From positions 1 through 38,800 of IMG/VR virus record IMGVR_UViG_3300042446_001059: DNA of 38,800 bases. One strand, 5' to 3'. This DNA comes from a virus. The number at the start of each line of letters is the position of its first letter. Positions within the stretch are counted from its first letter, which is position 1. The notes below the pieces were generated by a model. The model did no database searches, was not told the origin of the DNA, and was given only the letters and a program-made list of their open reading frames with translations. Below are positions 1 to 38,800 of the stretch, one piece after another. Made by a program: the position numbers and the translations under genes.

Positions 1-248
1 TCGATGCGCTGAAAGGCGCCGACTATAACCCGCGCAAGATTGACCCTAGCGCGATCGAACGACTGTGCGAGTCGATCCGCGAGATTGGCGTTTGCAAGCC
101 GATCATCGTGCGGGGCAGCACCATCGTCGCAGGTCACCAACGAACCCGCGCACTTCGTGCCATGGGCGTGACGCACGCTCCCGTGTTCCAGCTCTCGTCT
201 GACACGACCGTCTACGACGAGGTGCGATTCAACCAGCTCCACAACGGC
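1..248 (+). repeat. Terminal overlap, left copy
   Basis: Bases 1-248 equal bases 38553-38800 except C at 121 against T at 38673. The repeat lies inside one gene that reads correctly across the join, so it marks a circular or circularly permuted assembly of 38552 bp. Confidence 0.9.
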
Positions 249-1370
249 ACCGACCTCGACCTCGACGAAGAATCGGTGACGATCAGCACCGAGCTGACAG
301 GCAAGACCGGGTTCGTGACGATCGAGCCGGATGACGTGGTGGGCGACTTGCTCTCACGGGGCGCAAAACTCCGTTCGGAAATCTGCCGCCTCATGCTCAG
401 CTATGGTGCCTGGGGAGCCTGCGTCGCGACCGACGACGGCGAGGTGATCCACGCGGCGCAATACGCTCTGGCTTGCAAGATGATGCACAAGCCGTGCCTC
501 GTGTTCGTGCTGCCAGCCGCGATGAAGTCAAAGGCGCGAGGCTACCTGTCGTCGCAATATGGCGTGTTTTCCTACGACCAGATCAAACGGGACACGTTCG
601 TTCAGACGTTCGCTCAGATGTTCCGGCTTCGTGGTGGGAAGAAGGACAACGAGTCGCCGACCTACGAGAAGCTCGTGCTCCCCTGGCTGAAAAAGAACCC
701 GACCGCACGCGTGCTCGATTTCGGCTGTGGACAGGGTGACTACGTGCGCCGACTACGCGCCGAGGGTTACGACATCACCGGGCTGGAATTCTTTCGCCGC
801 AAGGGTGACGCCATCGACGTGGATCAAGTCAACCGCATGGTTGACGGAGTGATTGCCAAGCTCAAGGCCGGACGGTTTGACGCGGTCGTGCTCGACTACG
901 TTCTCAACTCCGTGGACTCACAGCAAGCCGAGGAGGACGTGCTCAACTCCATCGACGCATTCTGCCGTGTGGGTGGCACGTTGTTTTTCTCCGGCCGTTC
1001 CGCAGGCCGCGTGCGTGACCTGCTACGCCATCGGCAAGCCGCCTACAAAAAGCAGATTCACCGCAACGTCGAGTTCCTCGATGAGAACGGCCTCACCGCG
1101 CTCTACCGGAAAGGCACGTGGTTTTTCCAGAAGTTCCACGAGCCGGAAGACATCGACCGCATGTGCCGAGTAAGGGGATGGGAGAAAACAACACACAGCA
1201 CGACCCCGATAGGTTTTAATGTTCAAGTGCAAAAAAACCGTGACATCCTCGAACTTGGCGTCATAGTTGAATCGCTACGCCGCGAGTTTGACATGCCAAT
1301 CAACCGCGCTGGTCGCACGCTTGGACGTGCCGACGACATAGAAAAAGCCATCCGATCATGCCAACCATAA
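1..1370 (+). CDS. ParB-like domain fused to SAM-dependent methyltransferase (5'-truncated here)
   Basis: The frame is open from base 3 and has no start at the window edge. The beginning lies at the other end: ATG at 38531 reads through the circular join, giving a 463-aa protein. Residues 14-95 or so form a ParB/Srx N-terminal domain with the motif AGHQRTRALRAMG (about residues 51-63), seen in many phage ParB-like proteins. A class I methyltransferase domain follows, with motif I VLDFGCGQGDY near residue 245 and an acidic VVLDYVLN strand near residue 303. No NPPY or PC catalytic motif for base methylation is visible, so the methyl acceptor is unknown. By position just before the terminase genes it could mark or recognise phage DNA for packaging or protection, which is inference. 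Its stop overlaps the next gene by 13 bases. Confidence 0.82.
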   Translation, partial: DALKGADYNPRKIDPSAIERLCESIREIGVCKPIIVRGSTIVAGHQRTRALRAMGVTHAPVFQLSSDTTVYDEVRFNQLHNGTDLDLDEESVTISTELTGKTGFVTIEPDDVVGDLLSRGAKLRSEICRLMLSYGAWGACVATDDGEVIHAAQYALACKMMHKPCLVFVLPAAMKSKARGYLSSQYGVFSYDQIKRDTFVQTFAQMFRLRGGKKDNESPTYEKLVLPWLKKNPTARVLDFGCGQGDYVRRLRAEGYDITGLEFFRRKGDAIDVDQVNRMVDGVIAKLKAGRFDAVVLDYVLNSVDSQQAEEDVLNSIDAFCRVGGTLFFSGRSAGRVRDLLRHRQAAYKKQIHRNVEFLDENGLTALYRKGTWFFQKFHEPEDIDRMCRVRGWEKTTHSTTPIGFNVQVQKNRDILELGVIVESLRREFDMPINRAGRTLGRADDIEKAIRSCQP

Positions 1371-1789
1371 CGATACGCTCTGACTCCCCGACCCTGAAAG
1401 GGTTCCGATACTTCTGGCTCAAACGTGTGCACGGGTTCGACCCCGCACAGCATTGTGCCCGATGCCTCAAAGGTCACTACGTTGACGCGGTCAACGCGAC
1501 GATGGTGACGAACAAGCCGATCCACATCGAAGCTGATCCCGGTGACTTGCTCTACCTGTGCGGAGTATCGGCTCCTTACGTGTGGGCGCGGAATTTCCAC
1601 TTGGCTCTGATCGTCGAGCACGGAGGCCTCGTGCGAACGACCGCCTACACAAGCGACGTGATCGAGATCAACGGCTGCGACTTGATTTCCTTCGATGACG
1701 CCGAGGCGCGTCGTCGATTCCCTGACAAGGGCGAGGCGTTTTTGTCCTGCCGAAACTTCCAATTTGGAGCCCACCACTTCCGTGAATGA
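1358..1789 (+). CDS. Hypothetical protein between ParB-methyltransferase and terminase
   Basis: This 143-aa protein is not recognised. Its ATG lies inside the end of the ParB-methyltransferase gene and its stop lies inside the start of the small terminase gene, so it is translationally coupled on both sides. It has a CxxC pair (HCARCLKGHY, about residues 32-41) and further cysteines at about residues 64 and 130. No signal peptide or membrane segment is seen. The predicted pattern is mixed alpha/beta. Its place in a fixed cassette with the two ParB-like genes suggests a role linked to DNA modification or packaging, but no domain supports a specific function. Confidence 0.75.
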   Translation: MPTITIRSDSPTLKGFRYFWLKRVHGFDPAQHCARCLKGHYVDAVNATMVTNKPIHIEADPGDLLYLCGVSAPYVWARNFHLALIVEHGGLVRTTAYTSDVIEINGCDLISFDDAEARRRFPDKGEAFLSCRNFQFGAHHFRE

Positions 1790-2510
1790 CGCCCCAGCAA
1801 ACGCCGCGCAGATCACTCCCGAGCTTGCCGAGAAGGTCCGCGCGGCAACCATCAATAACATTTTGAAAAAGATCAAAGGTGGCGCGACACCGACCGCGCA
1901 CGAAACGAAGCTGATCGAGGACGCTACTGCCGCACAAGGCATGAGCGACATTCGATCCGCGACGTGTGGCGTGAAGGACCTCGCCGAGTTGTTCGACTAC
2001 ACCACGCAGCGGATCGATCAACTCAGCGACGAGGGTGTCGTCGTCAAACGCTCACGCGGAAAATACGCGCTATGGGAATCCCTCAAAGGTCTGATCCGGC
2101 ACCGTGATACGAAGCGGAAAAACCAATGGGACGGAGACCCCGAGAGTGAAGACGGGCAAAGCTACGAAGCGCACCGCGCCCGGCTCACTGCCGCGAAAGC
2201 CGACGTCGCCGAGATTGCTGCCGCCATTGCCAAGGGGCAAGCGCACGACGCCGGAGCAGTCGAAGCCGTCTGGACTGACATGCTCATGAACTGCCGCTCG
2301 AAGTTACTGGCACTACCGACGCGCCTCGCTCCAAAACTCCGCAAAGAAACACAGCTCAACTCTGTCCGCGAAATTTTAGAAACGGCCATTCATGAAGCAC
2401 TGGCCGAACTCGCTTCCTATGATCCCGCTCGAATTACCAACGAATACCTTCAGACGCATCGGCTCGATGTGGCTACCTCCCCCGAAGTGGACGGTAAGCC
2501 AATGGGCTGA
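1782..2510 (+). CDS. Terminase small subunit (Nu1-like DNA packaging protein)
   Basis: This 242-aa protein should recognise the packaging site and recruit the large terminase. The middle (from about residue 60, GVKDLAELFDYTTQRIDQLSDEG) reads as a winged-helix DNA-binding unit like lambda Nu1, followed by a helical region (AAKADVAEIAAAIAKG) and a C-terminal segment for binding the large subunit. I chose the GTG at 1782: it gives an 8-base overlap with the upstream stop and has GGAG about 11 bases upstream. The first in-frame ATG at 1695 would overlap the previous gene by about 95 bases and is less likely. It lies directly before the GpA-type large terminase, as expected. Confidence 0.85.
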   Translation: MNDAPANAAQITPELAEKVRAATINNILKKIKGGATPTAHETKLIEDATAAQGMSDIRSATCGVKDLAELFDYTTQRIDQLSDEGVVVKRSRGKYALWESLKGLIRHRDTKRKNQWDGDPESEDGQSYEAHRARLTAAKADVAEIAAAIAKGQAHDAGAVEAVWTDMLMNCRSKLLALPTRLAPKLRKETQLNSVREILETAIHEALAELASYDPARITNEYLQTHRLDVATSPEVDGKPMG

Positions 2511-4380
2511 CAACCGTCGGCAGTTGTCTAGCGAGGCCAGCGCGGAACCGGGCCAGTGGGACACTTCGCGAGCGGAGTATCAGCGGGACATCATGGACGC
2601 GTTCAACGATCCTTCCGTGGAGGACGTTGTGTTCATGTCGTCGGCACAGGTCGGCAAGACCGAAGTCCTGAACAACATCGTAGGGTTCTACATGGACTTC
2701 GATCCATGCCCGATCCTTGTGGTTCAGCCTAACGAAAAGCCGATGGGCGAAGCATGGTCGAAAGACCGTCTCGCGCCGATGATCCGCGACACGCCATCGC
2801 TTCGGACGAAGGTGTCACAGGTCAAGACGCGGGACAGTGGCAACACGATTTTTCACAAGGTGTTCCCAGGTGGACAGTTGTCGATTGCGGGAGCCAACGC
2901 CCCGGCTGGTCTGGCGTCCCGTCCGAAACGCGTGATCCTGTTCGACGAGGTTGACCGCTACCCTGCGAGTGCCGGCACCGAAGGTGATCCGATCGAACTC
3001 GGCAAGAAGCGTTCGACGACGTTCTACAACCGGAAGCACGGACTGTTCTCAACGCCGACGATCAAGGGACGGTCGCGCATCGAGAAGGCGTTCGACGAGT
3101 CCGACAAGCGTTACCGCATGTGTCCATGTCCGTGCGGGTGCGGTGCTTCATTCCGGCTCACGTGGTCCATGGTGGTTTGGGGTAAAGACTCCCCCGCGCA
3201 AGGCGACCCGGAAAAAGCGGTCTATCAATGCCCGGAGTGCTCCGGCTACTTCGACGACCTGCAAAAAGAAATCGCCGTTCACAAAGGGCGATGGGTAGCG
3301 ACCGCGCCATTCAAAGGCATCGCGGGATTCCACCTGTCGGAATTCTACTCGCCATGGCGGACGCTGAAACAGATCGTCGAGTCGTTCCTCAAAGCGAAGG
3401 GCGATCCGTCGCGGATGCAAGTGTGGGTGAATACCACGCTTGGCGAGACGTTTGAGGAAGTCGGCGAATCCATCAACGAAAACGAGTTGCTCGAACGGGT
3501 GGAGGAATACAACGCCGAGGTTCCGGCGCGTGCGCTCTACATCACGGGTGGTGCGGACGTTCAGCCGGATCGTATCGAGTGCGAGTTTGTCGCGTGGGGT
3601 GCTGGCGAGGAATCGTGGTCTATCGGCTACCACGTGATCCACGGAGACGTGGACATTCCCGAAGGCTCACCCGGCTCACCGTGGACTCACTTCACCGACC
3701 TCATCCGCAAGCGGTTCAAGCACGAGAGCGGAATCGAGCTCATCGCCGAGGCTGTCTGTCTGGACTCGGGCGGAACGGGAGAAAACACGCAGTCGGTCTA
3801 CAACTACGGAAAGCGTCACAAGGGCGACCGCGTGTTCGTGATCAAGGGGCGCGGTGGTCCTGGGCTTCCGATCATCGGTCCACCGAACCGCAAGAAGACG
3901 GGCAAGGTGGCGCGGAAAGTGGACCTCTACATCGTAGGCACGAACAACGCCAAGGCCGTGGTGATGAAGAGATTCAAGATCGCCGAGCCGGGCGCGGGTT
4001 ACTGCCACTTCCCGACGGGGCGCGAGGATGACTACTACCGCCAACTCACCGCTGAGAAAGCCGTGACGAAGTTCGTGAAGGGCTTCCCCGTCATCGAATG
4101 GAAGAAGGACAACAACCGCCGGAACGAGGCTCTTGACTGCCGCGTCTACGCGTTCGCCGCGCTGGTGCTCAAGACCCCGCAGTTCGACAAACTCGCCTAC
4201 CGCATGAAGCTCGCCATGGATCGACGCCGCGCTTTGAAAGTCGAAGTTGTCACCGAGCCTGCCAAAGCCGTTGAAGCCGAGACAGTCAAAACCCCGCTCG
4301 CCGAAACTGCCCCTGTCGAGGATAGTCCTGCCAAGGTTCGACGTCCTCGCCGACGGCTTGGATTCGTGAAAAATTGGTGA
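2467..4380 (+). CDS. Terminase large subunit, lambda gpA family
   Basis: This is the ATP-driven packaging motor with a C-terminal nuclease. From this start (637 aa) the Walker A-like SSAQVGKTE is at residues 58-66 and Walker B VILFDEVDRY at 156-165. A cysteine cluster CPCPCGCG with a later CPEC (219-225 and 255-258) looks like a zinc-binding insertion. The nuclease region carries GGADVQPDR (near 361-369), CLDSGG (431-436) and the family signature NEALDCRVYAFAAL near the end. The start is uncertain: ATG 2467 begins MWLPPPKWTVSQWAD, a usual family start, whereas ATG 2392 would overlap the small subunit gene by 119 bases. The A/P-rich C-terminal tail contains one copy of the repeated GTCAAAACCCCGCTCGCC element. 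The family predicts cos-type packaging. Confidence 0.95.
   Translation: MWLPPPKWTVSQWADNRRQLSSEASAEPGQWDTSRAEYQRDIMDAFNDPSVEDVVFMSSAQVGKTEVLNNIVGFYMDFDPCPILVVQPNEKPMGEAWSKDRLAPMIRDTPSLRTKVSQVKTRDSGNTIFHKVFPGGQLSIAGANAPAGLASRPKRVILFDEVDRYPASAGTEGDPIELGKKRSTTFYNRKHGLFSTPTIKGRSRIEKAFDESDKRYRMCPCPCGCGASFRLTWSMVVWGKDSPAQGDPEKAVYQCPECSGYFDDLQKEIAVHKGRWVATAPFKGIAGFHLSEFYSPWRTLKQIVESFLKAKGDPSRMQVWVNTTLGETFEEVGESINENELLERVEEYNAEVPARALYITGGADVQPDRIECEFVAWGAGEESWSIGYHVIHGDVDIPEGSPGSPWTHFTDLIRKRFKHESGIELIAEAVCLDSGGTGENTQSVYNYGKRHKGDRVFVIKGRGGPGLPIIGPPNRKKTGKVARKVDLYIVGTNNAKAVVMKRFKIAEPGAGYCHFPTGREDDYYRQLTAEKAVTKFVKGFPVIEWKKDNNRRNEALDCRVYAFAALVLKTPQFDKLAYRMKLAMDRRRALKVEVVTEPAKAVEAETVKTPLAETAPVEDSPAKVRRPRRRLGFVKNW
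4285..4302 (+). promoter_or_regulatory. Repeated late element, copy A (inside terminase gene)
   Basis: This is an exact 18-bp copy of GTCAAAACCCCGCTCGCC within the 3' part of the large terminase gene, where it encodes VKTPLA. GATAGT begins 36 bases after its first base, the same offset as AATAGT at copy C. No gene starts about 50 bp downstream (next ATG at 4383, 98 bp away). It may be a weak internal promoter for the head genes or a recombination relic. Confidence 0.4.
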
Positions 4381-4382
4381 TC

Positions 4383-4862
4383 ATGACGAAGGGAGAAACA
4401 TTAAAGCTGACAGTTGACGACACATTGGCTGTGTCCGTCGAGTTTAAGTTCGGTGGTCCGCAGACGCGCACTGTTGCCGCTACGAAGACTGGCACCGAGT
4501 TCTCTATCTCCGCAGACACCGCCGCCTGGAATGCTGGCGTCTACGCTTGGCAGGCATGGGCTACCTACGCGGGCTCTGTGAAGGCAATCATCGCGACTGG
4601 AACCCTTGATCTCGCCGACGTGCTCGGTGTCGGTGACATCCGCTCGTCTGCTCGCAAGATGGTCGAAATGATCGAAGCGATGATGGCTGGCAATGCCTCC
4701 GAAGGTGTTCGCCGTTACCGCATCAATAACCGCGAGCTTGAACGCTACTCCGTGGCGGAACTCCTGCAACTGCTCTCCTACTGGAAAAACCAAGTGAAGC
4801 GAGAAGAACGCCGCGCCGCTGGGCTGTCGTCGCTTGGTCCCCGAATCTCTGTCCGCTTCTAA
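4383..4862 (+). CDS. gpW-like head-tail joining protein with extra N-terminal domain
   Basis: This 159-aa protein lies between large terminase and portal, the place of lambda gpW. The last 65 residues match the gpW pattern: a helix (ARKMVEMIEAMMAGN), a short beta-hairpin (RRYRINNRELERYS) and a second helix (VAELLQLLSYWKNQVKREER). The first 85 residues look like a beta-rich domain that lambda gpW lacks. gpW-type proteins bind the portal vertex after packaging and prepare it for tail attachment. A GTG at 4377 that overlaps the terminase stop, or a TTG at 4374, are alternative starts. No Shine-Dalgarno sequence decides between them. Confidence 0.65.
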   Translation: MTKGETLKLTVDDTLAVSVEFKFGGPQTRTVAATKTGTEFSISADTAAWNAGVYAWQAWATYAGSVKAIIATGTLDLADVLGVGDIRSSARKMVEMIEAMMAGNASEGVRRYRINNRELERYSVAELLQLLSYWKNQVKREERRAAGLSSLGPRISVRF

Positions 4863-4864
4863 CC

Positions 4865-6430
4865 ATGGCTCTACTCGATCTTTTCCGTTCTCGCCGTTCT
4901 GCTCCCGCGCCCGTGGAGGCTCGCCCTGTCATGGCCGCGCTCCCACCTAAGCGCAGCGAGTCGCAGTCCGTGACGGTGCAGCCAACGCCGACGAACGGAC
5001 GCCCACGGCATCATGGCAAGCGGATTTTTCAAGCTGCCGGAAACGGTCGCCTTGAAGCATCGTGGGCATCCACGCCAACATCAATCGACGCGTGGATTTA
5101 CCAGCACTGGAACACGATCACCGCTCGCGCTGCCGAGCAGGCTGAGAACAACGACCACGCCCGGAAGTTCGTGCAGCTCTGCCGCGACAACATCGCCGGG
5201 CCTCATGGTTTCACCTTGCAAGCTCAGGTCAAAGACCCGAACGGCACGCCTGACACTCTGGCATCGTCGGCAATCGAAGCCGCGTTCGAGGAGTTCTCGA
5301 AGCGTCGAAACTTCTGCGTCACTCGCATGTCGTCGCGCAAAAGCGTGGAACGTCTCATGGCAATGACGCTGGCAAAGACTGGCGAGTTCATCGCCGTGGC
5401 TCGCTACGGTCGGAACCTCAACAAGTTCGGGTTCGCCGTCCAGATCATCGACCCCGTGTTGCTCGATCCCGCTCACTACCAAGACCTGGGCAATGGTCGC
5501 ACGATCCGCCACGGCATCGAGTTCGACGGAAACGGTGCGCCCGTGAACTACTATTTCCGCCGCATGGACGAACGGCAGGTCGGCTACATCAAAGGCGCTG
5601 CCGGAGAATACGACGTGGTTCCGGCTGACAACGTCTGTCACATTTTCCTCGAAGAATCCGTTGGGCAGAAGCGCGGACTCTCGTGGATGCGCACCGCTCT
5701 CTGGCGTATGCGCATGCTCGGTGGATTCGAAGACGCGGCACTCGTCAACGCTCGTGTTGGTGCTGCCAAGATGGGATTTTTCCGCGACCCCGACGGTGAG
5801 AACGAAGACGAGGATATTCCCATGGAGGGAGACCCCGGCACGTTCGAGGACATCGGCAACCGCGAGCTGGTCAACTGGAATCCGCAGTTCCCCGAGCAGT
5901 CGATTGACCCGTTCACCAAGACGCTCCTGCGCTCGATCTCGTCTGGCTTGTGTGTGTCCTACAACAACCTTGCCTCCGATCTAACGGCGGTCAATTTTAG
6001 TTCGATCCGTCAAGGCGCACTCGACGAGCGTGAGGTCTGGAAAGGCCTGCAAGAAATGTGCGTGGAACAGTGGTGCGAGTGGCTCTACGACAAATGGCTC
6101 GAACGAGCCTTGCTTGCCCAGGTCATCACCGTCGCGAACAAGCCGCTCAAGTTCGAGCGCATCGAAAAATATCGCACCGTCGCTTGGCGTCCGCGTCGCT
6201 GGGGCTGGATTGATCCCTCCGCTGAAATGGCTGCGAACGAGAAGGCGATTGCAATGCGCCTCAAATCTCGCACCGAAGTCATCGGCGAGACATCCGGCCG
6301 CGACTCTGCCGACGTGTGGGAAGAAATCTCCCGCGACGACAAAGACATGGCCGCGCTTGGCGTCGTGCCTGAACTCATGGCCGGGTCGCCCGGCGCAAAC
6401 ACTCCACCTCCAAACAACGAAGAATCATGA
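4865..6430 (+). CDS. Portal protein, lambda gpB family
   Basis: This 521-aa protein forms the dodecameric channel through which DNA enters and leaves the capsid. Family landmarks include RAAEQAENNDHARKFVQL, the GPHGF segment, a long central region with SWMRTALWRMRMLGGFEDAALVNARV, and SSGLCVSYNNLASDLTAVNFSSIRQG, a strongly conserved lambda-type portal signature. Length is close to that of lambda gpB (533 aa). The N-terminal 50 residues are A/P/R-rich and probably flexible. The gene starts two bases after the previous stop (TAACCATGG) with no Shine-Dalgarno sequence and overlaps the next gene by ATGA. Confidence 0.95.
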   Translation: MALLDLFRSRRSAPAPVEARPVMAALPPKRSESQSVTVQPTPTNGRPRHHGKRIFQAAGNGRLEASWASTPTSIDAWIYQHWNTITARAAEQAENNDHARKFVQLCRDNIAGPHGFTLQAQVKDPNGTPDTLASSAIEAAFEEFSKRRNFCVTRMSSRKSVERLMAMTLAKTGEFIAVARYGRNLNKFGFAVQIIDPVLLDPAHYQDLGNGRTIRHGIEFDGNGAPVNYYFRRMDERQVGYIKGAAGEYDVVPADNVCHIFLEESVGQKRGLSWMRTALWRMRMLGGFEDAALVNARVGAAKMGFFRDPDGENEDEDIPMEGDPGTFEDIGNRELVNWNPQFPEQSIDPFTKTLLRSISSGLCVSYNNLASDLTAVNFSSIRQGALDEREVWKGLQEMCVEQWCEWLYDKWLERALLAQVITVANKPLKFERIEKYRTVAWRPRRWGWIDPSAEMAANEKAIAMRLKSRTEVIGETSGRDSADVWEEISRDDKDMAALGVVPELMAGSPGANTPPPNNEES

Positions 6431-6720
6431 ACCGCATTCCGAATCCTAATCAAGCTCACAGCTCGATCTCTACAACTGGCACAGCGAGCACGCTCGCCGC
6501 GCTCGGTTACACCTACAACGCCGCGACCGACGTGCTGTTGATCCAAGCCGTGGGTGGCGACGTTCGCATGACGCTGAACGGCACGAATCCGACCGCCTCG
6601 CTCGGGCTGAAAATCGCCGACGGCGCGACGATCGAACTCGGTGTCGAAGAAGCGAAAGTCGCGAAGTTCATCACTGGCACCTCCGCTCCGAAACTCGAAA
6701 TCGCCGCATACGTCCAATGA
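6427..6720 (+). CDS. Small hypothetical structural-type protein
   Basis: This 97-aa protein is coupled by ATGA overlaps to the portal gene before and the adhesin-like gene after it. The sequence alternates short beta strands (TDVLLIQAVGGDVRMTLNG, ATIELGVEEAKVAKFITG), suggesting a compact beta-sandwich. Small beta proteins beside portal genes often decorate heads or join parts, but no family is recognised. No signal peptide or cysteines. Confidence 0.7.
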   Translation: MNRIPNPNQAHSSISTTGTASTLAALGYTYNAATDVLLIQAVGGDVRMTLNGTNPTASLGLKIADGATIELGVEEAKVAKFITGTSAPKLEIAAYVQ

Positions 6721-8072
6721 TCTTCGCCCCTGCAATCCTGCGCCCTGGCATCTTCCGGAACGCGTTCGGAGCCGGTCGGTTTGCGTCGCCTAGCAACACT
6801 GACGAGCTATCTCTCGACATCCAGTTCGCCGCTGACAAGTCGTTGACGGCACGGCGCGGCCCGACTCCTACCTTCACCCGTGCGAGCACTGCTACGTTTG
6901 TCGGAAGTGATGGGCTGATTCAGTCCGCCGCAATCAACGCCCCACGCTTCGACCACGATCCAGTTACGCTTGCGTGCAAGGGATTGTTGATTGAAGAGAG
7001 TAAGACAAATTTTGTAATTAACTCTGATTTATATTTAACCTCAACCCCTACAAATATCACCGCAACAACAATTACGGGAACTTCGGTGACTGGTTCAAAC
7101 CAGATTAGGGAGTTGTCACTTACTTCGTCTGGTGCTTTTACTGGCGTTCAAGCTAATCTCACAGGAACAGGAACAGGAATCAAGACTCTATCTGTTTTCA
7201 TAAAAAAACCACCAGCTAACGCCGCGCCATATTTTACTATCGGCTTTGCATCAGCAACTAGTGTGTATGCTGGAATACAACTCACAATGTCAGGATCAAG
7301 TCCTGTTGTTAGCGTAACAAGTACGGCAATTGGCGGGTTTTCTGTTGTTTCAAGTTCAATTGAAGCTTTTTCAAATGACTGGTATCGTGTTTCAGTTGTT
7401 GCGAGCGGAGTTCCAGCTTCTTGCTTCCCAACTTTTTATCCTTCCAATGCGGTCTGGAATGGGACTAGCGATATTAGGCAAACGCTTACAGCCGCTGGCA
7501 CAAATTTAATTTATGTATTTGGAGCGCAGGTAGAACTAGGCTCATTCCCCACCAGCTACATCCCGACTACCACAGTAGCCCTGACCCGCAGCGCGGATGT
7601 GTGCAGTATTACTGGGAGTGATTTCACGAGCTTCTACAATCAATCTGAATGGACATTGTATGCCGATTTGTCGGGATTAATGAGTGAGCCTCTAGGTGGA
7701 CAGAGGCCATTTGTTGCTATTTCTGACGGGACCTACAGTAATTTCTTTTCAATCTTAAAGGCTTCAGGTACCGGTTCATTCCAAGCAGAAGCACTAACTA
7801 GTAGTGCGCTTCAATTCCGTCTAGGGAATGCTTACGCGCCATACACACGTTACAAAATTGCACTTGGAGCAAAGACTGATAACGCTAATGCCTCATACAA
7901 TGGAGTGCTAAAGATAACCGATACAACAGTGACTATGCCAAGCACTATGAACAGGTTAGAGTTTCGTGATCCAACAGGTGCGGCTGCGGGTCATCCGTCT
8001 TTTCACATCGCATCCATCCGCTACTACAAGAAACGCCTACCCGACGCAAAACTCCAATCCCTAACATCATGA
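6717..8072 (+). CDS. Adhesin-like phage surface protein (LamG/ConA-like fold suspected)
   Basis: This 451-aa protein has the hallmark N-terminal stretch of a widespread phage and bacterial surface family: TFTRASTATFVGSDGLIQ, then PRFDHDPVT and GLLIEESKTN (about residues 52-102). Later come VQLGSFPTSYIPT-like and TRSADVCSI-like segments (YIPTTTVALTRSADV) and a C-terminal IRYYKKRLPDAKL. Such proteins carry jelly-roll carbohydrate-binding domains and may bind receptors or decorate heads. The core from about 6990 to 7960 is much AT-richer than its flanks: bases 7021-7080 are 22/60 G+C against 32/60 for 5041-5100. Its place between portal and protease is unusual. Coupled by ATGA to both neighbours. 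Confidence 0.72.
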   Translation: MIFAPAILRPGIFRNAFGAGRFASPSNTDELSLDIQFAADKSLTARRGPTPTFTRASTATFVGSDGLIQSAAINAPRFDHDPVTLACKGLLIEESKTNFVINSDLYLTSTPTNITATTITGTSVTGSNQIRELSLTSSGAFTGVQANLTGTGTGIKTLSVFIKKPPANAAPYFTIGFASATSVYAGIQLTMSGSSPVVSVTSTAIGGFSVVSSSIEAFSNDWYRVSVVASGVPASCFPTFYPSNAVWNGTSDIRQTLTAAGTNLIYVFGAQVELGSFPTSYIPTTTVALTRSADVCSITGSDFTSFYNQSEWTLYADLSGLMSEPLGGQRPFVAISDGTYSNFFSILKASGTGSFQAEALTSSALQFRLGNAYAPYTRYKIALGAKTDNANASYNGVLKITDTTVTMPSTMNRLEFRDPTGAAAGHPSFHIASIRYYKKRLPDAKLQSLTS

Positions 8073-8371
8073 CCGGCTTACTTCTCAAGTTTCCCGACAT
8101 CGATACCGCTGGCAAGATCGGCGAGGCATTGGATTGCGCGTCTTACAGTGATGGCGAATGGACGTTTGCGACTACTCATTCGTTTGCGATTCACGCCATC
8201 GGCGAGCACTACATTTCAACTGGTGACTCCACCGAAGAAGTGCATCCCGACGGGAACTTCTGGGCAATGGTCCGCATGGTGGATGGTATCGAGACACCGG
8301 AGCAGCTCGCTCACTACATCGTGACGCGGGACGAAAGCGACATCACCCAACCACAGCATCGTTGGGCCTAG
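8069..8371 (+). CDS. Small hypothetical protein downstream of adhesin-like gene
   Basis: This 100-aa protein starts in an ATGA overlap with the adhesin-like gene. It begins MTGLLLKFPD and ends ITQPQHRWA. Small proteins with such a start and a P.RxWA end often follow tail-spike or fibre genes in phages of Gram-negative bacteria, so it may travel with the adhesin, for instance as a partner or assembly factor. This link rests on memory of the pattern. No catalytic or membrane feature is visible. Its stop TAG touches repeated late element copy B. Confidence 0.65.
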   Translation: MTGLLLKFPDIDTAGKIGEALDCASYSDGEWTFATTHSFAIHAIGEHYISTGDSTEEVHPDGNFWAMVRMVDGIETPEQLAHYIVTRDESDITQPQHRWA

Positions 8372-8388
8372 TCAAAACCCCGCTCGCG
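8371..8388 (+). promoter_or_regulatory. Repeated late element, copy B (before protease-capsid gene)
   Basis: The 18 bases match GTCAAAACCCCGCTCGCC except for the last base. They begin at the stop codon of the upstream gene, 52 bp before the ATG of the protease-capsid gene. TTAACT starts 36 bases after the first base and could serve as a -10 box. The gap to the next gene holds nothing else. Confidence 0.5.
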
Positions 8389-8422
8389 CATATCCGCTGT
8401 TTCGCTTTAACTTCCCACCGCA

Positions 8423-10429
8423 ATGGCAACCCGCCGACATAATCCGTTCATCGCTGGCATGACGCTCTCGCGTTCTGCTAGTGGCACGTCACAGCAAGTG
8501 CATGCAGGAGAAGTCCTCCGCAGGGCGATGATCATCGACCCTGCAAACATCGCCGCCGACAAGCGCACCGTCGAGCTGACATTCAGCTCCGACATCGAGC
8601 TTGAACGCTGGCCTGGTGTAATCGAGGTGCTCTCTCACGCGTCCGACGCTGTTGACCTTTCGCGCCTTCGGAATGGCGCACCACTTCTGTTTAATCACGA
8701 CCAAGATGAGTATATCGGGGTCATCGAATCCGCGACAATTGGAGCAGACCGGAAAGGCCGGGCTGTCGTTCGTTTCTCGGAAAACGATGATGCTGAGAAA
8801 ATCTGGAGAGACGTTCAGGCCGGAATCCTGAAAAACGTTTCTGTTGGGTATCGCATCAACGAAGTGAAACTAACGGAAGAACGCAGCAACGGAACCGACG
8901 TCTATACGGTGTCTCGCTGGGAACCTTACGAGGTGTCCATCGTGACGATCCCTGCAGACGTGACTGTCGGCATCGGTCGCTCACTTTTTAACAAACCAGA
9001 ACAAAGAAACGCAATGAACCGCGCTCAAATCATCGCCATGCTCCGTCAGCTCAACGTCTCGTTCGCCGAGACTGCGACCGACGACGAGCTTTCCGCCCTT
9101 CTTCAGCGTTCGCTTCCCGCGAACACTCCAACCCCTATCCCCGCGCCTGCCGCTCCGATCACCACTGGTGCCGAGTCTCGTGCCCAGGGTGAAGCCACCG
9201 AGCGTGACCGCGTTCGCAATATCTTCGCCGCTGGCAAGCAGTATGACGCCGCCGACTTGGCACAGGACGCCGTTGAAAAAGGTCACTCCGTTGACCAGTT
9301 CCGCGCCGCTCTGATCGACCACATCGACAAGCGCAACAAGTCCGTGGTGGACGGCACCAAGCCTGTCGGACTCACCGAGAAAGAGGCACGCTCGTTCAGC
9401 TTCGTGAAGCTGTTCCGCGCCCTGACTTGCGAGCCCGAGCAGCGCAAGAAATACAACGACGAAGCCGCTTTCGAGATGGAAGCCTGCCGCGCTGCCACCG
9501 ACAAGCTGACTCACCGTTCCGCACACGGAACCGTGATCCCTACCGACGTGCTCATGCAACCGCTCGTCGGACAGCGTAACGTCACAGGTGCACAGACTGC
9601 CTCGGGTTACATCAACGCTGGCACGAACTCGATCCAAACGCTGTTGCTCACTTCGAGCTTCATCGACCTACTCCGCAATCGCTCGTTCCTCATGAGCGTG
9701 GTCACCGAGTTGTCGGGCCTTGTTGGTAACATCGACATTCCGAAGCAACTCACTGGCCCTGCCGCTGAGTGGATCGGTGAAGATGTCGCTGGCACTCCTA
9801 CTGGCATCACGTTCGGTCTTGTGTCTCTCCGTCCTCGCACGATGACGTCTCGCACCGAGATCACCCGCAAGCTCCTCATGCAGAACTCGCTTGGCGTCGA
9901 AGCCTTGCTCCGTGCTGACATGGTCAAGGTGATGGCACTCGAACTGGATCGCGCTGGCCTCTACGGCTCCGGTGCAAGCAACCAGCCGCTTGGCCTCGCT
10001 GGAACCTCCGGCATCAACACTGGCACCTGGGCAGCCGCCAACGCTCCGACCTTCGCTGAGTTGGTCGCCATGGAGACGGCAATCGCACAGGACAATGCGG
10101 ACGTGCAGGGCATGGCCTACGCGTTCAACGCAGGTCTTCGCGGTCGCTTCAAGACCACGACCAAGTTCGGCTCCGGCACCGAGACAACCATCTGGGAACC
10201 CGGCAACACCGTGAACGGCTACGCCACACAGGTGTCGAACGTGCTCACCAACAGTGACGTGTTCTTCGGCAACTGGGCTGACTTGCTCATCGGCATGTGG
10301 GGTGGCCTCGACGTAACCGTCGATCCATACACCCACTCCGACAAGGGTCGCATCCGCATCACGAACTTCCAAGACGTGGACTTCGCCGTCCGCCGTCCTG
10401 AGTCGTTCGCGCTGTTCCGCAACGCCTAA
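8423..10429 (+). CDS. Fused prohead protease and HK97-fold major capsid protein
   Basis: This 668-aa polyprotein joins three parts. Residues 30-190 are an HK97-type maturation protease (S78 family) with the expected histidine in LLFNHDQDEYIG (H92), serine in LKNVSVGYRI (S140) and glutamate in WEPYEVSIVTIPADV (E170). Residues 198-360 are a helical, A/E/Q-rich linker like a scaffolding domain. Residues 370-668 are the major capsid protein, with PTDVL, GNIDIPK, SRTEITRKLL, LGLAG and a C-terminal VRRPESFALFRNA. In HK97 and lambda these are separate or overlapping genes. An internal ATG at 9014 (MNRAQIIAMLRQL) resembles a normal capsid gene start and might be used. Followed by a strong terminator. 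Confidence 0.93.
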   Translation: MATRRHNPFIAGMTLSRSASGTSQQVHAGEVLRRAMIIDPANIAADKRTVELTFSSDIELERWPGVIEVLSHASDAVDLSRLRNGAPLLFNHDQDEYIGVIESATIGADRKGRAVVRFSENDDAEKIWRDVQAGILKNVSVGYRINEVKLTEERSNGTDVYTVSRWEPYEVSIVTIPADVTVGIGRSLFNKPEQRNAMNRAQIIAMLRQLNVSFAETATDDELSALLQRSLPANTPTPIPAPAAPITTGAESRAQGEATERDRVRNIFAAGKQYDAADLAQDAVEKGHSVDQFRAALIDHIDKRNKSVVDGTKPVGLTEKEARSFSFVKLFRALTCEPEQRKKYNDEAAFEMEACRAATDKLTHRSAHGTVIPTDVLMQPLVGQRNVTGAQTASGYINAGTNSIQTLLLTSSFIDLLRNRSFLMSVVTELSGLVGNIDIPKQLTGPAAEWIGEDVAGTPTGITFGLVSLRPRTMTSRTEITRKLLMQNSLGVEALLRADMVKVMALELDRAGLYGSGASNQPLGLAGTSGINTGTWAAANAPTFAELVAMETAIAQDNADVQGMAYAFNAGLRGRFKTTTKFGSGTETTIWEPGNTVNGYATQVSNVLTNSDVFFGNWADLLIGMWGGLDVTVDPYTHSDKGRIRITNFQDVDFAVRRPESFALFRNA

Positions 10430-10441
10430 TCAATTCAACCG

Positions 10442-10473
10442 GGGGCGAGTGGGAGACCGCTCGCCCCTTTTTT
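10442..10473 (+). terminator. Rho-independent terminator after capsid gene
   Basis: GGGGCGAG pairs perfectly with CTCGCCCC around a 10-base loop and is followed by six T. It lies 13 bases after the capsid stop and 11 bases before the next gene, so it should lower transcription past the highly expressed capsid gene. Confidence 0.85.
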
Positions 10474-10483
10474 GTGAATCACT

Positions 10484-10747
10484 ATGAAAATCAAAACACT
10501 CAAAGACATGGGTTTCGAAGGCAAGCACACGCCTGCTGAAACCATCCTCGAAGTCAAAGAAACGCTCGCTCGCGAACTCATCGGAGGTGGCCGCGCCATT
10601 GCCGTTGACGCCGACGAGGTTGATGCCGTGGTGGAAGCCGACGGCCCTGCACCGTTTCCCGGTGACGACACGCTCGAAGGCACGGAGCAAGAAGGCGACG
10701 AGCCTGAAGATGCTCCTGCTCCAAAACCAAGCCGCGCCAAGAAATGA
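10484..10747 (+). CDS. Small acidic hypothetical protein
   Basis: This 87-aa protein has an ordered first 45 residues (MKIKTLKDMGFEGKHTPAETILEVKETLARELIG pattern, split here by eye) and a long acidic, proline-containing tail ending in basic PSRAKK. It sits directly after the capsid terminator and is coupled by ATGA to the head-tail joining gene. Comparable small genes after capsid genes in other phages are mostly of unknown role. The tail is probably disordered. Confidence 0.7.
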   Translation: MKIKTLKDMGFEGKHTPAETILEVKETLARELIGGGRAIAVDADEVDAVVEADGPAPFPGDDTLEGTEQEGDEPEDAPAPKPSRAKK

Positions 10748-11055
10748 TCCGCGACCCGTTGTCAGTGTTCATGAAGGACTTCGCCGAAGACGAGGAAATC
10801 GTTTTCGCGTTTCTGAATAGTGACGACGAGGAAACATCCGTTTCATGCCGAGGCATTTTCGACAACAGTTTCGTCGATGGCAACATTGGCGAGACTGCGC
10901 TCGATACCACAGCACCGCGTCTCACGTGCATCGCTTCCGAAGTGGCGTCCGTGCCGCGTGAAGCAACCTGCACCGTGCGTGGGAAATCCTACTCGGTGAC
11001 ACAAATTCAGCCCGATGGAACGGGCTTCTCAATCGTCCAGCTCGCTCACGAATAA
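10744..11055 (+). CDS. Head-tail joining protein (lambda gpFII-like)
   Basis: This 103-aa protein shows the pattern of small head-tail attachment proteins: an N-terminal helix (DPLSVFMKDFAED), then strands with SCRGIFDNSFVDG, TAPRLTCIASEVASVPREATCTVRGKSYSV and a closing QPDGTGFSIVQLA. The GIFDN, TAPxLTC and EPDGTG-like elements are characteristic. These proteins sit under the portal and connect it to the tail. Starts in an ATGA overlap and ends in a TAATG overlap with the next gene. Confidence 0.8.
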   Translation: MIRDPLSVFMKDFAEDEEIVFAFLNSDDEETSVSCRGIFDNSFVDGNIGETALDTTAPRLTCIASEVASVPREATCTVRGKSYSVTQIQPDGTGFSIVQLAHE

Positions 11056-11666
11056 TGGCAACCGAAGGCAACAAGTTCGAACCCGCCGCCGCGCAGAATC
11101 TTCTGGCGCTGTTCGTGTTCGACGATTGGGCAAAGGTTCGCGACTTGCTCGGTGTGCTCCAGAAAGACATGAAAGCCGCACTCCGCACTGCCGTTCGGCA
11201 GACGGGGCAATGGGCGAACAGAGAAGGCGCGCGCGGTCTGGCAAAGGCTGTGGGAGTGCCGCTCAACGTCATGCGCAAAGGACTCCGAATCAAGTTCCAG
11301 TATCAGTCCGTGAAGGGCTTCTCTACCGCCCGGCTCTGGTATGGCCTCAACGCAATCTCGCTGAAATATCTCGGCGCAAAACAACAGGTCAAAGGCGTCC
11401 GCGCACGCGGCACGACCTACAAGGGAGGGTTCGTCTCTACCGCTCTCGGAGGTCACTCATTTCAACGCGTCGGCAAAGCTCGCCTACCGATCACTGAACT
11501 CAAGCACACGGTTCAGGACAAGGGCTTCGAGTTCCTCGCGAAGTTCGAAACGCAAGTCGCCGCTCAGTTCATCACATTCTTTTTTGCCGCTCTGGACAAA
11601 GCCACGGGCCGCAATGCTGGCGACTCTCTCGCTATCGCTGGCAATCTCAACATCGCACGCAAATGA
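11055..11666 (+). CDS. Tail completion protein, minor tail protein Z-like
   Basis: This 203-aa protein resembles lambda gpZ-type minor tail proteins, which act late in tail assembly. Supporting segments are the helical ALRTAVRQTGQWANREGARG, then VGVPLNVMRKGLRIKF, ARLWYGLNAISLKYLG, and GVRARGTTYKGGF. It is basic overall, as is usual for the family. The start ATG shares its A with the preceding TAA, and the gene ends in an ATGA overlap with the next one. Confidence 0.78.
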   Translation: MATEGNKFEPAAAQNLLALFVFDDWAKVRDLLGVLQKDMKAALRTAVRQTGQWANREGARGLAKAVGVPLNVMRKGLRIKFQYQSVKGFSTARLWYGLNAISLKYLGAKQQVKGVRARGTTYKGGFVSTALGGHSFQRVGKARLPITELKHTVQDKGFEFLAKFETQVAAQFITFFFAALDKATGRNAGDSLAIAGNLNIARK

Positions 11667-12217
11667 TCCCGTCAACCAACATCGACTCGCTGCACACAGC
11701 GATCAAAAACGCGCTCGCCGCGAAATTCACGACGTGCGCCGTCGCGCTCTACCCGCGCCCAGGCGAGAAGATCACGACGCCCGGCATCTTGCTCGAACTC
11801 GAGGACTTGCCTGCCGACGATCCCGACGACATCGGGAGCGAGCAACTCGCCGTCGTGCTCAATTGGAACGCCTATGTCGTGCTCGATTACAAGGCGGGGA
11901 AGAAGCAGGCCGTCAAATCCCTCGCCGCTGCCGTCATGGCGTTCGTGCGGGGCAAACGCTGGGAACAGCCCGTTGGTGTTGCAAACGTCGTCGGCGCCTA
12001 TCCGGACGTGATCGCCGGGCGCGAGGATGACTACGAAGTCATGCGCATCGAGTGGTCGCACGAGGCACTGCTCGGTGATGACGTGTGGGACGCCGACCAA
12101 CTCCGCGACGAAGAAGGCGAGCCGATCGATCCTCCCACCGAGGTCTATTCATCGGATCAACCCGGAATCGAAAACACCTACACCGACCTCGCCGGATGCG
12201 GGTGCGACGCGGAATGA
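11663..12217 (+). CDS. Tail terminator/completion-type protein
   Basis: This 184-aa acidic protein has the layout of head-proximal tail completion proteins of contractile-tailed prophages: an N-terminal helix (LHTAIKNALAAKF), a strand segment ITTPGILLELEDL, LAVVLNWNAYVVLDYK, a long helix with VKSLAAAVMAFVRGKRW, and VVGAYPDVI followed by MRIEWSHEALLGDDVW. The last 40 residues are acidic and end in a GCGCDAE cysteine pair. The family name is not certain. Its place between the gpZ-like and spike genes agrees with a role in finishing the tail top. Confidence 0.68.
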   Translation: MIPSTNIDSLHTAIKNALAAKFTTCAVALYPRPGEKITTPGILLELEDLPADDPDDIGSEQLAVVLNWNAYVVLDYKAGKKQAVKSLAAAVMAFVRGKRWEQPVGVANVVGAYPDVIAGREDDYEVMRIEWSHEALLGDDVWDADQLRDEEGEPIDPPTEVYSSDQPGIENTYTDLAGCGCDAE

Positions 12218-12705
12218 GCGCAGAACTTGGAGAGCTACAACGCCGCATGGCGAACATGTTCCGCGTCGGCAAAATCGCCGAGGTCAACCGCTCGACGGGG
12301 CGCGTCAAAGTCACGTTCCAGGGTGTGACGTCGGCATGGCTTCCGTGGATGACTTCGCGAGCTGGTGCCGTCAAAGACTGGAACCCGCCAAGCGTCGGCG
12401 AACAGGTCTGCGTGTGCTCGCCATCGGGCGAACTTGAAGCCGGATTCATCATGCCCGGCTCGATCAATTACGACGGCAACCCCGCGCCCGACACCCGAGA
12501 GAACGTCCAGAAAATCACTCTGCCGTCGGGTGGCTCCTACGAAATTTCCGTCGGCGGAATGACGCTCACGCTCGCAGGCGGAAAGCTCACCCTCAACGGC
12601 TCAATCGAAGTGACCGGAGACGTGAAGGCAGGAGCAATCTCACTGAAGAACCACAAGCACGGTGGCGTTGTCATTGGCAGCGATGACACCGGAGTTCCCA
12701 AATGA
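12214..12705 (+). CDS. Baseplate assembly protein V (P2 gpV-like spike)
   Basis: This 163-aa protein is the baseplate spike that pierces the host envelope. An OB-fold domain (VGKIAEVNRSTGRVKVTFQGV, VGEQVCVCSPSGELEAGFIMPG; about residues 18-85) is followed by a beta-helical region (ITLPSGGSYEISVGGMTLTLAGG) and a C-terminal tip with NHKHGGV (H147 and H149) and a DDTGVPK end. The HxH pair near the tip matches the metal-binding apex of P2 gpV. The ATG at 12214 overlaps the preceding stop by ATGA. Upstream in-frame starts lie inside the previous gene. Confidence 0.9.
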   Translation: MSAELGELQRRMANMFRVGKIAEVNRSTGRVKVTFQGVTSAWLPWMTSRAGAVKDWNPPSVGEQVCVCSPSGELEAGFIMPGSINYDGNPAPDTRENVQKITLPSGGSYEISVGGMTLTLAGGKLTLNGSIEVTGDVKAGAISLKNHKHGGVVIGSDDTGVPK

Positions 12706-12708
12706 TCT

Positions 12709-13089
12709 ATGAAAGCATTCCCTGACACGATCCAACTCGAAGACGTCGGAATGGACGGCGAAAGCCGTATCTTCCGAACCCTCACACGGTTTCGGTTCTA
12801 CTCCGAAAAGCACGGACTCGTCGAAGTTCCTGCCGGAACTCTCACCGACGGGGCTTCGATCCCCCGCGTGTTCTGGAACATCCTCTCGCCGTTCGGGCTC
12901 TATTTCAACGCCGCGCTTCCGCACGACTTTCTCTACTCGCCGAAGAACAAGAAGTTCAATCGCAAAGCCGCCGACGAAATCCTGCTCGAAGGGATGGTTG
13001 TGCTTGGCGTGAATCCGTTCCGACGCTTCCTAATCTACCGCGCCGTTCGTGCGTTCGGATGGCGCTCATACCTGGGGCACAAAAAGTAA
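12709..13089 (+). CDS. DUF1353 family phage protein
   Basis: This 126-aa protein has the DUF1353 signature: VEVPAGTLTDGASIPRVFWNIL, then ALPHDFLYS and a C-terminal RRFLIYRAVRAFGW. The TDGASIPR and HDxLY blocks are the conserved core. Function is not established. The family is common in tailed phages and often lies near the endolysin, as here. It starts 3 bases after the spike gene stop and ends 4 bases before the endolysin ATG. Confidence 0.88.
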   Translation: MKAFPDTIQLEDVGMDGESRIFRTLTRFRFYSEKHGLVEVPAGTLTDGASIPRVFWNILSPFGLYFNAALPHDFLYSPKNKKFNRKAADEILLEGMVVLGVNPFRRFLIYRAVRAFGWRSYLGHKK

Positions 13090-13093
13090 GACC

Positions 13094-13645
13094 ATGAAAC
13101 TGCCGACTCAATATCAATGGCTCGAAAAAATCGAGGTTCTGCCTAACAACATCGCAAACGCACTCGAATTTTTCGGTGTGCAAGAAGTTGTCGGGAAAGG
13201 CTCTAACAAAACAATCATCTCATGGCGCGATCTACTCAACCAAGCAGGCGTTACAATTGCTGGTTACTCTGATGATGACATCCCATGGTGCGGATTATTC
13301 GTCGCCATCGTGGTTTTCTTCCGAAAAGACAACCCGCTGGAGGTCGTAAAAAGTCCTCTTTGGGCGCGGAACTGGCTCAACTACGGCGTCAAAGCGAGCA
13401 CACCTGCTCTTGGTGACGTGCTCGTCTTTGGGCGTGACGGTGGCGGACACGTCGGGTTCTATATCGGCGAAGATGCGCTGTGCTACCACGTGCTCGGTGG
13501 CAACCAGTCAAACAAAGTCTGCATCACGCGCATCGCGAAATCACGCTGCCTTGGTATTCGTCGCCCGACTTACAATGTGCAGCCTGAATCGGCGAAGCGT
13601 TATTTCCTTGCCTCTACGGGAGGTGTGTCAAAAAACGAGGCGTAG
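13094..13645 (+). CDS. Endolysin-type cysteine peptidase (TIGR02594/CHAP-like)
   Basis: This 183-aa protein has the pattern of TIGR02594 family lysis peptidases. The nucleophile region is DDDIPWCGLFVAIVV (C66) and the catalytic histidine is in GGGHVGFYIGED (H119), followed by YHVLGGNQSNKVCI and RCLGIRRP. Such enzymes cleave peptide bonds in cell-wall peptidoglycan at the end of infection. No signal peptide is visible, so release should depend on a holin. The TM protein at 17414 is one candidate. The ATG is chosen because the upstream in-frame extension (from 13049) lies within the preceding gene. Confidence 0.82.
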   Translation: MKLPTQYQWLEKIEVLPNNIANALEFFGVQEVVGKGSNKTIISWRDLLNQAGVTIAGYSDDDIPWCGLFVAIVVFFRKDNPLEVVKSPLWARNWLNYGVKASTPALGDVLVFGRDGGGHVGFYIGEDALCYHVLGGNQSNKVCITRIAKSRCLGIRRPTYNVQPESAKRYFLASTGGVSKNEA

Positions 13646-13772
13646 CAAAATAATACTTGACGACCATCAACAAAGTGGCAGGATTCCCGCGTCATCTTGG
13701 TTGGTGGCAAGGTCTGCTCTCTTTCCGCCGTGACCGGGTTTTCCCGTAGCGAGAGAGGGCAGACCAACAAAT
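13646..13772 (+). other. Intergenic leader with large stem-loop (13712-13765)
   Basis: No gene is seen here. GGTCTGC (13712-13718) pairs with GCAGACC (13759-13765), and the stem extends inward with CTCT against AGAG. Inside lies a small hairpin CGGG-TTTT-CCCG. The structure ends 7 bases before the tRNA gene, so it may be a small structured RNA or a tRNA 5' leader. A possible -35 box TTGACG is at 13657-13662 but its -10 partner (AGGATT) is poor. Confidence 0.5.
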
Positions 13773-13846
13773 CGCAAGGTAGTGTAACGGTAACACGTTG
13801 GGTTCATACCCCTTCACTCCGGGTTCGAATCCCGGCCCTGCAACCA
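13773..13846 (+). tRNA. tRNA-Met(CAT), initiator-like
   Basis: This 74-nt cloverleaf has its CCA end encoded. The acceptor arm CGCAAGG/CCCTGCA has a C1-A72 mismatch, the hallmark of bacterial initiator tRNAs, plus an A5-C68 mismatch. The D arm is GTGT/ACAC with a 7-base loop. The anticodon loop TTCATAC gives CAT. The anticodon stem has three G-C pairs (GGG/CCC at 29-31/39-41), also an initiator feature, but T-T oppositions at the two outer positions. The T arm is CCGGG-TTCGAAT-CCCGG. The pair T11-A24 is elongator-like. The mismatches leave open a degenerate or specialised tRNA. Seven T follow one base after the CCA. Confidence 0.75.
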
Positions 13847-13878
13847 GTTTTTTTGTGTAGCTAGTCATCATGCATGCA

Positions 13879-13911
13879 CCCCGTCCGAGTCACTCCGGGC
13901 GGGGTGTTTTT
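13879..13911 (+). terminator. Terminator after tRNA gene
   Basis: CACCCCG pairs with CGGGGTG, and the inner part CCGAG/CTCCGG can extend the stem with one bulge. Five T follow. It separates the lysis/tRNA region from the baseplate genes, directly before repeated late element copy C. Confidence 0.75.
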
Positions 13912-13929
13912 GTCAGAACCCCGCTCGCC
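13912..13929 (+). promoter_or_regulatory. Repeated late element, copy C (before gpW)
   Basis: The sequence matches GTCAAAACCCCGCTCGCC with one change (GTCAGAACC). It begins 49 bp before the gpW ATG and directly after a terminator, the expected place for a new promoter. AATAGT begins 36 bases after its first base. The following CCAATT also occurs after copy D. Confidence 0.55.
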
Positions 13930-13960
13930 AATTTGGGGTCACTCGCGAATAGTCACGGCG

Positions 13961-14299
13961 ATGCGCGGGACTGACGCCAAGACAGGAAAAAGACTCACCG
14001 GGATTGACCATCTACGGCAGTCGATCCGTGACATCCTCACGACTCCGCTAGGCTCACGCGTGATGCGTCGCGACTACGGCTCGCGCCTGTTCGATCTGAT
14101 CGACAACCCACTCAACGACGTGACGCTCGTCGAAATTTTCGCCGCCACTGCCGAGGCTCTCATGACGTGGGAACCTCGCCTCAGAGTTACGCGCGTGCTG
14201 GCTGCATCGCTTGTGCCTGCCTCGCTCTCCATTGACCTCGAAGCAATCTACCTGCCGACCGGGGAACCCGTGTTCCTCGACGGAATCCAAATCGCATGA
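13961..14299 (+). CDS. Baseplate assembly protein W (gp25/P2 gpW family)
   Basis: This 112-aa wedge protein joins the baseplate to the tail. It starts MRGTDAKTGKRLTG and has the family core LRQSIRDILTTPLGSRVMRRDYGSRLF, LIDNP and WEPRLRVTRV. Length equals the P2 gpW class. The ATG at 13961 is chosen because the reading frame upstream crosses the terminator and repeated element, and homologues begin near this point. It ends in an ATGA overlap with gpJ. It opens the baseplate operon. Confidence 0.93.
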   Translation: MRGTDAKTGKRLTGIDHLRQSIRDILTTPLGSRVMRRDYGSRLFDLIDNPLNDVTLVEIFAATAEALMTWEPRLRVTRVLAASLVPASLSIDLEAIYLPTGEPVFLDGIQIA

Positions 14300-15192
14300 G
14301 TGCCTTTACACAGATCGACCTTTCCACGCTCCCAGCTCCCGACGTGATCGAGGAGCTGAACTTCGAGACCATCTTCGCCGCAATGCTCGCCGATCTCCAG
14401 GCGCGTGATCCCGTGTTCGACGCGCTCGTCGAATCCGATCCCGCCTACAAGATTCTCGAAGTCGCCGCGTATCGAGAGCTGCTCGTGCGCCAACGCGTCA
14501 ACGATGCAGCACGCGCCGTCATGCTCGCTTACGCAACTGGGACAGACCTCGACCAGCTTGGCGCGTTGTTCGGTGTTGAGCGTTTCGTTCTCGTCGAAGC
14601 CGATCCCGAGGCTGTGCCTCCGATCGCTGCCGTGTTGGAATCGGACACCGAGTTTCGCCGCCGCATTCAGCTCTCGTTAGAGGGCTTCTCTGTGGCTGGC
14701 CCCGAGGGTGCCTACATCTTCCATTCTCTCTCCGCGCACCCCGACGTGCTCGACGTTTCGGCTACGTCGCCCGACCCCGGCGAAGTCCTGATCTCCGTGC
14801 TCTCGCGCGTCGGCAATGGACAGCCCACGACGACGGTGCTGAATGCTGTCAATGCCGCGCTGAACGATGACGCAATCCGACCGCTCACCGACCTCGTGAC
14901 CGTGCAGGCTGCGACCAAGGTGGATTTCGCCGTCACCGCCGCGCTCTACACCTACCCCGGTCCTGACTCGTCGGTGGTGCTGACTGCCGCGACTGCCGCG
15001 CTTGACGCATATATCACGAGCGTTCGGAAAGTCGGATTCGACATCACGCTTTCTGGCATCTACGCCGCGCTGCACCAACCCGGTGTTCAGCGCGTGAGCC
15101 TCACCGCGCCGACGGCAAACATCACGATCAACGAGACCTCCTACGGTCACTGCACCGCAAAAACCATCACGCTTGCCGGCACCGATGAATGA
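14296..15192 (+). CDS. Baseplate assembly protein J (P2 gpJ-like)
   Basis: This 298-aa baseplate wedge subunit has the family features FETIFAAMLADLQ, ESDPAYKILEVAAYRELLVRQRVNDAA, ATGTDLDQLGALFGV, and GPEGAYIFHSLSAHPDVLDV, followed by SPDPGEVLISVLSRVGNG. It works with gpW and gpI around the central spike. It is coupled to gpW by ATGA and overlaps gpI by 8 bases. Length is like that of P2 gpJ (about 300 aa). Confidence 0.94.
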   Translation: MSAFTQIDLSTLPAPDVIEELNFETIFAAMLADLQARDPVFDALVESDPAYKILEVAAYRELLVRQRVNDAARAVMLAYATGTDLDQLGALFGVERFVLVEADPEAVPPIAAVLESDTEFRRRIQLSLEGFSVAGPEGAYIFHSLSAHPDVLDVSATSPDPGEVLISVLSRVGNGQPTTTVLNAVNAALNDDAIRPLTDLVTVQAATKVDFAVTAALYTYPGPDSSVVLTAATAALDAYITSVRKVGFDITLSGIYAALHQPGVQRVSLTAPTANITINETSYGHCTAKTITLAGTDE

Positions 15193-15715
15193 TCTGCTTC
15201 CACCCTCCGCGACTCCACAGGAACGAGCGATGGCACTTGCCGCCGCTCGCGTCTCTGATGTGCCGTCGCCGCTGCGTCCGCTGTGGAACCCCGACACCTG
15301 TCCGCTCGATCTTCTGCCGTGGTTGGCGTGGTCGCTGTCGGTCGATACGTGGTCACCAAGTTGGAGCGAGACGACCAAGCGTGCCGTGGTGCGCTCCGCG
15401 ATCGAAACCGCGCGCCGGAAGGGAACGAAGAAAGCAGTCACCGACGCGTTGAGCGCCATCGGTGCAGGTGCTGTCATGACCGAGTGGTTCGACAAGACTC
15501 CCGTGGGGACACCTCACACATTTACTATTTCCATCGTAGCTCAAGACGCAAGCGTCGAAGCACAGGCGCTCATGGTCTCCGAGATCAACCGCACGAAGCC
15601 GCTCCGCTCTCACTACGATATTGTGTTCGGGGTCACTGGCACCGGGCCATTCAACATCGTTCCACTAGGCCGCTGTGCCGTATTCGTCCGCCTTGACGGT
15701 CAAGCCACTTACTAA
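15185..15715 (+). CDS. Tail protein I (P2 gpI-like baseplate protein)
   Basis: This 176-aa protein starts MNDLLPPSATPQERAMALA and has the conserved LPWLAWSLSVDTW, TTKRAVVRSAIETARRKGTKKAV and MTEWFD segments typical of P2 gpI, which links the baseplate to the tail fibre. The ATG at 15185 overlaps the gpJ stop by 8 bases. The fibre gene follows 8 bases later, as expected. Confidence 0.92.
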   Translation: MNDLLPPSATPQERAMALAAARVSDVPSPLRPLWNPDTCPLDLLPWLAWSLSVDTWSPSWSETTKRAVVRSAIETARRKGTKKAVTDALSAIGAGAVMTEWFDKTPVGTPHTFTISIVAQDASVEAQALMVSEINRTKPLRSHYDIVFGVTGTGPFNIVPLGRCAVFVRLDGQATY

Positions 15716-15723
15716 CGAAAGTC

Positions 15724-16983
15724 ATGCCCATTAACTTCATTCTCACCAACGCCGGAAAAGCCGCCATCATCGCGGCCAATAACACTGGAACGAATCCGGT
15801 GACGATCAACCGTGTTGGCGTTGGCTCCGCATCGTGGACGCCTACCGCCGCCGCGACTGCGCTCAATACCGAGATCAAGAAAATCACCGCTATCGGTGGC
15901 GCTGCCGTCGCCGCTGACACGATCCACGTCACAGCGTCCGACACATCGAGCGACGTCTATATCGTCAAAGAAATCGGGCTGTTCCTGACCGATGGAACGC
16001 TCCTGGCAGTCTACTCGCAGAGCACGGCGATCATCACGAAGGGCGCCGATACCGTGGCTCTCATCGCCGCCGACTTGGTCATCACCGGGCTTCCGGCTGG
16101 CAGCGTAACGGTCGGTGACATCGAGTTCGATTACCCACCCGCCACCGAGACCGTGAAGGGCGTCGCTGAAATCGCGACGACTGCCGAAGCGCAAGCTGGC
16201 ACCGATGACACGCGGATCATCACCCCGAAGAAGCTCCAAGACGTCACCGCCACCGAAACCCGCAAGGGAGTGGTGGAGCTGGCAACCGACGCCGAGGTGC
16301 AGACCGGAACCGACACTGCTCGTGCGGTCACTCCTGCCGGGCTGGCATCACTAACCGCAACGGCCTCTCGTGCTGGCCTCGTTGAACTCTCGACGGACTC
16401 GGAGACACAGAACGGGGCAGACGCTACGCGCGCCGTCACACCTGCATCGCTGCACTCCCGCACCGCTACCTCAACCCGAACCGGGCTTGTGGAGCTGGCG
16501 ACCGATACGGAGACACAGACAGGAACGGACGCGGCACGCGCGGTCACTCCTGCGTCGCTGGCAGCTCTCACCGCAAGCACGACCCGCCGTGGACTAGTGG
16601 AACTCGCTACAACAACCGAGACAGCGGACGGCACAGACACCGAACGCGCTGTCACTCCTCAAGGTCTTCGCCTTTCGCCTGGGCACGCTCGCGCGTGGGT
16701 GGTGTTCAACGGTAGTGGCACGGTCTCAATCATCGCCAGTCACAACGTCACGTCGATCACCGACCGTGGAACCGGGCGTTACACCGTCAATTTCACAACG
16801 GCGTTCGGATCGTCCGGCTATTGCTACGTGGCTGGGGCACGTCAAATCAACGACGTCTCTGACAGTTGCACTGTGTCGCCAAGGTTAGGCGATGCAAAGA
16901 GCACTACGGCAATGCAGATCACCGTCACCGAAGGATCAGACCTACAAGACTCCACCGAAATCTGCATCGCATTCTTCGCTTAA
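15724..16983 (+). CDS. Tail fibre protein (P2 gpH-like N-terminus, five shaft repeats)
   Basis: This 419-aa receptor-binding fibre has three parts. Residues 1-135 form a gpH-like baseplate attachment domain (FILTNAGKAAIIAA, VKEIGLF, GDIEFDYPP). Residues 140-319 are five 36-aa repeats with consensus ATxTRxGLVELATDxExQ then GTDxxRAVTPASL (tail-fibre repeat). Residues 325-419 form a C-terminal domain (AWVVFNGSGTVSIIASHNVTSITDRGTGRYTVNFTTA pattern) seen on many phage tail proteins, likely the receptor-binding tip. Repeat number may vary among relatives. The following small gene may be its assembly factor. Confidence 0.9.
   Translation: MPINFILTNAGKAAIIAANNTGTNPVTINRVGVGSASWTPTAAATALNTEIKKITAIGGAAVAADTIHVTASDTSSDVYIVKEIGLFLTDGTLLAVYSQSTAIITKGADTVALIAADLVITGLPAGSVTVGDIEFDYPPATETVKGVAEIATTAEAQAGTDDTRIITPKKLQDVTATETRKGVVELATDAEVQTGTDTARAVTPAGLASLTATASRAGLVELSTDSETQNGADATRAVTPASLHSRTATSTRTGLVELATDTETQTGTDAARAVTPASLAALTASTTRRGLVELATTTETADGTDTERAVTPQGLRLSPGHARAWVVFNGSGTVSIIASHNVTSITDRGTGRYTVNFTTAFGSSGYCYVAGARQINDVSDSCTVSPRLGDAKSTTAMQITVTEGSDLQDSTEICIAFFA
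16141..16680 (+). repeat. Five 108-bp coding tandem repeats in tail fibre gene
   Basis: Five in-frame units start at 16141, 16249, 16357, 16465 and 16573. Each encodes 36 residues with the core GLVELAT and RAVTP. Units 2 and 4 are the most alike, and the first (VKGVAEIATT, RIITP) the most divergent. They form the fibre shaft and allow length change by unequal recombination. Confidence 0.9.
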
Positions 16984-16994
16984 CAAAAAGCACC

Positions 16995-17402
16995 ATGAAC
17001 ATCATCATTTATCAAGATCAAGACGGCTTGGCCGTTATTCATCCCGCAGAAGGCACGACTGTCGAGCAGATGGTTGCGGCCGTTCCGGCAGGCGCTCCAT
17101 ACGCAGCGATGCAGCACGAAGACCTGCCGGAAGATCGCTACTTCCGCGAAGCGTGGACGCTAGGGGAAACTGGCCTCGTGGTGGACATCGAGAAAGCAAA
17201 GGAAATTCAGCGAGACCACTGGCGTCGCCTACGCAAGCCAAAACTCGAAGCTCTCGATCTCGACTTCATGCGTGCACTCGAAGCAGGCGAATCGCTCGTT
17301 TCAATCGCCGCTGCAAAGACCGCTCTCCGCGACGTGACCGAGACAGAACTGTCCGGCACGCTCGAAGAAATCAAAGCCAACATCCCCGCAATTCTACTCT
17401 AA
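16995..17402 (+). CDS. Tail fibre assembly-like small protein
   Basis: This 135-aa protein lies just after the tail fibre gene. The C-terminal half shows a pattern common in small phage proteins next to fibres: AKEIQRDHWRRLRKPKLEALDLDFMRALEAG, then AAAKTALRDVTETEL. The N-terminal half begins MNIIIYQDQDGLAVIHPAEG. Relatives are often described as tail-fibre assembly or XkdW-like proteins, with little experimental support. The start is the ATG 11 bases after the fibre stop. Confidence 0.65.
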   Translation: MNIIIYQDQDGLAVIHPAEGTTVEQMVAAVPAGAPYAAMQHEDLPEDRYFREAWTLGETGLVVDIEKAKEIQRDHWRRLRKPKLEALDLDFMRALEAGESLVSIAAAKTALRDVTETELSGTLEEIKANIPAILL

Positions 17403-17413
17403 CGAATACGACC

Positions 17414-17656
17414 ATGGACCCCGCCACTGCCGCCGCACAAATCGAAACCGCCCGAGAACTTGTCGTCCCCGTCGGATGGCTCATTGCCATCATCGGCACG
17501 CTAGGTGGCGTCATTGCTACGCTTGCTCTGATCATCTGGACGACGCTCAAAGAACGTCTGTCAGTGCAGGATAAGATTATCGAGAAGTTACAGGAAGACG
17601 TTGATCGGCTCTCGAAAGGCTGCGGACATTCTGCCTGCATGTGGAAGTCGCGATAA
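17414..17656 (+). CDS. Small membrane protein, holin or spanin candidate
   Basis: This 80-aa protein has one clear transmembrane segment (VPVGWLIAIIGTLGGVIATLALIIW, about residues 18-43), then a coiled-coil-like stretch (KERLSVQDKIIEKLQEDVDRL) and a cysteine-containing end GCGHSACMWKSR. One membrane segment with a cytoplasmic or periplasmic coil fits small holins or inner-membrane spanins. It is 4 kb from the endolysin, at the end of the baseplate operon and just before late element copy D, so the lysis role is an inference. The ATG at 17414 avoids an upstream extension through the previous gene. Confidence 0.65.
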   Translation: MDPATAAAQIETARELVVPVGWLIAIIGTLGGVIATLALIIWTTLKERLSVQDKIIEKLQEDVDRLSKGCGHSACMWKSR

Positions 17657-17657
17657 A

Positions 17658-17675
17658 GTCAAAACCCCGCTCGCC
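17658..17675 (+). promoter_or_regulatory. Repeated late element, copy D (before tail sheath)
   Basis: This is an exact copy of GTCAAAACCCCGCTCGCC, followed by AATT as at copy C. It begins 48 bp before the sheath ATG in a 49-bp gap. TTAACG starts 35 bases after the first base. No other signal is visible in the gap. Confidence 0.55.
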
Positions 17676-17705
17676 AATTCATCACCTCAAATTTAACGTC
17701 ACACC

Positions 17706-19133
17706 ATGTCTGAAACATTTCTCCACGGCGTTCAGGTCCTCGAAGTCGATACCGGGGCGCGTCCAATCCGCACAGTCCGCAGCTCCGTGATTGGGCTTGT
17801 GGGTCAAGGCAATTTCGACGGCTCTCGCGGCAGTGTCGAAATCGGAACCAGCAATAGCAAGTTGCTCTATCGAGGCAAGACGAACGGCGCTTACGCTAAC
17901 GCGTTCACGGTCGTCGCAACTAAGCCTGCAACCAATGGCGCAACGCTTGCTGTCTCGTTCGGTGCTAACCAAACCAGTCTTGCAATCTCGCTCGCGACCG
18001 ATGGAAGCTCTGTGGCGACCAGCACGGCCGCACAGGTGGCAACTGCGATCAACGCGTTCGCGAACAGCAACAACCTAAACATCGAGGCGGTCAACGCTAC
18101 CGGGTCGAATGGCACCGGACTCTATGCGGTTCACACTGCCACATCGCTGGTTGGTGGAGTAAATGACAGCTTCCCGAAAGACACTCCCGTGCTCGTCACG
18201 AATCCAAGCGGTATCGACACCGCACTTGGTGCCGACACCTACCTAGGCAAAGCTCTCGAAGCAATCTTCAAACAGTCGGGCGCACTTGTTGTCGTCGTCA
18301 ATGACGGTGGTGACGGCAACGGCGACGCCACACAGATGACCGGAGTCTACGCGCTCAAGCGTGCTCAGGCTGATCTAGGCTACACGCCTCGCATCATCTT
18401 GGCTCAGACACCAGTGATCAGCATTGAGGAAATCAAATCCGTCTGCGATTCCTGCCGCGCTATTGCGATCGTGGGTATTCCTGAAACCACAGCGACCGAC
18501 GCCACTCAGTGGATGGAAGATAACGCCAATGACCGCGTCTATGGCCTCTGGCCTTACGTCAACGGCAACGAAGACCCCGCGCCCTACGTCGCCGGAGTGC
18601 TCGCTAAGTCCGACAACGACAAGGGCTTCTGGTGGTCTCCATCCAATCAGGAAGTGTTTGGAATCAGCTCGCTTGATTATCCCGTTGACTTCCAACTTGG
18701 TGACACGACCAGCCTCGCCAACGTGCTGAACGAAGGCAAGGTCACGACCTTCATTCGTCAGGGTGGCTTCCGCGTGTGGGGCAACCTAACCGGGTCGATT
18801 GACGCCAAGTGGCAGTTCCTCTCGGTTCGCCGCACCGCCGACATCATCAACGACTCGATCCTCTACAACCACCTCTGGGCAGTCGATCGCAACATCACCC
18901 GCACCTACCTCGAAGACGTCTCGGACGGTGTGAACAACTACCTCTCCACGCTCACCAACTTGGGCGCTATCATCGGTGGCAAGTGCTGGCCTGATCCTGC
19001 ACTGAACTCGCCCGACCAGATCGCACTTGGCAAAGTCTATTTCAACTTCGAATTCACTCCGCCATACCCTGCGCAAACTGTGACGTTCCGCTCGATCCTG
19101 ACTAACGATTATCTCTCCGAACTGATCGACTAA
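17706..19133 (+). CDS. Contractile tail sheath protein (P2 gpFI-like)
   Basis: This 475-aa protein polymerises around the tail tube and contracts during injection. Family markers are the N-terminal FLHGVQVLEVDTGARPIRTVRSSVIGLVG, the TPRIILAQTP strand region, DYPVDFQLGDTTSLANVLNEGKVTTFIRQGGFRVWGNL and RRTADIINDSILYN near the C-terminus. A domain at about residues 35-165 is inserted in the sheath core, as in many larger sheaths (P2 gpFI is 396 aa). No Shine-Dalgarno sequence is seen. Late element copy D lies 48 bp upstream. Confidence 0.96.
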   Translation: MSETFLHGVQVLEVDTGARPIRTVRSSVIGLVGQGNFDGSRGSVEIGTSNSKLLYRGKTNGAYANAFTVVATKPATNGATLAVSFGANQTSLAISLATDGSSVATSTAAQVATAINAFANSNNLNIEAVNATGSNGTGLYAVHTATSLVGGVNDSFPKDTPVLVTNPSGIDTALGADTYLGKALEAIFKQSGALVVVVNDGGDGNGDATQMTGVYALKRAQADLGYTPRIILAQTPVISIEEIKSVCDSCRAIAIVGIPETTATDATQWMEDNANDRVYGLWPYVNGNEDPAPYVAGVLAKSDNDKGFWWSPSNQEVFGISSLDYPVDFQLGDTTSLANVLNEGKVTTFIRQGGFRVWGNLTGSIDAKWQFLSVRRTADIINDSILYNHLWAVDRNITRTYLEDVSDGVNNYLSTLTNLGAIIGGKCWPDPALNSPDQIALGKVYFNFEFTPPYPAQTVTFRSILTNDYLSELID

Positions 19134-19162
19134 TTCACCCCAACACATAGCCACATAAAACA

Positions 19163-19666
19163 ATGTCCGCTGCATCTAACATTCTGAAAAACTTCAACCT
19201 CTATATCGACGGCCGTGGTTACGCTGGCAACGTCGATGAGGTCCAGCTCCCCGCGCTTAACATCGTCGGGGAAGACTACCGTGCTGGCGGTATGGACGCC
19301 CCCGTCGAAATCGACATGGGGATGGAGAAACTCGAAGCCACATTCAAGCTCTCGAAGTTCGATCCCGACGTTGACAAGCTGTTCGGTTCCCCTGGCTACA
19401 TCCAGCTCACATTCCGTGGCGCGGTGGAGAGCCTCGACGGCACCGTCAAGGCCGCTGTGGTGAAGCTGAAAGGCAAAATCCACGGCATCGAAACGGACGC
19501 CGCCACAGCGGGTGCCAAGGCTGGCAAGTCCTACCGTGTGCCGCTCGTCGGCTACTCCTACGAACTCGACGGAGTCGTCATCCACGACATCGACGTCTTG
19601 AACATGAAGCGGATCATCGGAGGCGTTGACCGTCTCGCCGCTCAGCGCAAGGCAATCGGACTCTAA
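19163..19666 (+). CDS. Major tail tube protein (P2 gpFII-like)
   Basis: This 167-aa protein forms the inner tube. Conserved segments are LKNFNLYIDGRGYAGNVDEVQLP, GGMDAPVEIDMGMEKLEATF, FRGAVESLDG and YSYELDGVVIHDIDVLNMKRIIGGVDRLA. Length equals the P2 gpFII class. It follows the sheath after 29 bases, the usual order, and precedes the E/E' chaperone gene. Confidence 0.95.
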   Translation: MSAASNILKNFNLYIDGRGYAGNVDEVQLPALNIVGEDYRAGGMDAPVEIDMGMEKLEATFKLSKFDPDVDKLFGSPGYIQLTFRGAVESLDGTVKAAVVKLKGKIHGIETDAATAGAKAGKSYRVPLVGYSYELDGVVIHDIDVLNMKRIIGGVDRLAAQRKAIGL

Positions 19667-19672
19667 CAATTT

Positions 19673-19909
19673 ATGGAAATCGAACTACAATTTCCGATTG
19701 ATTTCGAAGGTGGCAAGCTCTCCAAGATCGAGCTTTGCCGCCCGAAAGTCGCCGACGTGGTTAAGGCTCGCAAAGGGCTGAAAGACGAGGCTGAACAAGA
19801 GGTCGCATTGATCGCGAAACTCTCCGGGCTTCCACCCGCTGCAATCGAAGACCTCGACATCGCAGACTACAAGAAGATTCAGGAAGTTCTGTCCGGTTTT
19901 TTTGGGTAA
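19673..19909 (+). CDS. Tail assembly chaperone E (P2 gpE-like, unshifted product)
   Basis: This 78-aa protein begins MEIELQFPIDFEGGKLSKIELCRPK and ends GFFG at a TAA. It is the short product of the E/E' gene pair that helps the tape measure protein assemble the tube. The last codons are TTT TTT GGG TAA, with a run of seven T just before the stop, the slippery site for the longer product. It lies between tube and tape measure genes, as in P2. Confidence 0.9.
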   Translation: MEIELQFPIDFEGGKLSKIELCRPKVADVVKARKGLKDEAEQEVALIAKLSGLPPAAIEDLDIADYKKIQEVLSGFFG

Positions 19910-20037
19910 CTCGGGACGACGCCATGCGCACCGTGCTGGTGCTTGCACACTATACCGGATGGTCCCGAGAAGAACTGCTAGAACTAGACATCGACGAAGC
20001 TGTCGAATGGATTGAACTCATACCTAAAAGACAATGA
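19673..20037 (+). CDS. Tail assembly chaperone E+E' (-1 frameshift product)
   Basis: A -1 slip on the seven T (19897-19903, read T TTT TTT) after codon 77 leads to TGG GTA ACT and 44 further residues, giving a 121-aa protein ending at the TGA at 20035-20037. The added part (WVTRDDAMRTVLVLAHYT, GWSREELLELDIDEAVEWIE) matches the E' pattern, notably GWS and the W near the end. The shift product ends in an ATGA overlap with the tape measure gene. The slip site and E' frame are seen directly. Use is inferred from P2. Confidence 0.88.
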
Positions 20038-21821
20038 CAAAGAATTTCGCAGCTAACTTGAAAATCGGGGCCGTCATGGGTTCCTCGGTTGGCCGCGTCT
20101 TTGGTGGCGTCAACAAGCGGATCAAAGAGCAGGAATCCGCACTCAAAAAGCTCCGAGCGTCCTACAAGGATGCAGCCAAAGGGACTGGTGAATTCACTGG
20201 CTCCCTGGAGAAGATGCAGAAGGAGATCAAGGATTCCGAGCAGGAGCTAAAACGCCTGCGTGACCTGTCCAAACTCGGACTTGGTGGCGTGATGGGCAAG
20301 GTCGGATCGACCTTTATGGGCGACGCGAAACGCCTCGCCGTTGGTGCTGGCATTGCCACCGCTGCGATTGCTGCCGTCGGCGCGTCCGTCTACTCCGTCA
20401 CGCGCGGGTTTGTCGATTGGGCGGATGACATCGGCGACAGTGCCGAAGCTCTTGGCATGAGCACACAGGCACTCCAGACATGGCAGTTCGCCGCCGCGAC
20501 CGTTGGTGTTGGTGGCGCGAAAATGACCGCGTCCGTCGCCCGGTTCTCCAAGGCCATCATGGAAGGTGGCGACGCCACCGATGAGACACTCGGAAAGCTC
20601 ACGATCAACGCGGCACGCCTCCGCAAACTGAGCCTCGACGAGCAGCTCGAAGTCGTTGCCGAAGCGTTCAAAAATTACAAGGGAGCCGACAAAGCCGCGC
20701 TCTCCATGAAGCTGTTCGGCAAGTCCGGTTACCAGCTCGCCGGGATTCTCTCGAAGGGCAAACAAGGCCTCGATGACTTCCGCAAAGCAGGCGAAGAAAC
20801 GGGCGCAGTCCTAACCGACGAAGCCGCTGCCGCCGCTGGCGAAGCCGCGTCCGTGCTGGACATGTTTGGCATCACGCTCGTTGGGCTTCGCAACACAATC
20901 GCAATTCAGTTCGTGCCTGCCCTCAAGAGCATGACGGAACAATTCATCCGTTTGGTTCGCGACAACGGCCCGAAAATCCGCGAATGGGCAACCAAGTTCG
21001 GCGCGGTGCTCGAAGCAAATGTCGTGCCGGCAATCGGGAAGATGATTGAAAAGCTCCCCGGCATTATTGACGGGGTCAGCAAGTTCGCCACCAAGCTGTT
21101 CGACGGTGCAAAAGCCGCCGCTGATTTCCTTGGTGGTTGGGACAAGCTCGCCTACGCTCTGATCGCCATGAATTTCGCGCCTACCATCGCCGCAATCGGG
21201 ACAATGGTCGCATCACTCTGGACACTCACTGGAGCGACTTGGGCAGCGGTCGGGCCATGGCTCGCGCTTGCTGCCGCCGTCGGCTCGGTGATCTACATCT
21301 TCAATAACCTCGACACCGTCGGGGAGAAGGTCAATGGCTTCCTCGATGCAATCATCGGTGATGGTTACACCACCATGATGGGCGACGCGCTCAACAATCT
21401 CGTCTGGTTCATCACCGAAGACATTCCTCATGCGTTCACCGAACTTGGTAACACCATCACGACGTTCGCAACCAATGCCTCGAATGCAATTCGCGACGCG
21501 TTCGCCTCGGTCTTCGCTTGGCTCATTACTCAGTTCGACATGATCGGTAACAAGATTGCGGCGATTTGGGACAAGGCAAAAGCACTCGGCGAGTCCGTCA
21601 AAAACTTCTTTGGTTTTGGAGCCTCCGCGACACCCACGAGCGCACCCGTGACGCCTGCCGAGTCCATGCCCGACCGCTCGACGAGCATGAACCAGTCGAA
21701 CAGTTTCAACATCAACGTCAACGCTCCAGGCGCGGACGGTCGCCGCATCGCAGACCAGATTCGCAACGAGTTCAATCGCAAACCGCTGTTCGACATGGAC
21801 GGTGCACTTGCTCCCGGCTAA
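20034..21821 (+). CDS. Tail tape measure protein (P2 gpT-like)
   Basis: This 595-aa protein sets tail length and may enter the host during injection. The N-terminus is coiled-coil (INKRIKEQE-like KRIKEQESALKKLRASYKD, EKMQKEIKDSEQELKRLRD). Hydrophobic stretches follow (LAVGAGIATAAIAAVGASVY near residue 105; WAAVGPWLALAAAVGSVIYIF near 405), with AEALGMSTQALQTWQFAA in between, a common P2/prophage tape-measure motif. The C-terminus is polar and ends KPLFDMDGALAPG. It is shorter than P2 gpT (815 aa), so a shorter tail than P2 is expected. Confidence 0.93.
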   Translation: MTKNFAANLKIGAVMGSSVGRVFGGVNKRIKEQESALKKLRASYKDAAKGTGEFTGSLEKMQKEIKDSEQELKRLRDLSKLGLGGVMGKVGSTFMGDAKRLAVGAGIATAAIAAVGASVYSVTRGFVDWADDIGDSAEALGMSTQALQTWQFAAATVGVGGAKMTASVARFSKAIMEGGDATDETLGKLTINAARLRKLSLDEQLEVVAEAFKNYKGADKAALSMKLFGKSGYQLAGILSKGKQGLDDFRKAGEETGAVLTDEAAAAAGEAASVLDMFGITLVGLRNTIAIQFVPALKSMTEQFIRLVRDNGPKIREWATKFGAVLEANVVPAIGKMIEKLPGIIDGVSKFATKLFDGAKAAADFLGGWDKLAYALIAMNFAPTIAAIGTMVASLWTLTGATWAAVGPWLALAAAVGSVIYIFNNLDTVGEKVNGFLDAIIGDGYTTMMGDALNNLVWFITEDIPHAFTELGNTITTFATNASNAIRDAFASVFAWLITQFDMIGNKIAAIWDKAKALGESVKNFFGFGASATPTSAPVTPAESMPDRSTSMNQSNSFNINVNAPGADGRRIADQIRNEFNRKPLFDMDGALAPG

Positions 21822-21824
21822 CCC

Positions 21825-22268
21825 ATGAAATCCACTCTCCTACTCCTCGGTCCGTTTCGCTTCTCCGTTGGCTCCGCTGCCTTCGACGAGTTGTCTCGTG
21901 CTTCGCGCTGGGATTGGAAGCAGGTGGATCGCGTGGGGGAAATGCCTGCCCTGCAATTCACCGGGCCACAGAACGACACGATCAGCATGTCCGGCCGTCT
22001 GACTCCCCCACTCACCGGAGGCATCGAACAACTGGCACGCATGCGCACCATTGCGGACGCTGGTCTGCCATTGCCGCTCATCGACGGCACAGGACGCGTG
22101 CACGGCATGTGGGTGATCGAGAGTCTCGAAGAGACTGGCACAAAGCACTTCAAAGACGGCTATCCGAAAATGACGACGTTCAACTTGTCGCTGAAAAAAT
22201 ACGGCGATGGGCGCGGCATCATCGGTGGTCTAACCAAGCTCACGAAAATCGTATCACTGTTCGGCTAA
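21825..22268 (+). CDS. Tail protein U (P2 gpU-like)
   Basis: This 147-aa protein shows the gpU family pattern: LLLLGPFRFSVGSAAFDEL, RASRWDWKQVDRVGEMPALQFTGP, then ISMSGRL, IEQLARMRTIADAGLPLPLIDGTG and a C-terminal GYPKMTTFNLSLKKYGDG. gpU acts in tail assembly next to X and D. It starts 3 bases after the tape measure gene and its stop shares a base with the gpX start. Confidence 0.93.
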   Translation: MKSTLLLLGPFRFSVGSAAFDELSRASRWDWKQVDRVGEMPALQFTGPQNDTISMSGRLTPPLTGGIEQLARMRTIADAGLPLPLIDGTGRVHGMWVIESLEETGTKHFKDGYPKMTTFNLSLKKYGDGRGIIGGLTKLTKIVSLFG

Positions 22269-22477
22269 TGGAATACCTAACAAAACAAGACGACATCCTC
22301 GACGACGTGGTGCATCGCTACTACGGCGACCTCGACAATCGCGCCGTCGAAATCGTGCTCGAAGCAAACCGTGGTCTTGCGGATCACGGGCCGAAACTTC
22401 CTGCCGGGCTGGTCGTCGTCTTGCCGGACCGCGTGCCAACGCAGGAGACGCGGAAGCTCCAAACTCTCTGGACGTAA
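22268..22477 (+). CDS. Tail protein X (P2 gpX-like, LysM-like)
   Basis: This 69-aa protein reads MEYLTKQDDILDDVVHRYYG and continues with VEIVLEANRGLADHGPKLPAGLVVVLP, the LysM-like pattern of P2 gpX. The start ATG shares its A with the gpU stop (TAATG) and the stop TAA overlaps the gpD start in the same way. A longer frame extends upstream through two other genes and is not the real start. gpX is a small tail-tip protein that probably binds gpD. Confidence 0.92.
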   Translation: MEYLTKQDDILDDVVHRYYGDLDNRAVEIVLEANRGLADHGPKLPAGLVVVLPDRVPTQETRKLQTLWT

Positions 22478-23220
22478 TGAGACCGACCTTCGCCATCACC
22501 GTTGCCGGGAATGACATCACCTCCGATGTCTCGGCTCGTTTCGTCTCGATGGAGATCACCGACACGGTGGACGAGACGAGCGACGGGCTAACGCTCACGC
22601 TCGAAGACACGACACAGGATTTGGCGTTGCCGAAGTCGGGCGCAAAGCTTGAAGTCTCGCTCGGCTACAACTTCCAGAACGTCCGGATCGGCTCGTTCGT
22701 CGTCGATGAAGTTGAGGTCGAAGGGCCACCCGATCTCGTGACCGTGACTGCCAGCTCAACACCATTCGTCACCGACCGGAACGGCGGGGGCGCGTCCTCG
22801 TTCACGTCGCGGAAAAACCGCTCGTTCGAGGGCAAGACGATCGGCGACATCGTCGCGACCGTCGCCGGGGAATGTGGCCTCACTCCCGTGGTGGACCAGA
22901 CGATCAAAGACATCGTGATCCCGCACGTCTCCCAGGTCGGCGAATCCGACTCGAACCTGCTCCTGCGAATCGCCCGGCAATACGGCGCGATTCTCAAGCC
23001 TGCCGATGGTCGCATCGTCCTAGCAACCGAAGCCGGGGGACAAACAACGAGTGGCGCCTCATTAGAAATCTCAATAACCCCCGCCGACGTCACCTCATAC
23101 CGAGTCAAATTCGGTGGAAAAAATCAGGGCGTCACCAAGGTGAAGGCGCGCGTGCGCAACTACCAGACGGGAGAGGATCAGGAAATCGAAGCAGAGGTGG
23201 AAGGGGCGCAGTTCGGATGA
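22477..23220 (+). CDS. Tail protein D, N-terminal part (P2 gpD-like, split gene)
   Basis: This 247-aa protein matches the first two thirds of the baseplate hub gpD: TFAITVAGNDITSDVSARFVSMEITDTVDETSDGL, LEVSLGYNFQNVRIGSFVVDEVEVEGPPD, SRKNRSFEGKTIGDIV and VVDQTIKDIVIPHVSQVGESDSNLLLRIARQYGAIL. It stops at EVEGAQFG, while full gpD proteins run on for about 100 residues. The rest is encoded by the next gene in the -1 frame, joined by ATGA. Spike gpV normally attaches to this hub. Confidence 0.88.
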   Translation: MRPTFAITVAGNDITSDVSARFVSMEITDTVDETSDGLTLTLEDTTQDLALPKSGAKLEVSLGYNFQNVRIGSFVVDEVEVEGPPDLVTVTASSTPFVTDRNGGGASSFTSRKNRSFEGKTIGDIVATVAGECGLTPVVDQTIKDIVIPHVSQVGESDSNLLLRIARQYGAILKPADGRIVLATEAGGQTTSGASLEISITPADVTSYRVKFGGKNQGVTKVKARVRNYQTGEDQEIEAEVEGAQFG

Positions 23221-23486
23221 GTGATGACAATTTCAGGGAGGTCTATGGGTGGGCAACAACGCCCGACGAAGCAAAAGCCAAGGCGAAGACTCAAGCCAAA
23301 AGAATCGAACGTTCGAAAAAGCAAGTCGAACTTACCATGCCGGGCAATGCTGCAATCGTGGCGGGGATGCACATAAATCTAACGGATTTTCGTGATGGTA
23401 TCAGTGGACGATACAAGGTCATTACTGTTCGACATTCATTGTCACGCTCCGGATGGACCACGTCAATAACTGGCGAGGGTGCGTGA
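23217..23486 (+). CDS. Tail protein D, C-terminal part (separate gene)
   Basis: This 89-aa protein begins MSDDNFREVYGWATTPDEAKAKAKTQ and contains MPGNAAIVAGMHINLTDF, RDGISGRYKVITVRHSLSRSGWTTSITGEG, the usual C-terminal domain of gpD. The ATG overlaps the stop of the N-terminal part (ATGA), so termination-reinitiation would give two proteins that total 336 aa, a normal gpD length with nothing missing. Base use is a little more AT-rich than upstream. A recent frameshift or sequencing error is the alternative. Confidence 0.82.
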   Translation: MSDDNFREVYGWATTPDEAKAKAKTQAKRIERSKKQVELTMPGNAAIVAGMHINLTDFRDGISGRYKVITVRHSLSRSGWTTSITGEGA

Positions 23487-23571
23487 TTTCCACAAGTTAG
23501 CGCATAAATCTGCAAAGAATTGCAAATTTGTTCTTGCCATCGGAAACGAACCTGCTTAATTCGTTTTCGCC
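23487..23571 (+). promoter_or_regulatory. Early-region leader, probable promoter
   Basis: This AT-rich 85-bp gap separates the tail operon from the early genes. It has near-repeats TGCAAAGAA and TGCAAATTTG. A possible promoter is TTGCCA (23535-23540), 17 bases, then TAATTC. Matches are modest and no terminator hairpin is visible for the tail operon. Confidence 0.3.
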
Positions 23572-24369
23572 ATGAACCAACCAAGCATAATTCAAGGTAT
23601 GTCCAATGCGGACTACCACGCACAAACCCCGATTTCGAAGTCGGGACTCGATCTCATTCGCCGCTGTCCTTTGCTCTACAAGCATCGACGAGAGAATCCA
23701 CTATTCCCCACTGACGCGATGCGCATGGGGACGCTAGTTCACACCGCGATTCTCGAACCTCACTTGCTCGCAGACCTTATGGTCGCGCCGAAGATCGACC
23801 GCCGAACCGCTGCCGGAAAAGCCGAGTGGGAAGCATTCAAGGTTGAGAGCGAGGGAAAGGAACTCGTCACCGACGACGAGTTAACCAAGCTCAACTCGAT
23901 CCGCGACGCGGTGCACGCTCACCCGGCTGCGAGCCGCGCACTTGGCATGATTGCCGAAGTCGAAACCTCGATTTTCTGGACTGATCCAGCGACCGGAATC
24001 GAGTGCCGCTGCCGACCCGATGCGGTGCTCGCAAACGGCCTAATGATCGACGTGAAGACGACACGGGGTGCAAGCGCGGATTCGTTCGCGAAGTCCATCG
24101 CACAATACCGCTACCACGTGCAGGCCGCGTTCTACTCCGACGGCTACGAAGCCGCCTACGGGCAGAAGCCGAAGGGCTTCATGTTCATCGCGGTTGAGAC
24201 GGAATCGCCGTTCCTCACCGCTTGCTACGTCGCGTCGGAACAGATGACCAGCCGAGGCCGCGCGGACTACCAAGCCGACCTCGTGACGTATCGCCAGTGC
24301 TTGGACACGGACACCTGGCCGGGACTGGCTGAACAGCCTGTCATGATCGATTTGCCCAAATGGGCGTGA
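23572..24369 (+). CDS. RecE-like exonuclease (PD-(D/E)XK nuclease, DUF3799 type)
   Basis: This 265-aa protein should degrade one strand of double-stranded ends to start recombination. It has the RecE C-terminal domain pattern: N-terminal ISKSGLDLIRRCPLLYKH, MGTLVHTAILEP (H57), then IECRCRPDAV (D150), LMIDVKTTRGAS (D160, K162; the DxK pair) and AQYRYHVQAAFYSDGY with the conserved Q and Y/H. The catalytic residues all appear present. It is followed by a candidate annealing protein, the usual exonuclease-annealase pairing. Confidence 0.88.
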   Translation: MNQPSIIQGMSNADYHAQTPISKSGLDLIRRCPLLYKHRRENPLFPTDAMRMGTLVHTAILEPHLLADLMVAPKIDRRTAAGKAEWEAFKVESEGKELVTDDELTKLNSIRDAVHAHPAASRALGMIAEVETSIFWTDPATGIECRCRPDAVLANGLMIDVKTTRGASADSFAKSIAQYRYHVQAAFYSDGYEAAYGQKPKGFMFIAVETESPFLTACYVASEQMTSRGRADYQADLVTYRQCLDTDTWPGLAEQPVMIDLPKWA

Positions 24370-24408
24370 ACCTCTCCCCCACAACTACAACCAACCAAAG
24401 AAAATATT

Positions 24409-25416
24409 ATGTCAACAACTGCAATCGCCCCCACAGGTGGCACCGCCAACCCGTTCCAACGCACCGGACTCTCTGAGCACGTTAACGCCGGAACGGTCGA
24501 AATCGAGTCCTCACGCGCAATCGCGGAGGCACAAGGCAAGCTCGTTATCGCCAAGCGGTTTCCGCGTAACGAGGCGCGCGCCTACGAGAAGATCATCGAC
24601 TCGTGCAAGCGTCCCGGTCTCGCCAGCGAGGCGACTTACTCATTCCCGCGAGGCCGCGAAACCGTGTCGGGGCCGTCAATCCGTCTCGCCGAAGAACTCG
24701 CTCGGGCGTGGGGGAATATCGACTACGGAATCCGCGAGCTATCCCGCAAAGACGGCGTGTCGGAAATGGAAGCCTACGCCTGGGACTTGGAAACCAACAC
24801 ATCAAGCTCTCAGAAGTTCACCGTTCGCCACGTTCGCGACACTAAGACTGGCAGCTACGCGATCACCGACGAGCGCGACATCTACGAGCTGACCGCCAAT
24901 CAAGGCGCACGCCGTCTCCGCGCTCGATTGCTGGCAATCCTGCCGCCCGATCTGGTTGAGGCTGCGCTCTCCGAGTGCAAGCTCACGCTGGCTGGCAAGA
25001 GCGAAATCCCGCTCGCCGATCGCATTCGTCGGATCGTCCGCTCGTTCGAGAAATACGGCGTAACAACCCCGATGATCGAGACCCGTCTCGGTCACTCGCT
25101 CGACGTGACGTTGCCCGAGGAAATCGCCGACCTGCAAGGCGTCTACAACTCGCTCAAGAACGGGATGACCAAGGCTGGCGACTGGTTCGGCAATGCCAAG
25201 CCGGAGCCGACCGAAGCAATGGACATGCTCGAAGGTGGAGCACCTGCCGAAGCCGCTGCGCCTGCGCCTGCACAGCGCACACGGACAGTAAAGCCGAAAC
25301 CAGAACCCGCACCTGCGCAAGTGATCGAAACGGCCCCACAACCCGCACCAGAACCCGTGAAGGAAGCACCGAATGAACCTGCCACAGACACAGACGACGG
25401 CGACGTCTTCGGCTGA
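24409..25416 (+). CDS. Candidate single-strand annealing/recombination protein
   Basis: This 335-aa protein belongs to a family I recall from many phages next to RecE-like nucleases: SSRAIAEAQGKLVIAKRFPRNEARAYEKI, CKRPGLASEATYSFPRGRETVSGPSIRLAEELARAWGN, WDLETNT and ERDIYELTANQGARRLRARLLAILP. It is not a clear RecT, Erf or Red-beta protein, so the annealing role rests on context. Residues 265-325 form an A/P-rich linker and the end is acidic (TDTDDGDVFG), reminiscent of the SSB C-terminal tip. The leader contains ACCAACC. The Xis/AlpA-like gene overlaps its end by 44 bases. Confidence 0.7.
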   Translation: MSTTAIAPTGGTANPFQRTGLSEHVNAGTVEIESSRAIAEAQGKLVIAKRFPRNEARAYEKIIDSCKRPGLASEATYSFPRGRETVSGPSIRLAEELARAWGNIDYGIRELSRKDGVSEMEAYAWDLETNTSSSQKFTVRHVRDTKTGSYAITDERDIYELTANQGARRLRARLLAILPPDLVEAALSECKLTLAGKSEIPLADRIRRIVRSFEKYGVTTPMIETRLGHSLDVTLPEEIADLQGVYNSLKNGMTKAGDWFGNAKPEPTEAMDMLEGGAPAEAAAPAPAQRTRTVKPKPEPAPAQVIETAPQPAPEPVKEAPNEPATDTDDGDVFG

Positions 25417-25591
25417 TTTCCTCACCGTCACGCAGCTCGCCGAGCGGTGGAAACTCCAAGTGACCATCGCGACGCTTGCAACATGGCGAAGCCGAGGTAA
25501 CGGGCCACCATACGTCAAGATCGGCGGAAAAGTTCTCTATCGCCTCACCGATGTTGAGGGCTACGAGAAGAAAAACACCCGCTCGAAATAA
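25373..25591 (+). CDS. Excisionase/AlpA-like helix-turn-helix protein
   Basis: This 72-aa protein has a MerR-like winged HTH of the HTH_17 type: FLTVTQLAERWKLQVTIATLATW, RSRGNGPPYVKIGGKVLYRLTDVEGYE (about residues 16-66). Such proteins act as excisionases that bend attP DNA or as AlpA-type activators. It is 4.6 kb from the integrase. The start ATG lies inside the previous gene, and the 15 residues before the fold are T/S-rich. A strong terminator follows directly. Confidence 0.8.
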   Translation: MNLPQTQTTATSSADFLTVTQLAERWKLQVTIATLATWRSRGNGPPYVKIGGKVLYRLTDVEGYEKKNTRSK

Positions 25592-25594
25592 CTC

Positions 25595-25633
25595 AAATCC
25601 CTGTCAGTTCTCAAATTGACAGGGATTTTTTTC
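25595..25633 (+). terminator. Strong rho-independent terminator
   Basis: AAATCCCTGTCA pairs with TGACAGGGATTT around a 10-base loop, and the T tract runs through the 3' arm. It starts 4 bases after the excisionase-like gene and ends the recombination operon. Confidence 0.93.
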
Positions 25634-25781
25634 TAACAAGTGAAGTGCTGGAACCATTGAAAACAAAGGGATTCAGAACAAAATGAAAATAAATAAAAAT
25701 AATTATTTACAATCAGAGGGAATTTTGTAGGTTTCGTGTGTCGCCGCGCTGCGACATTACAACAACCAACCAACCAAGACC
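25634..25781 (+). promoter_or_regulatory. AT-rich control region with two palindromes
   Basis: No gene is seen. It follows a terminator, so a promoter is expected. Present are the palindrome AAATAATTATTT (25697-25708), a possible -35 TTTACA (25706-25711) with TAGGTT 16 bases later, and the inverted repeat TGTCGC-CGCGCT-GCGACA (25739-25756). The region ends with the repeat ACCAACCAACCA before the next ATG. Confidence 0.45.
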
Positions 25782-25946
25782 ATGACTACTGACACCAAAA
25801 CCAATCCGACCTGCAAACTCGTCCGCCGCCGCCTCCCACGACGCTTGCCGCTGAAAAAATCACTCACAATCGCCGCCGAAATCCTTGGCACGCTCGTGAT
25901 GTTCGCCCTGCTAATCGCTCTCGCCATCCTCGTGATGGCTCTATGA
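25782..25946 (+). CDS. Small single-pass membrane protein
   Basis: This 54-aa protein has a basic N-terminal half (KLVRRRLPRRLPLKK) and a C-terminal transmembrane helix (IAAEILGTLVMFALLIALAILVMAL, about residues 30-54). The layout predicts the N-terminus in the cytoplasm. It is the first gene after a terminator and control region, with an ACCAACCAACCA leader. Small membrane proteins at such positions can block superinfection or act in lysis, but nothing specific shows this. Confidence 0.65.
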   Translation: MTTDTKTNPTCKLVRRRLPRRLPLKKSLTIAAEILGTLVMFALLIALAILVMAL

Positions 25947-25977
25947 TCTTCCCCTACAAACAAACCAAACCAACCAA

Positions 25978-26526
25978 ATGAAACTAACCATCGAAATACC
26001 GAACGAGCACGCTCATGCGCTGCTGTCACTGCTGGCAAACCTCACTGCCACGCCTACCGAACTCGTGGCTGATCCTTGCCCCGGACATCCCGAGCTACCG
26101 CTCGCGCCTGTGCTGGCTACCGACGACCTCGCCGCGAAGTGGGTCGCCGCCGGGGGCGACGTGCCACCGACACCGGAGCAGCTCGCCGCCATGAGCCGCA
26201 TTCCCGACGAAGACCCTGCGCTTGCCGACGTGCGCTGGCAAGCGACCCCGGAGGCTACACCCGAGCCGGGGCCTTGGGATGCTTGGGACGCGGCGGAAGC
26301 TGCCAAAGACCAGACACAGCGGGTGTTGCAGTGGCCCGATCATTTGACAGCAATCGCCCTGCCAGAACTTCCAGAAGGTAAGACCGAGTGGGTCTATCGC
26401 GGAACGTTCTGCGGTCAACAGTATGACGCCATCGGCAGAGACGTTCTCTATTACAGCAGTGGTAGCGAAAAATGGGTCTTAACCTGCCATTTCTCAGCTG
26501 ATCTCCACCACATCGAAGCAATCTAA
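25978..26526 (+). CDS. Hypothetical early protein
   Basis: This 182-aa protein is not recognised. It opens with a beta strand and helix (MKLTIEIPNEHAHALLSLLANL), has a long P/A/D-rich middle that is probably disordered (residues 30-115), and ends with a folded-looking segment (WVYRGTFCGQQYDAIGRDVLYYSSG, EKWVLTCHFS). The leader reads AAACCAACCAAATG. It precedes the coiled-coil gene by 13 bases. Confidence 0.7.
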   Translation: MKLTIEIPNEHAHALLSLLANLTATPTELVADPCPGHPELPLAPVLATDDLAAKWVAAGGDVPPTPEQLAAMSRIPDEDPALADVRWQATPEATPEPGPWDAWDAAEAAKDQTQRVLQWPDHLTAIALPELPEGKTEWVYRGTFCGQQYDAIGRDVLYYSSGSEKWVLTCHFSADLHHIEAI

Positions 26527-26539
26527 CCACTGAAACATC

Positions 26540-27424
26540 ATGTCAGAACCAACCAAACCAACCGCCATTGCTATTCTCGGGGAAGGCTACACCATCACGG
26601 TGACGCCTGCCGCCGAGCAACAGAAACAAGTGATCCTGGACGCCGCTCGCCGCATCGTCGCTGTCACCGATCAAGATTCCTGCGACATCGCACAAGCTCG
26701 AATGAAGGGACTCGCCTCGATCCGCAACGCCGTGGAGGCGAGCCGCACCGAGGTCAAGAAACCAGTCCTCGAACTCGGTCGCCACATCGACGGGATCGCG
26801 AAGGACTTCGTCGCCGACGTGGTTCTCGAAGAAGCTCGCTTGTCTGGACTCGTCACCGAGTTCGCTCGCGAGCAACAGCGCAAGCAACGCGAGGCACGCG
26901 AGGCCGCTGAGCGCGAACGTCAACGCATCGAGCGCGAAGAGCACGCCCGGAAGATGGAGGCACTCCGCGCCGAGCAGGAAGCCGAACGTCAACGTATGCA
27001 GGCTGAGCGCGAGGCGCACGAAGCCGAAATGGCTCGCCTCAACGCAGCTCGCCAACAGGACGCCGCTGCCCAGGCACAAGCAGAAGCCGCTGCCGCTGCC
27101 GCTCGCCGTGCCCAAGAGGAAGCCACACGCCGCGCCCAAGAGGCACAAGCCGAGCAGGAACGCGCTGCCGCCGAAGCTGCCGCTCAATCCGCCGCTGTGG
27201 CTGTCCCTGCGCTGCCAGCACTGCCAGTGGGGGTGAAGGAAGAAATCGACTTCGAGGTCACCGACCACGCCGCGTTCTACGCCGCTTTTCCGCAGTTCTG
27301 CGAGATCGTGGTCAAGCGCGCTCCGGTGCTCGCTGCCCTGAAGAAATCGCTCGCCAAGAAGGGTGCACTCCCGACCGTCCCCGGCCTCCGGGTGTTCCAG
27401 AACCTCAAACCCAAAGGACGATGA
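26540..27424 (+). CDS. Coiled-coil phage protein (DUF1351-like ends)
   Basis: This 294-aa protein has a helical N-terminal part (residues 15-110, with ARMKGLASIRNAVEASRTEVKKPVLELGRHID), a long charged coiled coil (about 110-225, repeated E/R/Q/A heptads such as REAAERERQRIEREEHARK), and a C-terminal globular part ending TVPGLRVFQNLKPKGR. The PGLRVF end and the location next to recombination genes recall DUF1351 proteins of phage recombination loci. No catalytic motif is seen. A long reverse-strand open frame across it is an artefact of its low-complexity codons. Confidence 0.75.
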   Translation: MSEPTKPTAIAILGEGYTITVTPAAEQQKQVILDAARRIVAVTDQDSCDIAQARMKGLASIRNAVEASRTEVKKPVLELGRHIDGIAKDFVADVVLEEARLSGLVTEFAREQQRKQREAREAAERERQRIEREEHARKMEALRAEQEAERQRMQAEREAHEAEMARLNAARQQDAAAQAQAEAAAAAARRAQEEATRRAQEAQAEQERAAAEAAAQSAAVAVPALPALPVGVKEEIDFEVTDHAAFYAAFPQFCEIVVKRAPVLAALKKSLAKKGALPTVPGLRVFQNLKPKGR

Positions 27425-27696
27425 CCCAAGAAGATTTCCAAGCCGCAATCACCCGTCTGGCCCTTCACAAAATCGGGCCTCACGAAGCCGCCGCGTTGTT
27501 CGCCATTCACATCAACGGGGCAACCGCTGCCGAGATCGCCGAAAGCTGCCGCGCCATGCCCACCATCATGCGCATCCGTCTCGCTGTGCTGGTGGAGAAG
27601 AAACTCATCACCCGCCGCGTCCTCCAGAAAACCGTGACTTACTTCGTCGCGCCTGGAGGACAGAACATCATCGAACACACACTTGGAACGCCATGA
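27421..27696 (+). CDS. Small winged-helix-like protein
   Basis: This 91-aa protein is coupled by ATGA on both sides. The sequence GPHEAAALFAIHINGATAAEIAESCRAMPTIMRIRLAVLVEKKLITRRVL is arranged like a winged helix-turn-helix, with a recognition-helix region and a wing (ITRRVLQKTVTYFVAPGG). It may be a small transcription regulator or a DNA-binding accessory protein. No family name can be given. Confidence 0.62.
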   Translation: MTQEDFQAAITRLALHKIGPHEAAALFAIHINGATAAEIAESCRAMPTIMRIRLAVLVEKKLITRRVLQKTVTYFVAPGGQNIIEHTLGTP

Positions 27697-27989
27697 AGCA
27701 CACCACCAACATAACCTCCGTGACTCAGCTCTACTACGTGATTCACCGAATGCACACAGCGCGATTTATCTTCGCGCTTGGGCTGCTGTCAGTCGTTATC
27801 ATCGTGGCGATGGCCTCAATCCTCTGGGGACCGTTCATGCTGACAGCGTGGTTGCTGATTGGCGCAGTATTCTTGACCGTCGTCTGCATGGTCGAATATC
27901 AAGCCTGCGACGATTGGCACGCCAAATACCTTCAATCCATCATCGAATCCGAAAACATCAAACCACTTAAAACCAATGGAAAAGTGTGA
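27693..27989 (+). CDS. Two-helix membrane protein
   Basis: This 98-aa protein has two adjacent hydrophobic helices (FIFALGLLSVVIIVAMASILW, about residues 25-46, and LTAWLLIGAVFLTVVCMVEY, about 49-69) in a hairpin, with both ends likely cytoplasmic. The C-terminal tail is polar. It begins in an ATGA overlap and overlaps the zinc-ribbon gene by 14 bases. A holin or superinfection-exclusion role is possible but unsupported beyond topology. Confidence 0.65.
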   Translation: MKHTTNITSVTQLYYVIHRMHTARFIFALGLLSVVIIVAMASILWGPFMLTAWLLIGAVFLTVVCMVEYQACDDWHAKYLQSIIESENIKPLKTNGKV

Positions 27990-28113
27990 AACCTGCCAGA
28001 AAGAAATCAAACCTGAAGACGTGACCCGCGACATCTTCGGACGCGTTGAATGCCTCGAATGCTTCGACGCTGCCACCAAAGCGGACAAAATCGACCAAAA
28101 CCATAGACCATGA
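27976..28113 (+). CDS. Mini zinc-ribbon protein
   Basis: This 45-aa protein, MEKCETCQKEIKPEDV then GRVECLECFDAATK, has two CxxC pairs spaced for one zinc ion (C4/C7 and C27/C30). Its ATG lies inside the membrane protein gene and its stop overlaps the sliding-clamp-like gene by ATGA. Such tiny zinc ribbons are frequent in phage early regions and may bind nucleic acid or protein. Confidence 0.65.
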   Translation: MEKCETCQKEIKPEDVTRDIFGRVECLECFDAATKADKIDQNHRP

Positions 28114-28736
28114 AACTACCAGACAAAGTAAATCCTGTTCATTGTGTTACCAAAGACGACTCTCGTTACGTCCTCAAATTCATAAAGGTGAAGGGCGGTC
28201 TCGCCGTCGCTACTGATGGCAAGGCCATGCTGATCACTCAGGTGGCTGTGCAGGAAGATGACATCATCACGGAAGGGCTTGTCTCTACCGCCGCTATCAA
28301 GCAGGCGATGAAGAACAGGCACCAGAAGGGTGAGTTCAAGTTCGCCCCAAACGCCATCAATCCCGAAAACATCGACGTGGAAGTGCCGGTCAATCTTGAC
28401 GGCTGCATGACCTATTATGGCCGTGGAGATATGACTTATCCAAACGCGTTGAAAGCTATTCCCGATCATGAGAGGCCATTGAGCATTTCACTGGACGCGA
28501 AATTATTAGCACAACTCGCCGCCGGGCTTGGAATGAACAGGGTGACGATCACAGTTGACGTTCATAACCCTGGCACTGGCTACATCGTCACGAGCTCGGA
28601 ACAGACACACGCGTTCGCCGTGCTCATGCCAGCTCGCGACGCTGTCCAAGGCGTCGAGTGGGAACCGGCGAGAAACATCACGCTGGACATGGCACGCGCA
28701 GCACGAGACGCACAACCTGAACCCGCCGAGTCATGA
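28110..28736 (+). CDS. Sliding-clamp-like protein (DnaN fold suspected)
   Basis: This 208-aa protein resembles one or two domains of bacterial beta clamps: VNPVHCVTKDDSRYVLKFIKVKGGLAVATDG near the start, FAPNAINPENIDVEVPVNLDG, SISLDAKLLAQLAAGLGMNRVTITVDVHNP and HAFAVLMPAR near the end, the last echoing the clamp end rule (VMPMR). It is shorter than a full clamp (about 366 aa), so it might form a ring of more subunits or only resemble one clamp domain. It is coupled by ATGA to both neighbours. The call rests on sequence pattern alone. Confidence 0.55.
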   Translation: MKLPDKVNPVHCVTKDDSRYVLKFIKVKGGLAVATDGKAMLITQVAVQEDDIITEGLVSTAAIKQAMKNRHQKGEFKFAPNAINPENIDVEVPVNLDGCMTYYGRGDMTYPNALKAIPDHERPLSISLDAKLLAQLAAGLGMNRVTITVDVHNPGTGYIVTSSEQTHAFAVLMPARDAVQGVEWEPARNITLDMARAARDAQPEPAES

Positions 28737-29194
28737 CCCCAATCAAACACCCGCTCTGCAACGACGTGTTGCACGCGCCTCCAGGCGACGACAACTGCAC
28801 CGACCTGCACATCTGCCGTGAAGACGGCGAGGTCTGGTCATTCTGGCAACCGAACACCGAAGAACTCGCTGCCATCGTTACGGGTGGAGCTATCGCTCTC
28901 CGCGTGGCAGGTCCGACGCACCCGCCGTTGATCCTGCACGCCATGACGCCGGAGACGCGCGATCCACGCGAGAAAACCAACGACGAAGTGCGAGCGATTT
29001 ACGAAGCCAACCGCGCCCGGTGCCGGAAGCTCGTCGATATAACGAAGGCTGTTATCTTCGAGCTTGCCAAAGTCACAGGCCGGAAGCACGAGCCGCTGTT
29101 CAACGAGTTCCTCGACCTAATGGCGTTGAACTTGGAAGGCAACGAGGTCGTTCGCGCCGTGACGGATTACAACCCCGAACCCCCGACGGCATGA
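28733..29194 (+). CDS. Hypothetical early protein
   Basis: This 153-aa protein begins MTPIKHPLCNDVLHAPPGDD and has a beta-rich first half (VWSFWQPNTEELAAIVTGGAIALRV, ending in HPPLILH), then a helical second half (DEVRAIYEANRARCRKLVDITKAVIFELAK). The first half has a pattern I associate with uncharacterised phage early proteins. No catalytic residues are evident. It is coupled by ATGA to the clamp-like gene and to the nucleotidyltransferase gene. Confidence 0.68.
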   Translation: MTPIKHPLCNDVLHAPPGDDNCTDLHICREDGEVWSFWQPNTEELAAIVTGGAIALRVAGPTHPPLILHAMTPETRDPREKTNDEVRAIYEANRARCRKLVDITKAVIFELAKVTGRKHEPLFNEFLDLMALNLEGNEVVRAVTDYNPEPPTA

Positions 29195-29763
29195 GTGAGA
29201 AGAAACGCACCTTCCTCCGCGCCGACGCGCTGGACGTCGCGCGCGAGCTGTGCGCGATCCTGAAACCCGTCACCGATCAACTCATCGTTGGCGGGTCACT
29301 CAGACGCCGGAGACAGACCGTCGGCGACGTCGAGATTGTGTTCGTCCCTAAGATCGTCGAACGACCGATTGACCTCGTGTCCACGGCTCCCGTCGATCTT
29401 GCCGAAGAATGCATCAACCGACTCGTCACCGAAGGCGTGCTCGCCAAACGCACCAACGTCAACGGCTCGACGATGTGGGGCATGAAGAACAAGCTCGCTG
29501 TGCATGTCGATCTGGGCATGCCAGTGGATTTCTTCGCCACCCTCCCACAGTGCTGGTTCAACTACCTCGTCTGCCGAACTGGCCCGGCTGCGCTCAACGG
29601 CGAAATCGCCAAGCGAGCAATTGCCAAGGGCTGGCACTGGCAACCCTACGGCGTCGGATTTCGCACCACGTCCGGAGACATTCACGTCTGCGATTCCGAA
29701 CGCGCTGTGTTCGAATTCGTCGGCATGGAATACCGCGAACCTTGGGAGCGGGACTCCCAATAA
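29191..29763 (+). CDS. PolX-like nucleotidyltransferase
   Basis: This 190-aa protein has the DNA polymerase beta superfamily palm: LIVGGSLRRRRQTVGDVEIVFVP (G34-S36 and the D46/E48 pair) and a third acidic residue in GMPVDFF (D113), then TGPAALN as in PolX proteins. Helix-hairpin-helix and PHP domains of full PolX are absent, so it is a minimal enzyme that might fill gaps or add nucleotides to DNA or RNA. The GDVE in place of GDVD is noted. The ATG at 29191 gives the ATGA overlap. A longer frame upstream is in the neighbouring gene. Confidence 0.82.
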   Translation: MSEKKRTFLRADALDVARELCAILKPVTDQLIVGGSLRRRRQTVGDVEIVFVPKIVERPIDLVSTAPVDLAEECINRLVTEGVLAKRTNVNGSTMWGMKNKLAVHVDLGMPVDFFATLPQCWFNYLVCRTGPAALNGEIAKRAIAKGWHWQPYGVGFRTTSGDIHVCDSERAVFEFVGMEYREPWERDSQ

Positions 29764-29782
29764 TGCGGACAATGTGCGGACA
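29762..29782 (+). repeat. Left arm pair, TGCGGACA repeats
   Basis: Two direct copies of TGCGGACA (29764-29771 and 29775-29782) lie 11 bp apart. The 21-bp unit recurs at 29993-30013 with one mismatch, on the other side of the tRNA-like attachment core. This suits integrase arm-type sites. Confidence 0.65.
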
Positions 29783-29789
29783 AACGAAA

Positions 29790-29813
29790 CGGCCCCGGAG
29801 TGATCCGAGGCCG
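29790..29813 (+). other. Hairpin with GTGA loop
   Basis: CGGCC pairs with GGCCG, and CGGA with TCCG, separated by one C-A mismatch, with a GTGA tetraloop. No T tract follows. It lies between the left arm pair and the attachment core and may be a terminator-like structure or a factor-dependent stop. Confidence 0.4.
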
Positions 29814-29831
29814 CTAAGTCATTGATTTATA

Positions 29832-29883
29832 TGGTTGCGGGGGCCAGATTTGAACTGACGACCTTCAGGTTATGAGCCTGACG
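29832..29883 (-). other. attP: attP core: 3' part of an initiator tRNA gene
   Basis: Read on the - strand this 52-bp stretch is a bacterial tRNA-fMet from about position 25 to the CCA end: anticodon stem TCAGG/CCTGA around CTCATAA, then AGGTC and the T arm with TTCAAAT, and the end CCCCCGCAACCA. The 5' half is absent, so it is not a working tRNA. It lies 130 bp before the integrase ATG. Integration here would rebuild the host initiator tRNA gene. Confidence 0.88.
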
Positions 29884-29974
29884 GTCGTTGTCATCGCGAA
29901 CAAAAACCCGCAAAAACAATCTAACAAAAACAGCCGCTTAGCATATGGCAATTTCCGTGCCGTTTGCGCTAGTA

Positions 29975-30013
29975 TGCGGACATTCGACCCCAAATGCGGA
30001 CAATCTGCGGACA
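29975..30013 (+). repeat. Right arm sites, TGCGGACA repeats
   Basis: Three direct copies of TGCGGACA are at 29975-29982, 29995-30002 and 30006-30013. The last two have the same 11-bp spacing as the left pair. The final copy ends on the A of the integrase ATG, so binding could also repress integrase expression. Confidence 0.65.
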
Positions 30014-31137
30014 TGAAACTCACCAAAAGAACCACCCAAACAGCTCCCGTCGGCACCCACTGGGACGATCAACTCCCCGGCTTCGGACTCCGCGTTCAGG
30101 AGAGTGGACGGCGTTCATTCGTCGTGCGCTACCGCACCGCGAGCGGAACGGATCGGCTCATGACACTTGGCACCGTGGAGGAATTACACCCCGAGGCCGC
30201 GCGCGAAATGGCACGTCAAGCACGGGCAGACGTTCGCCACGGTAAAGACCCCGGCGCGGATCGTAAGGCGCTAAGACAGTCACCCAAGCTCGCCGAGCTG
30301 CGAGACAGACACCTTGCCGAGCACGCGGCACAGAAAAAATCCGGCACAGCTCGCAACTACGAAATCCACTGGCGTCTGCACATCATTCCCGCTCTCGGAA
30401 ATCCTGCCGTCGCCGAGATCACCGAATCCGACCTGCTCGTGATCCGTCGGCGCATGGCAGCGCACCCGGTGAACTGCAACCGGGTGTTCGAGACACTCGC
30501 CAAAGCCTTCGACCTCGCCGAGCGTTGGGGATGGCGACCAGCCAACTCGAACCCGTGCCGCTGGATCGAGTCGTTCCCGGAATCCAAGGTCGAGCGCATC
30601 CTCGAACCTGCCGAGATTGCTGCCGTGTGGCGTGAGATTGACAGTCCCGACATCCTGCCGAGCGCATCCGCGCTGTTCCGCTTGCTCATGCTGACCGGGT
30701 GCCGATCCGGCGAATGGCGCACCGCGCTTTGGTCGTGGATCGACTTCGAAAATTCCGTCCTGCGATTGCCGGACTCGAAGACGGGCGCGAAGGTCGTGCC
30801 GCTGGCACCCGACGCCGTCGCAATCCTTCGAGCACTGCCGCGAACGTCGATCTACGTTCTCCCAGGCACGACAGGCGGACCAATCGGCGGACACCGGAAA
30901 ATCTGGCTGCGGATTCTCGCTCGTGCAGGCGTCACCGACCGCGTTCGCATCCACGACTTGCGGCACACAGTCGGGAGTTACGCTCACCGCGCCGGAGCAT
31001 CACAGCGCGAAGTCGCCGACCTGCTCGGACACAAGCAGATGGCTACGGCCGCTCGATACATTCACGGCCCCGAGTCTGAAAAACACAGCAACGCCGCGCG
31101 TGCATCGCAAGCAATTCTGAAACTTGTCAGAAAATAA
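30013..31137 (+). CDS. int: Tyrosine-family integrase
   Basis: This 374-aa site-specific recombinase inserts and excises the phage at attP. An N-terminal arm-binding domain (LPGFGLRVQESGRRSFVVRYR, about residues 20-90) is followed by a core-binding SAM-like domain (90-190) and the catalytic domain with R231 (TGCRSGEW), K256 (DSKTG), H314 and R317 (IHDLRHT), H340 (LLGHKQ) and nucleophile Y349 (ARYIHG). All catalytic residues are present. The ATG at 30013 matches the usual start of this P4-like family. The upstream extension runs through the attachment site. Confidence 0.96.
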   Translation: MKLTKRTTQTAPVGTHWDDQLPGFGLRVQESGRRSFVVRYRTASGTDRLMTLGTVEELHPEAAREMARQARADVRHGKDPGADRKALRQSPKLAELRDRHLAEHAAQKKSGTARNYEIHWRLHIIPALGNPAVAEITESDLLVIRRRMAAHPVNCNRVFETLAKAFDLAERWGWRPANSNPCRWIESFPESKVERILEPAEIAAVWREIDSPDILPSASALFRLLMLTGCRSGEWRTALWSWIDFENSVLRLPDSKTGAKVVPLAPDAVAILRALPRTSIYVLPGTTGGPIGGHRKIWLRILARAGVTDRVRIHDLRHTVGSYAHRAGASQREVADLLGHKQMATAARYIHGPESEKHSNAARASQAILKLVRK

Positions 31138-31249
31138 TTGCGTGCTGCGACCCTTGTATTTCCTTGATTTGTGAAAAAAGACGAAAAAAATCATTGCACA
31201 AGTGCAATGTTTTTCTATACTTCCCCCGCAACCAACCAACCAACCAACC
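31138..31249 (+). promoter_or_regulatory. Early promoter with palindromic operator
   Basis: The -35 box TTGCAC (31194-31199), a 16-bp spacer and the -10 box TATACT (31216-31221) form a plausible sigma-70 promoter. The -35 box lies within the palindrome ATTGCACAAGTGCAAT (31193-31208; 7-bp arms, 2-bp centre), so a bound dimer would block RNA polymerase. The leader ends ACCAACCAACCAACCA at the ATG at 31250. The small HTH protein at 32253 is a candidate ligand. Confidence 0.75.
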
Positions 31250-31432
31250 ATGACAACAAAACTACGCTCCATCTGGACTGCCAAAGTCGGCGACAAAGTC
31301 CACAGCTACGCCCCGAAGCACTACAACGCACGCGGCGAAATCACCGAGTTCCTCACGGGTTCTCGCGTCAATGTCCGGCTCCTGTCCGGGGAAACCGTCA
31401 CCGTCGTTCTGACCGACCTCGAATTGCTCTAA
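31250..31432 (+). CDS. Small beta-barrel-like protein
   Basis: This 60-aa protein, IWTAKVGDKVHSYAPKHYNARGEITEFLTG then SRVNVRLLSGETVTVVLTDLELL, reads as a compact SH3/KOW-like barrel of about five strands. It is the first gene behind the operator-promoter and should be well expressed early. The start is the ATG after the ACCA repeat. An earlier in-frame ATG at 31202 falls inside the promoter. No function can be assigned. Confidence 0.7.
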   Translation: MTTKLRSIWTAKVGDKVHSYAPKHYNARGEITEFLTGSRVNVRLLSGETVTVVLTDLELL

Positions 31433-31443
31433 CCCTCCTGCAC

Positions 31444-32196
31444 GTGAAGGCATCCGAAAAAGAATTTCTGAAACGCTTCGACAGTCTATGCCACGGCCAC
31501 ACCCGAGGCCGGGTCTTCCATGATTGGGTGACCATGGCGTCATCCGCGCTGATCGTTCGCGCCAATCCAAACGAGGCCGAGCGTTCGGAAGCCGAATACA
31601 TGGCTCTCGTTGACCGCTACAAACCCGACGAACTGCAAGGCTTCGCGGAACTGCTAGGCATTGCAACCGTCGCACTGCTCGACGAGCCGCAAGACTTCCT
31701 AGGCTCCGTATTCATGCAAGCCGAACTTGGCAATGACCGGATGGGGCAGTTCTTCACGCCCTACCACCTGTCTTACCTGATTGCTGATTTGACCATCCAT
31801 GACATCGACGTCACGAAGCCGCTGATCACCGTGCAGGAACCAGCATGCGGATCGGGTGGGATGATCGTTGCATTGGCTCACGCAGCTCAAAAGCGCGGAG
31901 TCGATGTGCAAAGCCAACTCTACGTCGTCGCCACCGACCTGTCCGAAGTCGCCGCTCGCATGTGCTACATCCAGTTCGCGGTGTCGGGTATTCCCGCGCA
32001 CGTGTGCTGGGGAAACACGCTCAGTCTCGAAGTCTACCGCACCTGGGCGACGATGGCTTACTGGCCTATCGCGCACAAGGTCGCTCGATGGAAACGCGGT
32101 GACGCCGCGCCTGTGGTGCAATCCATGCCAGAACCACAACCCGCACCGACGCCGATTTCCGGACCACTGGTGCAAGCCGAACTTTTCTCTCTATGA
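31444..32196 (+). CDS. N-6 adenine methylase-like protein without visible catalytic motif
   Basis: This 250-aa protein looks like a phage version of the HsdM/N-6 methylase fold: ELGNDRMGQFFTPYHLSYLIADL (near residue 100), motif I VQEPACGSGGMIVALA (130-145), LYVVATDLSEVAARMCYIQFAVSGIPAHV and GNTLSLE. The NPPY/F motif IV expected after this is missing, so activity is doubtful. The C-terminus is a P-rich linker ending LVQAELFSL, where QAELF fits the beta-clamp binding consensus QxxLF. The GTG start at 31444 is the best available. No Shine-Dalgarno sequence is visible. Confidence 0.78.
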   Translation: MKASEKEFLKRFDSLCHGHTRGRVFHDWVTMASSALIVRANPNEAERSEAEYMALVDRYKPDELQGFAELLGIATVALLDEPQDFLGSVFMQAELGNDRMGQFFTPYHLSYLIADLTIHDIDVTKPLITVQEPACGSGGMIVALAHAAQKRGVDVQSQLYVVATDLSEVAARMCYIQFAVSGIPAHVCWGNTLSLEVYRTWATMAYWPIAHKVARWKRGDAAPVVQSMPEPQPAPTPISGPLVQAELFSL

Positions 32197-32252
32197 CCAA
32201 ATTTGCGGGAACGTGATCGCGACTCACCGACCTCCCGCGCAACTCTCCAATT

Positions 32253-32432
32253 ATGACCACAACAGAACAAATCGAAGCCGAAGCCGCTCTGAAAGGGTGG
32301 CGCATGTCCGCGCTCTGCAAGGCAGCGGGAGTCAACTACTCAACGTGGTGGCGTTGGAAATCCAACCGCTACGAACCACGAGCTGGCAGCGTTTCCAAGC
32401 TCCGGAGAATCCTAAACACCAAGCACAAATGA
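32253..32432 (+). CDS. Small helix-turn-helix protein, candidate repressor
   Basis: This 59-aa protein reads MTTTEQIEAEAALKGWRMSA then LCKAAGVNYSTWWRWKSNRYEPRAGSVSKLRRIL, a Cro/CI-type HTH with recognition helix YSTWWRWK. It lacks any oligomerisation or cleavage domain. It lies in the operon behind the palindromic operator at 31193-31208 and is the best candidate for its ligand. It overlaps the next gene by 4 bases (ATGA). Confidence 0.75.
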   Translation: MTTTEQIEAEAALKGWRMSALCKAAGVNYSTWWRWKSNRYEPRAGSVSKLRRILNTKHK

Positions 32433-32635
32433 AAGACCGCCACGGAAACGAAAGCATCCCTACGGTGAAGGACGCGCACTCGCCGTCTGGACAACCGTTT
32501 TTTGCTCCCCCGAACTACGCGGATTTGCCGGACTGCCCTGTTTGCAAATTCGGAACGCCCCTGGAGAAGAACGGGAAACTTGTCTGCATCGACTGCGGGG
32601 CGACCGTCGGCACAGTCGAAAGGAGGGATCAATGA
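32429..32635 (+). CDS. Small zinc-ribbon protein
   Basis: This 68-aa protein has a polar N-terminal half and a C-terminal zinc ribbon (CPVCKFGTPLEKNGKLVCIDCG, about residues 36-57, shown in two CxxC pairs). It is coupled to the HTH gene by ATGA and its end contains the AGGAGG Shine-Dalgarno of the helicase gene, to which it is also coupled. Such ribbons near helicases may help bind nucleic acid. Confidence 0.7.
   Translation: MKDRHGNESIPTVKDAHSPSGQPFFAPPNYADLPDCPVCKFGTPLEKNGKLVCIDCGATVGTVERRDQ
32621..32634 (+). promoter_or_regulatory. Canonical Shine-Dalgarno before helicase gene
   Basis: AGGAGG at 32621-32626 is 5 bases before the helicase ATG. It is the only full Shine-Dalgarno sequence I found in front of a gene here, and it fixes the helicase start at 32632. 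Confidence 0.85.
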
Positions 32636-34032
32636 TCCAGCTCCGCGACTACCAATCCAACCTCGTGAACGACGTGCGCTCAGCCTACCGATCCGGACTG
32701 CGCTCACCGCTCGTCGTCTCGCCTACTGGATCAGGAAAAACCGTGCTGTTCGCCTACATCGCCAACGGCACGGCCACCAAGGGCAATCGCGTTCTGATCC
32801 TCGTGCACCGTCAAGAGTTGGTCGATCAGACCTGCAAGACTCTCCGCGCGTTCAAAGTTGAGCACGGCGTCATTGCTGCCGGGCGCACTCCAGACCGGAA
32901 TCATCTCGTGCAGGTCGCATCGGTGCAGACCCTCGTGCGTCGTCTGGACTACTTCCGACCCGACCTCATCATCATTGACGAGGCTCATCACGGCACGGCG
33001 GGATCATGGCGGAAAGTGATCGATCACAACCCGCAAGCGCGGTGTCTTGGCGTCACGGCGACTCCCGAACGGCTCGATGGTCGCGGACTCGGCGAGGTGT
33101 TCGACGATCTTCTCATGGGGCCGCAAGTCTCATGGCTCATCGAGCACGGGCATCTGTCCCGACCCGTCTACTACGCACCACCACAAGCCGCTGACTTGTC
33201 ACACCTGCGAGTTGCGAGAGGTGATTTCGATCAGCGAGACGTGGCGACCGCGATGGACAACAAGGCAATCACCGGGGATGCGGTCGATCACTACGCCAAG
33301 CTGTGCAAGGGAATGCCGGCAGTCGCTTTCTGTGCGTCGGTGGCTCACGCCGAACATGTCGCCGAGTCGTTCAACGCCTCCGGATTCCGCGCTGCGACGA
33401 TCGATGGGAACATGGAGAAGGAGGAACGGCGCGAGGTTGTCCGGATGCTTGGCGATGGTCGCCTGCACGTGCTCACGTCGTGCGAGATCATCAACGAAGG
33501 GTTCGACCTCCCCGTCGTGTCCGCCGCGATCCTTCTACGTCCGACCATGTCGCTCGGGCTGCACCTGCAACAAATCGGGCGGGTGCTCCGACCAGCTCCA
33601 GGCAAAGACCGCGCTGTCATACTCGATCACGTCGGAAACATCGCCCGGCATGGGCTGGCGGAAGACGAGCGCGAATGGAGCCTCGCCGGACGGAAGAAGA
33701 AGAAGAAGCTCAAAGCCGACGACGAGCCGGAACTCAACGTCCGGCAATGCCTGCAATGTTTCTGCGCTCACTCGCCTGCTCCGACCTGCCCCGAGTGCGG
33801 ATTCGTCTATCCGGTGAAGGAACGGAAAATCGAAGTGGTGGACGGGCAACTCGAAGAAATCGACGTTGAGGCAATGAAGCTCGCTCGGAAAAAGGAGCAA
33901 GCATCAGCGCAAACGCTCGAAGAACTCATCGCCTATGGTCGCCAACGCGGGTTCAACAACCCGATGGGCTGGGCGAAGCATGTCTATAATGCTCGACAAG
34001 GGCGCCAAGGTGGCTATTCATCCCAGCGATAA
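32632..34032 (+). CDS. Superfamily 2 DEAD/DEAH-box helicase
   Basis: This 466-aa replication helicase has LRDYQ, Walker A PTGSGKT (31-37), DEAH (116-119 in IIIDEAHHG), TATP (142-145), the second RecA domain with VLTSCEIINEGFDLP and motif VI LQQIGRVLRP. A C-terminal zinc finger (CLQC, then CPECGF) and a basic patch GRKKKKKLK follow. It is like the phage ssl2/RadD-type helicases found beside VRR-NUC and primase genes. It should unwind or remodel DNA during replication or recombination. Confidence 0.93.
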   Translation: MIQLRDYQSNLVNDVRSAYRSGLRSPLVVSPTGSGKTVLFAYIANGTATKGNRVLILVHRQELVDQTCKTLRAFKVEHGVIAAGRTPDRNHLVQVASVQTLVRRLDYFRPDLIIIDEAHHGTAGSWRKVIDHNPQARCLGVTATPERLDGRGLGEVFDDLLMGPQVSWLIEHGHLSRPVYYAPPQAADLSHLRVARGDFDQRDVATAMDNKAITGDAVDHYAKLCKGMPAVAFCASVAHAEHVAESFNASGFRAATIDGNMEKEERREVVRMLGDGRLHVLTSCEIINEGFDLPVVSAAILLRPTMSLGLHLQQIGRVLRPAPGKDRAVILDHVGNIARHGLAEDEREWSLAGRKKKKKLKADDEPELNVRQCLQCFCAHSPAPTCPECGFVYPVKERKIEVVDGQLEEIDVEAMKLARKKEQASAQTLEELIAYGRQRGFNNPMGWAKHVYNARQGRQGGYSSQR

Positions 34033-34034
34033 CC

Positions 34035-34385
34035 ATGAGCACCGAGCAAAACATCCAGCAACAAATCCGGCTTGCTCTGAGCAAGACTGGCTCCCGCATG
34101 TTCCGAAACAACTCCGGCGCGTTCAAAGACTCCACGGGCCGCTGGGTTCGATACGGCGTCGCGAATCCCGGAGGCTCCGACCTGATCGGCTGGACGCCAG
34201 TGAAGGTCACCGCCGAAATGGTGGGACGCACTCTCGCAGTGTTCACCGCCATCGAGGTCAAAGGACCGAAAGGAAAAACTTCCCCCGAACAAACGAATTT
34301 TATTGACCGCGTGAAAATCGACGGTGGAATAGCGGGAGTCGCTAGGTCTGCCGAAGATGCGACGCAAATCACCAACCAACTATGA
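34035..34385 (+). CDS. VRR-NUC domain nuclease
   Basis: This 116-aa protein is a minimal VRR-NUC (PD-(D/E)XK) nuclease: FRNNSGAFKDSTGRWVRYGV, then NPGGSDLIGWTPV (acidic D), AIEVKGPKGKTSPEQTNFI (ExK catalytic pair) and GGIAGVARSAEDA. Phage enzymes of this type cut branched DNA and usually accompany an SF2 helicase and a primase, as here. It starts 2 bases after the helicase stop and overlaps the primase gene by ATGA. Confidence 0.92.
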   Translation: MSTEQNIQQQIRLALSKTGSRMFRNNSGAFKDSTGRWVRYGVANPGGSDLIGWTPVKVTAEMVGRTLAVFTAIEVKGPKGKTSPEQTNFIDRVKIDGGIAGVARSAEDATQITNQL

Positions 34386-37075
34386 GTAACAAAATTGACT
34401 TCCAACAAATAAATGGACACGCACTCTCCGCGCTTGAAACACTCGTTCACGAATGGTTTCCCCAGGGACACAAAGAAGGCCACGAATTCAAAGTCGGATC
34501 ACTCTCGGGAGAGCCGGGGCGATCCATGTCGATCAACCTCCGAACCGGTGCATGGAAAGACTTCGCATCGGACGCCGGAGGCTCCGACCCGATTTCCCTC
34601 CTCGCTGCGATCCGTAGCGTATCGATGGCGGAAGCTGCCCGAGAATTGGGGGGCAGACTGTCCACTGGGATTGCCTCTAGCGGTGTAAGCGCACCGCCGA
34701 AGCCGGACGACGCGCCGACGTGGACGCCGATCGTTCCCATTCCAGAATCCGCACCAGCTCCAACATTCCGCCACCACAAGTTCGGGCAGCACTCCAAGGA
34801 GTGGGCATACCGCACTTCTGAGGGCGGATTGATCGGCTACATCGTCCGCTTCGACCTGCCCGACGGTGGCAAAGACGTCGTTCCGCGCTGCTACTGCAAA
34901 GACGCGAACGGCAAGCGCGAATGGCGATGGCTCTCGTTTGCCAAGCCACGACCGATCTACGGTCTCGATCTCCTCGCCGCGAATCCCAAGGCTGGGGTCA
35001 TCATCGTGGAGGGTGAAAAGACCGCCGACGCCGCGCGACAAATCTGCCCTGGCATCGTCGTCACGTGGCCGGGTGGAGGGAAAGCCGTGCGCTATGCCGA
35101 CTTCACTCCGCTCGCTGGTCGCAAAGTGATCATCTGGCCCGACCGAGACGAACCGGGAATTGCCGCCGCGCAATCCATCGCCAAGGCACTGGCACCAATC
35201 GCCGCATCTGTCCGGGTGGTCACGCCTCCCCTTGGCGATCCCGACGGATGGGACTTGGCGGACGCTCTCGCCGAAGGATGGGACAAGGCGCGCGTCGTCG
35301 AGTTCCTCAAGCCGAAGTCCGACCCCGCTCCAGTATCAAATGATACCAGCGAGCCATACCCGCACGAACCGCCGCCGGGATGGGACGCTCTACCAGCTAC
35401 TTTCATCCCACATGACGATCCCGAGCCGACGCCGCCGAAGCCGTTCTCGCGATTTGACGACCGACTCCAAGACCTGCCATTCCGTATCCTTGGATGTGAC
35501 GGTGACGCGTTCTACTACATGCCCGACCGTGGGCATCAAATCGTGTCGCTGTCAGCATCGAGCCACTCGAAACCGAACCTCATGCGCCTCGCCCCGCTCC
35601 AATGTTGGGAGGCCGAATATCCGGACAGATCGGGCGCGGATTGGGACTGTGCGGTCAATGCTTTGATTCAACGCTCTCAATCAATGCCGAAGTTCGACCC
35701 TCGCCGGATCCGCGGTCGTGGGTGCTGGATCGACGGGGAAGACGTGGTTTTCCATGCAGGTGATCGACTCGTGGTCAACGGGCGTGAAGCAGAGATTCCG
35801 AACTTCCGCTCATCGGTGCGAGCCATTTACGAGGGTGCGCTCGAAATCCCCGTTGACTCGGTGGAAGTCGCTACGAACTCCCAATCCGCTAAGGTCATCG
35901 AACTCTGTGAAATGCTCTCCTGGGAACGTCCGCTCTACGGGAAACTCCTTGCTGGCTGGCTCGCTCTCGCACCTGTCTGCGGTGCTCTGACATGGAGACC
36001 GCACCTCTGGGTGACTGGCCCTTCTGGATCCGGTAAATCGTGGACGGTGGCGAACATCATCCAACCGCTTGTCGGACGCACCGCCGTGCATGTGCAGGGC
36101 AACACGTCGGAAGCGGGAATTCGCGGACAGCTCGGATCGGACGCGCTGCCAGTCGTGTTCGACGAAGCAGAATCCGAAGACCGCGCGAGCCAACAACGCT
36201 TCGACAAGGTGCTCGAGTTGGCGCGCCAAGCGTCCACCGAGACGGGCGCGGGAATCGTCAAAGGGACAGCGTCGGGAGGGTCGGTTACCTACCTGATCCG
36301 CTCGTGCTTCCTGTTCGCCTCGATTGGCGTCGCTGCCGTCAAGAAAGCCGACACGAGCCGCGTGACGGTGCTCCCACTACGGAAGAACACTGGTCCCGGC
36401 TCACAAGCGCAATTCGACAAGATCAAGGCACTATGGCGCGAAACACTGTGCTCCGATGGCTATGCAGAACGAATCCGATCGCGCTCGCTGCGATACGCGA
36501 AAATCATCCGGATCAACGCCGAGACGTTTTCCGCTGTGGCCGTCGAATTCACGGGAGACAAACGATCGGCAGACCAGATCGGGACGCTACTCGCCGGGGC
36601 ATTCTCGCTCACCGCAACCAAGGAGATCACCAAGGAAGCCGCACGGGAGTGGATGGCTAAGCAGGACTGGTCGGGCTTCAAGAGCGAAGAAGTGGACAAC
36701 GACGAGAACCAATGCCTCGCCCACCTGTTCGCCGCCTCGCTCAAGTTCGAGCTGCAAGGGCGGAACGTCACGCGGTCGGTATCCGAGATCGTGCAGGAGA
36801 TTCTCGAAATCCCCGATTACTCGGTGCTTGAAAGCGACTGTAAGCGAAAAGAGGAGCTGTTGCGCACTCTGATCCGGCACGGGATGAAACTGTCCCCAGA
36901 AGGGCTCTACGTCGCAAACAGGCACCAAGCACTCGAAGACGTGTTCAGCGACACGCCGTGGGCTGGTGCGAAGTGGCGACTCCAGATCGAGCGCGTTCCA
37001 GGCGCGTCACCCGTCAAAACGATGGCATTCGGTACGCACATCAAGCAACGCGCCGTTCTCGTTCCCGTCGTCTGA
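34382..37075 (+). CDS. Primase-helicase with Toprim and DUF927-like ATPase domains
   Basis: This 897-aa replication protein has several domains. Residues 10-95 are CHC2/DUF-like (SMSINLRTGAWKDFASDAGGSDPISLLAAI). A Toprim domain follows with VIIVEGEKTADAA (E210) and IIWPDRDEPG (D254, D256). After a P-rich linker (310-360), a DUF927-like ATPase has Walker A TGPSGSGKS (545-553) and Walker B LPVVFDEAESED (589-600). The last 250 residues are helical. It should prime and unwind DNA at the phage origin, probably the repeat cluster just downstream. A terminator follows after 23 bases. Confidence 0.9.
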   Translation: MSNKIDFQQINGHALSALETLVHEWFPQGHKEGHEFKVGSLSGEPGRSMSINLRTGAWKDFASDAGGSDPISLLAAIRSVSMAEAARELGGRLSTGIASSGVSAPPKPDDAPTWTPIVPIPESAPAPTFRHHKFGQHSKEWAYRTSEGGLIGYIVRFDLPDGGKDVVPRCYCKDANGKREWRWLSFAKPRPIYGLDLLAANPKAGVIIVEGEKTADAARQICPGIVVTWPGGGKAVRYADFTPLAGRKVIIWPDRDEPGIAAAQSIAKALAPIAASVRVVTPPLGDPDGWDLADALAEGWDKARVVEFLKPKSDPAPVSNDTSEPYPHEPPPGWDALPATFIPHDDPEPTPPKPFSRFDDRLQDLPFRILGCDGDAFYYMPDRGHQIVSLSASSHSKPNLMRLAPLQCWEAEYPDRSGADWDCAVNALIQRSQSMPKFDPRRIRGRGCWIDGEDVVFHAGDRLVVNGREAEIPNFRSSVRAIYEGALEIPVDSVEVATNSQSAKVIELCEMLSWERPLYGKLLAGWLALAPVCGALTWRPHLWVTGPSGSGKSWTVANIIQPLVGRTAVHVQGNTSEAGIRGQLGSDALPVVFDEAESEDRASQQRFDKVLELARQASTETGAGIVKGTASGGSVTYLIRSCFLFASIGVAAVKKADTSRVTVLPLRKNTGPGSQAQFDKIKALWRETLCSDGYAERIRSRSLRYAKIIRINAETFSAVAVEFTGDKRSADQIGTLLAGAFSLTATKEITKEAAREWMAKQDWSGFKSEEVDNDENQCLAHLFAASLKFELQGRNVTRSVSEIVQEILEIPDYSVLESDCKRKEELLRTLIRHGMKLSPEGLYVANRHQALEDVFSDTPWAGAKWRLQIERVPGASPVKTMAFGTHIKQRAVLVPVV

Positions 37076-37098
37076 TCAGTCCCAAGTTTTGCAAAATC

Positions 37099-37133
37099 TG
37101 CCCGGTTCGCCACGATGCGTTCCGGGCATTTTT
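37099..37133 (+). terminator. Terminator after primase-helicase
   Basis: TGCCCGG pairs with CCGGGCA around a 16-base loop and is followed by five T, then CATTTTTT. It ends the replication operon. Confidence 0.85.
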
Positions 37134-37461
37134 CATTTTTTGTTACTTTGTTACCTACCCCACCGCGCTGAAACCCTTGATATTCCAACAAAAACGGCAT
37201 TTTGAAAAAGGTAACGGTAACTTTTTTCTAACGCGCTCTCATATGCGCCTGTGCGAGCGGGCGCGGGTGCGGGCGCGCATCATGTATATATATTATTATT
37301 ATTTTGTTACTTTCTTATTCTAGGGGGCGAAAACCCTTTAGTGTCAATGGGTTCCGAGGTAACAAATTTTGTTACCTGCCTGTTACCTGCGTTACCTGCG
37401 TTACTTTTCGTTTTTGCGGGTTTTTGCTCGACATCTGCTCTGCTCATGCTTTGATTCACTC
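37134..37461 (+). other. GTTAC repeat cluster, probable replication origin
   Basis: No gene is supported here. The core GTTAC/GTAAC occurs ten times between 37142 and 37405, starting at about 37142, 37150, 37211 (-), 37217 (-), 37306, 37359 (-), 37371, 37382, 37391 and 37400. The last three are spaced 9-11 bp apart. A near-perfect palindrome (AGGTAACAAA, one T, TTTGTTACCT) is at 37357-37377. An AT-rich stretch of TAT/ATT repeats lies at 37284-37305. Iterons plus an AT-rich tract next to the primase gene are typical of an origin. Binding sites for the Mor-like protein at 37462 are the alternative. Confidence 0.6.
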
Positions 37462-37920
37462 ATGCGCTTGCCCCAATCCGTTCGTGACATCGCTGACATT
37501 ATCGGGACACCCCTCGCCCTGCGTCTCGAAGCCATTGCTCGACCCGACCACAGGTCAAAGAAGCGTCGGGGCTACAAGGTGCGCATCCCAAGCGGGAACA
37601 TGGGCGAAGATCATCCTCTCGTTAGCACCATCGGACGTGATCCAGCCGAGAAGCTGAGACGCCATTTCGGGGGCGAGACAATGCCTTTCCCGGCTCGCTC
37701 TGTGCGCTCCCTGAAACGAGCGATTGAAATCGCAAGGGGATCGATCGAAGGGCTAACCGTGTCGGAACTTGCGCAACGTCATGGGGTAGGCGAACGGACG
37801 GTGATCCGAGCTTTGGAGAAGGTGACTCATGCTGACATCGCTGCTACGCCATGCCCCCCTATAGGTTCTTTCTCCCCCCCGCCCCTGCGGGTAGCAAGGG
37901 ACACCGCCTCTAAAGCCTAG
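37462..37920 (+). CDS. Mor-like transcription activator
   Basis: This 152-aa protein follows the Mor/C family of phage Mu: LPQSVRDIADIIGTPLALRLEAIA (residues 3-26), VRIPSGNMGEDHPLVSTIGRDPAEKLRRHFGGETMPFP, then a C-terminal HTH GLTVSELAQRHGVGERTVIRALE (97-119). Mor and C activate middle and late promoters by binding just upstream of a weak -35 region. The natural targets here are the four GTCAAAACCCCGCTCGCC elements. The last 30 residues are P-rich. The gene lies between the repeat cluster and the ParB/terminase genes, with no Shine-Dalgarno sequence. Confidence 0.78.
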   Translation: MRLPQSVRDIADIIGTPLALRLEAIARPDHRSKKRRGYKVRIPSGNMGEDHPLVSTIGRDPAEKLRRHFGGETMPFPARSVRSLKRAIEIARGSIEGLTVSELAQRHGVGERTVIRALEKVTHADIAATPCPPIGSFSPPPLRVARDTASKA

Positions 37921-37949
37921 TTTTCGCAACTTTTTTGCAATTTGGTTTC

Positions 37950-38543
37950 ATGAACAAACTCACTCAAAAATCAACCTCCGACCTGATCCCGTTCGCGAGC
38001 AATGCCAAGCTTCACAACGAGGGGCAGGTGGCAGCTATTGCCGCGTCGATCCGCGAGTTCGGATTCAACAATCCCGTGTTGGTCGCGCCCGATGGAACGA
38101 TCATCGCCGGGCATGGTCGCGTGTTGGCAGCTCGCAAGCTCGGACTGGAATCCGTTCCGGTCATCGTGCTGGCTCACCTGTCCGAGTCACAGCGACGCGC
38201 CTACGTCATTGCCGACAATCGCCTTGCCGAGACCGGGGGCGGTTGGGATTGGGAAATGCTCCGCGCCGAGCTGGACCACATCGGCGAGTTTGGCGACATC
38301 GATTTGACCCTCACCGGGTTCGACCCCGAAGACCTTCCGTCCGGTGACATGGAGTCATTCGAGATCGACGGCGACGAGCAACGCGGCGGGACTGACACAA
38401 GCTACCTCTCGTTCGGTGATCGCAAGGTGCCGCTCGACGGCGACGAACTCACGGGCCTCATGGCACTGCTCGACAACCACATGGCGAAGACCGGGAGCCC
38501 GTTCGGTTTCGCCTCAGCTCTGATCCGTAAATGCTCGATTTGA
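37950..38543 (+). CDS. ParB-like N-terminal domain protein
   Basis: This 197-aa protein has a ParB/Srx domain: LIPFASNAKLHNEGQVAAIAASIREFGFNNPV, then IIAGHGRVLAARKLGLESVPVI and RRAYVIADNRLAETGGWDW-like text (about residues 10-110). The C-terminal part (YLSFGDRKVPLDGDELTGLMALLD) is a common extension of phage ParB-like proteins. No methyltransferase is attached, unlike the next gene. The centromere-binding HTH of true partition ParB is also absent. The ATG at 37950 is preferred over an upstream TTG. Its stop lies inside the next gene, an overlap of 13 bases. Confidence 0.85.
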   Translation: MNKLTQKSTSDLIPFASNAKLHNEGQVAAIAASIREFGFNNPVLVAPDGTIIAGHGRVLAARKLGLESVPVIVLAHLSESQRRAYVIADNRLAETGGGWDWEMLRAELDHIGEFGDIDLTLTGFDPEDLPSGDMESFEIDGDEQRGGTDTSYLSFGDRKVPLDGDELTGLMALLDNHMAKTGSPFGFASALIRKCSI

Positions 38544-38800
38544 ACCATCCACTCGATGCGCTGAAAGGCGCCGACTATAACCCGCGCAAGATTGACCCTA
38601 GCGCGATCGAACGACTGTGCGAGTCGATCCGCGAGATTGGCGTTTGCAAGCCGATCATCGTGCGGGGCAGCATCATCGTCGCAGGTCACCAACGAACCCG
38701 CGCACTTCGTGCCATGGGCGTGACGCACGCTCCCGTGTTCCAGCTCTCGTCTGACACGACCGTCTACGACGAGGTGCGATTCAACCAGCTCCACAACGGC
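38531..38800 (+). CDS. ParB-methyltransferase fusion, start (runs off the end)
   Basis: The ATG at 38531 begins MLDLNHPLDALKGADYNPRK and continues out of the window. The rest is the gene at 1-1370, because bases 38553-38800 repeat 1-248. This copy reads GSIIVAG where the left copy reads GSTIVAG, owing to T instead of C at 38673. The start overlaps the preceding ParB-like gene by 13 bases. Confidence 0.85.
   Translation, partial: MLDLNHPLDALKGADYNPRKIDPSAIERLCESIREIGVCKPIIVRGSIIVAGHQRTRALRAMGVTHAPVFQLSSDTTVYDEVRFNQLHNG
38553..38800 (+). repeat. Terminal overlap, right copy
   Basis: This is the right copy of the 248-bp overlap, with the single T/C difference at 38673. It belongs to the same gene as the left end and should be counted once. 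Confidence 0.9.

Follow-up and report, generated by a model that had tools for sequence, protein, structure and literature searches.

Phage tRNAs are usually discussed as elongators, and bacterial initiator tRNAs are marked by a purine 11-pyrimidine 24 pair and by three G-C pairs in the anticodon stem. Using the E. coli initiator tRNA as a query, we found matches in 345 cultured-phage records, 293 of them over most of the query length, and many of the matching records are annotated as tRNA-Met. No paper was found under "phage-encoded initiator tRNA" or close variants of that phrase. Single tRNA-fMet(CAU) or tRNA-Met(CAU) genes are reported in the phiLM21-like prophages of Sinorhizobium meliloti (PMC12429752). 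Phage initiator-like tRNAs are common and already known and, given the cultured-phage matches and the published Sinorhizobium prophage tRNA-fMet, the tRNA described here adds to a known group. Three further systems bear on this locus. In actinobacteriophages, tRNA-dependent lysogeny requires an attachment core too short to restore the host tRNA, 8 to 17 bp in the cases listed (PMC10865867). VapC nucleases cleave tRNA-fMet between A38 and C39 (PMC4105405), a VapC from Bosea, an alphaproteobacterium, also acts on tRNA-fMet (PMC8522696), and phage tRNAs with altered anticodon loops are proposed to evade such nucleases. According to the latter study, phages generally avoid encoding the tRNA-fMet targeted by VapC in S. 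flexneri (PMC10264068). Endonuclease genes near phage tRNAs are also a known pattern (PMC13096335).

The DNA analyzed here, which we call the window, comprises 38,800 bases and is a virus record in IMG/VR. Its first 248 bases (1-248) recur at 38553-38800 with at least one difference, and this direct terminal repeat probably reflects a complete circular phage genome. At this junction are a ParB-like gene (37935-38543) and the beginning of the gene after it, which is part of the repeat. The window encodes portal, capsid/protease, sheath, tape measure, baseplate V, gp25, and J proteins and a tyrosine integrase, and it is a temperate phage with a contractile tail. Internal direct repeats, about 68 to 70% alike, were seen in a probable tail-fibre gene (16245-16659) when the window was compared with the related contig L207.

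One tRNA gene (13773-13846, + strand) lies in the late structural region, on the same strand as the two late structural genes that flank it. Upstream is a CHAP-like hydrolase (13094-13645, +), assigned by PHROG to baseplate hub/tail lysozyme and below the cut-off for Pfam CHAP; downstream are a gp25-like baseplate wedge protein (13961-14299, +) and a baseplate J-like protein (14296-15192, +). A probable intrinsic terminator, with a 12-pair stem and then TTTTTG, follows the tRNA (13876-13907, +), and by inspection similar G+C-rich hairpins lie 3' of the tRNA 3' half in the relatives L002 and L003. From its late position, the shared strand, and the terminator that follows it, the tRNA is probably expressed late in the lytic cycle.

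ARAGORN called a tRNA-Met(CAT) at exactly these coordinates. The gene scored 49.9 bits against Rfam RF00005, above the gathering cut-off of 29; the host fMet tRNA scored higher, at 59.4. We then read the structure pair by pair. The acceptor stem has a C1·A72 mismatch, G2-C71, C3-G70, A4-U69, an A5·C68 mismatch, G6-C67, and G7-C66, and the D stem has G10-C25, U11-A24, G12-C23, and U13-A22. The anticodon stem begins with two mismatches, U27·U43 and U28·U42, and continues with G29-C41, G30-C40, and G31-C39 below a UUCAUAC loop. Every pair of the T stem is formed, and A73 and CCA are encoded. The original prediction had listed a CAT anticodon, C1-A72, three G-C pairs, and an encoded CCA, along with mismatches at 5-68, 27-43, and 28-42, and the reading agrees with all of these details. 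The stand-alone fold of the tRNA is poor.

How far this makes the tRNA an initiator depends on which mark is considered. Like bacterial tRNA-fMet, it has a CAU anticodon, A73, and an encoded CCA, it lacks a Watson-Crick pair at 1:72 (C1·A72), and it has three consecutive G-C pairs at 29-31/39-41. The purine 11-pyrimidine 24 pair is absent, and U11-A24 is of the elongator type. In the phage loci fetched here, 1:72 was unpaired in 74 of 91 CAT tRNAs with three G-C pairs and in 15 of 363 non-CAT tRNAs. The three-G-C set was picked by a sequence pattern blind to 1:72, and therefore this association is not built in. Elongator-type CAT tRNAs of cellular genomes have a 1:72 pair. Position 11-24 is A-U in 76 of 101 comparable phage tRNAs and U-A in only 3. 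The likely host's own fMet tRNA has only two of the G-C pairs, together with A29-U41; L003 and L004 have fewer than three in the anticodon stem, and the D arm of the L004 tRNA is that of an alphaproteobacterial elongator-type CAT tRNA (L358). Because of U11-A24 and these features of L003 and L004, we label the window tRNA initiator-like rather than a proven initiator. In this sense the predicted initiator-like character is borne out by C1·A72, by the three G-C pairs, and by relatives that keep C1·A72.

These relatives were found through the neighboring baseplate J gene. L003 and L004 each carry one CAT tRNA upstream of J, both with C1·A72 and A73. C1·A72, A73, and CAU are also kept in Stenotrophomonas phage RAS14. 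Pairwise tRNA identity is 51 to 74% across the window, L003, L004, and RAS14 and just 51 to 61% among the first three. Thus, C1·A72 has outlived much sequence change, and the acceptor mark is conserved. The tRNA-Met of RAS14 is the nearest annotated phage tRNA, with 74% identity to the window tRNA over all 74 nt; identity falls to 62% for the host-type fMet tRNA and to 47 to 58% for elongator or Ile2 CAT tRNAs. An identity of 62% to the full matching host fMet gene agrees with the earlier statement that this tRNA was not copied from the host piece in attP. An elongator pattern search in genomes G586 and G568 gave no match. The L207 contig, 99.7% identical to the window (17 mismatches in 5909 bp), carries an identical tRNA, although the comparison is short. 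In L002, the 5' half of the tRNA is lost, and inspection by eye gave no convincing second half-tRNA (5' half) there.

Directly 5' of the tRNA lies a structured leader RNA (13656-13767, +). The roughly 110 nt before the tRNA form an unusually stable fold, with a z-score of -5.0 for 13646-13772. A long hairpin at 13711-13765 keeps the invariant elements UUCCGCCGWGAC...UAGCGAG, while its stem and apical tetraloop (GUAA, GAAA, UUCG, or UUUU) vary, and UGGUUGGU is conserved 5' of the hairpin. L002, L003, and L004 all retain the leader, whereas their adjoining hydrolase genes differ. When the four sequences are aligned, standard pairs fill 95.4% of pair cells, and in seven pairs both partners change; the alignment is small, however, and also supplied the structure, which is favored thereby. 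The covariation score was 0.395 against a shuffled mean of 0.192, which none of 500 shuffles reached, and the paired share dropped to 44 to 49% when the structure was slid. A covariance model (R1) found the leader only in these four phages among 86 sources. No Rfam family matched at the gathering threshold (a mir-4677 match was far under its cut-off), a sequence-pattern search returned only this lineage besides chance-like matches without a nearby tRNA, and no phage record matched most of a leader-tRNA query. That L002 keeps the leader although its tRNA is incomplete favors some independence of the leader from the tRNA. Possible roles are processing or protection of the tRNA precursor or a separate small RNA.

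Two relatives carry an additional gene at this site. The HNH-like ORFs of L002 (1458-1860; 123 aa) and L003 (4750-5146; 122 aa), 52% identical to each other, end right against the T arm and acceptor 3' strand of a tRNA. In L003 a complete tRNA lies upstream of the ORF; in L002 none was found. Neither ORF had a Pfam match, but both match proteins of Erwinia and Salmonella phages that are annotated as HNH endonucleases and whose genes adjoin or overlap tRNA genes. In IMG/VR, their only relatives were L003's own contig and one weak match. The simplest reading of this arrangement would be homing-type insertion into the tRNA site.

The original prediction also held that the phage integrates into an initiator tRNA gene. 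The attP (29832-29883, - strand) consists of 52 nt of a host initiator tRNA gene, beginning in the anticodon stem and including CCA. The adjoining tyrosine integrase (29872-31137, +) probably starts at an ATG at 30013, judging from its L004 relative; the ORF as listed begins inside attP (29872-30013). After the integrase, a CAACC-type repeat run (31223-31250) lies right before an ATG and 3' of a TTGCAC...GTGCAA inverted repeat. A 49-nt attP core was exact in 10 of 289 alphaproteobacterial genomes, a class picked from a named locus (L236, Novosphingobium mathurense). Verrucomicrobiota were also considered as hosts, and the core was found in none of 388 genomes with up to one mismatch allowed. 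Because the core is exact in alphaproteobacterial genomes and absent from Verrucomicrobiota genomes, the host is probably an alphaproteobacterium. The full 52-nt sequence was exact in seven IMG/VR contigs. Four contigs (G694, G696, G697, and G699) have a full-length tRNA at one end, that of G696 being an fMet gene; this is the pattern expected where integration has restored the gene at the edge of a prophage. Downstream of CCA, the window attP shares TAAATCAATGACTTA with the fMet flank of genome G568 (L293), and the L004 attP shares TCAATGACTTA with the same flank; this shared flank may serve as a lead to the host group. In genome G576, two copies of the fMet 3' half lie 17 kb apart on one contig (G576:C35:18553 and 35381) and are possibly the ends of an integrated element.

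These data allowed us to weigh what the phage tRNA might be for. It had been suggested that the tRNA covers for disruption of the host gene, as in tRNA-dependent lysogeny, where the phage tRNA would take over from a host fMet gene broken by integration. Actinobacteriophages are known to use this mechanism (PMC10865867), the phage tRNA has the same anticodon as the targeted gene, and the pairing of fMet integration with a CAU tRNA recurs in the L004 phage, which shares the exact attP, has a 76%-identical integrase, and carries its own CAT tRNA. However, the window core is 52 nt, whereas known cases share 8 to 17 bp (PMC10865867). Since this core spans the anticodon stem to CCA and matches genomes exactly, the host fMet gene should be rebuilt upon integration. 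No second tRNA was found in three 42- to 52-kb contigs with the same attP (G695, G696, and G699), which are possibly incomplete, and a late operon is an odd place for a gene needed by the lysogen. On these points, and above all because the defining short core is missing, we do not uphold the suggestion and regard tRNA-dependent lysogeny as very improbable here. A main role as a target at which HNH genes land or home, or a structural role in a longer noncoding RNA whose working part is the upstream hairpin, would account for the HNH ORFs that end against the tRNA 3' half in L002 and L003, for the related genes that abut tRNA genes in Erwinia and Salmonella phages, and for the leader kept in L002. 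In the window and L004, however, the tRNA is complete and the site is free of HNH genes, and initiator-type marks would be superfluous in a simple landing site. We consider this explanation unlikely.

Instead, starting from the gene as observed, its structure, its conserved C1·A72, its genomic position, and the covariation of its leader, we propose that the phage encodes an initiator-type tRNA(CAU), made late, that supplements or replaces the host initiator tRNA and plausibly escapes nucleases; we rate the chance that this is right as about even. A start tRNA would hardly be carried to supply codons, except where initiation is the limiting step. The tRNA would be cargo of the late structural region, with a structured leader RNA and its own terminator, and would be made late in the lytic cycle, charged by the host methionyl-tRNA synthetase, formylated, as the unpaired 1:72 suggests, and used at start codons. 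It may plausibly be retained because, at the A38/C39 bond cut by fMet-cleaving VapC-type nucleases, its anticodon loop and stem are unlike those of the host tRNA. The window and L003 tRNAs have C/C at positions 38/39 and the L004 tRNA has A/G, against A/C in the matching host fMet tRNA, and the window tRNA possibly resists host nucleases that cut there. PIN-domain proteins, which may or may not target tRNA-fMet, occur in five of eight genomes with the exact attB. Nuclease escape is no general rule for such tRNAs, since the normal CUCAUAA loop is found in 89 of 103 comparable phage initiator-like tRNAs. The three stem mismatches and the poor fold of the tRNA on its own may indicate that its function is weak or decaying, and U11-A24 and the loss of the tRNA 5' half in L002 count against our proposal. 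The mismatches at 5-68, 27-43, and 28-42, the Rfam score below that of the host fMet tRNA, and the half-tRNA remnants in L002 and L003 would also fit a decaying or neutral relic kept passively in a mobile cargo cassette. Yet C1·A72, A73, CAU, and the T arm are kept across diverged relatives, and none of the 17 differences from L207 falls in the tRNA, though that comparison is short; a relic is therefore a less probable explanation, but one to be taken seriously. A more elaborate version of the nuclease-escape proposal, which we put forward only as a long shot, is a lineage-specific anti-defense island, in which the leader would drive or protect a late VapC-proof initiator tRNA that sustains initiation when host fMet tRNA is cut, and the HNH homing gene would spread or reshuffle the tRNA between phages.

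If a conserved initiator-type tRNA is indeed at work, some phages would provide for the start of translation on their own, and nuclease escape can be tested directly through the altered positions 38/39. What is new here is the conserved, covarying leader RNA and, in two relatives, the HNH gene that ends against the remaining 3' half of a tRNA. The leader, a small new structured RNA open to testing, is the least expected part of the finding.

The known systems resemble this locus in part. The RAS14 tRNA-Met(CAT) (OP752703) shares C1·A72, the GGG/CCC anticodon stem, the UUCAUAC loop, U11-A24, and the encoded CCA; however, it lies in a four-tRNA group of a 320-kb phage and lacks the 5-68, 27-43, and 28-42 mismatches. 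The phiLM21-like prophages, temperate phages of an alphaproteobacterium, likewise carry a single CAU tRNA gene but, among the entries considered, are integrated in Lys, Ser, Leu, or Pro tRNA genes and not in fMet (PMC12429752). Nuclease-evading phage tRNAs have an anticodon-loop change at the cut site, as does the window tRNA, whose resistance is predicted from sequence (PMC10264068). SegB-type homing endonucleases are encoded beside phage tRNA genes as in L002 and L003, whereas in these two relatives alone an HNH-type protein abuts a tRNA 3'-half remnant, an arrangement read from the genes (PMC13096335). Actinobacteriophage tRNA-dependent lysogeny combines tRNA-gene integration with a phage tRNA of the same anticodon, as the window does, but with a short core that leaves the host tRNA unrestored, in contrast to the 52-nt core found here (PMC10865867).
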